Positions 1-64,000 of a DNA stretch of 64,000 nucleotides are shown here, piece by piece (the stretch's first letter is position 1; each line of letters begins with the position of its first letter). The DNA is from an uncultured Christensenellaceae bacterium. Its GTDB lineage: Bacteria; Bacillota; Clostridia; Christensenellales; UBA3700. Where the stretch lies: the NCBI GenBank assembly GCA_944383895.1, contig CALWRH010000001.1, forward strand, positions 185,199 through 249,198, written 5' to 3'. The position numbers and the translations under genes are program-made. Under the pieces are notes generated by a model, which had not been told where the DNA came from, searched no databases, and saw only the letters and a list, made by a program, of their open reading frames with translations.

Positions 1-146
1 AGTTCTTCGTTATCTTCGTTAAGAGAGAGAAAAAGTTCTTCTCCGTCATCTTCTTCAGTAAGATGAGGCGCAAACTCTCTGACGACCTCCATATAATCCT
101 GAAGATATTTTTCTGCGTTCGTTCTGAATTTTATTCTTATGCTCAT
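1..146 (-). CDS. Partial CDS (N-terminal 48 residues), probable oxygen-independent coproporphyrinogen dehydrogenase HemZ
   Basis: An open frame starts with ATG at 146 and runs off the left edge of the window. Its ATG overlaps the stop codon of the upstream metallo-hydrolase gene (ATGA), so the two are translationally coupled. The visible part begins MSIRIKFRTN and contains an acidic stretch (LTEEDDGEE). No catalytic motif is inside the window. The name rests on context only: in Clostridia the order relA/spoT - dtd - metallo-beta-lactamase-fold hydrolase - hemZ is common, and HemZ has a poorly conserved N-terminal domain before its radical SAM core. It could equally be another protein. Confidence 0.5.
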   Translation of the reverse strand, partial: MSIRIKFRTNAEKYLQDYMEVVREFAPHLTEEDDGEELFLSLNEDNEE

Positions 147-754
147 AGTCCGAAAAGTATGGGGTTGCACTTTCTCTCGTGATCGAGAGAGGTTTCTTTG
201 TCGTGTCCGCAAAGAAGTCTTTTATCGCCCTTTATCGCAAACAGTCTGTCGATGCTGTTTTTGAGTTTTACAAAGTCGCCGTCATAATTGTCGTATCTCC
301 CGTAACTTTCCCTGAACAGTACGTCACCGCAGAAAATTACGTCGTCCATGATATAGCACGCCTCTCCTTCGCTATGTCCCGGGGTGTGCATCACTTCTAC
401 TCTTGTGCCGCAGAGATCCAGCACGTCGCCGTCATTTACGCATACGTCGACGTCAAAGTGTCTGACGAGATTGTTGCCGTACGGAGAGAAATTCTTGCTG
501 CCGTCGTCAATTTTTTCAATATCCGATTCGTGCATATAAATTTTCGCTCCCGTCCTCTCTTTCAATTCAGCCGCGCCCATGATGTGGTCGTAATGTCCGT
601 GAGTGATCAGGAGTGCTTTTATTTTTACGCCTGCCTTTTGCGCCTCGGATATCATAAACGGCGCATAAATACAATCGACGACAAAACCTTCTTTGCTTTC
701 CTCATTGTAAACGAGGTAACAGTTGGTCTGATAGGATACGTTAATTATTTTCAT
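143..754 (-). CDS. Metallo-beta-lactamase-fold hydrolase (glyoxalase II-like)
   Basis: A 203-residue cytoplasmic protein of the MBL fold, GloB-like subgroup. The metal-binding motif THGHYDH lies at residues 51-57, HTPGH at 123-127, a GD at 143-144 and a late GH at 183-184, so the full set of zinc ligands is present. Family members hydrolyse thioesters such as S-lactoylglutathione, but many Firmicutes members have unknown substrates, so only the enzyme class is claimed. The gene sits between dtd (7 bases upstream) and the probable hemZ (4-base overlap), in the conserved relA-dtd-MBL-hemZ arrangement, and is probably cotranscribed with them. Confidence 0.85.
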   Translation of the reverse strand: MKIINVSYQTNCYLVYNEESKEGFVVDCIYAPFMISEAQKAGVKIKALLITHGHYDHIMGAAELKERTGAKIYMHESDIEKIDDGSKNFSPYGNNLVRHFDVDVCVNDGDVLDLCGTRVEVMHTPGHSEGEACYIMDDVIFCGDVLFRESYGRYDNYDGDFVKLKNSIDRLFAIKGDKRLLCGHDKETSLDHERKCNPILFGL

Positions 755-761
755 ATCTCAC

Positions 762-1199
762 CTATTTCTCGATTATCATTGTTACGGGTCCGTCGTTGGA
801 CATATCGATGTGCATGTGCTCTCCGAATACACCGCTTGCAACCTTGCCGAGCATATGCTCGAATTTTTTCAGAGTATAGTCATACATAGGTTTAGCTACG
901 TCGTAATGCGCCGATTTAGAAAAATCGGGACGTCTTCCTGTCGCCGCGTTACCGTATAAAGTAAAGTTAGACACGCACATCACCTCTCCGCCTATATCTT
1001 TGAGCGTTCTGTTGAGCTTGCCGTTGTCGTCGCGGAATATCCTCATGCCTACGATCCTGTCTACGACATAGTCTATCTTTTTCTCGTCATCGTCAGCCGT
1101 ATAGCCGACAAGCACGAGAAATCCTTCTCCTATCGATGAAATTTTTTCTCCGTTTACCGTAAGCGTCGCACTGTTTACTCTTTGAATTACTGCTCTCAT
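762..1199 (-). CDS. dtd: D-aminoacyl-tRNA deacylase
   Basis: DTD hydrolyses D-amino acids (and glycine) from mischarged tRNAs, protecting translation. The protein starts MRAVIQRV, the typical DTD N-terminus, and is 145 residues long, the usual size. The conserved SNFTLYG stretch and the NDGPVT motif near the C-terminus that contribute to the active site are both present. An in-frame TTG at 1211 would add four residues, but the ATG at 1199 has a good upstream GAGAGG ribosome binding site and gives the canonical N-terminus, so 1199 is chosen. It lies directly downstream of relA/spoT, a pairing seen widely in Firmicutes. Confidence 0.93.
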   Translation of the reverse strand: MRAVIQRVNSATLTVNGEKISSIGEGFLVLVGYTADDDEKKIDYVVDRIVGMRIFRDDNGKLNRTLKDIGGEVMCVSNFTLYGNAATGRRPDFSKSAHYDVAKPMYDYTLKKFEHMLGKVASGVFGEHMHIDMSNDGPVTMIIEK

Positions 1200-1262
1200 T
1201 TTACCTCTCAAGCGTAAAATCGCTTTCTGTTTATTTTCTGTACGTTTTTATTGCATAAAGAT

Positions 1263-1280
1263 GCGGCGATTTATCGCCGC
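1263..1280. other. GC-rich hairpin between relA/spoT and dtd
   Basis: A perfect 7-bp inverted repeat (GCGGCGA, loop of four, TCGCCGC) sits just after the relA/spoT stop codon. On the plus strand it is followed by TTTTT, but no plus-strand gene precedes it. On the minus strand the following bases are ATCTTTATG, a weak U-tract. It may attenuate read-through from relA into dtd or stabilise an mRNA end. Confidence 0.4.
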
Positions 1281-1294
1281 TTTTTATCTTGCCG

Positions 1295-3454
1295 TCAGAC
1301 GTTGTTCGTTCTTGAAACGGACGTCACGCCTTTAAGCGACTGTATTTTCTTTATAAGATTTTCAAGATCGGCAACGTTGCTTATCTCAACAGACACGGTT
1401 ATCACAGCCGTACCGTTCTTTTCCGCGCGCGCGTTTATATTGGTCATGGATATCTTCATATTGTTGATAAGCGTAGCAACTTCTATTACGAGTCCTGTCC
1501 TGTCTTCTGCGGTTATGCCGAGAGAAGATATGAATTTCTCTCCGACCGCGTTCTGTGCCGGCCATACCGCCTCTATAAGACGTTCGGGCTCGAGATATTT
1601 GACGTTGGTACAATCCGCACGGTGTATCGTAACGCCTCTGCTCCTCGATATATAACCGACGATCTCGTCCCCGGGGACAGGCGTGCAGCAATGCGAAAAA
1701 CGTATCTTGATATCGTTGTATCCCTTGACGATAATGCCGCTGTCGTTCTTCCTTTTGCGCGATGCTGCGGGTTTGACTTCTATAACGGGTTCTTTCTTGC
1801 ACTCTTCGACCTTGTAAAACTCGATCATTTTGGTCAGAACCTGATTGGTAGTCAGCTCTCCGTATCCGACCATCGCAAATATCTCGTCGGGATCTATGAC
1901 GTTGTATTTCTGCTTTATATAATCGCGCCATGACGATAGCGCAACGAGATCCGCAAGCTGATAATTCTTGTGTTTAGCCTCGCGCTCGAGCATATCTTTG
2001 CCGCGCTTTATGTTCTCGTCGCGCATTTCCTTCTTGAAGAAACTCTTGATCTTGCTCTTTGCAGAAGGAGTCTTGACAAATTTAAGCCAATCTCTCGACG
2101 GTCCTTTTGCCGCTGCCGAAGTGACAACCTCGACCACGTCGCCGTTTTTGAGTACGGTATCCACGGGCACCATCTTGGAATTTATCTTTACGCCTACGCA
2201 CTTGTTTCCGACCTGTGAGTGTATTGCATACGCAAAGTCAATGCCCGTAGCCCCTGCGGGAAGGTTTATGACTTCACCCATCGGAGTAAACACGAAAACC
2301 TGATCGACGTAAAGATCGAGCTTGAGCATATCGAGATATTCGCGCGAATCGCTGACGTCGTTCTGCAGTTCCATAACACTTCTTATCCACGCGAGTTTAT
2401 TGTCGTCGATAGAAGAATTGCCGTCTGTGACGCCCTGCTTGTATTTCCAATGCGCAGCGATACCGTATTCGGCTATACGGTGCATTTCGTGAGTGCGTAT
2501 CTGTATCTCGAAAGGAGAACCGTAACTCGACAGCACCGTCGTATGCAAAGACTGATACATATTAGTCTTGGGCACTGAAATGTAATCCTTAAATCTGCCC
2601 GGGAGCGGTTTCCACATCGTATGTATCGCGCCGAGAACCGCATAGCAGTCTTTTACGGTATCGACGATAATTCTGACTGCAGTCAGATCGTAGATCTCCT
2701 CAAAGCTCTTGCCTTTTTTCATCTTGCGCCAGATGCTGTAAAAATGCTTGGGCCTGCCGTTTATATCGCCTTTTATGCCGAGCTCCTCAAGCATTTTCTT
2801 GAGATCCTGCGTTATAGAATCGACAAGCTTTTGCCTTTCTACCTTGGTGGACGCGACTTTCTCCGCGATCATATAGTAATCGTCGGGATAAAGATATCTG
2901 AGACAGAGGTCCTCGAGTTCGCCTTTGACGCTGGCGATACCGAGGCGTGCCGCTATCGGAGCGTATATCTCGAGCGTTTCGGTGGCAACGCGCTTGCGGT
3001 CTTCTTCCTTTCTGTAAGAAAGCGTACGCATATTGTGAAGTCTGTCGGCAAGTTTTATGATTATAACGCGTATATCGTTGCTCATCGCAAGGAACATACG
3101 CCTCAGGTTCTCCGCCTGAGCCTCTTCGCGCGACTTGAAATTGAGCTTGTTGAGCTTTGTAACGCCGTCAACGAGCATTACTACGCTGTGACCGAATTCG
3201 CTTTCTATTTCCTCTTCCGTGACCGATGTATCTTCTACGACGTCATGCAGCAAAGCTGCGATTATCGTATCGCAATCGAGTCCTAATTCGACAAGTATGC
3301 TCGCTACCGCTACGGGATGGATAAAATACTCTTCACCCGACTGACGCAACTGTCCCTTATGCGCGGTTTTGGCAAAGTAATACGCGCGGACTATCCTCTG
3401 ATAGCTCGCGTCCGAATAACTGTTTTCGATCTGAGTCAAAAATTCTTCTATCAT
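1295..3454 (-). CDS. Bifunctional (p)ppGpp synthetase/hydrolase (RelA/SpoT)
   Basis: This 719-residue protein has the full long-RSH architecture. The HD hydrolase domain is at the N-terminus (FAKTAHKGQ, and HD at about residues 70-71 followed by VVEDT). The synthetase domain carries GRPKHFYSIW at about residue 233 and the conserved Y-x-S-LHT region (MYQSLHTTV). A TGS domain begins near VFVFTPMGEV, and an ACT domain lies at the C-terminus after a conserved HCCTPVPGD segment. Both catalytic centres look intact, so it should make and degrade the stringent-response alarmone. It is preceded by its own promoter and followed by dtd, as in many Firmicutes. Confidence 0.95.
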   Translation of the reverse strand: MIEEFLTQIENSYSDASYQRIVRAYYFAKTAHKGQLRQSGEEYFIHPVAVASILVELGLDCDTIIAALLHDVVEDTSVTEEEIESEFGHSVVMLVDGVTKLNKLNFKSREEAQAENLRRMFLAMSNDIRVIIIKLADRLHNMRTLSYRKEEDRKRVATETLEIYAPIAARLGIASVKGELEDLCLRYLYPDDYYMIAEKVASTKVERQKLVDSITQDLKKMLEELGIKGDINGRPKHFYSIWRKMKKGKSFEEIYDLTAVRIIVDTVKDCYAVLGAIHTMWKPLPGRFKDYISVPKTNMYQSLHTTVLSSYGSPFEIQIRTHEMHRIAEYGIAAHWKYKQGVTDGNSSIDDNKLAWIRSVMELQNDVSDSREYLDMLKLDLYVDQVFVFTPMGEVINLPAGATGIDFAYAIHSQVGNKCVGVKINSKMVPVDTVLKNGDVVEVVTSAAAKGPSRDWLKFVKTPSAKSKIKSFFKKEMRDENIKRGKDMLEREAKHKNYQLADLVALSSWRDYIKQKYNVIDPDEIFAMVGYGELTTNQVLTKMIEFYKVEECKKEPVIEVKPAASRKRKNDSGIIVKGYNDIKIRFSHCCTPVPGDEIVGYISRSRGVTIHRADCTNVKYLEPERLIEAVWPAQNAVGEKFISSLGITAEDRTGLVIEVATLINNMKISMTNINARAEKNGTAVITVSVEISNVADLENLIKKIQSLKGVTSVSRTNNV

Positions 3455-3503
3455 ATAGTATTACCGTAACCCTTTGCCGAACGAACACACGTTCTATACT
3501 TAT

Positions 3504-3531
3504 ATCATACCACGTTTTTCAAACGTATCAA
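3504..3531 (-). promoter_or_regulatory. Promoter of relA/spoT
   Basis: On the minus strand TTGATA (3531-3526) is followed by a 16-base spacer and TATGAT (3509-3504). This is a good sigma-A-type promoter, about 50 bases upstream of the ATG at 3454. Confidence 0.6.
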
Positions 3532-3589
3532 TACCTATTTTCAAATAATCGCCGTTATTTTAACGATATAGGACATTTTGTTATACCGC

Positions 3590-5875
3590 TTAGCCGATGC
3601 ATATCTCCCTGTACAAAGAACTGTCCGACAACTCGACTTTTTTGCCGCCTATGCAACGTATGTCCGAGCCGTATGAAAGCAGCCCCAATTCTTCAAAAAC
3701 GTAAAAGCATATGAGAAATTTGCGTTTGTCTACCTCGCAGTCGACGGCGATATCCGCATACAGCGCGGCGACGTCGTTATACCGATGCTGCCCCGTCTTG
3801 CCTCGTATCGCTTTAAATACACGACCGAATTCTTCGTATGTAGGCGCATTTTCGCGGTACAACGCGCTGATATCCGTAAAAGGCGCGACACAGACTTTGT
3901 CTTTTATTGCAAAGCGGTTTATGCCCGCAAGCGGTTTTCCGAGAAGGATAATATCCGAATAGAAATCGGTCGAACCCTTTGACGGACAAAGTATTATGCG
4001 CGTTTCAGGCAACTTGCCTTCACCTTTGCCGAATACTACGGAAAGTCCGAGAAGTTCAGCTGCACGCTCTGCCGTCTTCTTGTCGAAAGCTACAAAACAT
4101 ACTCCGTAAGGCTTGTTTTTCAGCCTTTCGAGTTCTTTTTCGTCAATACCGACGATCTGTATATCCTTGTCTTTTTCTGACGCGAGTCCTCTGTTTTTCA
4201 GGTTGTATTCATAACACACGTCGTCGTCGGGAAGTCCGAGCGGCAGAACGTTTCTGATGACCGCCTGCGTACGCTCCACGTTGTTAAATACAGAATAGGA
4301 TATATCGAGATAAAACCTCTTTTCTGCGTCGCTGTTGAAGTATTCTTTGTCCTCGGACATGCCGAACCCGAGGATCTCCATATTCTTAAGCCTGCTTTTA
4401 AGATGACTGCCGTCGCCGAAAGGAACAAAAGAACATTTTTTCTCGTCCACAGCGAATACCGGAGCGGGATTGCCCTCTCCGAAAGGCTGCAGCATCATGA
4501 GTTGTTTGGTCACCTCGATAGCAACGGGACCGTTTATTACGCAGTCGCAGGCGCGTTCCTGCTTAGATATTACGTTGCCGTACACCTCTTTCGCATAGGC
4601 GTTGAGCGTATTTCTGAAGTCGTCGAATTTATCCTCTTCGAGCCCTACTCCGCATGCCATAGGATGACCGCCGAAACGCGTAAGGAAACACGACGCTTGC
4701 TTTACGCAGTCAAGGATATTTACACCTGCCACGCTCCTGCCGGATCCCTTCAATACGCCCTTATTTTTGGTAAACAATATTACGGGACGCGAAAAAAGTC
4801 CTACAAGGCGCGACGCCGTTATACCGAGCACGCCGTCGTCCCAATACGGGGCGTAAAGCACTATGAAAAGATTGTTTTCAAAGTCGTAATCTCTGAGTTT
4901 TTCAAGGCAATCTTCGGTAAGATCGTCCGTAAGCTGCTGACGCACGTCGTTTGCTTTGTTAATCTCATCCACAAGACATTTGAGCAGGAACAGATCGTTT
5001 TCTACAAACAGCTGAACAACTTCGTTTGCGTCCTTGACTCTGCCCATGGCGTTTATCCTCGGAGCGAGCCTGAAGGCAATGTCGGACGAAGTAACACTTC
5101 CTTTTATACAGCTGTCGACGAGCAGATTTATGCCTCGTCTGTATTTCTTGTTTATACTGACGAGTCCGTAGTACGTTATGACTCTGTTGTCGCCGACAAG
5201 CGGTACGACGTCGGCAACCGTTGCAAGCGCGGCTATGTCGTAATACTTCTTGCTCTCGTCCTGCCCTGCCAACGCCTCTACTATCCTCAAAGCGACTCCC
5301 GCGCCACAGAGATCTCTGAAAGCGTTTTGAGTTCTCGCGCTGACGTGCGGGTTGAAAACGGGACAATCGGGCAATTTTTCTCCCGGCTGATGGTGATCGG
5401 TGATAAGCATGTCGAAACCGAGTTCCTGCTGCGCATAATCAACTTCTTCTACTGAATTTATGCCGCAGTCGACGCTTATCACGACCTGAGCGTCGGTATT
5501 TTCTGCAATATACTCGAGCGCGGGAACGCTGATACCGTAACCTTCGCTGTGCCTGTTGGGGATATAATAATTAACTTTGCCTTTGCTTACCTTAGAAAGA
5601 TAGCCGTAAAGTATCGATACCGCACATACGCCGTCGCAATCGTAATCGCCGTATATTACGATGCTCTCTCCGCTGTCGACAGCGGCTCTCAGTCTTTGAG
5701 CAATTTCGTCTATGCCGTCGTAATCGGAAAGCGGAGTCAGCGACGCAAGGGACGGATGCAGAAAAGCGCGCGCAGAGTCAACGTCCCCGAATCCTCTCTT
5801 TACGAGAAGATCGGCAACGATCGGATCGAGCGCAAGCTCTTTTTGAAGTATAAAAGATTTTTCTCTGTCGTCCAT
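3590..5875 (-). CDS. recJ: Single-stranded-DNA-specific exonuclease RecJ
   Basis: RecJ is a 5'-3' exonuclease acting on single-stranded DNA in recombination and mismatch repair. The DHH phosphoesterase motifs are clear: DYDCDG at residues 77-82, DCG at 136-138 and DHH at 160-162, followed by a DHHA1 domain with the conserved FGGHPMACG motif. The protein is about 761 residues, typical of Firmicutes RecJ with its extra C-terminal region. The ATG at 5875 is chosen. An upstream in-frame TTG at 5902 would add nine residues, and neither start has a strong ribosome binding site. The gene lies between secF and relA/spoT, a usual clostridial order. Confidence 0.92.
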   Translation of the reverse strand: MDDREKSFILQKELALDPIVADLLVKRGFGDVDSARAFLHPSLASLTPLSDYDGIDEIAQRLRAAVDSGESIVIYGDYDCDGVCAVSILYGYLSKVSKGKVNYYIPNRHSEGYGISVPALEYIAENTDAQVVISVDCGINSVEEVDYAQQELGFDMLITDHHQPGEKLPDCPVFNPHVSARTQNAFRDLCGAGVALRIVEALAGQDESKKYYDIAALATVADVVPLVGDNRVITYYGLVSINKKYRRGINLLVDSCIKGSVTSSDIAFRLAPRINAMGRVKDANEVVQLFVENDLFLLKCLVDEINKANDVRQQLTDDLTEDCLEKLRDYDFENNLFIVLYAPYWDDGVLGITASRLVGLFSRPVILFTKNKGVLKGSGRSVAGVNILDCVKQASCFLTRFGGHPMACGVGLEEDKFDDFRNTLNAYAKEVYGNVISKQERACDCVINGPVAIEVTKQLMMLQPFGEGNPAPVFAVDEKKCSFVPFGDGSHLKSRLKNMEILGFGMSEDKEYFNSDAEKRFYLDISYSVFNNVERTQAVIRNVLPLGLPDDDVCYEYNLKNRGLASEKDKDIQIVGIDEKELERLKNKPYGVCFVAFDKKTAERAAELLGLSVVFGKGEGKLPETRIILCPSKGSTDFYSDIILLGKPLAGINRFAIKDKVCVAPFTDISALYRENAPTYEEFGRVFKAIRGKTGQHRYNDVAALYADIAVDCEVDKRKFLICFYVFEELGLLSYGSDIRCIGGKKVELSDSSLYREICIG

Positions 5876-5988
5876 ATCACACACGCGCGTATATAAATAC
5901 AATTAATTATATCGTCTTTCTTATCTCTGACGAATATCGGGCGCGGAAAGTCTGAATATTTGCCGCACGGTTTTGCCGTAAAATGAAA

Positions 5989-6015
5989 GAAGGGTTGCGA
6001 TTTACGCGACCCTTC
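5989..6015. terminator. Terminator after secF (bidirectional hairpin)
   Basis: An 11-bp hairpin (GAAGGGTTGCG, loop ATTTA, CGCGACCCTTC) lies 13 bases beyond the secF stop. On the minus strand it is followed by a T-rich stretch; on the plus strand by GTTTTCTT. Confidence 0.75.
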
Positions 6016-6027
6016 GTTTTCTTAAGA

Positions 6028-7158
6028 TTAAGCGTTCTTCTTTTTCTTCTGTCCGACGAAAGTAGGCGTTGCCTTGCTCGCTCTTTCTCTCTTCCACTTA
6101 TCTCCCGCATTTTTCATAAGTGCGTAGAGCGCAGGCGAAATGAATACGGACGAATAGAAACCTGCTATAAGACCGAATATAACGGGAAGAGCGAATTCTC
6201 TGACCGACGCTGTACCGATGATCGCAAAGATAACTATTGCAAACATCGTGGTGACCGTGGTATTGATCGTTCTCGTCATAGACTGCTTGGTAGACTTGTC
6301 GGCTATTTCGAAGTTGTCGATAATAGCGTTGGTATTGAGTTTCTTCTCTATCTTGTTGTTTTCACGGACACGGTCGAAGATGATTATCGTGTTGTTGATA
6401 GAGTAAGCGACTATCGTGATCATTGCCGCGATAAACGAGCTGTTTACCTGGATGTGGAACGCTATCGTGAGCGCAACCATGATCGCTACGTCGTGGATAA
6501 GAGCAATGACTGCAGCAAGACCGCTCCAGAGCTCGAAACGAATTATGACGTATACGAGGATGATCGCAAGAGATATCGCGAGAGATATGATAGCGGTATT
6601 GATAAGCGACTCGCTTGCGGTAGCACCGATATTGCTCATCGTAACGCTGACGTTTTTATAACCGTTTTCTTCGCTGTAGATCTCTTTGATTTTCTCTTCG
6701 ATAAGAGTGTTTCTCTCACCCGTGAGCTCGTTATTGGGATCGTACGTCTTGGATATATTGTCATACTTGACGACAAGTGCCATAGACGCGCCGGAGTCAG
6801 ATTTCTGACTGTAGCTTATGGTAGCTTTTACAGCAGAGGCATCGATAGTGATGTCATACTTTTCTTTAGCTATCTCGACGACCTGCTTTGCGATCTCGTC
6901 GTCCTGCAGTACGTCTTTTATCGTATCGAGATGTTTGTTGTATTTGCTGCTGTCGGAGAGCTCGTCTTCACCGAGGACTACGTTGACGACCGAACCTCCC
7001 GCAAAGTCGGTACCGATATTCATACCCTTGGATATGTCTTTATAAGATACCGCATATCCCGTGAACACCGCCGCAGCGATCAAAATGATCACAAACGGGA
7101 TCACGAACCATATCTTGAACATTTTAGGGATGTTTCTGTCTATCTTGAACTTTTTCAT
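6028..7158 (-). CDS. secF: Protein translocase subunit SecF
   Basis: SecF forms with SecD the membrane complex that uses the proton motive force to help protein export through SecYEG. The 376-residue product has an N-terminal membrane segment (residues about 18-35), a short extracytoplasmic P1-like region beginning with the conserved GTDFAGGS motif, and five further membrane segments containing SINNTIIIFDRVREN, the SecF signature. The C-terminus is basic and lysine-rich. Its ATG overlaps the secD stop (ATGA at 7158-7155), giving translational coupling. Confidence 0.95.
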   Translation of the reverse strand: MKKFKIDRNIPKMFKIWFVIPFVIILIAAAVFTGYAVSYKDISKGMNIGTDFAGGSVVNVVLGEDELSDSSKYNKHLDTIKDVLQDDEIAKQVVEIAKEKYDITIDASAVKATISYSQKSDSGASMALVVKYDNISKTYDPNNELTGERNTLIEEKIKEIYSEENGYKNVSVTMSNIGATASESLINTAIISLAISLAIILVYVIIRFELWSGLAAVIALIHDVAIMVALTIAFHIQVNSSFIAAMITIVAYSINNTIIIFDRVRENNKIEKKLNTNAIIDNFEIADKSTKQSMTRTINTTVTTMFAIVIFAIIGTASVREFALPVIFGLIAGFYSSVFISPALYALMKNAGDKWKRERASKATPTFVGQKKKKNA

Positions 7159-8552
7159 GCAGTAACACCTCCTTTATTTTTCTCGGACACTTCAGTCTGC
7201 TCTGTTTCGGATACGTTGTCGTCATCATCGTCTTCGACAACACGTTTCAAAGCATACATCGAGGCGTGCTTTTCGCTGTGGAAAGCCATGATCGCTTTGA
7301 GAACTATACGCGTGATCAGGAGTGAAGTTATCAGCGACAGGATAATACCGATAAGGAGCGTGATACCGAAACCTTTTATCGTGGACGCACCTACGAGCAT
7401 AAGTACTACCGCGCCGATTATCGTAGTTACGTTACCGTCGATGATTGCACCGAGCGAACGCTTGAAACCTTCGCTGACGGACATGCGCATCGACTTGCCC
7501 TTTGCGTATTCTTCTTTTATTCTTTCAAATATAATTACGTTAGCGTCGACCGCCATACCTATACTCAAAAGGATACCTGCGATACCCGAGAGCGTAAGCT
7601 GTACCCACGGGAAGACTGCGAGGAAGAAGACGTAAGTCATCGTGTAGTAAGCAAGCGCAAGACTTGCGGCAACACCCATGAGTCTGTATATCGCGATAAG
7701 GTAGATCATTATAAGCGCGAGACCGACAAGACCCGCGATAACGCCTGCTCTTATAGCCGAATCGCCGAGCGTAGCGGTAAGCGTGCTGGATTCTTCCATT
7801 ATCAGCTGGAGCGGGAAAGTGCCTGCCTGAATCTGAACTGCGAGGTCGTAAGCGTCTTCATAGCTGTAGCTGCCGCTTATCGTACACTGACCGCCCGTGA
7901 TCGCCTCGGATACGGTAGCGTGCATAACGTATTCGCCGTTGATGTAGATACCGAGATATTTGCCCGTGAGATCGGACGTGATGTCCGCAAACTTGTCCGA
8001 ACCTGCGCTCGTAAACTTGAGTGCTACTTCGTAATAACCCGTTTCGCTGTTGTAAATAACGCCCGTTTCGGCAATTTCGTCGCCCGTCATGAGCGTATCG
8101 TTTACCGTTTCGGCGTCGGTATATTCCTTAAACTCAAGGCTGGACGGACGTCCGATAAGCTCGAATATTCTCTCGGGATCTTCTACGTCCGGGACCTCTA
8201 CTCTTATCGTATCGCCGTAGACGCTGACCTGCGCCTCAGTATAGCCTTTGTTGAACAAAAGCGATTCCAAACTCGCACGCGTGCCTTCGATAGCCATTTC
8301 TATCTCCTGCTCGTCGTTTTCGCCGTCAGTCATGCTGTCGGGAAGGTTATCTCTGTCTACTCTGTACACCGCGTAAGCACCGCCGCTGAGATCGAGACCC
8401 AGCTTTATACGGGTAGGATAAGCGTTGTAATTGTAGACGCCGAGCTCTCCGTTGTCAAGGCTGACAAAGGCGAAGACCGTGCCTAAAATGATAAGTATGG
8501 AAAAAACAGCTAAAAACACAATCGGAAGTACGATTGATTTGCTCTTTATCAC
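7155..8552 (-). CDS. secD: Protein translocase subunit SecD
   Basis: Partner of SecF in the Sec export machinery. This 465-residue protein starts with a membrane segment (residues about 8-30), then LGLDLSGGAYAVY, the conserved SecD D1 motif, a P1 extracytoplasmic domain, and a C-terminal bundle of membrane segments with GMAVDANVIIFERIKEE. The start is GTG at 8552, with GGAGG eight bases upstream. The protein ends in an acidic tail after the last membrane segment. secD and secF are separate overlapping genes, not fused as in Bacillus SecDF. Confidence 0.95.
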   Translation of the reverse strand: MIKSKSIVLPIVFLAVFSILIILGTVFAFVSLDNGELGVYNYNAYPTRIKLGLDLSGGAYAVYRVDRDNLPDSMTDGENDEQEIEMAIEGTRASLESLLFNKGYTEAQVSVYGDTIRVEVPDVEDPERIFELIGRPSSLEFKEYTDAETVNDTLMTGDEIAETGVIYNSETGYYEVALKFTSAGSDKFADITSDLTGKYLGIYINGEYVMHATVSEAITGGQCTISGSYSYEDAYDLAVQIQAGTFPLQLIMEESSTLTATLGDSAIRAGVIAGLVGLALIMIYLIAIYRLMGVAASLALAYYTMTYVFFLAVFPWVQLTLSGIAGILLSIGMAVDANVIIFERIKEEYAKGKSMRMSVSEGFKRSLGAIIDGNVTTIIGAVVLMLVGASTIKGFGITLLIGIILSLITSLLITRIVLKAIMAFHSEKHASMYALKRVVEDDDDDNVSETEQTEVSEKNKGGVTA

Positions 8553-8586
8553 CTTACTTGCCTCCTGAAATTAGTCCTACTCAAAT

Positions 8587-8615
8587 ATTATATATATATA
8601 ATAAAAATAAGTCAA
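8587..8615 (-). promoter_or_regulatory. Promoter of secDF
   Basis: TTGACT (8615-8610), a 17-base AT-rich spacer and TATAAT (8592-8587) on the minus strand form a near-consensus promoter about 35 bases before the secD GTG. The spacer is an alternating AT tract. Confidence 0.75.
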
Positions 8616-8688
8616 TAAAAGTTTGCTTGTTTTTTTGCGTTTAATACAAAAATCGGTAATATCGGGGCGGGATTTTACGCTCAAAACG

Positions 8689-8729
8689 AAAAAAGAGAGA
8701 AAACCCGCCTTGACGCGACGTCTTCTCTC
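8689..8729 (-). terminator. Terminator of the SCIFF operon
   Basis: On the minus strand GAGAGAA (8729-8723) pairs with TTCTCTC (8701-8695) and is followed by TTTTTT. An inner GACG/CGTC pairing lies in the loop. It sits 60 bases past the maturase stop. Confidence 0.7.
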
Positions 8730-8789
8730 CGCTTTTCGTGAAATATGACCCTTTTTATTGCGGTCGTGTTCTGCGCTTTGTGTGCTCAG

Positions 8790-10154
8790 CTATTCTCCGC
8801 ACGCCTCGATAGCGGCGATGGCGAGAGAAAGTTCGAAACGCTTTTTCATCATTGCGCAGCTGATATCGTAGGGCTTGTTCATGTCCCCTGCGAAATTCAG
8901 GTTGTTTGCCACACAGCCGCCGCTGCAATAGTATTTTGCGGGACAATTCGTGCAGTCGGGCTTGTTGGTCACGATATTTCCCGCAAAAATCTCGCTTACC
9001 GACTTGTCGTAGTCGGTACTGACGAGCACGTTGCCCATTTTATACGGCGCACGCTCGGCGAATTGGTGACACGGATAGATATCGCCTCTCGGCGTAACCG
9101 CGAGATATTCGCAGCCGCTGCCGCAACCCGTAAGTCTTTTTACGACGCATGGTCCGCCCTCGAGATCGTACATGAAGTGGAAGAAATTGAACCACTTGTC
9201 CTTGGTCTTTCTCCTCTCGATATACGCTGCCGCGAGCTTTTCGTATTCTTTGAATATCGCAGGCAGATGCTCTTTTTTTATCTTCAGCTCTTCGATATCG
9301 GTTACGACAGGCTCCATGGATATCTGATCGAAACCCGCATCGTTGAGGAACAGGATATCTTCGCAGAAATCGAGATTTTTTGCCGTGAAAGTGCCGCGGA
9401 CATAATATGACTTGTCGCCTCTTATTTTGCGGAACTCGAGCGCGTTGCTGAGTATAAGATCGAAAGCGTCGGCTCCGCTGGGGGTCTTTCTTACGGCATT
9501 GTGGATCTCTCTTCTTCCGTCAATGCTGAGCACGACGTTGTACATGTTGTCGTTGAGCCATTTCCTGTTTTCTTCGTTGAGAAGAACGCAGTTGGTAGTC
9601 ATAGTGAAAGAGAAAGTCTTGCCCGTGGATTTTTCAAGAGAACGCGCATATTCGACTACGGCTTTTACCGTCTTCATGTTCATCAGCGGTTCTCCGCCGA
9701 AAAAGTCTATCTCGAGGCTCTTTCTGTTGCCGCTGTTAGCGATAAGAAAATCCACCGCGCGCAGTCCTACATCTACGGGCATGTGCGCCTTGTCAGCCGT
9801 ATGGTATGTACCTTCGTCCGCAAAACAGTATCTGCAACGCAGATTGCAGTCGTGACAGATATGAAGGCACAGCGCCTTTATCTCTCCCGTCCTCTTTTTC
9901 TTCTGAGTAACGGTGCAGGGGCTGTCGAACACGCCCTGTTCTCTGAGCTCGTCGAGTTCTTTGTTTATCTCTGTCTTATCCTGCTCTGAAATTGCAGCAA
10001 AATCCTCCGCCTCGCTGCCCTCGAAAGGCAATGCGAGTCGGTCTTTTATACATAAAAAAGTGACATAATCCACATTGTGCAGACTGCCACTTTCGCTGTC
10101 GAAGGCAAAATAATGCGTTTTGCCTCCGTAGTTAAAGCCGAACGGATGAGTCAT
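8790..10154 (-). CDS. SCIFF radical SAM maturase
   Basis: This radical SAM/SPASM enzyme is expected to form thioether cross-links between cysteines and neighbouring residues of the SCIFF peptide. The 454-residue protein carries the radical SAM cluster motif CNLRCRYC (Cys103, Cys107, Cys110). It also has an N-terminal peptide-recognition-like region and a C-terminal SPASM region with cysteines in CGSGCEY, YPCHQF and CTNCPAKYYCSGGC, which would bind two auxiliary 4Fe-4S clusters. It starts 7 bases after the peptide stop codon with little ribosome binding site of its own, so translation is probably coupled to the peptide gene. Family membership (TIGR03974) is inferred from this pattern and the adjacent substrate. 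Confidence 0.95.
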   Translation of the reverse strand: MTHPFGFNYGGKTHYFAFDSESGSLHNVDYVTFLCIKDRLALPFEGSEAEDFAAISEQDKTEINKELDELREQGVFDSPCTVTQKKKRTGEIKALCLHICHDCNLRCRYCFADEGTYHTADKAHMPVDVGLRAVDFLIANSGNRKSLEIDFFGGEPLMNMKTVKAVVEYARSLEKSTGKTFSFTMTTNCVLLNEENRKWLNDNMYNVVLSIDGRREIHNAVRKTPSGADAFDLILSNALEFRKIRGDKSYYVRGTFTAKNLDFCEDILFLNDAGFDQISMEPVVTDIEELKIKKEHLPAIFKEYEKLAAAYIERRKTKDKWFNFFHFMYDLEGGPCVVKRLTGCGSGCEYLAVTPRGDIYPCHQFAERAPYKMGNVLVSTDYDKSVSEIFAGNIVTNKPDCTNCPAKYYCSGGCVANNLNFAGDMNKPYDISCAMMKKRFELSLAIAAIEACGE

Positions 10155-10161
10155 TTAATGC

Positions 10162-10335
10162 TCACAGCAAAGGCTTTTTGACGGTATTGACTTTTTCGTC
10201 TCTGTTCTTACAGCTCTGATTGCCTACCGTGCAGCTGGTCTTGCATGCGCTCTGGCAGCTGGACTGGCACTCTCCGCAACCGATGTTGCCGCTCTTCTTC
10301 ATGCCGTTTACGGCGATACTGTTGATATGTTTCAT
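10162..10335 (-). CDS. SCIFF family ranthipeptide precursor (six cysteines in forty-five residues)
   Basis: A 57-residue peptide beginning MKHINSIAVNG with six cysteines at positions 20, 23, 27, 31, 35 and 42, in the spacing CGEC, SSC, SAC, TSC, SC. This matches the SCIFF precursor, the near-universal Clostridia substrate of the adjacent radical SAM maturase. The start ATG at 10335 has a GGAGG ribosome binding site. After the last cysteine there is a 15-residue charged tail (KNRDEKVNTVKKPLL), so the peptide is somewhat longer than the family name suggests. The mature product is a thioether-bridged peptide whose biological role is not established. Confidence 0.95.
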   Translation of the reverse strand: MKHINSIAVNGMKKSGNIGCGECQSSCQSACKTSCTVGNQSCKNRDEKVNTVKKPLL

Positions 10336-10367
10336 AACAACCTCCGACTTGAGTTTATTGTATATAT

Positions 10368-10396
10368 ATTTTAATATACTCCGAAATATAAATCAA
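10368..10396 (-). promoter_or_regulatory. Promoter of the SCIFF operon
   Basis: TTGATT (10396-10391), a 17-base spacer and TAAAAT (10373-10368) on the minus strand. A perfect 7-bp inverted repeat ATCAAGT/ACTTGAT (10392-10398 and 10410-10416) overlaps the -35 box and may be an operator. Confidence 0.6.
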
Positions 10397-10503
10397 GTAT
10401 TATCCGCAAACTTGATCAACTTTTGTCGACTTTGCAACTTTCCTGACGGTACATCATATTACATCCCCGCCTGTCATATCCTTTTTGTAGTGGAGGTAAT
10501 TTT

Positions 10504-10896
10504 ATGGAAAAGGTAAAATTTTCAAAATACGACGTGCTGGATATCGTCAGAAGTTCTCTGTTCGCGATAATATTGTCGATACTTCTCGTAATGGCTTTCG
10601 CGATAATAGCCAAATTCGCCAACATAGCCGAAAACGTGATAGAGCCCGTAAATATCGCCATCAAGATCCTGTCCGTCGCGGTCGGCAGCCTTATAGGAGT
10701 GCGACACAACAGTAAAGGTCTTGTAAAAGGGCTTATAATCGGCGTGCTTTATGCGGCAATGACGTATCTCGTATTCGCAAGCGTAAGCGGAGATTTCAGC
10801 AAAAACCCGATGACGGTTTACGACATCATCGCATGCGTAGCGGCAGGCGTGCTTGCAGGTATTCTCGCAGTCAACGTAAAACGCGTCAAGGGCTGA
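10504..10896 (+). CDS. TIGR04086 family membrane protein
   Basis: A 130-residue hydrophobic protein with four predicted membrane segments (about residues 15-35, 50-70, 78-95 and 105-122) and short charged ends. The start has a clear GGAGG ribosome binding site. It lies between the SCIFF locus and yajC, on the opposite strand to both. A small four-helix membrane protein in this position is a recurring clostridial arrangement (TIGR04086). No function is known, and none can be read from the sequence. Confidence 0.75.
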   Translation: MEKVKFSKYDVLDIVRSSLFAIILSILLVMAFAIIAKFANIAENVIEPVNIAIKILSVAVGSLIGVRHNSKGLVKGLIIGVLYAAMTYLVFASVSGDFSKNPMTVYDIIACVAAGVLAGILAVNVKRVKG

Positions 10897-10912
10897 AAGC
10901 GATTTCGGCAAT

Positions 10913-10942
10913 AAAAAAGCGGAGAAAAATCTCCGCTTTTTT
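10913..10942. terminator. Bidirectional terminator between the TIGR04086 gene and yajC
   Basis: A 13-bp perfect hairpin with six A/T pairs at its base (AAAAAAGCGGAGA, loop of four, TCTCCGCTTTTTT) stands between the convergent ends of the TIGR04086 gene and yajC. It has T-tracts for both directions. Confidence 0.9.
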
Positions 10943-10959
10943 ATTTATCGTATTTCTTA

Positions 10960-11535
10960 TCAGAACTTGAGGTCCTTGTTGTCGCCGTCGATACCGGTGG
11001 TATCGGAGCTTTCGCTCTGCTCAACGGTAGCGGAAACTTCGTCCTGAGCCTCTGCAGTTTCTTCTTTAGCCTTAGCGCCCTTTTTCTTGCTCTTTGCAGC
11101 TTTCTTCTCTGCCGCCTGTGCGTCTTCGACTACGTCGTCTGCAGCTACGGGAGCGTTGGATGCGGGAGCAGCTTCTGCGGTAGCGTTTGCATCGGTAGCA
11201 GCGCCGTCGACAGAACCTTCGGTAACGGGGTTCATAACGGTGTAAACCGCGCCTTTGTCAATGGTAACGAGCGCGCTGCCGTCGCCGTTTGCGCTGATGT
11301 CGATAACAAACGTATTCTGTGCGTTGTCTATCATTTTGATCGTGCCGATAAATCCGCCGATCGTCTTGATCTTGGTGCCGACTTTTATACCTGCCATCAT
11401 TTCCTGAGCTTTCTTCTGTCTTTTCTTCTGCGGTATGATGGACAAAAGCATCGTACCTACGAGCATAACGGCAAGAACTACGAGGATGATCCAGGAACTG
11501 TTGCCGGGTTCAGCCGCCAAAAACATATTGATCAT
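10960..11535 (-). CDS. yajC: Preprotein translocase subunit YajC with long charged tail
   Basis: YajC is a small single-pass membrane protein associated with SecDF and YidC. The N-terminal 90 residues are typical: one membrane segment (about residues 13-35, followed by PQKKRQKKAQEMM) and the conserved GTKIKTIGGFIGTI stretch. The total of 191 residues is long for the family (about 85-115), because of an alanine- and glutamate-rich tail with a lysine cluster (KSKKKGAKAK). That low-complexity tail is probably disordered and of unknown function. ATG at 11535 follows AAAGGAGAATAATA. Confidence 0.9.
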   Translation of the reverse strand: MINMFLAAEPGNSSWIILVVLAVMLVGTMLLSIIPQKKRQKKAQEMMAGIKVGTKIKTIGGFIGTIKMIDNAQNTFVIDISANGDGSALVTIDKGAVYTVMNPVTEGSVDGAATDANATAEAAPASNAPVAADDVVEDAQAAEKKAAKSKKKGAKAKEETAEAQDEVSATVEQSESSDTTGIDGDNKDLKF

Positions 11536-11589
11536 TATTATTCTCCTTTCAGATTTTGCGTAACAAAATCTTGGTTTCGTGTATATCTA

Positions 11590-11618
11590 ATAATATAGAA
11601 ATTATTTACAAATAGCAA
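11590..11618 (-). promoter_or_regulatory. Promoter of yajC
   Basis: TTGCTA (11618-11613), 17-base spacer, TATTAT (11595-11590) on the minus strand, about 55 bases upstream of the yajC ATG. Confidence 0.65.
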
Positions 11619-11691
11619 GTTATTTTTACTGTGTTATTGTAAATTTTTGCTTAAAAACGCGTCGTTTGGTGTCGAAAACGATGTTTTTTGC

Positions 11692-12894
<1,203 letters not shown>

Positions 12895-12932
12895 TCATCT
12901 CAGGATATCATATCCGCGACTTGCTGCCTCTT

Positions 12933-13976
12933 TTACAGTATCAGCGTTGCGTCGCCGAAAGAGAAAAATCTGTATCCCTCTTCGACTGCTATCCTGTACA
13001 TTTCGAGCGCGTTTTCTCTGCCCATGAACGCGCTGACAAGCATAAGCAACGTAGACTGCGGCAAATGGAAATTGGTGATAAGCGCGTCTACCGCCTTGAA
13101 CTTGTATCCGGGGTAAATAAAGATGTCGGTATCTCCAGAGCAAGCCTCTACCGTGCCGTCCTCTTTTGCAACGCTTTCGAGCACTCTGACAGAGGTCGTG
13201 CCTACGCATATAACGCGTCTTCCTTCGCGCTTTGCCGCCGTTATTATCGCCGCGTTTTCCTCGTCGACGCGGTAATATTCGCTGTGCATCTTATGGTCGA
13301 GCACGTTTTCTTCCTTTACGGGTCTGAAAGTGCCTAAACCGACGTGCAGCAGCACCGTCGCTACCTGTACGCCCATGCCCTTTATCTTTTCGAGCAGCTC
13401 GGGCGTAAAGTGAAGTCCCGCCGTGGGCGCGGCAGCCGAACCGTTGGTCTTGCAGTATACTGTCTGATATCTGTTCTTGTCCTCGAGCTTTTTCGTTATA
13501 TAAGGAGGCAGAGGCATGTTGCCTATCTCGTCGAGTATATCCTCGAAAACCCCGTCGAACGTGAATTTTATATCCCTTATGCCCTCTTCTTTATAAGCGA
13601 CTACCTCTCCTTGCAGTCTGTCGGAGAACATGAGTTTTGTGCCCACTCTAAGCTTTTTGGCTGGACGCGTTATGCACTCCCATACCGTGTAGTCGAGTCT
13701 TTTGAGCAAGAGCACTTCGCACTCTCCGTCGCCGAGAGAACCGTCCGCAAGCACGCGCTTTGCGAATATTCTCGCGGGTATGACTTTTGTGTTGTTCACG
13801 ACGAGCACGTCTCCCGCCCTGAGATAATCCGTTATTTCTCTGAATATCCTGTGCTCGATACTTCCGTCCGCTCTGTTGTAAACGAGAAGTCGCGAAGAAT
13901 CGCGCGGCTCTGCGGGAGTCTGCGCGATCTGTTCTTTTGGAAGATAATAATCGAAATCAGTTGTCTTCATCGTCAT
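12933..13976 (-). CDS. queA: S-adenosylmethionine:tRNA ribosyltransferase-isomerase
   Basis: QueA transfers and isomerises the ribosyl part of SAM onto preQ1-tRNA to form epoxyqueuosine. The 347-residue protein starts with [23 protein letters not shown], the family N-terminus, and contains [10 protein letters not shown] and the C-terminal [15 protein letters not shown] motif. Its ATG comes 2 bases after the ruvB stop codon, so it belongs to the ruvAB transcription unit. A second ATG two codons later is an alternative start. Confidence 0.97.
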
Positions 13977-13978
13977 AG

Positions 13979-15049
13979 TCAGTCTTTATCCTCTCCCGTT
14001 TCGAGTACGTCGAGTATGCTCATCTGTCTTACCGCGCTCTGCGGCACTTTCATGCCGAGATGTTCGTATGCGTCGGGCAGAACTATCCTGCCTCTCGGAG
14101 TGCGTGCAACGAAGGTTATCTGCATAAGATAAGGCTCGTAAACGTCTTCGATCGTGCCGCTGTCCTCTCCTACCGCAGCGCTGAGCGTATCGAGTCCCAC
14201 GGGACCGCCGCCGAATTTTTCTATCATCGTGGTGAGAAGTCTGCGGTCTACCGAGTCGAGTCCGAGCTTGTCTATTTCCATTTTGCCGAGTGCGTGATCT
14301 GCGACTTCGTATGTTATGACGCCCTCTCCTTTGACTTCTGCAAAATCGCGCACTCTCTTGAGTATGCGGTTGGCAATACGCGGAGTGCCGCGGCTTCTTC
14401 TCGCGATCTCTACCGCGCCGTCTTCTGTAATATCTATGCCGAGTATGGTCGCAGAACGTCTGACTATCTGCGCAAGCTGCTCGGGCGTGTACATCTCAAG
14501 CCTGCAATTTACGCCGAAACGGTCGCGCAAAGGTCCCGTCAGCATACCTGCCTTGGTAGTCGCGCCGATAAGCGTGAACTTGGGCAGAGAGAGTCTTATG
14601 CTCTTTGCCGTAGGTCCTTTGCCTACGATAAAATCGAGAGCAAAGTCTTCCATTGCGGGATAAAGCACTTCTTCTACGTTGCGGTTAAGACGGTGTATCT
14701 CGTCGATAAACAACACGTCGCCCTCTCCGAGATTGGTGAGTATCGCCGCGAGATCGGCAGCTTTTTCTATCGCCGGTCCGCTCGTGATCCTTATCTGACT
14801 GCCCATTTCATTGGCTATTATGTGCGCGAGCGTAGTCTTGCCGAGTCCTGGAGGACCGTATAAAAGGACGTGGTCGAGAGCCTCTCCTCTCGCCGCTGCC
14901 GCTTTTATATAGATCTCGAGATTTTCTTTGACCTTGTCCTGTCCGACGTAGTCTTTCATCGTCTTGGGACGCAGGTTGTTTTCGTTGTCCGAATCCGACG
15001 CTATCGGCATCGAGGACATAAATCTCTCTTCGTCTTCTTCAAAATTCAT
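13979..15049 (-). CDS. ruvB: Holliday junction branch migration ATPase RuvB
   Basis: RuvB is the AAA+ motor of the RuvABC complex. The 356-residue protein has Walker A ([11 protein letters not shown]), Walker B (LFIDEIHR), the sensor motif ATTKAG and the arginine-finger region (GPLRDRFG), followed by a winged-helix domain. It begins with a typical acidic N-terminal extension. Its ATG overlaps the ruvA stop (ATGA at 15049-15046). ruvC is not here but lies elsewhere in this window (57898-58389). Confidence 0.98.
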
Positions 15050-15651
15050 CTGTCAAAACTCCTCAAAGCTAAAGTGATTATCTGCTCCAGCTTGTCCGTC
15101 TTCTTCATAGCCGCGCTTACTGCGGTAAATGCATCAGTCTTGGATATACCGAGAGATACAAGAGCCGATATCGCGTCCGACGCGACGCCGCTCTGCTGCG
15201 GCTCCGACTGCGTAAACAGGTCGGATACGCTGCCGTTTGCAGCGACTGCCTCGTTCATCTGCTCTCTGAGTTCGAGAACTATGCGTTCAGCGGTCTTCTT
15301 GCCTATACCCTTGACTTTGGATATAGTCGCCGTATCACCGCTTACGATAGCGACCGCAAGAGTGCTCACGTCCGCAGACGAGAGTATCTGAAGCGCCATT
15401 TTGCCGCCGACGCCGCTGACCGACGTCAGTTTCTGAAACATATTCTTTTCTTCTTTGCTGTAAAAGCCGAACAGTCTTACGTCGTCCTGCGTAATGCTGA
15501 GCACTGTATAAACCGTGCACTCGAGACCGATTTTGCCGAGTCTTTGCAAAGCGTTGTTGGACACGAGAAGATCGTAGCCCACGCCTCCCGCGGACACTAC
15601 GAGCCTGCCTTCTTCGTAATGAACGACTTTTCCCGTAATACAATAAAACAT
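15046..15651 (-). CDS. ruvA: Holliday junction branch migration protein RuvA
   Basis: RuvA binds Holliday junctions and loads RuvB. The 201-residue product begins [11 protein letters not shown], matching the family N-terminus. It has the OB-fold region, two helix-hairpin-helix motifs ([15 protein letters not shown] and [14 protein letters not shown]) and the C-terminal UBA-like domain III. Upstream in-frame codons to 15687 begin with TTG inside the promoter and are rejected. There is no Shine-Dalgarno sequence before the ATG. The predicted transcription start falls at or next to the A of the ATG, so the mRNA is probably leaderless. Confidence 0.95.
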
Positions 15652-15658
15652 ATATAAT

Positions 15659-15687
15659 ATTATAAAGTATATGCTGATTTTTGACAA
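15659..15687 (-). promoter_or_regulatory. Promoter of ruvA-ruvB-queA-tgt, placed for a leaderless transcript
   Basis: On the minus strand TTGTCA (15687-15682) is followed by a 17-base spacer and a perfect TATAAT (15664-15659). Exactly seven bases separate the -10 box from the ruvA ATG (15651), so initiation is expected at the start codon itself. The intervening bases contain no ribosome binding site. Confidence 0.8.
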
Positions 15688-15704
15688 CCGTTTGGTAATA
15701 AAAG

Positions 15705-15731
15705 AAAGCGCGGGATTTGTCCCGCGCTTTT
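15705..15731. terminator. Terminator after polA-coaE
   Basis: An 11-bp hairpin, AAAGCGCGGGA with loop TTTG and TCCCGCGCTTT, lies 25 bases past the coaE stop, just upstream of the ruvA promoter. Confidence 0.85.
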
Positions 15732-15755
15732 AACTTTGTTTCCTATCCTTATGTA

Positions 15756-16322
15756 TCAGTTGAGCTCTCTGAGCTTTTTGAGAACGGTTTCCTGCAGTTC
15801 CCTGAGATTGCCGTCGTTGGCAATCACGGTATATCCCGTCTTCATGCGCTGACTGTCGTCGGGCTGCAGAGCCATTATCCTCTCCACTCTCGATACGTCG
15901 CAGTTATCGCGCACCACGACTCTGCTGACGCGCGTCTGTTTATCTCCGACCACAAGCCATACCTTGTCGAAATAATCTTTGAGCAGACCGCCTTCGAACA
16001 CCTGAACTTCTATAAACACTCTTTCCTTCCCCGCCGTGAGTCTGTCGAGCTCTTTTTTGACGTAAGGATGAGCGATAGCGTTGAGCTCCTGCACCTTTTC
16101 GGCATCACCGAGTACAGCCGCTGCGACTTTTCTGTTGTCTATTTCGCCGTCGGTAAGCACGTCGCCGAATTTTGCGGTCAGCTCGTTTTTGTAATCCTTT
16201 CTTTTTTTTACGACGCGGTATACCGCGTCGCAATCCACGACCTCTTCTCCGAGATTTCTGAGCATGGAGAGCACCGTGCTTTTGCCGCTGCCCATGCCTC
16301 CTATAACGGCGATCTTCATCAT
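15756..16322 (-). CDS. coaE: Dephospho-CoA kinase
   Basis: CoaE phosphorylates dephospho-CoA in the last step of coenzyme A synthesis. The 188-residue protein has the P-loop GGMGSGKST near residue 9, the DCD motif for substrate binding (VVDCDAVYR), and the conserved EVQVFEGGL region. The ATG at 16322 overlaps the stop of polA. polA-coaE adjacency is common in Firmicutes (as in Bacillus, polA-mutM-coaE). Confidence 0.95.
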   Translation of the reverse strand: MMKIAVIGGMGSGKSTVLSMLRNLGEEVVDCDAVYRVVKKRKDYKNELTAKFGDVLTDGEIDNRKVAAAVLGDAEKVQELNAIAHPYVKKELDRLTAGKERVFIEVQVFEGGLLKDYFDKVWLVVGDKQTRVSRVVVRDNCDVSRVERIMALQPDDSQRMKTGYTVIANDGNLRELQETVLKKLRELN

Positions 16323-18859
16323 TTAGCCTCCAGCCAATTATCTCCGCTGCCAACGTCCGCGATAAGCGGCACGCTGAGCTCTGTAACGTTCTGCATGCAG
16401 TTTTTCAGCAGTCCGCTTACTCTTTCCTTTTCGTCAAACGGACAGTCGATTATCAGCTCGTCGTGCACCTGCATGATGAGCTTTGCCTTATATCCGCCTT
16501 TTTCAAGTTCCTCTTCAATCTTTAGCATAGCAGTTTTTATAATGTCGCTCGCAGTACCCTGCAAAGGCATATTCATGGCGACTCTTTCTCCGAACGCACG
16601 CGTCGCGTATACCGACGATTGCAACTCGGGGATAAATCTCTTCCTGCCGTAAAGCGTTCTGACATATCCGTTGGACTTTGCAAAAGCCACGCAGTCGTCC
16701 ATGAACTGTCTGACCTTGGGATAGGTAGCGAAATAATTCTGCATATACTTTCTCGCCTGCGGAACGCTTATGCCGAGATCTTCGCTCAGTCCGAAATCGC
16801 TTATGCCGTATATTATGCCGAAATTCACCGCTTTAGCACTTCTTCTCATATCCTGCGTCACTTCTTCGAAAGGCACGCCGAAAAGCCTTGCCGCAGTCGC
16901 TCTGTGGAAATCCGCTCCCTCGTTGAACGCCTCTATCATAGCTTCGTCGCCGCTCATGTGCGCCATGAGCCTGAGCTCTATCTGAGAATAATCGCCGCAG
17001 ACGAGAGTATTGCCCTCTGCGGGCACGAACATCTTGCGTATCCTCTTGCCGCTCTCTTTGCGTATCGGGATATTCTGCAGATTGGGTTCTGTCGACGAAA
17101 GTCTGCCCGTTGCGGTGACAGCCTGTTTGAATACGGTGTGTATCCTGCCGTTTTTGTCTATCAGCGGGAGCATGCCGTCGAGATATGTGGATTTGAGCTT
17201 GACCAGCTCTCTGTATTGCAGTATCGCGCCTATTATCGGATGCTCGTTCTTCAGCGATTCGAGCACTTCGACGTTGGTCGAATAGCCTGTCTTGGTCTTT
17301 TTGCCGTGTCTGAGCCCGAGTTTTTCAAACAGTATCCTTGCAAGCTGCTGAGTCGAATTTATGTTGAACGCCTCTCCCGCAAGTTCTGTTATCTCTGCTG
17401 AAAGTTTTTCTGTTTCCTCAGTCAGTTCGCTGTTGAGTTCGTCGAGATAAGCTCTGTTAACCTTAAAGCCCTCTTTTTCCATAGAATAAAGGACGTGAAC
17501 GAGCGGCAGTTCGAGCTCTTTATACAGCTTTTCCTGCTCTTTTTCTCTCATCTCTTCATCGAGAAGGTCGTCGAGAGCGATAAGCGCGGCGGCACCGTTG
17601 TCAGGATCCTGCCCGTATGCCGCAGCAAGCGCGGAAAGCGTCTTGAAAGTGCGGTTGCTGTCGCAGAGATACGCCTTTAACATCACGTCATCGTAAACGC
17701 CTTTTATCTCTATTCCGTAAGGCTCGAAAAGGTGCATATACGTCTTTACGTCAAAACAAAGTTTGCGTACGTCTTCGTCTTCGGTAAGCGGTTTTATCGC
17801 GCGCAGAAAAGCGTTGTAATCCACGCCCTCTCCGAGCAGATTTTCGGATACTGATATTTCGTAAGAGCTCTTTGCTCCTCCTATGAAAATGCGCTGCGAA
17901 ATGTCAAATGCGAATATGCCCGACTTCTTTATTTCGTCGAGCGCGGCGGACAAAGCGGTTTCGTCTTCTACCTTCACCGCCTCCTGTGCTTTTGCCGTCT
18001 GCACGGCTCCGTCTTTATAAGTCAGCCTGTCGGCTATCTTGGAAAATTCGAATTCGAGCAGGATATCCTTCACTTCGCGCTCGTAGACGTATTCGAAAGA
18101 CACGTCTTCGGGCACTGTCTGTATCGGACAGTCGCGGTCTATCGTCGCGAGTTTGTACGAAAGATATGCGCTCTCTTTGCCTTCGGTCAGCTTTTTGTTG
18201 AGTGCGCCTTTTGTTTCGTCGATATGCGCGTAGACGCTGTCGAGCGTACCGTACTGCGCAAGCAGTTTGGTTGCCGTGCCCTCGCCTATCCCCGCAACGC
18301 CGGGTATATTGTCCGAGCTGTCGCCCATGAGCGACTTGAGATCTATTATCTGCGACGGCGCAAAACCGTCTTCTTTCAGCCTCGCCTCGTCATATTCGAC
18401 TATCTCCGAAATGCCTTTTTTAGTCATCAGAACGGTTGTTTTATCGTCTATCAGCTGAAGACTGTCCCTGTCGCCCGTAACGATATACGTCCTGCACTTG
18501 CTGCGCTTTGAAAGCGTGCCGAGTATGTCGTCTGCCTCGTATCCGTCAAGCTCGGCTATCTGCACTTTCATGGCTCTCAATAAGCGTTTGAGAGGCTCGA
18601 GCTGACTTGCGAGTTCTTCGGGCATAGACTTTCTCGTCGCTTTGTATCCCTCATACATCTTTTTGCGGAAAGTGGGCGCTTTGCGGTCGAAAGCCGCTAC
18701 GACGTAATCGGGTTTATACTTGTCGACGAGTTTGAGAAACATATTGACAAAGCCGAAGATCGCTCCCGTCTGCTGCCCTTGTCTGTTGGTCAGCGGAGGG
18801 AGCGCGTAAAACGCCCTGTTGATAAGAGAGTTGGAATCGAGTAAAACGAGTGTCTGCAT
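16319..18859 (-). CDS. polA: DNA polymerase I
   Basis: An 846-residue DNA polymerase I with an N-terminal 5'-3' flap exonuclease (DSNSLINRAFYAL, GYEADDILG, GDRDSLQL, SSDNIPGVAGIG), a central 3'-5' exonuclease-like region and a C-terminal polymerase domain. Polymerase motifs A (DYSQIELRLMAHMS), B (RRSAKAVNFGIIYG) and C (QVHDELI) are all present. The central domain lacks an obvious Asp-x-Glu pair (it reads FAFDIS), so proofreading is probably absent, as in many Gram-positive Pol I. ATG at 18859 is preferred because GAAGG is well spaced from it; an ATG three codons upstream (18868) is too close to that site. Confidence 0.95.
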   Translation of the reverse strand: MQTLVLLDSNSLINRAFYALPPLTNRQGQQTGAIFGFVNMFLKLVDKYKPDYVVAAFDRKAPTFRKKMYEGYKATRKSMPEELASQLEPLKRLLRAMKVQIAELDGYEADDILGTLSKRSKCRTYIVTGDRDSLQLIDDKTTVLMTKKGISEIVEYDEARLKEDGFAPSQIIDLKSLMGDSSDNIPGVAGIGEGTATKLLAQYGTLDSVYAHIDETKGALNKKLTEGKESAYLSYKLATIDRDCPIQTVPEDVSFEYVYEREVKDILLEFEFSKIADRLTYKDGAVQTAKAQEAVKVEDETALSAALDEIKKSGIFAFDISQRIFIGGAKSSYEISVSENLLGEGVDYNAFLRAIKPLTEDEDVRKLCFDVKTYMHLFEPYGIEIKGVYDDVMLKAYLCDSNRTFKTLSALAAAYGQDPDNGAAALIALDDLLDEEMREKEQEKLYKELELPLVHVLYSMEKEGFKVNRAYLDELNSELTEETEKLSAEITELAGEAFNINSTQQLARILFEKLGLRHGKKTKTGYSTNVEVLESLKNEHPIIGAILQYRELVKLKSTYLDGMLPLIDKNGRIHTVFKQAVTATGRLSSTEPNLQNIPIRKESGKRIRKMFVPAEGNTLVCGDYSQIELRLMAHMSGDEAMIEAFNEGADFHRATAARLFGVPFEEVTQDMRRSAKAVNFGIIYGISDFGLSEDLGISVPQARKYMQNYFATYPKVRQFMDDCVAFAKSNGYVRTLYGRKRFIPELQSSVYATRAFGERVAMNMPLQGTASDIIKTAMLKIEEELEKGGYKAKLIMQVHDELIIDCPFDEKERVSGLLKNCMQNVTELSVPLIADVGSGDNWLEAK

Positions 18860-19019
18860 AACGATCATACCTTCAAAATAGTCGGACGTGCGCGTATATT
18901 ATTGACGTTTTCTTTTTATGTATTCCCGTCGCGTATAATACTCAGACAAGATGTGAAAACTCATATCCGACGCATGTCAGTATTATACAATAAAATTGCT
19001 CTTTTGTCTATATTTTTGT

Positions 19020-19048
19020 TTGACTTTGACGTCGGTTTTTGTTATATA
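19020..19048 (+). promoter_or_regulatory. Promoter of the Na/phosphate symporter gene
   Basis: TTGACT (19020-19025), 17-base spacer, TATATA (19043-19048). The roughly 85-base leader contains two small hairpins: GCGGAAA/TTTCCGC, then CCGC/GCGG. Confidence 0.5.
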
Positions 19049-19139
19049 TGGTAATGGCGACAAGTGCGGAAATACCTTTCCGCGACCCCGCTTTGCAGCG
19101 GCTTTATATAAGCGTGCGGGCTTATCCGTACACAGGATA

Positions 19140-20810
19140 ATGGAAGTTTTCGAAACAATTTTAACTCTATTAGGCGGACTCGGAGTCTTTCTTATCGCTC
19201 TCAAAATAATGAGCGAAAATCTCGAATCCGTCGCAGGTAACCGGCTCAGATCTGTATTCAACAAAATCAGCAGCAACAGGTTTGCGGGCATTGCCGTAGG
19301 TACGGGCGTAACGATGGTGATCCAAAGTTCGTCGGCGACTACGGTCATGGTAGTAGGTTTCGTCAACGCGGGCGTTATGACTCTCGCCCAGGCGACCTCG
19401 ATAATCATGGGCGCAAACATAGGTACGACGATAACCGCTCAGATAGGCGCGTTGCAGTCCTTGCCGATAACTGCGTTTTTCGCTGCTCTCGCCTGCGTCG
19501 GCGCGTTTATGCAGATGTCCAAGCGCGACAAAGTCAACCTCTGGGGCTGCATCATCGGAAGTATAGGTATGATCTTTGTCGGCTTACAGGTAATGAGCTC
19601 GGCAATGAAGTATTTCAGCGACTCACCCGTCATCGAAAAGGTGATGTCCTCGATAAGCAATCCTATACTGTTGCTCCTTATCGGTCTTACGATAACCGCA
19701 ATAGTTCAGAGCTCTTCTGCAACAACTATCATACTTATCACAATGGCGGGCGCGAACCTGATGACGCTCGAAAACGCGATATTCATCACGCTCGGTATCA
19801 ATATCGGTACTTGCGTTACGGCAATGTTCGCATCGATAGGAGCTACCCCCAACGGTAAACGCGCGTCGTTCATACACCTTATGTTCAACTGCATAGGCTC
19901 TCTGATATTCTTCATACTCGCGCTTTTGTTGCCGATAGACAAATGGCTGCAAGCCGCTTTTGCCGAGATAGAAACGCAGATAGCTATGTTCCATACGATG
20001 TTCAACGTAACGACGACGATAATTCTCGTTCCGTTCATAAAACAGCTGACGATGATAGCATGTCTTGTGATACGCGACAAAAAACCCGCTCCCAACGAAG
20101 ACGGTTTTGTCGAAGACAAATTCCAATACGTCGACGAACGCCTGCTCGCAACGCCTACGATCGCGCTTGCTCAGGTCCGCAAAGAGATCATGCTGATGGC
20201 AAGCATCGCAAAAAAGAATTTCGACACCGCGGTATATGCGATATCCATAAATTCTCTTGCAAAACAGCCTAAATTCGACTCGAGAGAAAGACATCTGAAC
20301 TTCCTCAACAAAGAGCTGACCAACTACCTCGTAAAGGTGTCTTCAGCACCTATTTCGAAGCAGACGGAGCGCGAACTCAGCTCATATTATCACGTCATAA
20401 GCGACCTTGAACGTATAGGCGACTATTCCGAAAACATCATGGAATACACGCAGAAACTCATAAAAAACAACACCTCTTTCTCGGGTGCGGCGAAATCCGA
20501 ACTCGCAGAAATGAAAGGCGCGATCGATAAGCTTTACGACGTTGTAATGACGGGATATATCAACAAGGATATCTCTCAGAAAGACGACATGGAGAAAATC
20601 GAGGACAGCGTAGACGAATACAAGATCGCTCTCGACCGCTCTCATATAGCAAGACTGCGCGACAACCTCTGCTCTCCCGACGCTGGCGCGGTATGGCTCA
20701 ACCTGATAAACGACATGGAAAGAATAGCCGACCACATACGCAACGTCTACAACAGCATGAACTATTACGTCGAGCCTCCTACAAAGGTAAAGGCAACCGT
20801 CAAGGCGTGA
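19140..20810 (+). CDS. Na/Pi cotransporter family protein with PhoU-like domain
   Basis: A 556-residue inner-membrane protein of the NptA/PNaS family. It has the two inverted Na/Pi repeats, each with the QSSSATT motif (GVTMVIQSSSATTVMV and AIVQSSSATTIILIT), then a cytoplasmic PhoU-like helical domain (about residues 350-540). It is expected to cotransport phosphate with sodium, the PhoU part acting as a regulator. The start ATG at 19140 gives a membrane segment directly at the N-terminus; upstream codons form no signal and are excluded. It is monocistronic on the plus strand between polA and the topoisomerase operon. Confidence 0.92.
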   Translation: MEVFETILTLLGGLGVFLIALKIMSENLESVAGNRLRSVFNKISSNRFAGIAVGTGVTMVIQSSSATTVMVVGFVNAGVMTLAQATSIIMGANIGTTITAQIGALQSLPITAFFAALACVGAFMQMSKRDKVNLWGCIIGSIGMIFVGLQVMSSAMKYFSDSPVIEKVMSSISNPILLLLIGLTITAIVQSSSATTIILITMAGANLMTLENAIFITLGINIGTCVTAMFASIGATPNGKRASFIHLMFNCIGSLIFFILALLLPIDKWLQAAFAEIETQIAMFHTMFNVTTTIILVPFIKQLTMIACLVIRDKKPAPNEDGFVEDKFQYVDERLLATPTIALAQVRKEIMLMASIAKKNFDTAVYAISINSLAKQPKFDSRERHLNFLNKELTNYLVKVSSAPISKQTERELSSYYHVISDLERIGDYSENIMEYTQKLIKNNTSFSGAAKSELAEMKGAIDKLYDVVMTGYINKDISQKDDMEKIEDSVDEYKIALDRSHIARLRDNLCSPDAGAVWLNLINDMERIADHIRNVYNSMNYYVEPPTKVKATVKA

Positions 20811-20844
20811 TACTATAAATTATTTTTCAATATAATAACTGAAA

Positions 20845-20871
20845 ATCCCCGACGCCGCATACGTCGGGGAT
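20845..20871. terminator. Bidirectional terminator between the Na/Pi symporter and the topoisomerase A gene
   Basis: A 10-bp stem (ATCCCCGACG, 7-base loop, CGTCGGGGAT) with A/T-rich flanks on both sides separates two convergent genes. Confidence 0.85.
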
Positions 20872-20915
20872 AATTTTATTTTCGCGTGCTTTCTGCACTT
20901 TCAGCCGAAATCTTT

Positions 20916-23366
20916 TCAGATATTGTGTCTTTTGCTGTCCGCTATCACCATATTGAGATTGCTGCCGCCTTTCTTGCACGCCTCTTTGAGTATGTTTGTG
21001 CCTTTCTTTGTACGGTCCGTGATCTCTATATCCTCCGTGTTGACTGACAGACACTCTCCGTCCACGAGTTGCAGAGCAAAGTCGTAAGGCATGGTAACGA
21101 CGTCCGCGAACACTATTGCGCCCGCCTTCTTGTCATCGTTTATGGTAACGCCTTTGCGGTAGCGTTTCATGGGCTCTACCGAAGAAAGCACTACTCTCTT
21201 TGCATAGCCGATGTCGGTCACGAGTACTATCTCGCCCTCGCAGTCGTGCTGAGTCGTAAACAAAACTTCGTCGCCGTCGGACAGCTGTATGCCCTTTACG
21301 CCGCTCGCCTTTTTGCCCTGGCACGGAATATCCGCCTCTGCATTGAGTACCATACCGCCTTTTGTGATAAAGAGCAGATATTCGTTGTCGGGATTGACGA
21401 TCTCTACGCCGACAAGTTCGTCGCCGTCCTTGAGCACGATCGCGGGCGATACGGTCTTTTTGTCGACGGAATATTCCTTTGCCTCCGTCTTTTTGACCAT
21501 GCCCTGTTTCGTATAGAAATACAGCTCTTTACCTTCGAGCTCTGCGGGCGTGAATACCGCGAGAATACGCTCGTCGCTGTCCGCCTTGGCTATCTTGCTG
21601 ACAGCAGTGCCGCGCGACTTCCATTTGTCCTCTCCGAGCTGATCTATGTCGAATACGACCGCGTTGCCCTTTTGAGTAAAGGCAAGGATATTGTAGTCGT
21701 TGCTGCAATCAACCACTTTTCTGATGAGATCTGTAGCGCCGCAGTTTACTATGCTCTTCTGCGCCATAGAATAGGACTTGGGAGCCATAAACTTTATGTT
21801 GCCTGCCTGCGTGAGTATGAGCTTGCCCGATCTCTCTATCTTCGCGTTTACGTCGATAGTCGTTACCGTAGCGTGGTCGGGCGACATTATCGTCGTGCGG
21901 CGTTTGTCCGCATATTTCTTCTTGATCTCGAGTATTTCTTTGCGCACTATCGCAAGCTGTCTGCGTTTCGAAGAGAGTATCTGATCGAGTTCTGCTATCT
22001 TTTCCTGAAGCTCTGCGATCTCTGCCTCGAGTTTTTTCGCGTCGACGCGCTTTAAGTTCTTGAGTTTCATCTCGAGTATCGCAACCGCCTGACGCTCGGT
22101 CAGATTGAATTCCTGCTTGATCTGCTCTTTTGCCTCGAGATCGGTTTCCGCGTTCAGGATTATATCTACGACCCTTCTTATGTTGTTGACGGCGATGAGC
22201 TTGCCTTGCTGGATATGCTCCTGTTTGCGCGCTACGGATACGTCGAACTGACTGCGCTTGTATATCACCTGCCTCTGGAACTCGACGTAGTGTGCGATAA
22301 TCTCGATAAGTCCCATGAGTTTGGGTTTGCCGTCCGCTATCGCGACCATATTCACGCCGTAAGAACACTCAAGGTTGGTGAATTTGAAAAGCGTAGCCAG
22401 AGCCTTTTCCGCATTGGTATCGCGGCGCAGTCTTATGACGGCTCGCATGCCGTTGCGGTCGGACTCGTCGTTAATCTCCTGTATGAATCCGAATCTGTCT
22501 TTTTTCTCTTCTCTCAATTCGTTTATCTTGGACAAAAGCAACGCCTTGTTTATCTGATAAGGGAACTCCGTGATAACTATGAGATCCCTGTCGCCGTCCT
22601 TTTCGATAAACGCGTTGGCGCGCATCGTTATCTTGCCTTTGCCCGTCGCGTAAGCCTCTCTTATACCCTCGTTGTCTATGATTATGCCGCCCGTAGGGAA
22701 ATCGGGCGCGGGTATGTATTTCATCATCTCGTCGAGAGTTATGCGGCTGTTGTCTATGTATGCTACTATGCCGTTGATGACTTCACCAAGGTTGTGCGGC
22801 GGTATGTTGGTGGCAAGACCTACCGCTATACCCGTAGTACCGTTGACGAGAAGATTGGGGAATCTGCAAGGCAGTACGTCAGGCTCCTGAAGACTGTCGT
22901 CAAAGTTGAGCGAGAACGAAACCGTTTCTTTGTCGAGATCGCGCAGCATCTCCATTGCTATCGGGGCAAGCCTTGCCTCCGTATAACGCATTGCCGCCGC
23001 TCCGTCGCCGTCTACGCTGCCGAAGTTGCCGTGTCCGTCAACGAGCATCATACGCGTATTGAACGGCTGCGCAAGTCTTACCATTGCGTCGTATACGCTG
23101 CTGTCGCCGTGCGGATGATATTTACCGAGGCACTCGCCAACGATTCTCGCAGACTTCTTGTGCGGTTTATCGGGAGTGGTCCCCAGCTCGTTCATCGAAT
23201 AAAGTATACGTCTTTGAACGGGTTTGAGTCCGTCCTCGACTCTCGGGAGCGCTCTGTCGAGAATAACGTGCTCCGAATATTGCATCATCGACTGATGCAT
23301 TATATCCACGAGATCGTTGTCGAGTATTACGCTCTTGTCTTCAATAGGTTTTCTCTTCTTTGCCAT
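20916..23366 (-). CDS. parC: Type IIA topoisomerase subunit A (probably topoisomerase IV ParC)
   Basis: An 816-residue DNA cleavage and religation subunit. The catalytic tyrosine is Tyr128 in [11 protein letters not shown]. Winged-helix, tower and coiled-coil regions follow, then a C-terminal beta-pinwheel. The quinolone-determining region carries HPHGDSSVY. No canonical GyrA box (QRRGGKG) is visible; the equivalent position reads [10 protein letters not shown]. This, with the B-then-A gene order and location away from any dnaA/recF genes, favours topoisomerase IV (or a gyrase paralogue) over the main gyrase. The start lies 20 bases after the subunit B stop. The C-terminal pinwheel is complete. 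The parC versus gyrA assignment remains uncertain. Confidence 0.75.
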
Positions 23367-23385
23367 ATCACATTTTCCCTTTTCG

Positions 23386-25344
23386 TCAACCCGCTATCTC
23401 TTTGAAGCTGTCGACCTTGTTGAAGTTTGCGTTTTCGTTTATATAAGTCTTTCTTGCGTCTATGTTGTCCCCCATAAGTATCGAGATAAGGCTTTCCGCC
23501 TCCGACGCGTCGTCTATCGTAACTTTTGTAAGGGTGCGCGTTTCGGGATTCATAGTCGTTTCCCAGAGCTGCTCGGGATTCATTTCGCCCAGACCTTTGT
23601 ATCTTTGCAGAGTGTATCCTCTCGCCGCGCTATCGAGCATCTTTTTGAGCTCCTCGTCGTCGTATGCGTATCTCGTGCCGTTCTTGTCCGTGATCTTATA
23701 GAGCGGAGGCATACCGATATAAACGTGCCCGTCCGTGATTAGTTCTTTCATGTAACGGTAGAAGAACGTGAGCAGGATACATCTTATATGCGCGCCGTCC
23801 TGGTCTGCATCGGCTAGTATGATGACTTTGTTGTATTTTAGCCCTTTTATATCGAAATCCTTGTAGAAACCTGTGCCGAGCGCGTTTATTATAGACGCCA
23901 TTTCTTCGTTTTCGAGTATCTGGTTTATGCGCTTTTTCTCTGCATTGAGCGGCTTGCCTTTAAGCGGCAGTATCGCCTGAAAATATCTGTCCCTGCCCTG
24001 TTTCGCGCTGCCTCCCGCACTGTCGCCCTCGACTATGAAAAGCTCGTTCATTTCCGCTTTCTTTCCGCTGCAGTTGGAAAGCTTTCCTACGAGCGCGCTC
24101 TGCGTCATACTGTTGAGCTTGCGCGTCATATCCTTTGCCTGCGCAGCTTTCGTCCTCGCCTTTGCCGCAACGTCGGCTTTTGCGTAGATCGCGTCTATTA
24201 CCTCTTTCTTAGCTTTGTTGAGATAATCCTTGAGCGCGTCAGTGAGCAGATTTTCGACTAAGTTCTTGACCTCGGGGTTGCCGAGCTTGGTCTTGGTCTG
24301 ACCTTCGAACTGCACGTTCTGCATCTTTATCGCAAGGATAGCGGTCATACCCTCTCTGAAATCCTCCCCGAGGAAGTTCTGATCCTTGTCTTTCAAAATG
24401 TTCTTTGCCCTTGCAAAGTCGTTGAATACCTTGGTATAAGCGGATTTGAAACCCGTTTCGTGAGTGCCGCCTTCGGTAGTCGGTATATTGTTTACAAAGC
24501 TGAATATGCTCTCGTTGTACGCGTCGGTATGCTGTACAGCGAGCATGACCATGAAATTCTTTGCCGAGCGCTCGACGTAGATAGGCTCGGGGTAAAGGAC
24601 GGCTTTCGAACTGTTGATGTATTTTGCAAAATCGCGCAAACCGCCGTCGTAACAGTAACTCACTGACCTGAAAGAGCCGTTCTCGTCCGTTTCTCTGAGA
24701 TCTGTCAGCGTTATCGTCATACCGCCGTTGAGGAACGCGAGCTCTTTTATTCTCTTTGAAATGACTTCGTATGAAAAACGCTCGTTGCCGAACACTCTCG
24801 GATCGGGCAAAAACTGCACGAAAGTGCCTTTTTCTTTTTTATCGCAAGGCTTTTCTGTAAGTTTGGTCTTGGGCACGCCGCTGACGACCTTTCCGTTCAC
24901 CTCAGGCGAGTGGAATTCCTGACAATACTCTGTGCCGTTCTTATAGACCTTGACGGTAAGCCACTCCGAAAGCGCGTTGGTAACTGACGCGCCGACGCCG
25001 TGCAGACCGCCCGAAAAACCGTAGTTTGCAGAATCGAACTTGCCGCCCGCATGCAGCTTGGTAAATACGAGTTCTACGCCCGAAATGCCGTATTTCGGAT
25101 GTATGTCAACAGGGATACCTCTGCCGTTGTCGCGCACGCTGACGCTGTTGTCGGGGTAAATGACGAGATCTATCTTGTTGCCGTAGCCGTTGGCGACCTC
25201 GTCGATACCGTTGTCCACGATCTCCCACAGGATATGATGCATACCCTTGCTGCCCGTGGTACCGATATACATACCCGGTCTTACGCGAACCGCCTCCAGC
25301 CCTTCGAGAACCTGTAAATCTTTGGAATCGTAAGTGTTTTTCAT
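23386..25344 (-). CDS. parE: Type IIA topoisomerase subunit B (probably topoisomerase IV ParE)
   Basis: The 652-residue ATPase subunit has a GHKL ATP-binding domain ([32 protein letters not shown]), the transducer with the QTKTKLGN motif, and the TOPRIM domain ([22 protein letters not shown]). It partners the adjacent subunit A gene. GyrB and ParE cannot be separated safely by motif reading. A ribosome binding site, AGAGGAT, precedes the ATG. The operon runs leftwards from its own leader at 25345-25480. Confidence 0.75.
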
Positions 25345-25480
25345 TTTTATCCTCTTATCTTCTTATCGGACGCGATAAGCTCCGATCTTTGTGCACACAG
25401 CTGTAAATTTCAGGCAAAGGGATCGTCTGAAATGTTCTTAATGGCAAAATCCGACTTCTTCACCGATTCGCAGACGGCGT

Positions 25481-26413
25481 TTATCTGGATTTTTCGTAAA
25501 TATTCAGGCACGTTTCGATAAAATCGTTGACGTCGCCGTAAACTTCTTCTTTATTGAGTTCGTTCAGTATCTCGTGTCTTGCCTCGGGATAGAGTTTCAT
25601 CGACACGCTCGCAAGACCCGCATCGATGTACTTTTCGTAAAGCTTGCTCACCAGCTTGCCGTTGCCTCCGACCGGATCGCGGTCTCCGCTGATGATGAAA
25701 AGCGGCAGATCCTTGCGTATATTGCTGAGGTTTTTAGAGCGGTATATCTTGCTTAGAGCCTTGAAGAAAGACTTGTAGAACCCCAGCGACAACGTGAAAT
25801 TGCACATAGGATCCGCAAGATATTTTTCGCGTTCTTTATCGTCGCGGTTGCCCCACGCAAACTCTTTTTTTTCGGTAATGAACTGTGCGTCGTATGCGCC
25901 GAAAGACATCTTGCGTATGAGCCCCGCGCTCGCGTCGGCTCCGCATACCGCGCACTGAAGTTTTGCAAGAATCTTCCCCGCTTTCACGTCCATGCCGTTC
26001 TGGCACGCACTGCCGCAAAGCACCGCACCCGCGATAGCTCCGCTGTTGCGCTGTATATACGCCTGAGTAAGGAAAGATCCGTAGCTGTGACCGAAAATTA
26101 TCACGGGTAGTCCGTATGTATCGGCAGCGTATTTTGTTATCGCTATTTCGTCCTGCACCGTATCGAAAAAGCAGTCCCCTTCAGGCACTTTGCCGAGGTT
26201 GTCCTTTCCTGCCGTCTTGCCGTGTCCGCGGTGATCGTCGCCGAGAACGACGTATCCCTTAGAATTGAGATAACGCGCGAAATCGTCGTATCTCCCTATA
26301 TGTTCTGCCATACCGTGCAATATCTGAATAACTGCGGAAGGCTTTTCGACTTCGTCCCATACCGCTAAGTTCAATTTATAATCTTTATATCCGTAGAAAA
26401 CGATTTCCTTCAT
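25481..26413 (-). CDS. Alpha/beta hydrolase, monoacylglycerol lipase-like (hydrolase_4 family)
   Basis: A 310-residue serine hydrolase resembling monoacylglycerol lipases and lysophospholipases. Motifs in order are LHGMAEHIGRYDDFA (oxyanion region), DHRGHGKT, the nucleophile elbow GHSYGS, SGDRDPVGG (Asp) and ARHEILNE (His), so the Ser-Asp-His triad is complete. There is no signal peptide; it is cytoplasmic. The ATG at 26413 follows GTGAGGATATT. A longer frame exists upstream, but it passes through the promoter and is rejected. The true substrate is unknown. Confidence 0.85.
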   Translation of the reverse strand: MKEIVFYGYKDYKLNLAVWDEVEKPSAVIQILHGMAEHIGRYDDFARYLNSKGYVVLGDDHRGHGKTAGKDNLGKVPEGDCFFDTVQDEIAITKYAADTYGLPVIIFGHSYGSFLTQAYIQRNSGAIAGAVLCGSACQNGMDVKAGKILAKLQCAVCGADASAGLIRKMSFGAYDAQFITEKKEFAWGNRDDKEREKYLADPMCNFTLSLGFYKSFFKALSKIYRSKNLSNIRKDLPLFIISGDRDPVGGNGKLVSKLYEKYIDAGLASVSMKLYPEARHEILNELNKEEVYGDVNDFIETCLNIYEKSR

Positions 26414-26462
26414 AATATCCTCACCACTACATATTGGGGAAACTCTCCCCTTTATAATAGCT

Positions 26463-26491
26463 ATTATACTATATGTTGCGGTTTTTATCAA
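26463..26491 (-). promoter_or_regulatory. Promoter of the alpha/beta hydrolase gene
   Basis: TTGATA (26491-26486), 17-base spacer, TATAAT (26468-26463) on the minus strand. The short leader carries a 5-bp GGGGA/TCCCC hairpin. Confidence 0.75.
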
Positions 26492-26690
26492 GCATTTATT
26501 TATAATATTATAATAAATAGACAATAGCGGCGGAATATCTGCAGATATCAACGCGATTTATGTGCGGAAATCCGCGTTTCTGACGGTTCGAAACAATTTT
26601 TTATCTTTATCCGATAATAAAACGTATTAGCGGTATATATCGGACCGACGGGGGCATAAATTTATTTGAACAACTTCAGGAGCGTTAAGC

Positions 26691-27749
26691 ATGAAAATCG
26701 TACTTACGGGCGGAGGAACGGCAGGACACGTTACCCCCAACCTCGCGCTTTTACCTTATCTCAAAAATTATTTTGAAAAAATAATTTATGTCGGCAGCGA
26801 AAACGGAATAGAAAAACGCCTTTGCGCAGAATACGGGATCGAATACTATTCGACGCCCGTCGTAAAACTACGCAGGGATGCACTTCTCAGCTGCGTAAAC
26901 GTGCCTTTTAAGCTCGCAGGCTGCGTGAAAGAAGCCAAAAAGCTGCTTAAAGACATCTCTCCCGACATCGTCTTTTCAAAGGGCGGATACGTCGCTCTTC
27001 CGACGTGCATAGCGGCTTCGAAACTAAGAATACCCGTAGTTGCGCACGAATCGGACATTACGCTCGGACTTGCCAACAAGATAACGTCGCTATTTGCAAA
27101 ATGCGTGGTGACATCATACAGCGGCACAAAGGCGAAAAACTCAGTGTTTATCGGCAATCCGCTCAGGGACGAACTGTTTGAAGCGGACGGCACGGGCGTG
27201 GCGAAAAAATACGGTCTTCCTTGCAAAAAACCTCTGCTGCTCGTAGTAGGAGGCTCGGGGGGATCGCATGCTCTGAACGAAATAATTTACGCGTCGCTGG
27301 AAGATCTTCTCGAAAAATACGAGATAATACACATAACTGGCAAAGACGCTGACGACGTAAAGAAAAAAGGATACTTCGCAAAACCTTACGCAAACGATAT
27401 ATTCGATCTTTACGCTGCTGCCGACGCGATAATTTCGAGAGCAGGCGCAAACGCAGTGAGAGAGATATCCGCACTCGGCAAAAGAGTTATTTATATACCC
27501 TTGCCGAAATCCGCGTCGAGAGGAGATCAGATACTAAATGCGAAAGAGGCTGCCGCCGGCGGACGCGGTCTGGTGCTCGAACAGGAATCTCTGACAAGGA
27601 CAAAACTTCTCACTTCTCTCGACTTTCTGTTATCCTCTCCCGCACCCGGTCCCGTCAAAGACATATCTGTAAACGAGAAGATAGCTAAACTTTTGCTCAA
27701 TACTGCAGAAACGTATTCGGAAAACAGCAGACTCAAAGCAAAAAATTGA
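26691..27749 (+). CDS. murG: UDP-N-acetylglucosamine--N-acetylmuramyl-(pentapeptide) pyrophosphoryl-undecaprenol N-acetylglucosamine transferase
   Basis: MurG converts lipid I to lipid II on the inner face of the membrane. The 352-residue GT-B protein has GGGTAGHVTPNLAL at the N-terminus, the KGGYVALP motif, HESDITLGLANK, GGSGGSHALNE and the C-terminal donor site around SRAGANAVREISALGK. It begins MKIVLTGGGTAGH with AGGAG nine bases upstream. It stands alone on the plus strand rather than in a mur/fts cluster. Confidence 0.95.
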   Translation: MKIVLTGGGTAGHVTPNLALLPYLKNYFEKIIYVGSENGIEKRLCAEYGIEYYSTPVVKLRRDALLSCVNVPFKLAGCVKEAKKLLKDISPDIVFSKGGYVALPTCIAASKLRIPVVAHESDITLGLANKITSLFAKCVVTSYSGTKAKNSVFIGNPLRDELFEADGTGVAKKYGLPCKKPLLLVVGGSGGSHALNEIIYASLEDLLEKYEIIHITGKDADDVKKKGYFAKPYANDIFDLYAAADAIISRAGANAVREISALGKRVIYIPLPKSASRGDQILNAKEAAAGGRGLVLEQESLTRTKLLTSLDFLLSSPAPGPVKDISVNEKIAKLLLNTAETYSENSRLKAKN

Positions 27750-27764
27750 ACTGACTAAAATAAG

Positions 27765-27794
27765 AAACGGCGGCACAATCTGCACCGCCGTTTT
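27765..27794. terminator. Bidirectional terminator between murG and the phage cluster
   Basis: AAACGGCGG pairs with CCGCCGTTT (27765-27773 and 27785-27793), with T-rich sequence on both sides. It ends murG and the phage operon, which converge here. Confidence 0.85.
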
Positions 27795-27805
27795 GATATT
27801 AATTA

Positions 27806-28090
27806 TTATTTTTTAGTATTATCTATTATTTCTTCGATTATTTCTGTAATACTTGCGTTCTGTTCCGACACTTGCGCATCGTCTGAATTTACATCTTCGA
27901 CTGCATTTTCTTCAGTCTGCTGCTTAGGCGGCTTTACGATAAATCCGCTTACCGCGAGAAATCCGAGAAACGCGGTCGTTATCTCCTGCAGATAAGGTAT
28001 TTGCGTAGTAAACCCGACAGCCTGCAAAACTACGAATATCGCGCTTGCTACCGCCATCCAGAAATCGTACGATTTGATTTTTTCCTTCAT
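27806..28090 (-). CDS. Phage holin-like protein (two membrane segments)
   Basis: A 94-residue protein starting MKEKIKSYDFWMAV, with two hydrophobic helices (about residues 9-25 and 33-51) and a long acidic, asparagine-rich tail. The layout resembles the phi LC3-type holin family, which permeabilises the membrane during lysis. The ATG at 28090 follows AAGGGGGAG; a longer overlapping frame upstream is compositionally unlike protein and is rejected. It is the last gene of the phage operon. No endolysin gene follows: the operon ends at the terminator shared with murG. Confidence 0.7.
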   Translation of the reverse strand: MKEKIKSYDFWMAVASAIFVVLQAVGFTTQIPYLQEITTAFLGFLAVSGFIVKPPKQQTEENAVEDVNSDDAQVSEQNASITEIIEEIIDNTKK

Positions 28091-28104
28091 ATTCTCCCCC
28101 TTCT

Positions 28105-28386
28105 TTATGCCGACGCCGCCGTCTGCTCTGCGTCCTGAGAGTCGTCCGTCTGTCCGTACTCCTGCATCCCGAGCCCGCATCTCACGTCGTATTTTATTTC
28201 TTCCACGTCCTTTGCCACTTGCTTTACGCAGGTAAGACTGTCCCCGAGAGAGGCTATCGTTTCCTGATACTTCTGCTCTCTTCTGCGGCTGTCTTTGAGC
28301 TCGAAAATAAGGAGCAGACAAAACAGAACCGCCCACGCGCCGTTTGCGACTACGGCCTCTATCGCGCTGTCCCACATGACTTTCAC
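28105..28386 (-). CDS. BhlA/UviB-like holin-type protein
   Basis: A 93-residue protein with one N-terminal membrane helix (WAVLFCLLLIFEL, residues about 18-30), followed by a basic segment RRREQKYQETI and an amphipathic helix. This pattern is that of the BhlA/UviB bacteriocin-associated holin-like family. It lies 14 bases upstream of the second holin-like gene, so the cluster has two candidate membrane-permeabilising proteins. Confidence 0.7.
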   Translation of the reverse strand: MKVMWDSAIEAVVANGAWAVLFCLLLIFELKDSRRREQKYQETIASLGDSLTCVKQVAKDVEEIKYDVRCGLGMQEYGQTDDSQDAEQTAASA

Positions 28387-28392
28387 CTCCGT

Positions 28393-29382
28393 TTACTTTG
28401 CATCTTTCGCCTTTTTCACGAATTTCGCAAGCAACGTGTTGTATTCGAACCCGAGATAGGTTTGAAGATAATGATTATTCAGTATCATGTCTTTTGCCGT
28501 CTGAGGGTCAAATCCGTCGTAAAACTCTACGGCTATATTGAGTCTTTCGGCGTAGTCGTCCGCCTTTTCTCCGACGTAACCGTATTTCGTTTCGTACTCC
28601 GCCTGCGCATAATCCGCTTCCATCTGTCTTTTTACGTCTTCCTGTATCGCCTTTTCGCGTTCGAGCTTATACTCCGCTATCTGCTCTGAGATCTTGTTGT
28701 TGTATTCCTGTATGGATTTGATCTCCTTGTCGCGCTTTGCTATAAGGTCTTCTATCTCGGTAGATATCTTTATGACGTATTCAGCATTGAGATCGTCTAT
28801 CGCCGCCTGCAGCTCTTTGTTGAGCCCGTCTATCTGCACCTGATATTTTTTCGCAACGTTGTCGGCGTCATTCTTCGCCTCCTGTATCATCATATCCGCC
28901 TGTTGCTGCGCGCTCGCTCCGACGAGGTTTTTTATAGAAGATCGGGACAATCCGCTCTCTATCATCTTGTTTTCGTTCTTTTTCTTTTTGCTCTCGAGCG
29001 ACGCAAGGATCTCCGCCTCGGTCTTTCCGTAATCGTAATAAGCGTCTTCAGCCTTGTTCGCAAGTTCGTCGGTCTTGCTTTTGGTTTCAGATTCGAGCAC
29101 GTTCTTTTCGCTCTCGAACTTACTACCGTAATCGCCTTCTACGGACTGACGTATTTCGTCTTCGCTCGCGCCCGTATATTCTTTGTATTCGTAATCAGGC
29201 TCTTCGGGCAAAGACTCCGCCGCAGACTCTTTGCGTTCCTCGAGTTCTTTGCGTCTGTAATCCGTATGCATCTGCTTGAGTTTTGCTATAAGTTCGTCTT
29301 CCGTAGTTATTTTGGTTCTGCCGTTACCCGCAGCCGAACTCTCGTTACGGACGGACGCGGTAGGTAAAAAATTCACGTTCAT
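28393..29382 (-). CDS. Phage-cluster coiled-coil protein, possible ejection or tail-needle-like component
   Basis: A 329-residue protein dominated by charged heptad-like sequence from about residue 60 to 280 (rich in E, K, A, Q), with a short low-complexity N-terminus and a folded-looking C-terminus (NHYLQTYLGFEYNTLLAKF). No membrane segment or enzymatic motif is visible. By position after the hub-like protein it could be a virion internal or ejection protein, or an elongated tail component. Its ATG overlaps the stop of a 27-codon gene (ATGA), and it has a good AGAAGGAGA ribosome binding site. No specific function can be assigned. Confidence 0.6.
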   Translation of the reverse strand: MNVNFLPTASVRNESSAAGNGRTKITTEDELIAKLKQMHTDYRRKELEERKESAAESLPEEPDYEYKEYTGASEDEIRQSVEGDYGSKFESEKNVLESETKSKTDELANKAEDAYYDYGKTEAEILASLESKKKKNENKMIESGLSRSSIKNLVGASAQQQADMMIQEAKNDADNVAKKYQVQIDGLNKELQAAIDDLNAEYVIKISTEIEDLIAKRDKEIKSIQEYNNKISEQIAEYKLEREKAIQEDVKRQMEADYAQAEYETKYGYVGEKADDYAERLNIAVEFYDGFDPQTAKDMILNNHYLQTYLGFEYNTLLAKFVKKAKDAK

Positions 29383-29462
29383 ACCGTTCTCCTTCTTAAA
29401 ATGTAATAATTGTAACGCCCGAAAATCTTCTTCAAGGCGCGTTGCGCGTAAGTCTGTTTCAT
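29379..29462 (-). CDS. Small basic protein of 27 residues in the phage operon
   Basis: A short frame reading MKQTYAQRALKKIFGRYNYY followed by ILRRRTV. Its ATG (29462) overlaps the stop codon of the upstream 118-residue gene, and its stop overlaps the ATG of the downstream coiled-coil gene; both junctions are ATGA. A strong ribosome binding site, AAAAGGAGGG, stands nine bases before its start. The product is strongly basic (eight Lys/Arg, no acidic residue). It fills the only gap in an otherwise gapless stretch of the operon. Standard length cut-offs would miss it. Function unknown. Confidence 0.65.
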   Translation of the reverse strand: MKQTYAQRALKKIFGRYNYYILRRRTV

Positions 29463-29815
29463 ATCCTCAGCCCTCCTTTTGCCTTGATACACAGCCTGAC
29501 TTCAGTCGCGACCGTCGCTGCGGTAAACGTCAGGACATGTCGTGTCCTGCCGAGGTTTTCTATCTCTTTGCGCCATATCCTTCCTGTCGCCGTAGCAAAA
29601 GCGGCGTCGTCGAGCTTTACGTCTATATCGCAGACTTCTCCGTATACGGCTATCTCGAGATCCAGACTTCCTGTACACCACAGAGTGACACTATGCGGCT
29701 TTTCGGCATCAAGTCTGTCGAGCACTTCGACAAATTCGACGTCCCTATTGTTATAGACGTATTCAGCCGTTTCGAGAGCCTGTTTCGCAGTACGTTCAAT
29801 TCTCGAAATATTCAT
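29459..29815 (-). CDS. Phage-cluster hypothetical protein, 118 residues
   Basis: A small soluble protein with a helical N-terminus (SRIERTAKQALETAEYVYNN) and beta-rich remainder (VTLWCTGSLDLEIAVYGEV). Its ATG overlaps the stop of the hub-like gene (29815-29812). It is not recognised. Position suggests a virion assembly or neck role. Similarity to a known head-tail completion protein cannot be judged by eye. Confidence 0.65.
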   Translation of the reverse strand: MNISRIERTAKQALETAEYVYNNRDVEFVEVLDRLDAEKPHSVTLWCTGSLDLEIAVYGEVCDIDVKLDDAAFATATGRIWRKEIENLGRTRHVLTFTAATVATEVRLCIKAKGGLRI

Positions 29816-31272
29816 CTGTCCCTCCTCATAAAGTCAACCGTGATACCGAAAGGCTTGATCTTCACGTCAGACACCGAGCATTTGATGTAAAAATCGAAAC
29901 ACATACCGCTTTTACCTATCGCCGCGTATTTTTTAGACGGATCGAGATGATATTCGGTCGCTTTTCCGTCCGCGACGACTCCAAGAACAAAAGGAGTATC
30001 CGTGCAGTAGTCAACGCCGAGCACATACTTTTTATTGACGTGCTCGTTAAAATCGACGTCCTTTATCAGCCAATATCTGAACGGCGGCTCACTGAAGAAT
30101 CTGCCTTTGTCGTTTACTTCGGCAACGCAGTCCGAAATAGCGGACAACGCGAGCACGCAGTTTTGTCTTGTGCCCGCAAGCACGCACATATCGCGTATCT
30201 TCGCGCCGCGGTATATCTCCGTCGTGCCCTTTTCTGTATCGACTACGACGAGCACGTTGGGTCCGTCCTCGTTGGAGGTATAGTCGTAAATACCGTCTTC
30301 GTGCTCTTTGTCAAAAGTCAGATAGTACCTGCCTCCGCAATAGAGCGCCCTGAGATCCTCTGCGTCTTTGACAAGATCGTCAAGCCTGTCAGTAAGCCTG
30401 GTAACGTCATAGCCGTCCATAGAGAACAGTCCGTCGCTCGTAACGAACATGACAAGCGCGCCGCAAACCGTTATCGTATCCTTGTATATCCTGCCGCAAT
30501 CGCAATGCACGCGCTTTATCGTAAACTGCAGCTGATCTGCATAAGCAGTCAGTCTGTATATGCCGTACTCGCAGAAAATGTAAATGTAGTCTTCGAAACT
30601 GAGCACTCTCAAAACTTCGCCGAGCGAGCCGTCCAGCGATATATAACCGCCCTCGTCGAGAGAAACGTTCCAATTATAAGGATCGAAAGCGTCCGAAAAC
30701 CAGACGCTCGTGCGCACTCCGTCCACGACGGCGTAAACTCTCTCGTAATGAGTGCAAAGGTCGGTTATAGCAAGCGCGTCGGCGGCAAACTGTCCGCCTT
30801 GCGCGCTCATGACGTACAGTCCGTCGCCTCCTCCGCCGAGCAGCATGAGATCGTTATCTTCGTGAAGGTATCCGGTCGCCGAAGTGAATTGTCTGTCCAT
30901 ACTGACGTTCTCCGCCCATTGCTGATCTTTGCCGAGTCTTATATACGTCAGCTTGTCGGGAGCGGACAAAAAAAGGCACTCGTAAGGACCGTTCTCATTG
31001 CTGAGTTTTCCGCAGAACAATCTGGCGTCTGCATATCCGTCGGGCACGGGCGGAATCTCATAATCCGTTCCGTCTTCGCATTTATAAGAGAATTTTCCAA
31101 GTCCTACGCCGCCTGTCAGCGTGTTGTTTTCAAAACCGAAATTGTATACGTCTTCGCAGTAATCGCAAGGCAGAGTGTTTACGCTCGAAGTCTTGTCAAA
31201 GCCTTTGAAAGAAGAAAACCTGTAACGTTTTCTCGTCGGTTTGTCGACTGAAAACTTTTTTTCGTAAAACAT
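29812..31272 (-). CDS. Phage neck/tail hub protein, P22 gp10-like candidate
   Basis: A 486-residue beta-rich protein beginning MFYEKKFSVDKPTRKRYRF. The repeated short strands with GGG turns (LMLLGGGGDGLYVMS, YIFCEYGIYRLTA, VMFVTSDGLFSMDGYDV) suggest a beta-propeller. In P22-like phages the plug/hub protein gp10 is of about this size and follows gp4, as here. The start at 31272 overlaps the preceding stop (TGATG); a longer frame to 31404 lies inside the upstream gene and is rejected. The gp10 assignment is inference from order, length and fold appearance. Confidence 0.55.
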   Translation of the reverse strand: MFYEKKFSVDKPTRKRYRFSSFKGFDKTSSVNTLPCDYCEDVYNFGFENNTLTGGVGLGKFSYKCEDGTDYEIPPVPDGYADARLFCGKLSNENGPYECLFLSAPDKLTYIRLGKDQQWAENVSMDRQFTSATGYLHEDNDLMLLGGGGDGLYVMSAQGGQFAADALAITDLCTHYERVYAVVDGVRTSVWFSDAFDPYNWNVSLDEGGYISLDGSLGEVLRVLSFEDYIYIFCEYGIYRLTAYADQLQFTIKRVHCDCGRIYKDTITVCGALVMFVTSDGLFSMDGYDVTRLTDRLDDLVKDAEDLRALYCGGRYYLTFDKEHEDGIYDYTSNEDGPNVLVVVDTEKGTTEIYRGAKIRDMCVLAGTRQNCVLALSAISDCVAEVNDKGRFFSEPPFRYWLIKDVDFNEHVNKKYVLGVDYCTDTPFVLGVVADGKATEYHLDPSKKYAAIGKSGMCFDFYIKCSVSDVKIKPFGITVDFMRRDR

Positions 31273-31814
31273 CAGTACCACCCCCGCGATTTTATAGTCA
31301 CGCTTCGGGAAGGACGCACGCAAGAACGCATATCTTCTCTGAATCTCTCCGCAAACCCTTCGCTTTGCTCGTACATGCCCGATATCATTGAGTACTCCGC
31401 GCATACGCCGAGTGCGAGAGTTTTTTCGCTGACTGCGGGATCGACGTCACAGTCCTCGCCTATCTTTACCTGCGACGGAAGATAGCGGTATGCGATCTTC
31501 AGTCTGCCGTTTACGTCGACGTTGCAGCTGAACGAGCGTTGTCTGAAACTTATCTTATTGCCGTCTTTGTCTTTGACCGACACGATCCTGCTGACCCTTC
31601 TCGGGATCTGTTCGTAGGAGAATCTGTTGTCTTCTGCCACTACTTCGCACTCGTCGACAAGCGGCAGATACTCCTGCGCGATTTCGGTAAGCATTATGTT
31701 GACACATCTTTCAAGCAGTTTTATTTTGTCGTCCTGCGCCTTGTCCTTTCCCGCGTCGTAGTCGTTTTCTCCGAGATACGCGAGAGCGGCATTGATTACC
31801 TCTTCAACTTTCAT
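31272..31814 (-). CDS. Phage head-tail connector (adaptor) protein candidate, P22 gp4-like
   Basis: A 180-residue, largely helical protein (EEVINAALAYLGENDYD at the N-terminus, LGVCAEYSMISGMYEQSEGFAERF near the C-terminus) with a central beta segment. Size and location between the capsid gene and the hub-like gene match portal-adaptor proteins such as P22 gp4. The start has an AAAAGGAGG ribosome binding site placed just after a transcription-terminator-like hairpin. Confidence 0.6.
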   Translation of the reverse strand: MKVEEVINAALAYLGENDYDAGKDKAQDDKIKLLERCVNIMLTEIAQEYLPLVDECEVVAEDNRFSYEQIPRRVSRIVSVKDKDGNKISFRQRSFSCNVDVNGRLKIAYRYLPSQVKIGEDCDVDPAVSEKTLALGVCAEYSMISGMYEQSEGFAERFREDMRSCVRPSRSVTIKSRGWY

Positions 31815-31831
31815 TTTGCCTCCTTTTGAAA

Positions 31832-31852
31832 AAGGGCGGAAAATCCGCCCTT
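31832..31852 (-). terminator. Internal terminator-like hairpin in the phage operon
   Basis: A perfect 9-bp stem (AAGGGCGGA, 3-base loop, TCCGCCCTT) followed on the minus strand by further T residues (five in a row at the stem's end). It lies in the 42-base gap between the 105-residue gene and the connector gene. It would reduce transcription of connector and tail genes relative to the capsid gene. Confidence 0.65.
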
Positions 31853-31856
31853 CCTT

Positions 31857-32174
31857 TTATATGCGCAAACCGTCAAGCGCCTTTTTTGCCGCCTCTTCTA
31901 CGGCTCTTTTTTCCGCCGAGGCGTTTGCCTTCTCAATCTCTTCGAGAAGTTCGTCGATACGCTCGATCCTCGTCTTGCGTACATAGTCAACAGCGCGGCT
32001 GTCAAGCCTGTCAAAAGGCAATACTACCTGAAGACTGTTGTCGTCAGCGCTCCTGACTTCGAATTTTCTACTTTCCCCGTTATAGTAGATTTTGTATTTG
32101 TCGTCTATGCTTTTTATTCTGTCCGCAACCGAGAACAAGTCGTTTTCGACGGCAATCAGGCGCCCGTTATTCAC
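31857..32174 (-). CDS. Phage-cluster hypothetical protein, 105 residues
   Basis: A soluble 105-residue protein: beta-rich first half (YKIYYNGESRKFEVRSADD), helical, lysine/glutamate-rich second half (RIDELLEEIEKANASAEKRA). Its ATG overlaps the major capsid protein stop (ATGA), so it is translationally coupled to it. It may be a capsid-associated or decoration factor by position only; no family is recognised. Confidence 0.6.
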   Translation of the reverse strand: MNNGRLIAVENDLFSVADRIKSIDDKYKIYYNGESRKFEVRSADDNSLQVVLPFDRLDSRAVDYVRKTRIERIDELLEEIEKANASAEKRAVEEAAKKALDGLRI

Positions 32175-33340
32175 GCGGTTATTCCGGACAGCTTGTACTG
32201 ACCTATCGGCTTGTCGCAGATAAGGTCCGCGTATTTGACGAGAGTTGCGGAATAGGTTGCGCTACCCGCTTTCTGCTTTATGACTCTGCCGCCGTCGCCC
32301 TCGAGCCATCTCCAGTCGCAAAGCTGATGCAACTTGAAATCGCCCGTATTGAGCATGTACATCGTGCCGTCTTCGACAAACTTGTCTGCGACTACGGGAA
32401 TACCGTTGAACGTTACTGCTTTGTAACCGCCGTCGAGGTTCATGTAGTCGAGATTCATACGCGAGCTCATGCAGTTGTCGAGATAGAATCTTCTGACGTC
32501 ATAAGCGCATACGATCATATCGATAACGCCGCCCGAAACCTCTTCTACTTCGTCGATCGCACTCTGCATGCCGACGAAAGATATAGCTCCGACGTTGTCT
32601 TTGCTGCCGCTCTTCATCCACTCTCTGCCGCTTCTCGCAAGTCCGTAGAGATCTTTGTCCGAGAAGATAGCGCCGAGGCCCGTGAGTTCGTTGTCCTTAG
32701 AACCCTGTACGGTAAGGTAGTCGCCGTCTGCAACCGTACCGCCGCTTACTCCGCCGAACGTAACGGTTTTGGTCGCTCTGTCGACGGACGTGATCCTGAC
32801 GCCCTTGAGCCCTTCGCGGACGGTGTTCATGCTGCCGTCGTAAACGTCCACGACCATGCCTTCCATAAGATTTTTTACGCTCTTGACGACGATCTTGTTG
32901 TTTGCGCCGCCCTGTGCGGAAACGGTAGCGATCTTGCCCGAACCGTCACCGTAAAGCATTCTGCCCAGATTGAATTTGGACGCTTTAAGCAAGCCTTCCA
33001 TTTCTGCATCGAGCAGGTTTACGAACGCGCCGACGCTGTTCTGCGACGCTCTTATCGCCTTGTCGGACAATTCGATCGTGCCGTACAGGTTCTTGAGTTC
33101 GAGTCTGAAACGGTCGTAGTTGTTAGCTGCGGCTGCGGGAAGATCGCCCGTTTCGGTACCTGCTCCGATACCGCCGTTGAGTCCGTAAGGCACGAGCTTT
33201 ACTATTTCTTTGCCCCATACGTCGGAGCTCGTCTGCTTGATCTTTGCAAGAAGGGGGTTTACGCCCACGTTCAGCTGATTTGCCACGACTCCGAGATATA
33301 CGGTCTTGAGTGCCTTTTCGGCTGTTTCCATTGTTACCAT
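32171..33340 (-). CDS. Phage major capsid protein
   Basis: A 389-residue protein with features of HK97-fold coat proteins of the P22/N4-gp56-like type. The N-terminal helix is VANQLNVGVNPLLAKI, followed by a glycine-rich loop (YGLNGGIGAGTETGDLP), then ELKNLYGTIELSDKAIRAS, and a C-terminal P-domain/A-domain segment with NGIPVVADKFVEDGTMYMLN. It follows the scaffold-like gene and has the strongest ribosome binding site of the cluster (AGGAGG, nine bases from ATG), in keeping with high expression. Confidence 0.8.
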   Translation of the reverse strand: MVTMETAEKALKTVYLGVVANQLNVGVNPLLAKIKQTSSDVWGKEIVKLVPYGLNGGIGAGTETGDLPAAAANNYDRFRLELKNLYGTIELSDKAIRASQNSVGAFVNLLDAEMEGLLKASKFNLGRMLYGDGSGKIATVSAQGGANNKIVVKSVKNLMEGMVVDVYDGSMNTVREGLKGVRITSVDRATKTVTFGGVSGGTVADGDYLTVQGSKDNELTGLGAIFSDKDLYGLARSGREWMKSGSKDNVGAISFVGMQSAIDEVEEVSGGVIDMIVCAYDVRRFYLDNCMSSRMNLDYMNLDGGYKAVTFNGIPVVADKFVEDGTMYMLNTGDFKLHQLCDWRWLEGDGGRVIKQKAGSATYSATLVKYADLICDKPIGQYKLSGITA

Positions 33341-33343
33341 ATT

Positions 33344-34066
33344 TTATATCCTCCTGTTTGCGAGCATATTTTTTACTATACCGCCCGCCTCGCGTATGCT
33401 CCTTGGTCGCGACGGCGGCGTGACGTGAGTTCTTCCGCTTGCGGCAATCGTGCGCGGAGCCTGCACATCCATATTTCTTCGGAGAAAATCTTCTATTATC
33501 CTGTCCCTCACTCTGTCGTTGCCGTAGACGTATTTTTCGAGAAATTCTTCGTCGCCGACAAGTTCTTCGTAAGGTCTGTCCGCTTTCTGAAGGACGTCGA
33601 AATACGCCTTTTCAAGGCAGTCTTTTCTCTGAGAAAGTTCTGCGTTCGATGCAAGCGTCTTTGCGATGTCTTTTGCGTATCTTGCGGCAGAGGGATATTT
33701 TGACATAAACTGCTCAACCGTGTTGTCCCAGTCAGGCGATTCGTAAAGCGGAGTTCTCGCCGCATCGCTGTCGTTTACCGTCGGCAACTCTGTATTCTGC
33801 CCGTCCGGTCGCGACGACGGCGGCTCCGTTTCGCAAGGTGTCGCATGACATGCCGATTCTGCTCTCGCAGTTTCGAGAGCGCGGCTGAGCTGTGCGTTCT
33901 GCTGGCATTTTTTAGTAAACTCTCTTTGCAGATTGTCGTATGCCTTCTCAAGTTCGTCTGCCGTGGCGAACTTATTGCAAAAGGCGGGTTTTTCCTTGTC
34001 CGCGACGTCAGCTGTATCAGCTGCATCGAGGGGGACGTTTTCCGTTTGTTTTTGCATTTCTTCCAT
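33344..34066 (-). CDS. Phage scaffold-like protein
   Basis: A 240-residue hydrophilic protein located directly before the capsid gene, the usual place of scaffold genes. The N-terminal half has a helical ELEKAYDNLQREFTKK segment and a proline/serine/threonine-rich linker. A helical segment (MSKYPSAARYAKDIAKTL) follows, then a basic C-terminus (PPSRPRSIREAGGIVKNMLANRRI) that could bind the coat protein. There is no protease motif. The assignment is from position, composition and charge distribution. Confidence 0.65.
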   Translation of the reverse strand: MEEMQKQTENVPLDAADTADVADKEKPAFCNKFATADELEKAYDNLQREFTKKCQQNAQLSRALETARAESACHATPCETEPPSSRPDGQNTELPTVNDSDAARTPLYESPDWDNTVEQFMSKYPSAARYAKDIAKTLASNAELSQRKDCLEKAYFDVLQKADRPYEELVGDEEFLEKYVYGNDRVRDRIIEDFLRRNMDVQAPRTIAASGRTHVTPPSRPRSIREAGGIVKNMLANRRI

Positions 34067-34080
34067 ATATTTTCTCCCTG

Positions 34081-35979
34081 TCAGTCTTTATTAGCGTTTT
34101 CCTGATTTGCGGCAGAAAGCGTCTTGGCTGCCGCGGACTCGTCCATCATTTCGAACATCTGATGTTCTTTGATGTGCGCGTCCATAAGTCCGTATAGTTT
34201 TTTGTCTTTAAGCACGCTCTCTTCGAGCAGACACTTTATGTGCTCGGTTATGTGTATAGAGTGATCGTCGTAAGGGCACGCGGAGATCTGCTCTTTGCCC
34301 AGCGAAAGATTTTCCTTCATCGCGCGTTTTCTCTGCGTTTCGTCCACGTCTTTCGCGCTTTCCCAATTGCCTATGCCGAGCATCTCGAGTACCTTGACTT
34401 TGGTGCGCGGACTCATCGTTCCGTCTGCCTCTGTCAGCACTCCCATGCGTATGAGTTCGAGCACCATGCTGCGCTTTTCACCGACGGTTTCCGTAACGTC
34501 GTCCTGAGTATTGAACACGAGGTCTTCGCATTGCAGATCGTTTCCGTTGAAATAAGTGAGCTCGGGCTCTCCGTTTTCTCCCGAGATACGCTTGAGTCTT
34601 TTCTCGGTAGCGAACTGCTTATAAAGATAAAGCATTATCCTGCACACTCTTTTGATGCAGATCCTGAGCGACGCCGTAGAAAGCGACATACGCGTATCGT
34701 CCTGATTAACGAGAAGAGATATTGCCTTTCCCGACATGTTGCCGTAAGTCTGAGAGTATTTGCTCAGTTCGCTGACTCCGCTCACGGTAACGAATTCGCT
34801 CAAAAGTCTCTCCTCTTCGTAAGTAAAATCCGCAGGCACGCTGCCCGTTTCTATAAATCTCGGTATATTTGATCCCTGACGGTATATAAGCACTTTACCC
34901 GGCGACAATCCTTCCTCTTCCAGATTGTCCATATCCACACTGCCGTCTTCGACCGCGAGTATGCCCATAGAAATACGGTTGAGATATTCGTGTTTTCTGT
35001 TCTTTACGGCATTGTAACTGCGCTGAAGAGGTATCATCCTTTCGACTACCGAAGTGCCGAAAAAACTGCCGACCTTTTTAATGCAGTTTGTCTGTGCGAA
35101 CGGAAATCCTCTTCTTTGCTGAACGTCGGTGATATACGGCAGATCGCCGTAATAGAGAAGCTTGTCGCCTGCTACGATAACAAGCTCTCCCGAAGGTTTA
35201 TCCTTGGTGGGTCTTGTATATCTTTCTATCACTACCGCATATCCGTCCACTTTTGAAGAGATAACGTTTCCTACGCTTGCGTTGTATCCGAGTCCTCCTG
35301 CGACAGCAGCGTTGTCGAGAGTGAAAACGTTGACTTCTTCTCCTTCTGTTCTGACTCCCCACCTGTCCTCTATCTCGCTCACGGGATAGGCTTTAGCGTG
35401 TATGATGCTATTGCACTCTTCAAGTGATCCCGCGCACACGTTGTCGGGAAAAATTTCGAACGGAGGAACAACAGTTATACGAACATCTCCTACACTGACA
35501 GGATTTTTTCCTTTATCGTTGCAAAGAACGTCGCCCATATCCTTATCCCATACGACTTTGAAAAAGCACGATCCCGTTACTTCGCTCCAGGCGACCGCGT
35601 CGTTGATGAGCGAGGACAGCTCGTTCTGCTCTGCGACCGCGCTGATAAGCGCAGTTGAAAGCTTTGCTGCCTGTATATCCGATTCGTCTGTAGAGAACGG
35701 TCTGACAGTAAGTCCCGTATTCACTCTTGTTAGCTTGGACATACGCGTCTCGAGTACCGACGCGATGTGATTGTACACCTCGCGCTCCTGCCAGAAGTAC
35801 TGCTTGCCGAACTCCTCCACTTCACCTGTCGGCATGATCTGCATATATTGATTTCCGTTTACGAAATTCATATTGAGCTGCCATTGAAGTTCGAGTGGTT
35901 TTCTGTCCTCTCTTCGCCTTTCGTAGTCCTTTCTGACTTCTGCGACTATATCTTCGGCAAATAATTTCTTATCTTTCAT
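34081..35979 (-). CDS. Phage portal protein, P22-type
   Basis: A 632-residue portal protein, the dodecameric ring at the DNA-packaging vertex. Length and content fit the P22-like portal family: an N-terminal helical wing (DYERRREDRKPLELQWQLNMNF), NHIASVLETRMSKLTRV, the region with VTGSCFFKVVWDKDMG, then PFEIFPDNV, and a long C-terminal helical part. The ATG at 35979 follows GGGGAGAGG; an in-frame extension to 36078 lies in the preceding gene and is excluded. The ORF is intact. Confidence 0.8.
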   Translation of the reverse strand: MKDKKLFAEDIVAEVRKDYERRREDRKPLELQWQLNMNFVNGNQYMQIMPTGEVEEFGKQYFWQEREVYNHIASVLETRMSKLTRVNTGLTVRPFSTDESDIQAAKLSTALISAVAEQNELSSLINDAVAWSEVTGSCFFKVVWDKDMGDVLCNDKGKNPVSVGDVRITVVPPFEIFPDNVCAGSLEECNSIIHAKAYPVSEIEDRWGVRTEGEEVNVFTLDNAAVAGGLGYNASVGNVISSKVDGYAVVIERYTRPTKDKPSGELVIVAGDKLLYYGDLPYITDVQQRRGFPFAQTNCIKKVGSFFGTSVVERMIPLQRSYNAVKNRKHEYLNRISMGILAVEDGSVDMDNLEEEGLSPGKVLIYRQGSNIPRFIETGSVPADFTYEEERLLSEFVTVSGVSELSKYSQTYGNMSGKAISLLVNQDDTRMSLSTASLRICIKRVCRIMLYLYKQFATEKRLKRISGENGEPELTYFNGNDLQCEDLVFNTQDDVTETVGEKRSMVLELIRMGVLTEADGTMSPRTKVKVLEMLGIGNWESAKDVDETQRKRAMKENLSLGKEQISACPYDDHSIHITEHIKCLLEESVLKDKKLYGLMDAHIKEHQMFEMMDESAAAKTLSAANQENANKD

Positions 35980-36193
35980 ACCCTCTCCCCGACGTTTTTT
36001 TGTTGAGCATGTTTTTAGGACTTTTGGGCGTAAGTATTTTGCCGATATGTCCATAAATTTCACGCATGCAATCTTCACACAGATTGAGCGAGTTGCGCTT
36101 GTCTCCGCTGTCGAGACAAAACTGATACGACGCGTTGTTTTTGCACGTCGGCATCTCGCATTTAGTCTTTACGCTTAGTTTTTGTACCTGCAT
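35969..36193 (-). CDS. Small zinc-ribbon-like protein in the phage cluster
   Basis: A 74-residue protein with two CxxC-like pairs, CEMPTCKNNASYQFC and CEDC, the pattern of a treble-clef or zinc-ribbon fold. It overlaps both neighbours (32 bases with the 99-residue gene upstream, 11 with the portal gene). It has a near-perfect AAAGGAGG ribosome binding site seven bases before ATG, which argues that it is real. Possible roles are DNA or terminase binding. It is not a recognised family. Confidence 0.65.
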   Translation of the reverse strand: MQVQKLSVKTKCEMPTCKNNASYQFCLDSGDKRNSLNLCEDCMREIYGHIGKILTPKSPKNMLNKKTSGRGYER

Positions 36194-36461
36194 TTTCTGC
36201 CTCCTTTAAGTTGATCTTTGCGAGCTCGGAGAGCAATCTCTCCTTGAGTTCTTTCAGTTGCTCGTCGGTATATCCTTCGAGCGGATTTTCGTCTGATCTT
36301 TCCAGCACCGCCTTTATCGCGGTCGTATCGGGCGGTATGTATTTTTTGGATATCTTGCATTTTGTTACTTCGTTGTCGCGATCGTATTCTTCGACTTTTT
36401 CTTCTACGAAATAACCTGTTGCCTTTTTCATAAGAATACTGTCTATCTTCTTTTTTCTCAT
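36162..36461 (-). CDS. Phage packaging-associated small protein, possible small terminase
   Basis: A 99-residue charged protein: a short beta segment (GYFVEEKVEEYDRDNEV), then the motif KKYIPPDTTAIKAVLE and a C-terminal helical tail with LTDEQ-like sequence (YTDEQLKELKERLLSELAKI). Similar small proteins accompany terminase genes in gut phages. Its ATG overlaps the large terminase stop (36461-36458). It is too short and lacks a clear HTH for confident assignment as TerS, and it lies after TerL rather than before it. Confidence 0.55.
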   Translation of the reverse strand: MRKKKIDSILMKKATGYFVEEKVEEYDRDNEVTKCKISKKYIPPDTTAIKAVLERSDENPLEGYTDEQLKELKERLLSELAKINLKEAENAGTKTKRKD

Positions 36462-37885
36462 AGTCCGCTCCGTTTGAGTTTGCTTATCAGCTTGTCTTTG
36501 TCCCGCTGTATCACCGTCTTTGCGGTTTTAGGCGGCTTTGTCGGCTCGGGCTTTGTCATAATGTAGTAGCGCAATGCATCGAGCGCGTGGTCGTCTTTCT
36601 TGACGGGCCTGTCACCGTTACCCCACCAATACGACTTGAGCTCCCTGATAAGGTTGACGCAGCAAGGGAATATCTTTATTCTGTCGGTTGCAAAATAAGA
36701 CTTTACTCTCGCTATGCCGCTGAAGAGATCTTTGTCGACGCGCGTATTTACCGCAATGCCTCTTTCGAAAAACAGATCCGCCACGCTTTTAGCGCTCGCA
36801 AGAGTTTTCTGCGTCGCCGCGCTGTCTATAAGAGCCTCGAGCCTTCCCTTACCGTCTCTGTGCCAGCCGAGCGAATCTGCCGTTTCGAATATCTTTTTTG
36901 CGTGATAGTCTATATCTCTGCCTGCCTCGTACCACTCTCCCACAACGTATACCACGCCGTCGTAATCGGTTGCAAAAAAAAGACACGCCAGCGGATTATT
37001 CAGACCGGGGTCTATGCTTATCGTGTCCTGCCACTCGAAAGGCACTGCAAACGGCGTTTCGAGAACATGCCTTGACGGATCGAATTCTCTGTACACAATT
37101 CCTTCCGACGCGCTGAATTTTCCGTAACGTCTCGAATTGAGCGTTTCTTCGTCCATACATCCGCTGAGTGCCGCCACTTCTTCGGGATCAAGAAAGGGAT
37201 TGTCTGCCCACTCCATCTGAGTGCACCATATCTCGTTGTCGCCGCCGCTGTTGAGATATATCAGATCGTACACCCATGTCAGCCCTTTAAGCGGCGTCAT
37301 TGTACCCCAAATCTCGCCTTTGCGGTCGAGGACTCGCATGCGGCACTCCTGATAGATATCGAGCGGCGGCTCTTCGTCGAACCATACAAAATCGAGCGAC
37401 GTACCCTGAAATTTTTCTCTGCCCTGATCGCAGCTTTTGAAAGCTATCTTGGATATTCCTCCCGACACGTTTTTAATGAGGATATAGTCTATAATGCCGT
37501 ACTGCGCACTCTCCTTGCGTCCAGACGACATGACGATATCTTCTATCCAATCGGGGTTGAGATAGCTAAGGAATTTGCTCTGTGCAACGTCTCTCTGCAC
37601 CTCGTAAGACAGAGAAACTATCCAGCCTTCAACGGCTCCTCTGTTTTTTCTGTACGGGTGGATACCCCTCGCCCACCATATCGCCTCTACCGCGCCGCAC
37701 TCGGTTTTTCCGCTTCTGTTGCCGCCGAAAACCCAGCGGTTGCGCTTTAGACACTTATGAAAAGCCATCTGTTTTTCGTGTATCTTCTCGCCCGTATTGT
37801 ATCTTTCGAGCCTGTTGTTGTCGTGGCGGCGTTTCTGCTCTCTTTCGATAGCGAGAATTTTCGCCAATATTTCTTTTTCAGTCAT
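36458..37885 (-). CDS. Phage terminase large subunit
   Basis: A 475-residue packaging motor. The ATPase has Walker A GGNRSGKT (residues 54-61) and Walker B VWFDEE (167-172). The C-terminal RNase H-like nuclease has its first acidic residue in SIDPGLNNP, a second in the ALIDSA region, and a final DHALDALRY motif. All core residues look intact, so the motor is potentially functional. It is the first gene of the leftward phage operon, with a GGAGG ribosome binding site before ATG at 37885. Confidence 0.92.
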   Translation of the reverse strand: MTEKEILAKILAIEREQKRRHDNNRLERYNTGEKIHEKQMAFHKCLKRNRWVFGGNRSGKTECGAVEAIWWARGIHPYRKNRGAVEGWIVSLSYEVQRDVAQSKFLSYLNPDWIEDIVMSSGRKESAQYGIIDYILIKNVSGGISKIAFKSCDQGREKFQGTSLDFVWFDEEPPLDIYQECRMRVLDRKGEIWGTMTPLKGLTWVYDLIYLNSGGDNEIWCTQMEWADNPFLDPEEVAALSGCMDEETLNSRRYGKFSASEGIVYREFDPSRHVLETPFAVPFEWQDTISIDPGLNNPLACLFFATDYDGVVYVVGEWYEAGRDIDYHAKKIFETADSLGWHRDGKGRLEALIDSAATQKTLASAKSVADLFFERGIAVNTRVDKDLFSGIARVKSYFATDRIKIFPCCVNLIRELKSYWWGNGDRPVKKDDHALDALRYYIMTKPEPTKPPKTAKTVIQRDKDKLISKLKRSGL

Positions 37886-37934
37886 ATTCCTCCGATAAAC
37901 GCTATATTTTTACAGTAAATAAGAATTTTTATTA

Positions 37935-37962
37935 TTGCGATATGCCGCCGATAGTGTATAAT
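37935..37962 (+). promoter_or_regulatory. Promoter of the plus-strand secreted membrane protein gene
   Basis: TTGCGA (37935-37940), 16-base spacer, TATAAT (37957-37962), about 46 bases before the ATG at 38009. The terminase gene is divergent from this region. Confidence 0.6.
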
Positions 37963-38008
37963 ATTAGTAACCCTGCGGACGGATCACGTCTGCCATAAGG
38001 AGCTAACA

Positions 38009-38866
38009 ATGAAAAAAATCATTTCTGTTCTTATACTCGTCGCCGCTGTCTGCATGCTTTGCACAGGCACAGCTTTTGCTGCGACTACGGGGGCTGACGG
38101 ACAGACTTTTTATATCGCAACAGACGACATAACCGTATACGTCAGATCTACGGACGGAATTTATCAGCCGGCTTTCATAATTCCCGAAAGCTACTACTTC
38201 CGCACTCTTAGTCAGGACGGCGAATATGTATCGATCGTCTACAACAATAATATCGATTATTCGATCTCTCTTTACGTCAGAAGCTCGGATATGCAGTCTT
38301 CCGCAACCGTTACCAAGGATAACGTTACGGACAGCAATGCGGGATACAAACTGAACGATCTTCAGATAACCAATAAAACTGAAATCCTTTTCTATGCTCC
38401 TGGCAATCTTGATAAGCACGTTGCCACTTATGACTTCGTAACCGAATACAACAGTTTTCTCGGCATCTATCAATCGGGAAATACCGTATATTTCACAGAG
38501 ATCGTAACGGCACCGACATACAAAGTGCTGATGTTCGAAGCAAAAGACACCAACTACATGTCTTTCAACAGATCGTCCATACCTCTGCATCAGATAACGA
38601 TTGATCGCAACAATGCCGAAAACGAAGGCGTGATATCAACTCCTACCGACGAAACGGGCGAAACGGGTCAGAATAACGTAATCCGCAATGTTATGATAGC
38701 GATAATCTGCATAATGTGCGTGATTGTTATTTTCCTAATCTTCCGTCCGACCAAAAACGCGAAAAACCGTTACGAAATGGACAACCGTGAAAATGCCGAC
38801 AACGGCAAATACGGCGACAACAACCGTCGATATGACGACGAGCGTTACGACAGCGGCAGACGCTAA
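38009..38866 (+). CDS. Secreted, membrane-anchored protein of unknown function beside the phage cluster
   Basis: A 285-residue protein with a clear signal peptide (MKKIISVLILVAAVCMLC, cleavage near residue 24). It has an extracytoplasmic beta-rich region with an SH3-like look (DDITVYVRSTDGIYQPAFII), a single membrane segment at about residues 226-247, and a short cytoplasmic tail rich in N, D, R and Y. AAGGAG precedes the ATG. It lies between the terminase gene (divergent) and the regulator gene (convergent, stop codons overlapping by a few bases). It could be a lysogenic-conversion gene or a host gene at the edge of the phage cluster. No family is recognised. Confidence 0.75.
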   Translation: MKKIISVLILVAAVCMLCTGTAFAATTGADGQTFYIATDDITVYVRSTDGIYQPAFIIPESYYFRTLSQDGEYVSIVYNNNIDYSISLYVRSSDMQSSATVTKDNVTDSNAGYKLNDLQITNKTEILFYAPGNLDKHVATYDFVTEYNSFLGIYQSGNTVYFTEIVTAPTYKVLMFEAKDTNYMSFNRSSIPLHQITIDRNNAENEGVISTPTDETGETGQNNVIRNVMIAIICIMCVIVIFLIFRPTKNAKNRYEMDNRENADNGKYGDNNRRYDDERYDSGRR

Positions 38867-39441
38867 TCGCCGCAGCCGATATTCGCTACTCTTTTATCTC
38901 CGAGTAACAATCCGGCAGCAACTGCGTCTTCGAGTCTGAGGCGCAGTTTTTTACTGTCAGACAACTTTCCGACGCGGCCGAAAACGTCCGCTCCTTTTTC
39001 TGCCTGAGAATAAAAATCCCCGATGATCACGTCTTTTGCATAGCGTTCTTCAAACCATTTATCGTCGTAACCGTCGGCTTTGAGCACGCATGCCGCCTTT
39101 TTAAGACCTTCTGCATACCAGCGGAAGGTACTCCTTTTGGAATAACCGAGCTTTAACGCAATGTCCTCCATCGTCATATTGAAACGTGCCCTGAGATAGA
39201 GTATCCTCGCGTATCTGAGGGGCAACTTTTCGAGCGTCCTGTCTACGAGAACTTTTGCGTTTACATACCCCTCAGCCCTTGCGTTGCAATCTATCAGCTT
39301 TTGTATAAGCCCCAGCGTGTCGCAATCGTAAAATCCCGACAAAGCGAGCGACTCCGACGTTTGTTTACACGCCTCTACCGCTCTCGGTAAATGTTTGTAA
39401 GCGGCTATCAAAGCCGTGACCCATAAAATATTTTTTTTCAT
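38863..39441 (-). CDS. Sigma-70 region 4-like helix-turn-helix protein, possible phage late regulator
   Basis: A 192-residue protein. The middle region resembles sigma-70 region 4: LPLRYARILYLRARFNMTMEDIA then LKLGYSKRSTFRWYAEGL (residues about 75-120). Proteins like this act as phage late-gene activators (for example ArpU/RinA-type), but a host ECF-like role is possible. The start is ATG at 39441, with GGAGGG eight bases upstream; an in-frame TTG five codons earlier is rejected. It is in the same orientation as the phage operon and is preceded by a long region with palindromic motifs. Confidence 0.65.
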   Translation of the reverse strand: MKKNILWVTALIAAYKHLPRAVEACKQTSESLALSGFYDCDTLGLIQKLIDCNARAEGYVNAKVLVDRTLEKLPLRYARILYLRARFNMTMEDIALKLGYSKRSTFRWYAEGLKKAACVLKADGYDDKWFEERYAKDVIIGDFYSQAEKGADVFGRVGKLSDSKKLRLRLEDAVAAGLLLGDKRVANIGCGD

Positions 39442-39918
39442 GCCTACCCTCCGCAACTCAGTATATAACCGAGGCTATCTCAAATCAATGTTCAGTGCCA
39501 ACATTTATGAACATTTGTTCGTATTTTTTAATATCATAACGCTATAAAATGTACACAATATGTCATATTAAACTCAAAATTTAGAAAATTTCGGAAGTAT
39601 TTATCAGTTAAAATGTGAACACAATGTAAAATGAAACACATTGCAAAACATTTTTATACAATTAAACATGCAAATTAATCAGCAACCGAATCAACATTGT
39701 AACAATTGAAAATCGATAAGCGGTAAACGTGATCAAAACGCTGCAAAAACACAATGCACATCGCAACTGTTGCGTATTAAAATTAAACACATATCGCTAT
39801 CGGTTCCGAGCGACAACCTAAAGCCTCTCTGCCATCCGCATTGTCAGACTAATCGGTATTTTATATATGATCAACTGAACAATATTATTATAAAGGTCAT
39901 CTTTTCTACAAACAAAAA
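39442..39918. other. AT-rich non-coding region with repeated short motifs
   Basis: About 480 bases without a credible gene. It holds a perfect inverted repeat AATGTTCA/TGAACATT (39487-39494 and 39508-39515) and the palindrome GAACATTTGTTC (39509-39520). There is an inverted pair CAATGT/ACATTG (39622-39627 and 39638-39643). ACACAAT occurs three times in direct orientation (39553, 39619, 39749), spaced 66 and 130 bases apart. These could be operator sites for the adjacent regulator or part of a replication or attachment region. No direct repeat matching the left edge of the phage cluster was seen. Confidence 0.55.
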
Positions 39919-39936
39919 ACCGCGCTTTCGCGCGGT
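39914..39936 (-). terminator. Terminator after the pseudouridine synthase gene
   Basis: A 7-bp stem (ACCGCGC, loop of four, GCGCGGT) followed on the minus strand by TTTTTT. Confidence 0.85.
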
Positions 39937-39961
39937 CATATCACTTCACTTAAAGACGATA

Positions 39962-40750
39962 TCAATCCTCTTTCTTTCCTTCTGTCTTAGCATAATCTAT
40001 GTAATTCTTCATATTTCCGTAAGGATCGGTCACTGCCGCGATATTAAGATATCTGCCCAGCTCGAACGCCTTCCACGGAGATACGTCTTCAGGCGGATAA
40101 GCGATAAACGCAAGGGTTTCTCCCGTCGTGGGATGAGAAAAACGCAGTATCGTCGCCCACAGACCGAGATTATGTTTGAGAGTACGCTTGTCCGCGCCGT
40201 ATTTTGCATCCGCAAAAAGCGGTGTTCCGTTAAATGCCATCTGCGCGCGTATCTGATGCGATCTGCCCGTAAGCAGAGTTACCTTTACAAGAGAAAAACC
40301 GTTCTTTGTTTCAAGTACGCTGTACTGAAGTTCAGCCTTTTTCGCGCCCTCCGTCATCATAGGAACGATAGCTACGGTATTGGTCTTTTCGTTCTTTTTC
40401 AGATAATGAGTTAGCGTGCCGTTGAGCGGCTTGGGTTCTCCGCAGGTAACGCAGAGATATTTCTTTTCGAAGTCGCCGTTCTTGATAGCGTCGCACAGTC
40501 TTTCAGCCGCCTTTGACGTCTTGGCGAAAACCATTACTCCGCCCGTAGGTCTGTCAAGCCTGTGTACGAGCCCGACGTATACGTTGCCGGGTTTGTTGTA
40601 TTTGTTTTTGATATATTCCTTTACTACGGACAGCATGTCCATATCGCCCGATTCGTCCGCCTGAGACGGTACGTTCTGAGGTTTGAGCACTACAATGATG
40701 TGATTGTCTTCGTAAAGTACGTTCAGATCCTTATATCCGAAATCGGTCAT
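39962..40750 (-). CDS. RluA family pseudouridine synthase
   Basis: A 262-residue RNA pseudouridine synthase. The catalytic aspartate lies in VHRLDRPTGGVMVF. Other family motifs are VLYEDNHIIVVLKPQNVPSQ and LLTGRSHQIRAQMAF. There is no S4 domain at the N-terminus, so this is a short RluA type acting on rRNA or tRNA; the target uridine is not predictable. Its ATG (40750) overlaps the stop of the upstream methyltransferase gene, with GGAGG six bases ahead. The longer in-frame start at 40774 is rejected. Confidence 0.92.
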   Translation of the reverse strand: MTDFGYKDLNVLYEDNHIIVVLKPQNVPSQADESGDMDMLSVVKEYIKNKYNKPGNVYVGLVHRLDRPTGGVMVFAKTSKAAERLCDAIKNGDFEKKYLCVTCGEPKPLNGTLTHYLKKNEKTNTVAIVPMMTEGAKKAELQYSVLETKNGFSLVKVTLLTGRSHQIRAQMAFNGTPLFADAKYGADKRTLKHNLGLWATILRFSHPTTGETLAFIAYPPEDVSPWKAFELGRYLNIAAVTDPYGNMKNYIDYAKTEGKKED

Positions 40751-41610
40751 TTTGTCCTCCAAAGTCCGCTGCATCCGCAGGGTAAAATTATGTTTTCGTC
40801 CGTAGGCAGTCCCAGCTCGTATGACTCGAAAGTGCCGCCCTTTCCCTCAAGACAAAGGCGCAAAATGTTTTCGGTAACGGTGGGCTGAAGCCCTGTTGTA
40901 TATGAGTTTATCAGCACAAAGAGCGGCTTGTCCGAAAGAAGTTTTACGCACTCTTTGACAAAATCGAAGAGATTGTCCTCGAGTTTCCAGACCTCGCCGT
41001 TCGTACCTCTGCCGTATGACGGAGGGTCCATTATTATAGCGTCGTATCTGTTGCCTCTGCGCTGCTCTCTCGCAACGAATTTCGAGCAATCGTCCACGAT
41101 ATAACGTATCCTGTCCCCAGCTATATCAGAAAGCGACGCGTTTTCTTTCGCCCTGTCGACCATGGCTTTTGCCGCGTCGACGTGAGTTACGAAAGCTCCA
41201 GCTTTTGCGCACGCGACCGTAGCTCCGCCTGTATAAGCAAACAGGTTGAGCACCCTGATCTCTCTGTTTTCGCTTTCTATCAGCTTTTGCATGATATCCC
41301 AATTCACAGCCTGCTCTGGGAAAAGTCCCGTATGCTTAAAGCCCATGAGCTTGAGAGAAAACCTGAGTCCGTTGCGTCCGATGACAAAATTGTCAGGCAC
41401 GTTGCCCTTATACTGCCATTTACCGCCGCCGCTCGACGAACGCTTATATACGGCGTTTATGCCTTTATAAGCAGAAAGATCGCTCTTTTCGTGCCATATT
41501 ATCTGCGGATCGGGGCGCAGGAGCACAAGCTTGCCCCAGCGCTCGAGTTTCATCCCGTCGCCGGTGGCAAGTATGCGATAATCCTTCCATCCTTCCGCTA
41601 CGCGTATCAC
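40747..41610 (-). CDS. SAM-dependent RNA methyltransferase, RlmI/RlmK-like
   Basis: A 287-residue class I methyltransferase. SAM-binding motif I is LNLFAYTGGATVACA, and the catalytic MDPPSYGRG motif (DPPSY) is typical of the Methyltrans_SAM group that includes rRNA cytosine-5 and guanine-N2 methyltransferases. An N-terminal PUA domain is not obvious, so the substrate is uncertain. The start is GTG at 41610, one base after the ileS stop, with AAGAAGG inside the end of ileS as ribosome binding site. It forms an operon with ileS and the pseudouridine synthase. Confidence 0.85.
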   Translation of the reverse strand: MIRVAEGWKDYRILATGDGMKLERWGKLVLLRPDPQIIWHEKSDLSAYKGINAVYKRSSSGGGKWQYKGNVPDNFVIGRNGLRFSLKLMGFKHTGLFPEQAVNWDIMQKLIESENREIRVLNLFAYTGGATVACAKAGAFVTHVDAAKAMVDRAKENASLSDIAGDRIRYIVDDCSKFVAREQRRGNRYDAIIMDPPSYGRGTNGEVWKLEDNLFDFVKECVKLLSDKPLFVLINSYTTGLQPTVTENILRLCLEGKGGTFESYELGLPTDENIILPCGCSGLWRTK

Positions 41611-41611
41611 G

Positions 41612-44600
41612 TTAAGCCTTCTTGATGACGAGAGTAACCTTTTCGCCGTTGATGTCCCACTCTTTTGTATACCCTTCGAACAGTCCCTTGACGAGTTTGT
41701 CGCAAAGAACGTCGCTGAGTATGCTCTTGTCGTTTTCGATGACTCTCGCGCTTTCGCCTTCAGCCTCGTAACCTATTTCGATATGGTCTACGACTTCGAA
41801 TCCCGCCTCTTTTCTCATGGTCTGGAGTTTAGAAACGAGCTCTCTCGCGATACCCTCGTCGATAAGCGCGGGCGTAAGCGTGGTATCGATGACTACGGTC
41901 ATGCCGCTTTCGCTCTCAACGCTGTAACCGCTCTTGTTGACGGGATTGATAAGCAGATCTTCTTCTGCAAGCTCTATCGTCGTGCCGTCCGCCTCGAAGG
42001 AATATATCTTGCCTGCTCTTACGCGGTCGACTATTTCTTTCGCGTTGTCGCAAGCAGAAAGATACTGCTTTATCGCACCTAAGTGCTTGCCGTACTTGGG
42101 ACCGAGAGTCTTGAGCTGCGGCTTGAGCTCGTAGGTGATAAACTTGCTACTGTCGCTTTCGAGCGCGACTTCCTTGACGTTGATCTCGTCGGCGATATAA
42201 GCGATGACTGACTCGTCGTTGAGCTTTTTATCGGTCAGAACGTACAGCTTGGAAAGCGGCTGTCTGTTCTTGATATTGACTTTATTGCGGCATGCTCTGC
42301 CGAGCGCGACTGCGTGCAGAACGACGTCCATATCGGACTCGAGCGCCTTATCTATAGCACTCTTGTCTGCCTCGGGGAAGGTGCAGAGATGCACGCTTTC
42401 GGGAGCGTCGGTATAGAACGTGCGCACGAGGTTCTGATAGATATTCTCTGCCATGAACGGGACAAACGGCGCAAGCAGTTTGCTCATCGTCACGAGTATG
42501 TGATAAAGCGTGGTGTATGCCGCCGCCTTGTCGTCGGTCATATCGCTGCCCCAGAAACGCTCACGGCTTCTGCGGACGTACCAATTCGAAAGATTGTCCG
42601 TAAACTCTTCTATTGCTCTTGCAGACTCTGTGATCTTGTATTTGTCGAGATATTCGTCTACGGTAGCGACGAGCGTATTGAGGTTGGAAAGCGCCCATCT
42701 GTCTATCTGCGAGAGCTTGCACTTCTTGAGATCGTATTTGCGCGGATCGTACTTGTCTATCTCCGCATACAGTACGAAGAAGGAATAAGTGTTCCAAAGC
42801 GTGCCCATGAATTTACGCTGTGCCTCGGATACGTTTTCTGCGCTGAAACGCGACGGGAGCCACGGAGCGGACGAAGAATAGAAATACCATCTTACAGCGT
42901 CTGCGCCCTGCTTGTCGAGCACGCTCCACGGATCGACGACGTTGCCCTTGTGTTTGGACATCTTTATACCGTTCTTGTCGTTGACGTGTCCGAGAACTAT
43001 GCAGTTCTTGAACGGAGCGCGGTCGAATATGAGTGTAGAAACCGCAAGCAGCGTATAGAACCACCCTCTCGTCTGGTCGACAGCCTCGGAAATGAAATCC
43101 GCGGGGAACTGATTTTCGAAAATCTCCTTGTTTTCAAACGGATAGTGCCACTGAGCAAACGGCATGCTGCCGCTGTCGTACCAGCAGTCCATGACCTCGG
43201 GAGTACGTTTCATAGTGCCGCCGCATTTGGGGCATTTGAACGTGATAGGATCGAGATACGGCTTATGCAGTTCGATATCTCCCTCGATACCCGCAAGCTC
43301 TTTGAGCTCTGCTTTGCTGCCTACGACGTGCATTTCGCCACAGTCCTGACATATCCATATCGGGAGCGGAGTGCCCCAATATCTCTCTCTCGAAACGCCC
43401 CAGTCGATGACGTTCTCGAGGAAGTTGCCCATACGTCCCGTACCGATAGTCGGAGGCATCCAGTTTACGGTAGCGTTGTTCTTGAGCAGTCTGTCCCTGA
43501 CTTCCGTCATCTTGATAAACCAGCTGCTTCTCGCATAATACAGAAGCGGAGTGTCGCAACGCCAGCAATACGGATAGCTGTGCTCGAACATCAGTTCTTT
43601 GAAAAGCAAACCTTTTTCCTTGAGCTTTTCGATGACGAGCTTGTCGCCGTCTTTTACGAAAATACCCTGAAGGTCGCCCGTTTCCGCTGTGAACTTGCCT
43701 CTGTCGTCAACCATCTGAACGAAAGGCAGATTATAATTTCTTCCTACGTTTGCGTCGTCTTCACCGAAAGCGGGAGCGATATGAACCACACCGCTGCCGT
43801 CCGTCAACGTGACGTAGTTGTCGCATGTAACGTAGAACGCCTTTTTATCACCTTTGTAGAAGTCGAACAGCGGGATATACTCCTGATACTCGTAATCCTT
43901 GCCCTTTTTAGTTTCGAGAACCTCGTAATTTTCGAAGAGCGACGGAGCGAGAGCCGCTGCGAGAACGTAAATCTCACCGTCCTCCGCCTTGATTTTGACG
44001 TAATCTTCGACAGGGTTCATACACAGCGCGACGTTTGAAGGGAGCGTCCACGGCGTAGTCGTCCATGCGAGGAAATATCCGTCCGAGTTCTTGATCTTGA
44101 ATTTGACGAAAATAGACTTTTCTTTTACGGTCTTATAGCCCTGCGCGACTTCGTGAGAAGAAAGCGCGGTTCCGCAACGCGGGCAATACGGGACGATCTT
44201 GTGTCCCTTATAAAGCAGACCCGCCTCGGCTATCTTTTTGAGAGCCCACCACTCCGACTCGATATAATTGTCGTCGTAAGTGATGTAAGGATGTTCCATG
44301 TCGACCCAATAACCGACGCGCTCGGACATCCTCTCCCACTCGCCCTTATACTTCCAGACGCTCTCTTTGCACTTCTGGATAAAAGGCTCTATGCCGTATT
44401 TTTCTATATCCTGTTTTCCGTCCATGTTGAGAGTCTTTTCGACCTCGAGTTCGACGGGCAGACCGTGGGTATCCCAACCTGCTTTGCGGATGACGTAATA
44501 ACCCTTCATCGTCTTGTAACGCGGTATAATGTCTTTCATGACACGCGTAAGGATATGACCGATATGCGGCTTGCCGTTTGCGGTCGGGGGTCCGTCGTAG

Positions 44601-44728
44601 AACGAGAACGAAGGTTTGCCTTCGTTCAGTTTAACGCTTTTTTCAAAAATCGAATTTTCCTTCCAGAATTCGAGCACCTCTTTTTCTCTCGAACAGAAAT
44701 CGAGGCTCGAGCTAACTTGTTTATACAT
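41612..44728 (-). CDS. ileS: Isoleucyl-tRNA synthetase, IleS2-like
   Basis: IleRS charges tRNA-Ile. The 1038-residue enzyme has the HIGH motif (PPTANGKPHIGHIL, residues 55-58), the CP1 editing domain, and the GIKMSKHKGN motif. The C-terminus lacks the CxxC zinc site of the common bacterial IleS1 type and ends INGEKVTLVIKKA. With a length above 1000 residues, this points to the eukaryote-like IleS2 type, which in other bacteria is associated with low mupirocin sensitivity. No T-box leader is seen, because the gene begins 24 bases after the CorC-type gene. Confidence 0.95.
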   Translation of the reverse strand: MYKQVSSSLDFCSREKEVLEFWKENSIFEKSVKLNEGKPSFSFYDGPPTANGKPHIGHILTRVMKDIIPRYKTMKGYYVIRKAGWDTHGLPVELEVEKTLNMDGKQDIEKYGIEPFIQKCKESVWKYKGEWERMSERVGYWVDMEHPYITYDDNYIESEWWALKKIAEAGLLYKGHKIVPYCPRCGTALSSHEVAQGYKTVKEKSIFVKFKIKNSDGYFLAWTTTPWTLPSNVALCMNPVEDYVKIKAEDGEIYVLAAALAPSLFENYEVLETKKGKDYEYQEYIPLFDFYKGDKKAFYVTCDNYVTLTDGSGVVHIAPAFGEDDANVGRNYNLPFVQMVDDRGKFTAETGDLQGIFVKDGDKLVIEKLKEKGLLFKELMFEHSYPYCWRCDTPLLYYARSSWFIKMTEVRDRLLKNNATVNWMPPTIGTGRMGNFLENVIDWGVSRERYWGTPLPIWICQDCGEMHVVGSKAELKELAGIEGDIELHKPYLDPITFKCPKCGGTMKRTPEVMDCWYDSGSMPFAQWHYPFENKEIFENQFPADFISEAVDQTRGWFYTLLAVSTLIFDRAPFKNCIVLGHVNDKNGIKMSKHKGNVVDPWSVLDKQGADAVRWYFYSSSAPWLPSRFSAENVSEAQRKFMGTLWNTYSFFVLYAEIDKYDPRKYDLKKCKLSQIDRWALSNLNTLVATVDEYLDKYKITESARAIEEFTDNLSNWYVRRSRERFWGSDMTDDKAAAYTTLYHILVTMSKLLAPFVPFMAENIYQNLVRTFYTDAPESVHLCTFPEADKSAIDKALESDMDVVLHAVALGRACRNKVNIKNRQPLSKLYVLTDKKLNDESVIAYIADEINVKEVALESDSSKFITYELKPQLKTLGPKYGKHLGAIKQYLSACDNAKEIVDRVRAGKIYSFEADGTTIELAEEDLLINPVNKSGYSVESESGMTVVIDTTLTPALIDEGIARELVSKLQTMRKEAGFEVVDHIEIGYEAEGESARVIENDKSILSDVLCDKLVKGLFEGYTKEWDINGEKVTLVIKKA

Positions 44729-44752
44729 TTTATCCTCCGTTTACGGAAAAAA

Positions 44753-46021
44753 TTATTCCTCTTCTTCGTTGTCCTCGCGCGGTGAAACAGTGACTTCGCA
44801 CTCGGATATTTTCATATGCTCCGTCTTTTTGACGGTGATCGTCAGATTTTCGAACTCGATAGAATCTCCTACCTGCGGAACTCTGCCGAGTTTCATAACT
44901 ACAAATCCCGAAAGACCGGTCGCGTCGTATTCTTCGGCGTCGTCCTTGATCTCGAAATAATCGAAGAAATCCATCAGGTTGACGTCGCCTGCGACGATGT
45001 ATTTGTTTTCGTCTATCTTATTGAAAGATTCGACTACTCTGTCGTGTTCGTCCCAGATATCGCCGACAAGCTCTTCGAGTATGTCTTCGAGAGTAACTAT
45101 GCCGAGCGTTCCTCCGAACTCGTCCACGACGATAGCGATATGAGTCTTTGCCTTCTGCAGTTTTCTGAGCAGACTCGAGATCTTCTCGAAAGGCGTAGCG
45201 TAGATCAGATTGTCTGATATGACGCCGTTTATGGATTTGGCTCCGCTGAGATATGCGTTGTAAAAGTCTTTTTCGTTGAGCACTCCGACAATATTGTCTA
45301 TCGTATCCTTGTATACTGGCAGACGGCTGAATCCCGTTTCTTTGAAAATGCGTATGACCGTATGCATGTCGGTGCCCTGTTTTACCGCTTTGACGTCTAC
45401 TCTCGGAGTGAGTATATCTATTACGGTAAGGTCGTCAAACTCTATCGCGGAGCGGATAAGATCGCCTTCGTACTCGTCGATATTGCCGCCCGTCTGAGCC
45501 TCGTCGACTATCGTGATGAGCTCGTCGTCGGTAAAGTTGTCATCGCCCTTTCTCTTGAATATTTTGTTGATAAGTTTCTGCCACAAGCCGAACAGCCACG
45601 TCAGCGGGAAAAGAATATAACATACTATCTGCACCGCACTGACTGTCGACAAAGCGAAATACTCGGGACTTTTCTTTGCGATAGTCTTCGGAGATATCTC
45701 GCCGAAAATAAGGACCGCTACGGTCATCACCACGGTTGAAACGGTATTGGCTATGCTCGGATTTTCGATAAGAAGACCGAAGAGGATCGTCGCCAGGGTC
45801 GTCGCGGTGATATTTACGATGTTGTTACCGATAAGGATCGTCGAAATAAAGCGGTCGAAATTGCTCTCTAATTTCATTACCTTCGCGGCGCGTTTATCGC
45901 CGTCCGCGGCGGCATTTTTCATTTTGATCTTGTTGAGAGAGGAAAACGCCGTCTCCGTTGCAGAAAAGAACGCCGACAGCATTATGAGTATAAGGATTGC
46001 AATTAATAAAGGTATTTCCAT
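44753..46021 (-). CDS. CorC/HlyC-type hemolysin-family membrane protein (CNNM and CBS domains)
   Basis: A 422-residue protein: an N-terminal DUF21/CNNM membrane domain (helices beginning IPLLIAILILIMLSAFFSATETAFSSL), two CBS domains (DILTPRVDVKAV onwards, residues about 195-320) and a C-terminal CorC_HlyC domain (GDVNLMDFFDYFEI). Members are implicated in divalent cation (Mg or Co) export or resistance; hemolysin is a historical name. The ATG is preceded by a palindrome that may pair with its ribosome binding site. It leads into ileS. Confidence 0.9.
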   Translation of the reverse strand: MEIPLLIAILILIMLSAFFSATETAFSSLNKIKMKNAAADGDKRAAKVMKLESNFDRFISTILIGNNIVNITATTLATILFGLLIENPSIANTVSTVVMTVAVLIFGEISPKTIAKKSPEYFALSTVSAVQIVCYILFPLTWLFGLWQKLINKIFKRKGDDNFTDDELITIVDEAQTGGNIDEYEGDLIRSAIEFDDLTVIDILTPRVDVKAVKQGTDMHTVIRIFKETGFSRLPVYKDTIDNIVGVLNEKDFYNAYLSGAKSINGVISDNLIYATPFEKISSLLRKLQKAKTHIAIVVDEFGGTLGIVTLEDILEELVGDIWDEHDRVVESFNKIDENKYIVAGDVNLMDFFDYFEIKDDAEEYDATGLSGFVVMKLGRVPQVGDSIEFENLTITVKKTEHMKISECEVTVSPREDNEEEE

Positions 46022-46025
46022 ATTT

Positions 46026-46039
46026 ACCCTTAAAAGGGT
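46026..46039 (-). promoter_or_regulatory. Palindrome overlapping the ribosome binding region of the CorC-type gene
   Basis: A 14-base palindrome, ACCCTTTTAAGGGT, ends five bases before the ATG at 46021. Its 3' arm carries AAGGG, the nearest Shine-Dalgarno-like sequence; a second one, AAGGAG, lies just before the palindrome. Confidence 0.45.
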
Positions 46040-46062
46040 CTCCTTGATAATTTTTTTATTAT

Positions 46063-46091
46063 ATTATACATAAATTTGCGCGTGATGTAAA
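46063..46091 (-). promoter_or_regulatory. Promoter of the CorC-type gene and ileS operon
   Basis: TTTACA (46091-46086), 17-base spacer, TATAAT (46068-46063) on the minus strand. Confidence 0.7.
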
Positions 46092-46192
46092 GAAATTTAC
46101 AATGAATATATATTACACGTTATAGAGTTTTATCCTTTTGTGCTGCAAAAATACGTTTCCTTGACGAATTCTGTAAACAGAAAAAGAATAAA

Positions 46193-46210
46193 GGCGAGGT
46201 TTCCCTCACC
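46193..46210 (-). terminator. Terminator at the end of the DUF3343 gene
   Basis: On the minus strand GGTGAGG pairs with CCTCGCC (one G-T pair, GAAA loop), followed by TTTATTCTTTTTC. It overlaps the stop codon. Confidence 0.65.
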
Positions 46211-46439
46211 CTATTTTTGTGTATCCGTCGCTGCGGATCTCGTATATCGTTGCACCGCGCGGACAATCCGCAATCGCGATGCTTTTCGCAAATCCGCTCA
46301 CTCTTACGCTGAGGCCGCAGCTTGCCGACAATGCGCGCGGCGTATTCACGACCTTGCCGCCCACGCCTTTCGACGCCAGGCGGGAATTGAAAGACAGAGC
46401 TTCACTGCGGGAGCGAAAGACGACTATAATATCGTTCAT
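46206..46439 (-). CDS. DUF3343 family protein, putative Se/S carrier
   Basis: A 77-residue protein. The core includes SASCGLSVRV with the conserved cysteine and the DCPRG segment near residue 59. DUF3343 proteins are proposed carriers of sulfur or selenium and are often found next to cysteine desulfurases or selenium genes. Here the gene is divergent from a cysteine desulfurase 78 bases away, consistent with a persulfide-handling pair. AGGAGAAG precedes the ATG. Confidence 0.8.
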   Translation of the reverse strand: MNDIIVVFRSRSEALSFNSRLASKGVGGKVVNTPRALSASCGLSVRVSGFAKSIAIADCPRGATIYEIRSDGYTKIG

Positions 46440-46517
46440 AGACTTCTCCTAAGTAATAAAATGTACTTCGCTCCTAATACAATATATTGTCTTATCCGAC
46501 TAAACGTGAGGTGTATA

Positions 46518-47660
46518 ATGATTTATCTCGACAACGCTGCAACTTCAAAATTCAAACCCAAGTGCATGTTCGACGCTATGTTCTGCCAGCTCGGCGACAG
46601 CGCGAATCCGGGACGAGGCGGACACAACGACAGCATCGACTGTGCGATAAAAATAAACGATACGCGATCAATGCTGAAATCGCTCGTAAACGCAGACGAC
46701 AGCTACGAACTCGTATTCACGAGCGGCTGCACCGAGGCACTCAATCTTGCGATATTCGGCTATCTCTCAGACAATATCGGAGGCAACGTAGTCACCACGG
46801 TCTGGGAACACAATTCCGTGCTCCGTCCTCTCAACAGACTGCTTCAAAAACACGTCATAGACGATATAAGATATGCCGCTCCTTCAGATCCGTCCATGTG
46901 CATAAAAGCTGACGATATAGCAGAACTCGTAGACGAAAACACACGCCTCATCGTTGTAAACCACTCATCAAACGTAAACGGGGCGACGGCTGACATCGAG
47001 GCAATAGGCGCGTTTGCGAAATCCGGAAACATACCTCTTCTCGTTGACTCGGCGCAATCACTCGGGCACAAGAAAGTAGATATAGAAAAATGCAATATCT
47101 CAATGCTCGCCTGTGCGGGGCACAAAGGACTGCACGGCAGCCAGGGAACGGGATTTCTGATATTTTCCAAATCGTTGAAAATACGTCCGCTGCGCTTCGG
47201 CGGCACGGGTACTTTCAGCGAAAGCCTGTTGCAGCCCGAAGGCGCCCCCGAAGGGCTTGAAAGCGGCACGATGAATACGGCAGGCATCATCGGACTCGGT
47301 GCGGCGGCAAAATGGACTTATGAAAATTTCGAGCAACTGAACCGACATATCGCCTACCTTTCTTCGCAGATGCTGTACGGACTCGGCAAATTACCTAATG
47401 TAAAAATCTATACAAAAACTCTGTCAAACGTGATATCTTTCAATATCGGCGAAGCGGATTCTTCAGACGTTGCGGACTATCTGAACGACAACGACATTGC
47501 AGTGAGAAGCGGACTGCACTGCGCACCTCTCGCGCACAAATTTCTCGGCACAGATAAACAGGGAACGGTAAGGATATCTATCGATTACAACAACAACGCC
47601 TACCACATATCCCGCACTTTGGACGTGCTTGAAAAGTATTGCAAATTATTGCGTCCGTGA
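46518..47660 (+). CDS. Cysteine desulfurase family protein (NifS/SufS-like)
   Basis: A 380-residue PLP-dependent class V aminotransferase-fold enzyme. It begins MIYLDNAATSKFKP. The PLP-binding lysine is Lys203 in CAGHKGLHG, and the catalytic cysteine is Cys335 in SGLHCAPLAHK. It should release sulfur from cysteine as an enzyme-bound persulfide. A GAGGT ribosome binding site precedes ATG at 46518; the long upstream open frame overlaps the divergent DUF3343 gene and is rejected. No IscU-type scaffold gene is nearby; the DUF3343 protein is the likely sulfur acceptor. Confidence 0.93.
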   Translation: MIYLDNAATSKFKPKCMFDAMFCQLGDSANPGRGGHNDSIDCAIKINDTRSMLKSLVNADDSYELVFTSGCTEALNLAIFGYLSDNIGGNVVTTVWEHNSVLRPLNRLLQKHVIDDIRYAAPSDPSMCIKADDIAELVDENTRLIVVNHSSNVNGATADIEAIGAFAKSGNIPLLVDSAQSLGHKKVDIEKCNISMLACAGHKGLHGSQGTGFLIFSKSLKIRPLRFGGTGTFSESLLQPEGAPEGLESGTMNTAGIIGLGAAAKWTYENFEQLNRHIAYLSSQMLYGLGKLPNVKIYTKTLSNVISFNIGEADSSDVADYLNDNDIAVRSGLHCAPLAHKFLGTDKQGTVRISIDYNNNAYHISRTLDVLEKYCKLLRP

Positions 47661-47671
47661 TTGTTTAAGCG

Positions 47672-47935
47672 TCAATGACTGCGCAACGCCTGCATAAGTA
47701 TATCGAGTTTTCTGCGTTGCGCGGCATTGAGCATGCCGTAGACGCCGTTATAAAATTCGTTTAATTTTTTATCGTCGAGCTCTCCTCTTCTTCTCGCCGC
47801 AGCGGCTTGCGCGAACAGTTCGTCGAGCAGCTCGTCAGAAGACATCGACGCGTATTCCCCCACTTTTTCCCTGAGCTCTTCCTGCTCTCTTTCCGTCGTT
47901 TCCCGACTGTAAAAACCGCCGTTTTTCTTCTTCAT
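47672..47935 (-). CDS. Hypothetical protein, 87 residues, helical
   Basis: A small charged protein, probably all alpha-helical (REQEELREKVGEYASMSS, then LFAQAAAARRRGELDDKKL, then LNAAQRRKLDILMQAL). No membrane segment or motif is recognised. A GAGAGGTGG ribosome binding site precedes the ATG. It is convergent with the cysteine desulfurase gene (12 bases apart) and divergent from another small unknown gene. A perfect 7-bp inverted repeat lies between the two divergent genes. Confidence 0.7.
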   Translation of the reverse strand: MKKKNGGFYSRETTEREQEELREKVGEYASMSSDELLDELFAQAAAARRRGELDDKKLNEFYNGVYGMLNAAQRRKLDILMQALRSH

Positions 47936-47963
47936 GATCCACCTCTCTTTTCACTTTATGAAC

Positions 47964-47994
47964 AATAACGATTTTTTGTGAATAAACCGTTATT
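47964..47994. promoter_or_regulatory. Inverted repeat between two small divergent genes
   Basis: AATAACG (47964-47970) and CGTTATT (47988-47994), 17 bases apart, lie in the 88-base divergent gap and could bind a regulator of one or both genes. Confidence 0.35.
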
Positions 47995-48023
47995 TTTTAC
48001 ACTCATTGAACATAATCTACAAT

Positions 48024-48278
48024 ATGGACTACAAAGATATAATGAAAATTTTGTCAGGCGGCAACGCTAACCCTGATATGACGACAATGCTTTCCGCACT
48101 CTCGTCAGGAGGCGCGGACATGAATTCTCTTCTACCTCTTCTCATGAAAAACATGCAAAAAGGAGAGTTAGGCAAAGTAACTTCTCAAAGCGAAGGCAGC
48201 ACTCCGTTTCTTCCGTCCGAAGATGAGATAAACGCCGCACTTATCAAGCTTAACGAGCAGACGGGACGCGACATGTGA
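48024..48278 (+). CDS. Hypothetical protein, 84 residues
   Basis: Starts MDYKDIMKILSGGNANPDM. It is rich in S, G, M, N and L with short helices (MTTMLSALSSGG, SLLPLLMKNMQ). No family is recognised. The chosen ATG at 48024 has no Shine-Dalgarno. A CATAAT -10-like box lies exactly seven bases upstream, so it could be leaderless, though no good -35 is seen. A TTG six codons earlier also opens the frame. A strong terminator follows. Confidence 0.6.
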   Translation: MDYKDIMKILSGGNANPDMTTMLSALSSGGADMNSLLPLLMKNMQKGELGKVTSQSEGSTPFLPSEDEINAALIKLNEQTGRDM

Positions 48279-48298
48279 AATAATTTGATAAAAAAATA

Positions 48299-48372
48299 CG
48301 CGCCGGTAAATGATGTGCACCTCCAAAAGTGTCCAACTTTTGGGGTTCACCTCAAAACGGCGCGCGCTTTTT
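48299..48372. terminator. Large compound terminator hairpin with IS3-end-like core
   Basis: The outer 7-bp stem CGCGCCG/CGGCGCG (48299-48305 and 48358-48364) encloses an inner perfect 8-bp stem CCAAAAGT/ACTTTTGG (48323-48330 and 48336-48343), extended by GTG/CAC and ACC/GGT pairs. TTTTT follows on the plus strand, and a T-tract follows on the minus strand. It separates convergent genes and would terminate both. The inner part resembles IS3-family terminal repeats. Confidence 0.75.
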
Positions 48373-48383
48373 CGTATACTTTT

Positions 48384-49088
48384 TTACGACGCTATTATCG
48401 CGTCTTTAATCTCTGCGGCTTTCTTTGCCGCATAAGCGAGATCTTTTTTTCTTTCTTCTCTCGGCATATCGAGCATTATTTCCGCCTGTACCGTGCATGG
48501 ATTTCCACCCAGCACGACTGCCCTGTCCGCAAGCGCGACAGCCTCCTCGACGCTGTGCGAAACTATCACGGCGCACTTCTGCGACAGCGTGAAAAGCTTG
48601 AGAAAATAGTTTTCGAGCACGTCTGCCGTAGCGATGTCGAGCCCCTTAAAAGGCTCGTCGGTAAGGAGCACTCTCGACGGATAACAAAAGGCACGGGCAA
48701 GCGACACTCTCGCCGCCTGACCTCCGCTCATGGTATGCGGATATCTGTTTTCGAATCCTTCGAGTCCTGCCTCTTTGAGTGCGGCCACAGCGTCTTCTCT
48801 CGCCTGCTTTTTGTCTTTATACAGATGCGCAATGGCAAAAGTCACGTTTTCAAGCGCCGTCAGCGACGGTATCAGTCTGTCTTCCTGAAACATGTACGAT
48901 ATACCGTCTGCGCCCGAGATTTCGCCTTTATACGGAATAAGTCCCGCTATCGAGTTGAGCAGCGTCGTCTTGCCGCAGCCCGACTTTCCGAGCACGCACA
49001 ATATCTCTCTGTCCCCTACCGAAAGCGAAAAATCGTCGAATACTGTCTTATCTCCGTATTTCACAGAAAGGTTTTTTATTTCAAGCAT
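48384..49088 (-). CDS. ABC transporter ATP-binding protein (NMT1/SsuB-like importer)
   Basis: A 234-residue ATPase with Walker A GKSGCGKTTL (residues about 34-43), Q-loop YMFQED, signature SGGQAARVSLARA, Walker B LLTDEPFKG and H-loop VSHSVEEA, all intact. It belongs to the nitrate/sulfonate/taurine (SsuB/TauB) group by appearance. It is the last gene of a four-gene operon, and its start overlaps the permease stop by 8 bases. Confidence 0.92.
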   Translation of the reverse strand: MLEIKNLSVKYGDKTVFDDFSLSVGDREILCVLGKSGCGKTTLLNSIAGLIPYKGEISGADGISYMFQEDRLIPSLTALENVTFAIAHLYKDKKQAREDAVAALKEAGLEGFENRYPHTMSGGQAARVSLARAFCYPSRVLLTDEPFKGLDIATADVLENYFLKLFTLSQKCAVIVSHSVEEAVALADRAVVLGGNPCTVQAEIMLDMPREERKKDLAYAAKKAAEIKDAIIAS

Positions 49089-49884
49089 TTTTCCACCTCA
49101 TACAGAGTTTTTCGATGCCGAGCACTATGAGCTCGAGTATAGCGCCGAGAATTATCGCGATAAGCGTCCACGCGATAAGTATAGGGGTATCGAGATACAG
49201 ATTGGCAAGCTGCATATTTACTCCCATACTGTTTTTAGTCTGAGCAAGCACCTCTGCCGCGATCGTAAGTTTGACCGTAAGCGAAAGCGTAGAACGTACC
49301 GACGAAAAGACCGTCGGCATTACGGACGGTATATAAAGCTTTGTCAGCCTCGTCAGAAACGGGACTTTATACACCTTTGCCATTTCCACAAGTTTTCTGT
49401 CAACGCCCGTTATCGCTGAATAAAACGATGCGTAAAGCAGCGGAAAAATGATCAGTACGGTAACGAAAACGGGAGCCGACTGCGTATTGTCGTGCATCCA
49501 GAGAAGACACAGCAGGATAACGCTCATCGTAGGCGTAGATCTCATAACTGAAATCACGGGCGACAGAAGTTTTGCAAGAGGTTTTACAAATGCAGCAGTG
49601 AGAGAAAGTCCGAGAGCGATCGCAAAGCTGAGCGCAAAGCCCCTGAAAGCGCGCAAAAGCGTGCACGCTATGTCTATCCACGGCTGCCCGCCCTGCTGCG
49701 ACAGCAGTTTCCATACTTCTTCGAACGTTCTTCCGACAGAAGGGATAATGAGTTCGCTGTCCGTGCGCCAGGCGGTAAACGCCCACAGCGCAAGGATGAT
49801 CGCAAGCGAAAACAGCGGATAGACAAGCGACATTATCGCCGTCTTCTGATTTTGAGTGAGTTTTTTTATCTTCATTTGTTGCAA
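49081..49884 (-). CDS. ABC transporter permease (SsuC/TauC-like)
   Basis: A 267-residue membrane protein with about six helices. It has an EAA-like loop (VEMAKVYKVPFLTRLTKLYIPSVMPTV, the ATPase-coupling motif, around residues 170-195). It is the membrane partner of the adjacent ATPase and substrate-binding lipoprotein. The start lies 9 bases after the substrate-binding protein stop. Confidence 0.92.
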   Translation of the reverse strand: MQQMKIKKLTQNQKTAIMSLVYPLFSLAIILALWAFTAWRTDSELIIPSVGRTFEEVWKLLSQQGGQPWIDIACTLLRAFRGFALSFAIALGLSLTAAFVKPLAKLLSPVISVMRSTPTMSVILLCLLWMHDNTQSAPVFVTVLIIFPLLYASFYSAITGVDRKLVEMAKVYKVPFLTRLTKLYIPSVMPTVFSSVRSTLSLTVKLTIAAEVLAQTKNSMGVNMQLANLYLDTPILIAWTLIAIILGAILELIVLGIEKLCMRWKNA

Positions 49885-49893
49885 AGACAGTTC

Positions 49894-50937
49894 TTATTTT
49901 GCGCTGTAATAAAGTCCGTCTGCAGGCATTTTGCCGCCGATAGCTGCGGGATTGATCGCATTGATCGCGTTAAGCATCGCGATATAATCCTCTTTAGCAC
50001 TTGCGATACGGACGAGATTGCAGTTGCAACGCTCGAGCGTTGTAGCGGAAAGCTGGGTATTGAGCGACGTCTGCGGATAAGCCGCGACGAGTATTTCGCT
50101 TACTCTCGAACTGTTTTCTACGATAAAATCGCCGTTTTGTTCCATTTTGGAGAGAAGCTCGTCGATAAATTCGGGATTGCTTTCGCAAACGGACGCTTTA
50201 GCTATAAGCACAGCCTGCGGATATCCGAGTGTATCGCTGCCCGTATAGTCTTTCCACAGCTGCTGAAGATCGAAAAGCTGAGTGATACCGCTCTGTGCAA
50301 GTCCTTTGCTTGCTGCAGGCTCTGCTATAACGCCGATAGCTTCGCTGCCGTTTTTGTTTGCCTGTACGAGCTGACTCATAACGCCGCTGCCGTCTGCAAC
50401 GTAAGTTATCACGACTTTGCCGTCTACGGCTTTATCTCCCTGCTCGTAAGCTATGCCCGCATTTTTGAGCAAAGTCTGAAAGATATAGTCGGGTACGCTG
50501 CCCTGTCCGATAGAGAACACTCTTTTGCCGACAAGATCGCTCAGCGTACCGACATTGCTGTTTGCGCCGAGGACGTAAAGATTGCCCTGAGTTACGGTTG
50601 CAAGCAGTCTGATGTCCTGTCCTTTATTATACAGGTTAGCCGCAAGGTTTGCGGGAACTATCGCAAAGTCCGCATCGAGAGCGCGCGTACCGATAGATGA
50701 CGACTGTACTATTTCGACTTTTTCAAGGCTGCCGAACTTGCCGTTTTTCTGAATTTCGTCTATAAGATTGACAGCCGCAAGTGCGGGCGCACCGTCGGGC
50801 ACAACCATTTCAAAAGACGCTCCGTCGCCGTTCTTGTCTTCAGAACCGCTGAAATCGCACGCGGTAAATACCGCTGCGCAAGCAAGCATCGTTACGATGC
50901 ATATTGTTGCCGCTAAAATTTTAGAAAGTTTTTTCAT
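49894..50937 (-). CDS. ABC transporter substrate-binding lipoprotein (NMT1/SsuA-like)
   Basis: A 347-residue lipoprotein: signal peptide with lipobox FTAC (Cys near residue 22), then a two-lobe binding fold of the NMT1/nitrate-sulfonate type (VVPDGAPALAAV, DADFAIVPANLAANLYN, GQGSVPDYIFQTLLKNAGI). The ligand could be a thiamine precursor, sulfonate or other small organic compound, which cannot be decided from sequence. ATG at 50937 follows GGAG; a start five codons earlier (50952) is less well placed. Confidence 0.9.
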   Translation of the reverse strand: MKKLSKILAATICIVTMLACAAVFTACDFSGSEDKNGDGASFEMVVPDGAPALAAVNLIDEIQKNGKFGSLEKVEIVQSSSIGTRALDADFAIVPANLAANLYNKGQDIRLLATVTQGNLYVLGANSNVGTLSDLVGKRVFSIGQGSVPDYIFQTLLKNAGIAYEQGDKAVDGKVVITYVADGSGVMSQLVQANKNGSEAIGVIAEPAASKGLAQSGITQLFDLQQLWKDYTGSDTLGYPQAVLIAKASVCESNPEFIDELLSKMEQNGDFIVENSSRVSEILVAAYPQTSLNTQLSATTLERCNCNLVRIASAKEDYIAMLNAINAINPAAIGGKMPADGLYYSAK

Positions 50938-50993
50938 ATATATTCTCCGCAAATTTTATTTTCTTTTATATATTGTCTGTTATCCGATAAGTC

Positions 50994-51254
50994 TTAATTG
51001 TTGTCGTCTTCGACAGTCATGACGGCGGATTTGACGTTTACTTCTTCTATTCTGCCGAGCTTGCCGCACAGTGCCGAGATCTTCTCCGTATCGCCGTTTA
51101 CTATAAGGCTTATAGTATTTATCCCCGTAGCTTTGTCGGGAACACCCATCCTGCCGACGATGATTTCTCCGTAATCGGACAGAAGGCTCTGAACCTTTTC
51201 AACTCTTTCTCTGCCTGCCTTCAGAACGATACCGATAACTCCTATCTTTTTCAT
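50994..51254 (-). CDS. TM1266 family iron-only hydrogenase system putative regulator
   Basis: An 86-residue ACT-like protein starting MKKIGVIGIVLKAGRERVEKV and carrying GEIIVGRMGVPDKATGINTISLIV, the TM1266 (TIGR03959) signature. Such proteins usually accompany [FeFe]-hydrogenase maturation genes; here they are absent and the gene heads an ABC importer operon. ATG at 51254 follows AAGGAGAG; an upstream in-frame start is rejected because it lies in the leader. Its transcript begins about 210 bases upstream and contains a terminator before the gene. Confidence 0.88.
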   Translation of the reverse strand: MKKIGVIGIVLKAGRERVEKVQSLLSDYGEIIVGRMGVPDKATGINTISLIVNGDTEKISALCGKLGRIEEVNVKSAVMTVEDDNN

Positions 51255-51306
51255 GATACTCTCCTTCAATATATTTTCTGCATTTCTGCTGTTTCGATCA
51301 ACCTGC

Positions 51307-51466
51307 AAAAAAACTCCGCCTTCCCGATAGAAAGACGGAGCATAGCAATTCTTGCCTGATCAGCCTGAACTTACTCTCTGAACACGTCTTCGATTGGGAA
51401 CGGGATATTTATTTTTTGCGGATCGGCCGCATCGAGCCTCGGAGAGATAAATCTCTCTTTCGGGTC
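51307..51466 (-). promoter_or_regulatory. Structured leader with intrinsic terminator: candidate riboswitch or attenuator of unknown class
   Basis: Between the promoter and the TM1266 gene lie about 125 bases of potentially folded RNA and then a terminator: AAGACGGAG/CTCCGCCTT (51332-51340 and 51314-51322, one G-T pair in RNA) followed by seven T residues on the minus strand. Upstream elements are GAGAGAT/ATCTCTC (51442-51457), GCGG/CCGC (51418-51430) enclosed by ATCG/CGAT (51431-51434 and 51391-51394), and GCAA/TTGC (51345-51355). CGTCTT (51385-51390) is complementary to AAGACG in the terminator stem, a possible antiterminator pairing. No T-box, TPP, SAM or other known consensus was recognised. 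An independent small RNA ending at the terminator is also possible. Confidence 0.6.
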
Positions 51467-51472
51467 GCACTT

Positions 51473-51501
51473 ATTCTATACTAAAATTTTTCCGATGTCA
51501 A
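51473..51501 (-). promoter_or_regulatory. Promoter of the TM1266-ABC importer operon
   Basis: A perfect TTGACA (51501-51496), 17-base spacer and TAGAAT (51478-51473) on the minus strand. Confidence 0.85.
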
Positions 51502-51542
51502 CTTTTATCCGATGCCTTTTTATTCGGGTCTTGCCGGACAGT

Positions 51543-52907
51543 TTACGCAGCCTCGGCGGACGATACGGTCGTCAGATACTCCGCGGCATCGCGCAGACAC
51601 GGGTCGACAGCCATATAATATATGCCCGACGCGTCGGATATGATGTCGGGGGTAATGCCTACGCCGTGGATGTTTGTTTCGAATACGGTTTTACCGTCTT
51701 TGAGCGACGGGATATAATACTTGCCGTTTGTGATATAAAGCTCGTATTTTCCGTTACTGTAAGGTATTACAACCTGTGCGACGCCTTTGCCGTAAGTCTT
51801 GCTGCCTATCGACTTGATGCCCGAATAATAGGACAGAGTCGCGGTAAGAAGTTCGGACGAAGACGCGCTCCTTCCGTTTACGAGGACGACGCAGCCAAAA
51901 CCGTCAACTTCGTCGTAAAGGTTTACCGATCTCAGCGTAGAGTCGTCCACTTCGCTCGCATAGGTATTGCTCGTATAGAAATACTCTTCAAGCATCTTGC
52001 CGTTGCCGGAATTGTATTCGTATCTCGCCATAGGAATACCCGTATTCGTGCCGTTCTGCTTTACGAAATAAGACGCGATAAAACCGCATATCTGTACGCT
52101 TCCGCCGCCGTTTCCGCGAAGATCGAGCACGAGTTTGTTCGGCTTATCGGGATCGCTGAGGAATTCGTTCACCGCAGCGGCAAAGTCTTCAGACGCGGTG
52201 TCGCCGAATTCTGTCAGTTTTATATATCCCACGTTTGACGGCATACCCGTCACGTCGGAATCGAGATAATACGCAAGCGGCGCATGGAACATGGTTTTTT
52301 GCAGATCGAACGTATATTGACCGACAATAGAATCGCCGTTCCTTCTGTATACGACTATCTGCATTTCGTCTTCTATACTTGCGATATACTGAGAAAACGC
52401 GCTGTTGTTGAGATGTCTGACGTCTTTACCGTTGATAGCAACGACCTCGTCGCCTATCATGAGTTTTACTGCAGAACCGTTGGCAGAAGTAGTCGTCGCC
52501 GCGGGAGAGCCGGGAGCTATCTCGCTGATATAATATCTGCAATAATCGTCGTATTCGAAGGTTATGCCTACCGACTTAGTCTTCATGCCGATAGGTGTAG
52601 ATTCGACAAGCCCCGTATACGGATCGATATTGCCGGCGATCGCCTGCGCGATCATATACTGCAACTCTTCCCAATTGATATCTTCAATATAATATTTATT
52701 GAGTGCGTCGATAACAGCCTTTACCATCGGCATATCGCTTTCGATGGACTGACTGCCAGCATAGAGCGTACCTCCGAAAAACGCTCCGCCTGCGACGAGT
52801 GCGAGAACAAGCACAGCCGCTATTACTATAAGAGCGATTTTTTTGCCTGACGGCTTTTTCTCTTTAGGATATTCTCTATAAATATCCTGTTCTTCGAACA
52901 TATCCAT
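51543..52907 (-). CDS. S41 family C-terminal processing peptidase (CtpA-like) with PDZ domain
   Basis: A 454-residue membrane-anchored serine peptidase. It has a cytoplasmic N-terminus, one membrane segment (residues about 23-47), a helical region, a PDZ domain (VGITFEYDD to VVYRRNGDS) and the S41 catalytic core. The Ser is in GRSASSSELLTATL and the Lys in GSKTYGKGVAQ. It faces the outside of the cell and cleaves proteins after exposed C-termini; the substrate is unknown. The ATG at 52907 follows GGAG. Confidence 0.92.
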   Translation of the reverse strand: MDMFEEQDIYREYPKEKKPSGKKIALIVIAAVLVLALVAGGAFFGGTLYAGSQSIESDMPMVKAVIDALNKYYIEDINWEELQYMIAQAIAGNIDPYTGLVESTPIGMKTKSVGITFEYDDYCRYYISEIAPGSPAATTTSANGSAVKLMIGDEVVAINGKDVRHLNNSAFSQYIASIEDEMQIVVYRRNGDSIVGQYTFDLQKTMFHAPLAYYLDSDVTGMPSNVGYIKLTEFGDTASEDFAAAVNEFLSDPDKPNKLVLDLRGNGGGSVQICGFIASYFVKQNGTNTGIPMARYEYNSGNGKMLEEYFYTSNTYASEVDDSTLRSVNLYDEVDGFGCVVLVNGRSASSSELLTATLSYYSGIKSIGSKTYGKGVAQVVIPYSNGKYELYITNGKYYIPSLKDGKTVFETNIHGVGITPDIISDASGIYYMAVDPCLRDAAEYLTTVSSAEAA

Positions 52908-53007
52908 AAATTCTCCTTTCCGCAATAAACGCAGCAACGGATATCAAGACTCTTCTCTGACGCAAGTCAGCCGAAGTTTTGCAATACGCGCAAGAACAAT
53001 ACAGATA

Positions 53008-54171
53008 TTATATTCTGTTGACCTTGTCTGCTATCGCCTGCTCGTATACGGCTTTAGCTACGGTCGCGCCGACTCTTTCGTCAAAAGCCTTGGGCAGAAT
53101 ATAATCCGCGCAAAGTTCTTCGTCGGAAACAAGTCCCGCGAGAGCGTTTACCGCCGCGAGCTTCATGTTTTCGGTTATCGCGCTTGCTCTTGCGTCCAGC
53201 GCGCCTCTGAAAATGCCGGGGAAAGCCAGCACGTTGTTTATCTGGTTGGCATAATCCGATCTTCCCGTTCCTATGACGGCAGCGCCGCCTTTTTTCGCCT
53301 CGTCTGGATATATTTCGGGTACGGGGTTGGACATCGCGAACACAATGGGCTTTTCTGCCATAGCCGCAACCATGTCAGCGGTAACCGTATTGGGTCCCGA
53401 AACGCCGATAAGCACGTCGCTGCCCTCGAGAGCCTCTCTCGCGCCGCCTTTTTTGCAAGCTTTGTTTGTGAGCTCGGCAAGCAGCGTCTTGGACCAGTCC
53501 ATGTTCTCTCTGTCTTTATAAAGTATGCCCTTTCTGTCAACGAGTACGAGATCCTTTATGCCTGCGGCAAGAAGAAGTCTTGCGATAGCTCCGCCCGCAG
53601 CTCCGGTACCGAGTATGGTAGCGGTGATATCCGAGAGGTTTTTTCCTACTATTTTGAGTGCGTTCTTGAGCGCGGCAAGCACTACTATCGCCGTGCCGTG
53701 CTGATCGTCGTGGAATACGGGTATGTCAAGCTTTTTCTTGAGTGTCTCTTCTATCTCGAAACATCTCGGCGCGGAAATGTCTTCGAGATTGATACCGCCG
53801 AAAGTAGGCGCTATCGCTACGCAAGCATCGATGATCTCCTGCGTGTTCTGCGTCGAAAGACATATCGGGAAAGCGTCCACGCCGCCGAATTTTTTGAACA
53901 GACAGCATTTGCCTTCCATAACAGGCATACCTGCAAGACCGCCGATATTGCCCAGCCCGAGGACCGCGCTGCCGTCGGTAATGACCGCAACGAGATTGTG
54001 CTTGCCCGTATAAGTATAGGCAAGCGACGGATCCTTTGATATCTCTATACATGGTTCCGCAACGCCGGGAGTATACGCAACCGACAGATCGTGTGCGTTC
54101 TGTACGGGTGCTTTGCTGATTATTTCAAGTTTGCCGTGCCATTTTTTGTGCATGTCCAATGCTTCGCTCAT
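53008..54171 (-). CDS. NAD(P)-dependent malic enzyme
   Basis: A 387-residue malic enzyme converting malate to pyruvate and CO2 with NAD(P)H formation. N-terminal motif YTPGVAEPC, metal and substrate residues in the LEDISAPRCFEIEE and HDDQHGTAIV segments, and the Rossmann GTGAAGGAIA motif are present. It is the short bacterial form, without a phosphotransacetylase fusion. GGAGAT precedes the ATG. Confidence 0.95.
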   Translation of the reverse strand: MSEALDMHKKWHGKLEIISKAPVQNAHDLSVAYTPGVAEPCIEISKDPSLAYTYTGKHNLVAVITDGSAVLGLGNIGGLAGMPVMEGKCCLFKKFGGVDAFPICLSTQNTQEIIDACVAIAPTFGGINLEDISAPRCFEIEETLKKKLDIPVFHDDQHGTAIVVLAALKNALKIVGKNLSDITATILGTGAAGGAIARLLLAAGIKDLVLVDRKGILYKDRENMDWSKTLLAELTNKACKKGGAREALEGSDVLIGVSGPNTVTADMVAAMAEKPIVFAMSNPVPEIYPDEAKKGGAAVIGTGRSDYANQINNVLAFPGIFRGALDARASAITENMKLAAVNALAGLVSDEELCADYILPKAFDERVGATVAKAVYEQAIADKVNRI

Positions 54172-54241
54172 ATATGTATCTCCAATAAGTTATTTAGTAC
54201 TTTTTAGTATTATCAATTATTTTTCAATATTAATTACAACT

Positions 54242-55324
54242 TTATATTTCATTATCAGAATTGATCCTGCGCTCGCTGAGCTTATCGAAATAGTTGCCTG
54301 CGCAAATTATTTCAACGTCAGCCTTATCGTTTCGTTTAAGGTTTTCCGACTGACCGCACACAACGTTTTCGTCGCGTTTCAAAGCAACGAGATTGCCGTC
54401 TTTCGTGCTTATAACGGCGATAGCCGTCCACTTTCCTTCTTCCGACTTTATTGCCCTGACGTCTTTGGGATAAACACAAGCGCATACTATCTTGTTTTCG
54501 TAATTGCCTGCTATCGGAGAGGATAATACTTTGACCTCTTCTTCGTCATACATCTTGATACGGTATCCGTCTTCCCTCTTTTTAAGCGTTCCCGAAACAA
54601 TGCCTATATTCTCGTCAAGTCCCCTTATCACCGCAAGACTGCTAGGATTTTTGTACAGATGATAATAGTCGTCCGTCTGCTCGATCCTGCCGCCGTGTAT
54701 TACCGCGATCTTGTCCCCGAGAGTGCTCGCCTCCAAGATTCTGTCGGTAGCGTAAATAACCGCAGCGCCCGTATTTTCTACTGCCTGATACAACAGTCCG
54801 AACAAATTTCTTCTCAGCGAATAATCTATTTTTCTGAAAATATTGTCGAGCAGATAGAGTTTGCTTTCTCTTATGAATATCCTTGCAAGCAACACTCTGC
54901 AAGCCTGCACTTCAGTAAGCTCTTTAACTTTTACGTTGAGAAGATCGTTGATTCTGAAAAGATCTGCGACATATCCGAGCCTTGATGAGATATAAGCATC
55001 GTCACGCTTTCTGAGAACAAGCGGTCTGATGACGTTCTTGAGTACGCTTTGCCTTTTATTGAGGCTGCCGTCATCGAAACTGTACGTTATATCCCTGTCC
55101 TCAGGCGGTATTTCTCTGAGCTCTTTGCCGCAAAGCAAAATACTGCCCTGATAATCTTCAAGTCCTGCAAGCGCTCGCATGAGAGAAGTCTTGCCCTGAT
55201 TCTGCCCTCCGAAAACGCAGAGTTTATCCCCATGCAACAGCTCAAAACTCACATCTCCTACCGCATCGTAACCGCCGTAATATGTCAATGACAAATCTTT
55301 GACTTTGAGTATAACGTTTTCCAT
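54242..55324 (-). CDS. Degenerate MalK/UgpC-like ABC ATPase
   Basis: A 360-residue protein with the layout of sugar-importer ATPases (nucleotide-binding domain to about residue 235, then a TOBE-type domain), but several catalytic motifs are altered. Walker A is kept as GGQNQGKTS (39-47). The Q-loop Gln position reads FDD, the signature reads LTEVQ (136-140) instead of LSGGQ, Walker B reads LYLLDN with Asn161 in place of the catalytic Glu, and the H-loop reads YATD with Asp194 in place of His. It may bind ATP but is unlikely to hydrolyse it normally. No permease or binding protein is adjacent. The promoter places transcription start two or three bases before the ATG. Confidence 0.8.
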   Translation of the reverse strand: MENVILKVKDLSLTYYGGYDAVGDVSFELLHGDKLCVFGGQNQGKTSLMRALAGLEDYQGSILLCGKELREIPPEDRDITYSFDDGSLNKRQSVLKNVIRPLVLRKRDDAYISSRLGYVADLFRINDLLNVKVKELTEVQACRVLLARIFIRESKLYLLDNIFRKIDYSLRRNLFGLLYQAVENTGAAVIYATDRILEASTLGDKIAVIHGGRIEQTDDYYHLYKNPSSLAVIRGLDENIGIVSGTLKKREDGYRIKMYDEEEVKVLSSPIAGNYENKIVCACVYPKDVRAIKSEEGKWTAIAVISTKDGNLVALKRDENVVCGQSENLKRNDKADVEIICAGNYFDKLSERRINSDNEI

Positions 55325-55333
55325 AGCTCTTAT

Positions 55334-55362
55334 ATTATAAAATATAGTCGCGTCTTATGCAA
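55334..55362 (-). promoter_or_regulatory. Promoter of the degenerate ABC ATPase gene
   Basis: TTGCAT (55362-55357), 17-base spacer, TATAAT (55339-55334) on the minus strand. Only nine bases separate the -10 box from the ATG at 55324, so the mRNA is leaderless or nearly so. Confidence 0.7.
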
Positions 55363-55883
55363 CCGAATATCAGAATTTAACTTTTACAATTATATTTACA
55401 TATTGCGCGTTATTATACTGTTTTTTGTCTTAGCCGATGCAACATGTGCCGTATGCGCCCGTATAGCTGCTTCTTTTCGATAAATAATTTAATCCGCAAC
55501 AAAAGCGTTCAATAAAACCGCAGCTCTTTTTTAACGTGCTTTACATTACTGAATTGTTTTTATTTACTTAATAATACTTAATACTAATTGATAATAATTT
55601 ATTATATTGTGTAAATAATTGATTTAATTAAAATATTTCAGATCGCAAACTTTCAACGTTTCAAAATATTACAGTAATCAATTTTACTTATATCAACATC
55701 ACATATAAACGAGCGACTTCCTTACTCACGCTCTGCAAAACGTATAGCTTTGCATTGCTTTGTTTTTATTATCTCCGAAATCATTGTTTCCTTTGCTTAG
55801 TTTCCTTATAAAACAATTATTTGTTTTCTTCTCTTCAGACAATTTTGAAAATTCATTATACTGTTATTATGACGCTCACGCGT
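55363..55883. other. Long AT-rich non-coding region
   Basis: About 520 bases between two divergent transport genes, with very high A+T around 55530-55680. No open frame with a ribosome binding site, no tRNA-like or repeat structure, and no hairpin with a T-tract was found by reading. It might hold regulatory sites for the sugar symporter or a decayed gene; nothing can be specified. Confidence 0.4.
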
Positions 55884-55913
55884 TTGCGTTGCACGCGCAA
55901 GCTATGATATAAT
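55884..55913 (+). promoter_or_regulatory. Promoter of the GPH-family symporter gene
   Basis: TTGCGT (55884-55889), 18-base spacer, TATAAT (55908-55913) preceded by TGA, giving an extended -10. The leader is about 55 bases, with AAGGGG before the ATG. Confidence 0.65.
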
Positions 55914-55976
55914 GTCTTTAAGCGCGTGAGGAGTGTTACATCTTTATATGCGCTATAAAACTACAAGGGGATTTTT

Positions 55977-57530
55977 ATGGCATCTTACAAAAAGCTAAGT
56001 CTTGAAGAGCGTGCCGCAAAAGAAAACTGCGACCCCAAAGATTACGTTTCTACAAAAGAGTGTATTCTTTACGGCGCGGCAGATCTGTTCGGCGGCGGAC
56101 AAGCGGCGTTTCTCTCAGTTATCCTTCTCGCCTTCTTCACCAATATTATAGGTATCGAAGCAGCGATCGCAAGCACGATCATAATGGTTTCCAAGATATG
56201 GGACGCAGTTTCAGACCCGGCTATGGGTCTTATATCTGAGAACTCGCGTTTCAGACTCGGCAGAAGAAAACCTTTTATGATAATAGGCGGCATCCTGATA
56301 CCTTTCGGCCTTGCCTTTCTCTTCGCGCCCATACAGGAAATGGAAGAGCCTTCGCAGATAACATGGATGGTATTCGCATATATCATATACTGCACGATAT
56401 CGACGATATCTCAGGTACCGTATATGTCGATGAGCTCGGATATATCCATGGATTACCGCCAGCGCAACAAGGCAAACACATGGAAACTCATATTCGACAT
56501 TATCGCTGCGGGACTTCTTTATCTGATACCAAGCCTTATGTGGAATAAAGTCGTAGGCGAAAACGCAACTATTTCTTATACGACTTTCTATTACATTATA
56601 GTGTTCGGTTTCGGATTGTTCTTCGCGATACCTCTTATCGTTGCAGGACTGACCGTCAAAGAACGCACACCGTACAACGAGCAGCCCAAACAAAAATTCA
56701 GTATCAAAGAATATTTCAAAGGACTTACCGTAAAATCGTATATCTGGCATATCCTGATGTACGTTACGGCGTTCCTGACAATGGATCTTGTCAGCGCGGT
56801 CGCGATTTACTATACTGACTACATCGGCGGCACTATCAACGGCGTACAGGTAGATCTCGGATTTATGAAAATAGATATGGGTTCTATAATGATCATAGGC
56901 CCCATGATGGTCTTTGCCGCGGTAGGCATAGTTATAGCTTACGTCATTAAAGCTAAATATTCAAAGCAGGCAGCTTTCCGCGCAGGACTTCCTCTCTACA
57001 TCATAGGCGCGATACTTCTCGCATGCTATCAGCCGAGCTGGAACCCGATACTCATCCCCGTATTTGCAGCGATAATGGGACTCGGATTTGCAGGCGCGCA
57101 ATCCATGCCGTGGCTCGTATTTGCAGACACCGTCGACGTTGCAGAGCTCAAACTCGGCTACCGTCCAACAGCCAACATGTCAGGCGTTATGACATTCACG
57201 CGTAAAGTCGCAACAGCAGTCGGCACAGGTATGGTGGGTTGGGTGCTCACCGCGGTACATTACGTCAAACCCGTATACGACAGCGAAACAGGCAAAAGCA
57301 TACTCCAGCAACAGCCCGACAGCGTTCTGCTTGCAATACGCCTTCTGATAGCGATATCCGTAACCGTTCTTCTTACGATAGGCTTTATAGCGTCGATAAA
57401 ATACAAGGTTACCAACAAACGCCTCGAGCGCATAAGATATTTCGTAAACAAGCGCAAAGAAAGCGGCGAAGAAAGCTTTACCGAAGAAGAGATGCAAGAA
57501 TATCTCGCTCTCAAGAAAAAGCTGTGCTGA
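55977..57530 (+). CDS. GPH-family sodium/sugar symporter (MFS fold)
   Basis: A 517-residue protein with about twelve membrane helices. The glycoside-pentoside-hexuronide signature is visible in KIWDAVSDPAMGLISEN and in the loop FRLGRRKPFMIIGG. It should import a sugar or glycoside with a cation. The C-terminus is a cytoplasmic charged tail. The gene is monocistronic with its own promoter and terminator. The sugar is unknown, and no glycosidase gene is near. The first 25 residues are hydrophilic. Confidence 0.9.
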   Translation: MASYKKLSLEERAAKENCDPKDYVSTKECILYGAADLFGGGQAAFLSVILLAFFTNIIGIEAAIASTIIMVSKIWDAVSDPAMGLISENSRFRLGRRKPFMIIGGILIPFGLAFLFAPIQEMEEPSQITWMVFAYIIYCTISTISQVPYMSMSSDISMDYRQRNKANTWKLIFDIIAAGLLYLIPSLMWNKVVGENATISYTTFYYIIVFGFGLFFAIPLIVAGLTVKERTPYNEQPKQKFSIKEYFKGLTVKSYIWHILMYVTAFLTMDLVSAVAIYYTDYIGGTINGVQVDLGFMKIDMGSIMIIGPMMVFAAVGIVIAYVIKAKYSKQAAFRAGLPLYIIGAILLACYQPSWNPILIPVFAAIMGLGFAGAQSMPWLVFADTVDVAELKLGYRPTANMSGVMTFTRKVATAVGTGMVGWVLTAVHYVKPVYDSETGKSILQQQPDSVLLAIRLLIAISVTVLLTIGFIASIKYKVTNKRLERIRYFVNKRKESGEESFTEEEMQEYLALKKKLC

Positions 57531-57555
57531 AACCGACAACGCTAAACACGAAACG

Positions 57556-57586
57556 TCCCGCGGTGATTATACCGCGGGATTTTTTG
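57556..57586 (+). terminator. Terminator of the symporter gene
   Basis: TCCCGCGGT (57556-57564) pairs with ACCGCGGGA (57571-57579), followed by TTTTTT. Confidence 0.9.
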
Positions 57587-57840
57587 TCCGCAATCATAGA
57601 AATGTCTTAGCAACATACATTAGCTGATTTTACGCAAGAAGATAATCAATTCAAATGCATTTATACTGTAAAAACAAATAAATCGTGCCTTTTTCATCTT
57701 TACAGCACTTAAATTATGACGACTTCTTTCAACAAACTTAAGAATCTTATATAATATCAGCAGTTTCGATAACAATATGTTTTGACTCTGTTTTCTTTGT
57801 ATAAATGAAATTGTTATGTCTGCATCGGTCTGAAACAAAG
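57587..57840. other. Non-coding region between the symporter gene and ruvC
   Basis: About 250 AT-rich bases, part of a 367-base gap that also contains the two terminators. A minus-strand open frame of 72 codons exists but starts at TTG without a ribosome binding site and is not credible. Nothing else was recognised. Confidence 0.4.
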
Positions 57841-57861
57841 AAAAAACGAGGGATCGCCTCG
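57841..57861 (-). terminator. Terminator after ruvC
   Basis: On the minus strand CGAGG pairs with CCTCG (57861-57857 and 57851-57847), followed by TTTTTT. Confidence 0.7.
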
Positions 57862-57897
57862 GTCAAAATCAAATTCGAATTATCCGTAAATAAAGCC

Positions 57898-58389
57898 TTA
57901 TATAGAAAACAACCCGCCGAGCCTTGCAGCCTGCGCGTGAGTAAGCGCGACTGCGAGAGCGTCTGCCGCGTCGTCGGGCTTTGGGATCGACTTAAGGCGC
58001 AGCATACGCGTTACCATATACTGCATCTGTTTTTTATCCGCCTTGCCGTATCCCGTGATCGCCTGTTTTATCTGCATAGGCGTATATTCGTAAAGTCTGC
58101 CGCATCTGTCAGAACAAGCAAGCAGGACCACGCCTCTCGCCTGTGCTACGTTTATGCCCGTCGTGATGTTTTTCGTAAAGAACAATTCTTCTATCGCAAC
58201 GCAATCGGGCTTGAATTTATCGAAAAGCGCGTTGATACCGTCGTAAATCATATGCAATCTCGCAGGTACGCTTTCGTTTTTAGGCGTTTCGATAACGCCG
58301 TAATCTATCGCCGTAACGTTTCCTTTTTCGCTGTTTACGATACCGTATCCCACGATAGCAAGACCGGGGTCAATGCCCATGATTATCAT
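57898..58389 (-). CDS. ruvC: Crossover junction endodeoxyribonuclease RuvC
   Basis: RuvC resolves Holliday junctions together with RuvAB. The 163-residue protein has the first catalytic Asp in MGIDPGLAIVGYG, Glu in AIEELFFTKN, and the terminal acidic pair in PDDAADALAVALTH. The length is normal. Its ATG overlaps the proA stop (ATGA at 58389-58386). It is encoded far from ruvAB (15046-15651 and 13979-15049). Confidence 0.95.
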   Translation of the reverse strand: MIIMGIDPGLAIVGYGIVNSEKGNVTAIDYGVIETPKNESVPARLHMIYDGINALFDKFKPDCVAIEELFFTKNITTGINVAQARGVVLLACSDRCGRLYEYTPMQIKQAITGYGKADKKQMQYMVTRMLRLKSIPKPDDAADALAVALTHAQAARLGGLFSI

Positions 58390-59630
58390 TTACGCACCTG
58401 ACCGTTGCCGCGCACGATGTATTTTTCGCTCGTGAGCTGTTTTAGTCCGAGAGGTCCTCTCGCATGTAATTTTTGAGTAGAAATGCCTATTTCCGCTCCG
58501 AAACCGAACTCGAAACCGTCAGTAAAACGCGTGCTCGCATTGACGTATACGCATGCGCTGTCGACTTTGGACACAAAATATTCCGCAGCCTTTTCGTCTT
58601 TGGTAAGTATACCGTCACTGTGACTTGTACTGTGAGAATTGACTCTATCGACCGCCTCTGCAACACCGTCGACTATGTATACCGTCAGCACCTTGTCGCC
58701 GTGCTCTTTATAATATTCATCTTCATCGCAAGGCTCGATTATGTCGCAATATCCGCGCGCCTCGTCGCTGCCGTTTACTACGCAGCCGTTAACCTCGAGA
58801 TACAGACAGACCATAGGCAGAAATTCTTTGGCAATGCTCCTGTCAACAAGCAACTGTTCGAGCGCGTTGCATGTAGAAGGACGGCTGAGCTTTGCATTTG
58901 CGACCACTTCGACAGCAGACTCGAGATCCGCCGTCTTCTCGACGTAGAGATGACAGTTACCGCCCGCACTTGCAATTACGGGCATAAGCGCGTTTTCAAG
59001 CACGAACTTTTTGAGTCCGTCGCCTCCGCGCGGTATTATAACGTCGATATATTTGCTCTGACGAAGCATTGCAAGCGATCCTTCTCTCGTCACGTCGTCG
59101 ACAAACGCTACGATATTTCGGCTGATAACGCCGCTTTTTTCTATCGCATCGCCGATAATGCCCGCAAGTATCCTGTTGCTGTTTATAGCCTCTTTTCCGC
59201 CGCGAAGTATAACGCAGTTGCCTGACTTTATGCAAAGCGCGGCAACGTCTGCGGTAACGTTGGGACGGGATTCGTATATAACGCCTATCACACCGAGAGG
59301 GACCCTGACCTTGCTGATCTCAAGCCCGTTGGGGCGCGTCCACGTTTCAGTGATTTCGCCGACGGGATCATCGAGTTTCGCAACGTCGCGCACGCCTTCG
59401 CAAATTGCCGCAATACGGGCATCGTTAAGGCGCAGCCTGTCTTTCATGGATTCGCTTAGCGTGCTTGCAGCGTCTATATCCTTTTGGTTCTCTGCAAGGA
59501 TATCTGCTTTTTTAGCCTCGATTTCGTCCGCTATCGCAAGCAGGATCTCGTTTTTCTTGCCGCTCGACAAAGTCGCGAGATCGTAACTCGCTTTTTTAGC
59601 CAGAGCGCATATACTTTCTATATCGACCAT
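58386..59630 (-). CDS. proA: Gamma-glutamyl phosphate reductase
   Basis: ProA reduces gamma-glutamyl phosphate to glutamate semialdehyde in proline synthesis. The 414-residue protein shows VPLGVIGVIYESRPNVTADVAALC, LRGGKEAINSN, IIPRGGDGL and the catalytic cysteine in LSRPSTCNALEQLLV. Its C-terminus ends RFTDGFEFGFGAEIGISTQKLHARGPLGL-type sequence typical of the family. proB is not in the window. It is followed by ruvC with overlapping codons. Confidence 0.97.
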   Translation of the reverse strand: MVDIESICALAKKASYDLATLSSGKKNEILLAIADEIEAKKADILAENQKDIDAASTLSESMKDRLRLNDARIAAICEGVRDVAKLDDPVGEITETWTRPNGLEISKVRVPLGVIGVIYESRPNVTADVAALCIKSGNCVILRGGKEAINSNRILAGIIGDAIEKSGVISRNIVAFVDDVTREGSLAMLRQSKYIDVIIPRGGDGLKKFVLENALMPVIASAGGNCHLYVEKTADLESAVEVVANAKLSRPSTCNALEQLLVDRSIAKEFLPMVCLYLEVNGCVVNGSDEARGYCDIIEPCDEDEYYKEHGDKVLTVYIVDGVAEAVDRVNSHSTSHSDGILTKDEKAAEYFVSKVDSACVYVNASTRFTDGFEFGFGAEIGISTQKLHARGPLGLKQLTSEKYIVRGNGQVRK

Positions 59631-59679
59631 AAAATCCTCCTATATGGAGTAAAAACGGGACGACGCCCGTTTTTATCTG

Positions 59680-60423
59680 TTATTCTTCTTCCTCTTCTTC
59701 GGTTAGTTCTGCGTTGTGATATACGTCCTGAACGTCGTCGTTTTCTTCGAGCATATCGAGGAGGCGCTTTACCTTAGCCTCTGTTTCGGGATCGACTTTT
59801 ACGGTATTGGAAGGCACCATCGTGAGCTCTGCCGAAATGACCGTAAGCGACTTATTTCCTTCGATAGCCTGTTTTACCGTTTCGAAATCCGCCACCTGCG
59901 TGTAGATCTCGTATACGTCTTCGTCAGCAACGACGTCGTCCGCTCCTGCCTCGAGAGCTATTTCCATCATCGTATCTTCGTCGACATCGCCTTTTTCTAC
60001 GACGATAACGCCTTTTTTATCGAACATATAGCTGACGCAACCCGTAGTGCCGAGATTGCCGCCGCATTTGTCGAAGTGATGTCTGACGTCGCTTGCAGTA
60101 CGGTTTTTGTTGTCGGTAAGCGTCCTTACGATGACCGCAACGCCGCCCGCAGCGTAACCTTCGTAGGTGATCTCTTCGTAATTGACCGCATTGAGATCGC
60201 CGCTCGCTTTCTTGATGCCTCTGACGATATTGTCGTTGGGCATGTTGTTGGCTTTAGCCTTGGCGATAACGTCGCGCAGTTTCGAGTTTATATTGGGATC
60301 GGGACCGCCCGCCTTTACCGCAACCGCGATCTCTCTGCCGATCTTGGTAAATACGTTGGCGCGCTTAGCGTCCGCCGCTCCTTTTTTGTTTTTAATGTTG
60401 GCCCATTTGCTATGTCCTGACAT
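59680..60423 (-). CDS. YebC/PmpR family regulator or translation factor
   Basis: A 247-residue YebC protein beginning [16 protein letters not shown], the family N-terminus. Other conserved parts are [28 protein letters not shown] and [13 protein letters not shown]. YebC homologues act as transcriptional regulators or assist ribosomes at proline stretches. The ATG at 60423 has GGAGG eight bases upstream; longer in-frame starts are rejected. It lies upstream of proA. Confidence 0.95.
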
Positions 60424-60457
60424 GCAGAATTCCTCCGTAGCTGTAATTAACGCTATT

Positions 60458-60486
60458 ATTTTATACCAAAACACGCGCAAAAGCAA
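60458..60486 (-). promoter_or_regulatory. Promoter of yebC
   Basis: TTGCTT (60486-60481), 17-base spacer, TAAAAT (60463-60458) on the minus strand. Confidence 0.6.
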
Positions 60487-60510
60487 GGCGAAGAACGATA
60501 ATTATTATAA

Positions 60511-60894
60511 TTATAAAAAATTTGTTCCTGCGATTTCTTCTCTATCTAAATTCAGAATAACGTTATCAAAATCCTCTACCGCAACTATCTCTTTTCCGCA
60601 ACTGAGAAAGCTGTATTTCCATATCCCGCGCCCGGATAAGGATTTATAAAATATATCTTTTACTTCATCAGTCAGCTTTCCTGACACCAGAATTGCGCCG
60701 TCCATACCGTCCCACGGTCCGATTTTCACACCATTTATTGCACAAATGTCCTTTTTTCCGTTCAACAATGGATTCTCACTGTCAAATTCTCCGGAGCCGT
60801 CATCAGGAAAACAGACTTCGAAATCCAATTGCCTGTCAAATAAAAAATCGTATAATTCTTTTATCTTATCTTTATCGGTTATCGGTATAAACAT
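60511..60894 (-). CDS. Hypothetical protein, 127 residues
   Basis: A soluble, acidic protein of alpha/beta appearance (IPITDKDKIKELYDFLFDRQ, then ICAINGVKIGPWDGMDGAIL, then DEVKDIFYKSLSGRGIW). No family or motif is recognised. Its composition is more AT-rich and less typical than its neighbours, which might mean recent arrival. ATG at 60894 has only a weak AGAGAG upstream. It is placed between yebC and the TrmH-type gene. Confidence 0.6.
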   Translation of the reverse strand: MFIPITDKDKIKELYDFLFDRQLDFEVCFPDDGSGEFDSENPLLNGKKDICAINGVKIGPWDGMDGAILVSGKLTDEVKDIFYKSLSGRGIWKYSFLSCGKEIVAVEDFDNVILNLDREEIAGTNFL

Positions 60895-61039
60895 TATAAC
60901 TCTCTCTTAGATTTACGATTGTCGGTCTTTTTTGAGCGTTTGAATTACGTCCCGTAAAAACAGAATTTTCAGACCGTACAATGTTACGATCGGATTGCTT
61001 GGTTTATAAATTGCTTTTTCTCAGCAAAGACAGTCAATG

Positions 61040-61807
61040 TTATTTCTCGAATACGAGCGTGTACATCGCAACGCTCATAGCTACAGCGGCGTTGAGCGAC
61101 TGCATGCCGTCTTTCATAGGAAGAGCGAGAATTTTGTCTGCGCGCTTTCTGAAATACGGAGAGATGCCGTGCGCCTCGTTTCCGGCAACGAGAGCAAAAG
61201 GACGGTCTTTATCGATAGCAGTTTCGTATATATTTTCTCCTCCCATATCGAGAGCGTAGACATTGTGTCTTTCAAGCAGTTTTTCAACCTCGTCATCACT
61301 CGACGCGCTGACGATATTGACGTTGAATACGCCGCCCATAGATCCTCTTATGACCTTGCCTGACGTCCAATCAGTACAATTGACCGCAAGTATCTGGTTT
61401 ATTCCGCACGCAACGCACGTTCTGACTATCGTGCCGAAGTTCCCGGGATCCGAAATGCCGTCAAGCACCGCGACGTCCTCTTTTATAACGCGTTTTTCAA
61501 GCGGCATGGCGACAACTGCGACAATGCCCGCAGGTGAAGTCGTATCGCTTATCTGCTGCATGCACTTGTCGGACACTTCGTAAATTCTGGTCCTCGTACC
61601 TTCGTACTTTCTCAGAACGTCGAAGAACTGTTCGACCTTATCCTGCGTGACGATAATGCTGTCGACGATAACGTCTTCGGAAAGATCCCTGACGATATTC
61701 GCCCCTTCGGCAAGGAGCTTGCCTTCTTTGTAGCGCGTTTCCTTGTCTTTGAGCGACTTGAAATATTTGATTTTAGCGTTCGCAACGCTTGTGATAGTTT
61801 CTCTCAT
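61040..61807 (-). CDS. TrmH family (SPOUT) RNA methyltransferase
   Basis: A 255-residue 2'-O-ribose methyltransferase of the TrmH/RlmB group. It has an N-terminal L30e-like substrate-binding domain (ITSVANAKIKYFKSLKDKETR) and a SPOUT knot with motifs DPGNFGTIVRTC, GNEAHGIS and SLNAAVAMSVAMY. The target is probably 23S rRNA or a tRNA. In Firmicutes a gene of this type (ysgA) follows rplT; here a broken lipoprotein gene lies between them. Confidence 0.92.
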   Translation of the reverse strand: MRETITSVANAKIKYFKSLKDKETRYKEGKLLAEGANIVRDLSEDVIVDSIIVTQDKVEQFFDVLRKYEGTRTRIYEVSDKCMQQISDTTSPAGIVAVVAMPLEKRVIKEDVAVLDGISDPGNFGTIVRTCVACGINQILAVNCTDWTSGKVIRGSMGGVFNVNIVSASSDDEVEKLLERHNVYALDMGGENIYETAIDKDRPFALVAGNEAHGISPYFRKRADKILALPMKDGMQSLNAAVAMSVAMYTLVFEK

Positions 61808-61816
61808 GATTTTATT

Positions 61817-62446
61817 TTAACATAACTTCATTGCTATTTCAAGACCGTGTTTTGTTTTAGCGGTAAAGAGTGCAATCTCATCAGCCCACTCCGCCTTGTC
61901 CGGAATTGTCGGTGATCTCGAGCTTGATATAATTTACGCCATCAGGGATCTCTACGCAAAGATACGTCATGTCGGTTTTCCAGCCTATACCGCTCTTTTT
62001 ATAAAGCTCAGTGCCGTTTGCAAGAACTCTGACAGTAGCGTTGGCATAAGCTCCCCACGGATCGTTATCTCTTATCACTTTATCAATACCGACGTATGCA
62101 GAAAACCGATTAAAGCCCCTCGTGCCGAGATCATCGTATACGATTACGGAATACGCGTGAGCAAAAAATCCGTGCCCGAATTCCTTTCATCACCGTCAAC
62201 GTATAACGACAACGGATTTCCGTCGCTGCCCTGATTGGTCGCCAGCGAGCCGTATTCGAGATAGGTTCCGCTCGGTGCGGCAAATTCGTCGAGATATATT
62301 TCGCGCTCTTCGCCCTGAACCGTTGTTTCTCCGTTTTCTTTGTTTTGATCGTCAGAATCGACTTTGGTTTTGCAAGCCGTAAGAGTTACGAAAGCAAGCA
62401 ATATCAAAATCAGCGACATTAAAACAAACTCAGCTCTTTTTCTCAT
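61817..62446 (-). pseudogene. Frameshifted lipoprotein gene with NPCBM-like domain
   Basis: The frame starts with a lipoprotein signal (MRKRAEFVLMSL, lipobox LTAC), with AAAGG before ATG at 62446, and stops after LLTRIP at about 62144. In the next frame the sequence continues as FAHAYSVIVYDDLGT and FSAYVGIDKVIRDNDPWG, which fits the NPCBM carbohydrate-binding domain (H, YDL, F-x-x-x-VGID). This suggests a base lost in a run of six T. The second frame stops after SGQGGVG at 61881, while the third frame continues EWADEIALF to a stop at 61817, matching the usual end of the domain. Two frameshifts therefore break the gene. A sequencing error could explain one of them but hardly both. Confidence 0.7.
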
Positions 62447-62587
62447 ATCTGTAACCTTTAGCATTGATAAAAATAATACTTTTCAAAACGGAATTATACC
62501 ATCTGCAAGATGTCAGGTCATTTGCAAACGAGATCATATTGCATTTTTCTGTATTTTACAGACTTACTCAAAAGATCCGACAGACAT

Positions 62588-62618
62588 AAAAAATCCGCCT
62601 TGTTTTCACAAGACGGAT
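62588..62618 (-). terminator. Terminator of the infC-rpmI-rplT operon
   Basis: An 11-bp stem (ATCCGTCTTGT/ACAAGGCGGAT on the minus strand, one G-T pair, GAAA loop) followed by a T-tract. Confidence 0.9.
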
Positions 62619-62639
62619 ATCAGACTAATATTTATATGA

Positions 62640-62984
62640 TTAAGCCTTAGCCTTTTCGCAGAGAGCTGCAAATGCCGCGCTGTCGTTGACTGCGAGATCT
62701 GCAAGAACCTTTCTGTTGAGGTTGATACCCTGCTTTTTAAGACCGTTCATGAATCTGCTGTAAGAAAGGCCGTTCATCCTTGCGCCTGCATTGATACGAG
62801 CGATCCAGAGCTGACGGAACTGTCTCTTCTTGTTCTTTCTGCCGACATAAGCATAGTTCTGAGACTTCATTACAGCTTCGCGAGCGATTCTGTAAAGTTT
62901 GGACTTAGCGCCCCAGTAACCCTTTGCTGCCTTCAATATCTTTCTGCGTTTTTTAACTGCGTTTACGCCTCTTTTGATTCTCAT
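62640..62984 (-). CDS. rplT: 50S ribosomal protein L20
   Basis: The 114-residue protein begins [28 protein letters not shown] and contains [22 protein letters not shown], both highly typical of L20. It is essential for early 50S assembly and, in Firmicutes, represses its own operon by binding the infC leader. It follows rpmI by 16 bases. Confidence 0.98.
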
Positions 62985-63000
62985 ATTCTTATACCTCCGA

Positions 63001-63189
63001 TTAGATCATGCCCTTTATGGTTTTAGCCTGAGTCTGGTCGACAAACGCCGCCTTTCTCAAACCGCGCTTTCTCTTGGGCGATTTTTTGCTAAGAATATGT
63101 CTGCGGTTCATCTTAGCTCTCTTAATTTTGCCGCTTCCGGTCAGCGAAAAACGCTTTTTCGCGCCGCTATGTGTTTTTTGTTTTGGCAT
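63001..63189 (-). CDS. rpmI: 50S ribosomal protein L35
   Basis: A 62-residue basic protein starting [24 protein letters not shown], the standard L35 N-terminus. ATG at 63189 is preceded by GGAGG; an in-frame TTG five codons upstream is rejected. Confidence 0.97.
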
Positions 63190-63217
63190 TTTCTTGTCCT
63201 CCAAAAATATTTCTGTG

Positions 63218-63730
63218 TTATTTCTTCGCGATGGGAGTAAGCAGCATCGCTACCACTCTTCCTTCCGTAACGGGAGGTTTATCCATCTGTGCGTTTTCTT
63301 TTACAAGCTCAAAGAAATCAGTCATTACTTTGAGCGCGAGTTCGGGTCTTGCCTGCTGTCTGCCCTTAAGTCTGATAGAAACCCTTACTCTGTTGCCGTC
63401 GCTTATGAACTTGTTAGCCTGCTTTGCCTTGGTATTGAGATCTCCGACGTCGATAGTCGCGCTGAGCCAAACCTCTTTGACTTCTACGACTTTCTGATTT
63501 TTCTTGTTCTCTTTTTCGCGCTTGGTCGTCTCGTAGCGGTATTTGCCGTAATCCATTATCTTGCATACGGGCGGTTTAGCCGTGGGAGAGATCATAACGA
63601 GATCGAGATTGCGTTCGTCCGCGAGAGCGTTTGCTTCTCTCGACGACATGATACCGAGCTGAGTGCCGTCGGCATCGAGAAGTCTGACTTCTTTTTCTCT
63701 GATATCGGAATTGATAAGCAGCTCTTTGAT
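63218..63730 (-). CDS. infC: Translation initiation factor IF-3, start codon ATC
   Basis: IF-3 keeps ribosomal subunits apart and checks start codon pairing. The protein (170 residues) reads (I)[21 protein letters not shown] and ends with the IF-3 C-terminal domain ([23 protein letters not shown]). No ATG or GTG is found at the expected place. AGGAGG lies eight bases before an ATC codon (63730) that aligns with the usual first residue of clostridial IF-3 (M-KELLI). The only canonical alternative, TTG at 63787, lies inside the leader hairpin without a ribosome binding site. Non-canonical starts (usually ATT) are known in infC and give IF-3-dependent autocontrol. Confidence 0.93.
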
Positions 63731-63755
63731 AAGCGTGTCCTCCTGACAATAAAAT

Positions 63756-63861
63756 TTGCGGGCAACAAAACAAAATGTTGCCCGCAATAAAAACGTTATC
63801 CGAATTTATTGACCGCGTCAGACCTTTGGCGACGGGTGAGAAACAAGTTCTGCTTTGTTAC
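63756..63861 (-). promoter_or_regulatory. infC leader, probable L20-responsive attenuator
   Basis: About 130 bases separate the transcription start (near 63861) from infC. The leader ends in a 12-bp hairpin (TTGCGGGCAACA pairing with TGTTGCCCGCAA, 63756-63787) followed by ATTTTATTG, a weak terminator, just before the AGGAGG. This is the layout of the Firmicutes L20 leader, in which L20 binding favours termination. The L20 binding site itself was not identified by eye. Confidence 0.65.
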
Positions 63862-63867
63862 GGTAAT

Positions 63868-63896
63868 ATATTACCCTAATCGCCCCGATATGTCAA
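63868..63896 (-). promoter_or_regulatory. Promoter of infC-rpmI-rplT
   Basis: TTGACA (63896-63891), 17-base spacer, TAATAT (63873-63868) on the minus strand. Confidence 0.8.
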
Positions 63897-63944
63897 CGGT
63901 TTTTCAGCGGTTTTTATTAATTTTTTGCTTTTTCGGCTTAAAAT

Positions 63945-64000
63945 TCACGCCTCGACGTTGTTTTCGGCATTGCCGTCGTCAGTTTTAGCCGCAGTTTCTT
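63945..64000 (-). CDS. C-terminal end of a partial gene
   Basis: A minus-strand frame entering from the right edge reads ETAAKTDDGNAENNVEA and stops at 63945-63947. The short acidic, polar tail looks like a disordered C-terminus. No identity can be given. The two other minus-strand frames stop early or read as less protein-like. Confidence 0.4.
   Translation of the reverse strand, partial: ETAAKTDDGNAENNVEA

Follow-up and report, generated by a model that had tools for sequence, protein, structure and literature searches.

A podovirus-like packaging, head and tail-nozzle module with a LexA-type box as a candidate gene transfer agent of the Christensenellales

We analysed a window of 64,000 nucleotides from the genome of an uncultured Christensenellaceae bacterium and found a compact module of phage packaging, head, neck and tail-nozzle genes. 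With a probability of about three in four, we regard it as the head, neck and nozzle genes of an ancient temperate podovirus, since domesticated, which are vertically inherited in much of the Christensenellales and behave like a gene transfer agent (GTA), as defined by Kogay et al. 2022 (PMC9662315). A fuller version of this reading, to which we give somewhat better than even odds, holds that the module is an SOS-controlled, podovirus-like GTA which has been passed on vertically in the order since approximately the ancestor of a dozen families, evolves at about the rate of PolA, and is the source of the GTA-like packaging seen for Christensenellaceae in human faecal viromes. That packaging was reported in 2026, without an operon being named for these bacteria (PMC12946183).

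Results

Gene content and boundaries of the module

The cluster comprises 15 genes, all intact, between approximately positions 27806 and 39456 of the window (Table 1), and its conservation in hundreds of genomes excludes chance as its source. An earlier sequence-only reading of this DNA had described a packaging and head operon of intact frames, from TerL to the holins, lying within 27806-37885 and lacking integration, replication, tailspike and endolysin genes. Every frame it named is intact where it had been placed, and profiles or predicted folds support most of the gene identities, but the module is larger than was stated, since its upper limit of ~39456 takes in a divergent membrane-protein gene and a sigma-70-region-4 gene. 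The absences were likewise borne out: the cluster (~27806-39456) contains no gene for an integrase, repressor, replication protein, tailspike or endolysin. On one side, the end of murG at 27749 leaves a gap of 57 bp to the module, and on the other ~500 bp lie before rluD; because these two genes adjoin both sides, there is no space for further phage genes. The head genes are not adjoined by integrase, replication and lysis genes, as they would be in an active temperate phage; holins are present and an endolysin is absent. The two tyrosine recombinases that were found both lie elsewhere in the genome. The module keeps to one place on the chromosome, flanked by rluD and murG and without an integrase or replication gene, and in the terms of the GTA definition its genome is fully endogenised.

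Table 1. Features of the module, with positions in the window. Starts of the portal (35979), nozzle (31272) and second holin (28090) are probable, and were revised from lengths in relatives and the ends of upstream genes.
Feature	Coordinates	Strand	Basis and remarks
LexA (SOS)-type box GAACATTTGTTC	39509..39520	.	~53 bp upstream of sigma-like gene
Sigma-70 region 4-like regulator	38863..39456	-	Sigma70_r4_2 E 3e-7; phrog_36 transcriptional regulator E 3e-7
Divergent secreted, membrane-anchored protein, bacterial SH3-like region	38009..38866	+	profile vs SH3 part of NlpC/P60 peptidases E 1.5e-4
Large terminase TerL	36458..37885	-	phrog_2 E 2.7e-29; Terminase_6N + 6C; dN/dS 0.042
Small terminase TerS, C-terminal part only, 99 aa	36162..36461	-	phrog_309
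Small four-cysteine (zinc-finger-like) protein	35969..36193	-	in 37/42 loci; cysteine pattern read off sequence
Portal protein	34081..35979 (ORF open to 36078)	-	P22_portal E 1.1e-24; phrog_156 E 1.7e-36; dN/dS 0.056
Scaffold-like protein	33344..34066	-	between portal and capsid; in 41/42 loci
Major capsid protein	32171..33340	-	phrog_14242 major head protein E 6e-59; dN/dS 0.055
Small conserved protein after capsid	31857..32174	-	in 40/42 loci
Head-to-tail adaptor (gp4/gp11-like)	31272..31814	-	AlphaFold2 pLDDT 92
Podoviral tail nozzle, beta-propeller	29812..31272 (ORF open to 31404)	-	AlphaFold2 pLDDT 85
Small beta-rich protein	29459..29815	-	position + N-terminal resemblance; dN/dS 0.28
DUF7934 coiled-coil protein	28393..29382	-	PF25588 E 8e-39
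BhlA-family holin	28105..28386	-	PF10960 E 4.1e-13; phrog_2429
Second holin	27806..28090 (ORF open to 28375)	-	phrog_297 holin E 2.5e-8

The predicted particle proteins are of caudoviricete derivation, as judged by profiles for TerL, portal and capsid and by predicted folds for adaptor and nozzle. Foldseek comparison of the adaptor model retrieved the adaptors of KHP30, DEV, N4, Pa223 and SU10, and that of the nozzle model retrieved the tail of Pa223 (E 3.7e-20) together with VP1, SU10, GP4 and T7. The protein that had been called connector-like is thus a podoviral head-tail adaptor by predicted fold, and the supposed gp10-like protein is predicted to be a podoviral tail nozzle that is closer to other podoviruses than to P22. 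The label "P22-like" suits the portal family and the gene order; for the nozzle and adaptor, other podoviruses are the better match. In TerL, the Walker A motif and the nuclease aspartates are intact, with conserved GGNRxGKTE and DDHALD columns (alignment A1).

TerS has no detectable DNA-binding domain, which is a general trait of known GTAs (PMC11841831). The argument for its truncation rests on phrog_309, in which residues 10-87 of the protein align to positions 202-273 of 319; 24 of 27 TerS homologues matched this family, and their median length is 100 aa. Phage-like relatives retain a longer TerS, and direct comparison of the module TerS with that of one such prophage (G459) gave no significant match. 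These features bear on the proposal that the capsid is kept for some host role other than gene transfer, be it interference with phages by hijacking their capsids or packaging, or storage in a compartment, a view that would suit the sharply lineage-bound retention of the module and the nearly constant presence of a divergent, wall-binding-like membrane protein. A compartment, however, would not need TerL and portal, and a TerS cut short in this way is, among known GTAs, the hallmark of unspecific packaging, so that we consider this proposal improbable.

Among the remaining genes, profile searches gave no family match for the scaffold-like and four-cysteine proteins and no significant one for the small protein after the capsid, although the scaffold-like protein weakly matches its counterpart at the same place in a related prophage (E 2.6e-5). 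The small beta-rich protein is the product of the least constrained gene; other families have proteins of 280-370 aa at the same position, and it may be a fibre remnant. The DUF7934 protein is probably an internal or tail-tip virion protein, its gene lying directly 3' of a tailspike-like gene in a phage-like relative; against the PDB, its profile gave just weak matches to the coiled-coil region of Clp ATPase. Neck and nozzle genes are present in the module, while fibre and ejection genes are not. A search for the A8 fibre-like gene family of other families in the rest of this genome and in its relatives found no member in the family, and identified no receptor-binding protein in this genome.

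Distribution, inheritance and selection

We found TerL, with open frames, in 39 of 46 genomes of the family and in all 13 of the genus. In the Christensenellales as a whole, the capsid gene was present in 180 of 297 good genomes and was single-copy in all but 5, although most of these are metagenome-assembled genomes, in which binning can affect both absences and single-copy counts. Outside the order, just 8 of ~277 genomes of the same class carried the module, and its presence is clustered on the host tree (6 changes, compared with 14.6 after shuffling). All 8 core genes were found in 39 of 42 related loci, and their order deviates in 5; at least one of these deviations, that of L044, is an artefact of ORF calling. 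The sigma-like gene accompanies the module in 37 of the 42 loci, always on the strand of TerL, and the divergent gene in 39, always on the opposite strand. The divergent protein has a conserved membrane segment at its C-terminus, and we infer from its SH3-like region that it binds the cell wall.

The module has been mostly inherited vertically and has co-diversified with its hosts. Its tree shares 24 of 34 splits with the host PolA tree (mean 0.3 and maximum 4 in shuffles), with a Mantel r of 0.93, and it evolves at a rate similar to that of PolA. With one genome per family, the Mantel r between module and PolA is 0.72, and 0.60 (P 0.001) when the two most phage-like families are left out; congruence at family level is imperfect, with one well-supported conflict and a quartet agreement of 72%. 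A flank of rluD and a methyltransferase gene is common to families f1 and f7 and a decayed copy in f14, and in genus g6 the module has been lost while the divergent gene still stands beside rluD. Deep flanks are unlike between most families, and as proof of one locus in all families the flanks are therefore only partial.

Across relatives, as the sequence-only reading had suggested checking, gene order is conserved and dN/dS lies between 0.04 and 0.28 over all 15 genes, which amounts to purifying selection. Premature stops were flagged in few copies, not in most. Of the three origins that the sequence-only reading had offered, the domesticated GTA-like particle is the one we retain. A decaying prophage is ruled out by intact frames, low dN/dS and a host-congruent phylogeny, and a mobile satellite is ruled out for this lineage by the absence of an integrase, the fixed locus, the single copy and co-diversification with the host. 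A recent prophage pool was also rejected, the nearest isolated phages being just ~28-31% identical.

A combined version of these ideas, in which the module is a decaying prophage remnant or helper-dependent satellite repeatedly reacquired from a common phage pool, draws on related complete or phage-like elements, namely that on contig 18 of G459 (integrase to endolysin, ~30 kb) and one in G077, and on copies that are decayed or split in G058, G039 and G095. Decay does occur in side lineages, as in G058. The lack of integrase and replication genes, one copy per genome, the shared locus, the host-congruent phylogeny and low dN/dS nevertheless disfavour it strongly, and the complete cousin is merely 34-40% identical in core proteins; we hold this alternative to be highly improbable. 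The related complete prophage that the earlier reading had named as a contrary finding exists as a distant cousin only (TerL 40%, MCP 36%), from another family of the same class, and it likely shows the ancestor type rather than refuting domestication.

A LexA-type box upstream of the sigma-like gene

In 39 of 89 non-redundant loci GAACN4GTTC precedes this gene, compared with 0-1 for other palindromes; a perfect box is absent in over half of the 89. The lexA promoters of the genus carry the near-identical box GAACATATGTGC or a close variant, whereas the recA promoters, examined as a second SOS control, have no such box. From this sequence match, the module promoter is predicted to carry the LexA operator of the lineage, and the sigma-like protein is probably a late activator of the module. 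If the module is a GTA, it would to our knowledge be the first to have an operator of LexA type immediately in front of its regulatory gene.

The box also fits a domesticated killing or lysis device akin to PBSX, which would package host DNA without injecting it and would benefit its carrier by killing relatives or by SOS-linked lysis. Two holins together with an SOS-type box agree with damage-triggered lysis, tailspike, fibre and ejection genes are absent from the module, and PBSX-like behaviour has also been left open for the podovirus-like FpGTA described in Faecalibacterium (PMC12946183). We nonetheless think it unlikely, because constraint has kept the packaging motor, portal, adaptor and nozzle (TerL dN/dS 0.04), which are the parts required for DNA loading and ejection, and because neither a contractile tail nor a bactericidal tip was recognised.

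Comparison with known GTAs and phages

Like the module, FpGTA has an operon of ~10 kb encoding a TerS without DNA-binding domain, TerL, portal, scaffold, capsid and short-tail proteins, lacks replication genes, and resides in gut Clostridia, being near-ubiquitous in its genus (PMC12946183). Unlike the module, it has a second operon with fibre, receptor-binding protein and endolysin (PMC12946183); the module in turn, compared with the description of FpGTA, is spread over many families and is distinguished by its sigma-like gene, the divergent gene for the SH3-membrane protein and the LexA-type box. The Faecalibacterium 16S signature had no match among 391 genomes. Compared by traits, the alphaproteobacterial RcGTA, CcGTA and BaGTA share with the module vertical inheritance, co-diversification with the host, a TerS without DNA-binding domain and the lack of replication genes. 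However, RcGTA has a long tail (PMC9662315), where the module has a podoviral adaptor and nozzle, and CcGTA is repressed by RogA (PMC9632790), where the module has a classical LexA-type box. BhGTA (VSH-1) of Brachyspira, also a small phage-like particle that has been domesticated, is made in response to DNA damage (PMC9662315), which the SOS-type box predicts for the module as well, but by its described traits it has a flexible 65 nm tail.

Jasminevirus (Arthrobacter phage Adat) is among the nearest isolated phages (capsid 28% and TerL 29% identical) and has the same order of TerL, small genes, portal, scaffold position and capsid, but is a complete phage of 45 kb that carries large tail genes, two endolysins, a holin and a DNA polymerase. 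The G459 contig 18 prophage (TerL 40%, portal 34% and MCP 36% identical) follows the module in its order of portal, scaffold, capsid, p105, adaptor and nozzle, and differs in having an integrase, a CI-type repressor, a DnaB helicase, a replication initiator, a 256 aa TerS, large tail proteins and an amidase endolysin.

Proposed mechanism and implications

The order probably uses its inherited genes for a small, short-tailed and virus-like particle as a DNA-damage-triggered GTA. Judging from the box and the regulator, DNA damage would lead RecA to trigger LexA cleavage and so derepress the sigma-like gene, whose product would drive the TerL-to-holin operon. Scaffold, capsid and portal would build a procapsid, which TerL and a TerS devoid of a DNA-binding domain may fill by headful with any available chromosomal DNA, and the adaptor and nozzle, by their predicted folds, would close a short tail. 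The holins and a cell-wall hydrolase encoded elsewhere would then lyse the producer and let the particles out. A search for endolysins elsewhere in the genome found one Amidase_3 gene, with no visible link to the module. As a guess, the divergent SH3-membrane protein docks particles or regulates lysis.

If this reading is true, the module is a GTA of Gram-positive bacteria with very broad conservation: an entire order that is common in animal guts would package chromosomal DNA, and might exchange it, when DNA is damaged. It would also supply the genes for the GTA-like packaging seen in Christensenellaceae without an operon. Podoviral domestication could then persist over a dozen bacterial families, which would give a wide range of natural cases in which to follow the change of a phage into a host organ, through TerS loss, spike loss and split operons. 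It would also explain many gut "viral" contigs in IMG/VR that look like fragments of host chromosome. The high-identity IMG/VR matches to the module are mostly fragments of 4-20 kb, and one of them, L208, runs into a restriction island.

Composition of the module

The window carries a real, intact and vertically inherited podoviral head module, whose sequence makes it a strong candidate SOS-controlled gene transfer agent (GTA) present across much of the order. The surrounding genome is 1.85 Mb in size, and the window comes from its contig 1. The leftward packaging and head cluster proposed by the sequence-only reading consists of intact frames, with profile matches to TerL, a TerS-like protein, a P22-family portal, the major head protein, DUF7934 and two holins. 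Two labels given in that reading could be sharpened using AlphaFold2 models (25 homologues each). The "connector-like" protein (pLDDT 92) matched folds from KHP30, DEV, N4, Pa223 and SU10 and is by fold a podoviral head-to-tail adaptor, while the "gp10-like" protein (pLDDT 85) matched Pa223 (E 3.7e-20) as well as VP1, SU10, GP4 and T7 and is by fold a podoviral tail nozzle. In addition, the genes for a divergent membrane protein and a sigma-like protein are two further members of the module. Only 57 bp separate the murG end from the module, and about 500 bp separate the module from the rluD start, so close on either side that no phage-like gene is hidden at its edges.

Features of the window and their coordinates
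Feature	Position	Observation
Divergent secreted membrane protein	38009-38866	Alongside TerL in 39/42 loci, orientation fixed
Sigma-70-region-4 (sigma-like) protein	38863-39456 (-)	Alongside TerL in 37/42 loci, orientation fixed
LexA-type box GAACATTTGTTC	39509-39520	Before the sigma-like gene
SOS-like palindrome GAACACACGTTC	3483-3494	Just upstream of a relA/spoT-like gene

Distribution and inheritance

TerL picked out close relatives in Christensenellaceae, Christensenella, Borkfalkia, Gallimonas and Alloclostridium. The gene is present in 13/13 genomes of the window's genus, in nearly all genomes from four further genera of its family and, at 56-68% identity, in many other families of the order. 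TerL was found in none of the five genomes of genus g6, from the same family, and a search of this genus for packaging or head genes found none; since this absence is nested within a module-positive family, it reflects loss. Genus g6 nevertheless keeps the divergent membrane-protein gene at the ancestral rluD locus (L368:4619-5389 in G017), and this gene may have a function of its own. Of the 297 good-quality genomes in the order, 180 were positive with a capsid profile, 175 of these with a single match, compared with only 8 of about 277 genomes sampled from the class outside the order. On the PolA tree, presence required 6 changes, compared to 14.6 with shuffled labels.

We also compared trees of five concatenated module proteins and of PolA for 37 genomes. 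These had 24 of 34 splits in common (shuffles: mean 0.33, maximum 4), their distances were correlated (r 0.93) and rates were alike. With one genome per family r was 0.72, and 0.60 (P 0.001) once the two most phage-like families were dropped. Quartet agreement was 72% when families were compared with one another and 92% inside the window's family, and there was one well-supported conflict. Gene position agrees with vertical inheritance: both the window's genus and family f7 have rluD and methyltransferase genes flanking the module, and these genes also flank a decayed copy from family f14. The flanks differ in other families, and thus relocation has occurred.

Constraint and decay

Across nine species of the genus, Nei-Gojobori dN/dS (custom script) came to 0.04 in TerL and 0.055 in both capsid and portal, and even the weakest gene did not exceed 0.28. 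These values are approximate because synonymous sites are near saturation, but they nonetheless exclude neutral decay. Premature stops were flagged in a few copies only (TerL of genome G039; capsid of G012 and G160). Three side lineages depart from the usual form. Genome G058 has a decayed module. In G095 (family f28; L063, L370) the module is split in two, with the sigma-like gene, divergent gene and TerL about 40-45 kb from the TerS-to-holin part. G125 has a tandem capsid duplication within an otherwise normal module (L371:8035-10379), possibly providing two capsid forms.

Phage-like relatives

Genome G459, from another family of the class, contains a prophage of about 30 kb whose core proteins are 34-40% identical to those of the module. 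It encodes TerS, TerL, portal, scaffold, capsid, p105 (a small conserved protein after the capsid), adaptor, nozzle and large tail proteins, together with an integrase, CI-type repressor, DnaB helicase, replication initiator and amidase. An element in G077, its capsid identical to that of a 34.8 kb IMG/VR provirus, has a repressor-like gene, replication initiator, longer TerS, tailspike-like protein and DUF7934, and its regulator belongs to phrog_36, as does that of the module. G077 contains two phage-like copies in all, both with tailspike-like genes (L071, L072; IMG/VR record of L204/L239), and it is the capsid of one of them that the provirus shares. The module is what remains after removal of integration, immunity, replication, DNA recognition, spike and endolysin.

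The module TerS is truncated: it is 99 aa long (relatives' median 100 aa) and covers only positions 202-273 of the 319-position family phrog_309, which 24 of 27 TerS homologues match. In contrast, TerS is longer in the phage-like relatives: the G459 protein has 256 aa and a Terminase_2 domain, and the G077 protein has 194 aa and matches phrog_4102 and a larger portion of phrog_309. After the nozzle, the window's lineage has a 118 aa protein only; families f18, f29 and f32 have two to three additional genes there, for products of 280-330 aa, 525-626 aa and, in many cases, about 80 aa, which may be fibres.

Many short gut-metagenome "viral" contigs in IMG/VR (L154-L208) are apparently host-chromosome fragments with the module. 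In a 67.7 kb IMG/VR contig (L208:5986-12763), a module copy has its capsid gene directly followed by an island encoding a WYL regulator, a cytosine methylase and a restriction helicase.

Probable SOS control and the gene transfer agent reading

GAACN4GTTC, the SOS operator of B. subtilis (PMC4234289), occurs within about 300 bp upstream in 39 of 89 non-redundant loci, and 26 of these 39 boxes are GAACAAATGTTC. Across the 89 loci, eleven other same-letter palindromes scored 0-1 and shuffled sequences averaged 0.24. In the genus genomes examined, GAACATATGTGC or a version differing by one letter stands similarly far from lexA, and the box before the sigma-like gene is therefore most likely the LexA operator of the lineage; recA promoters were checked for a LexA-type box and had none. 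A second SOS-like palindrome lies elsewhere in the window, where such palindromes give three matches, not above chance.

By every sequence test available, the module works like a GTA. The sequences establish its gene set, protein folds, constraint, inheritance along with the host, shortened TerS and LexA-type box. As a candidate GTA it would be induced by the SOS response, package chromosomal DNA by the headful, be released in particles by lysis and possibly deliver the DNA to other cells. The module shows three of the six features in the formal GTA definition (PMC9662315). We found no description of it in the open-access papers searched. One study (PMC12946183) directly observed GTA-like packaging in Christensenellaceae (3/25 events; operon not named) and described a podovirus-like GTA, FpGTA, in Faecalibacterium. 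Outside the order, four genomes of genus g170 (family f70; L442, L443, L444, L450) have a smaller, similarly arranged operon that comprises scaffold, capsid and p105 genes plus genes of adaptor and nozzle size, with no TerL or portal nearby, perhaps a second, split GTA lineage.
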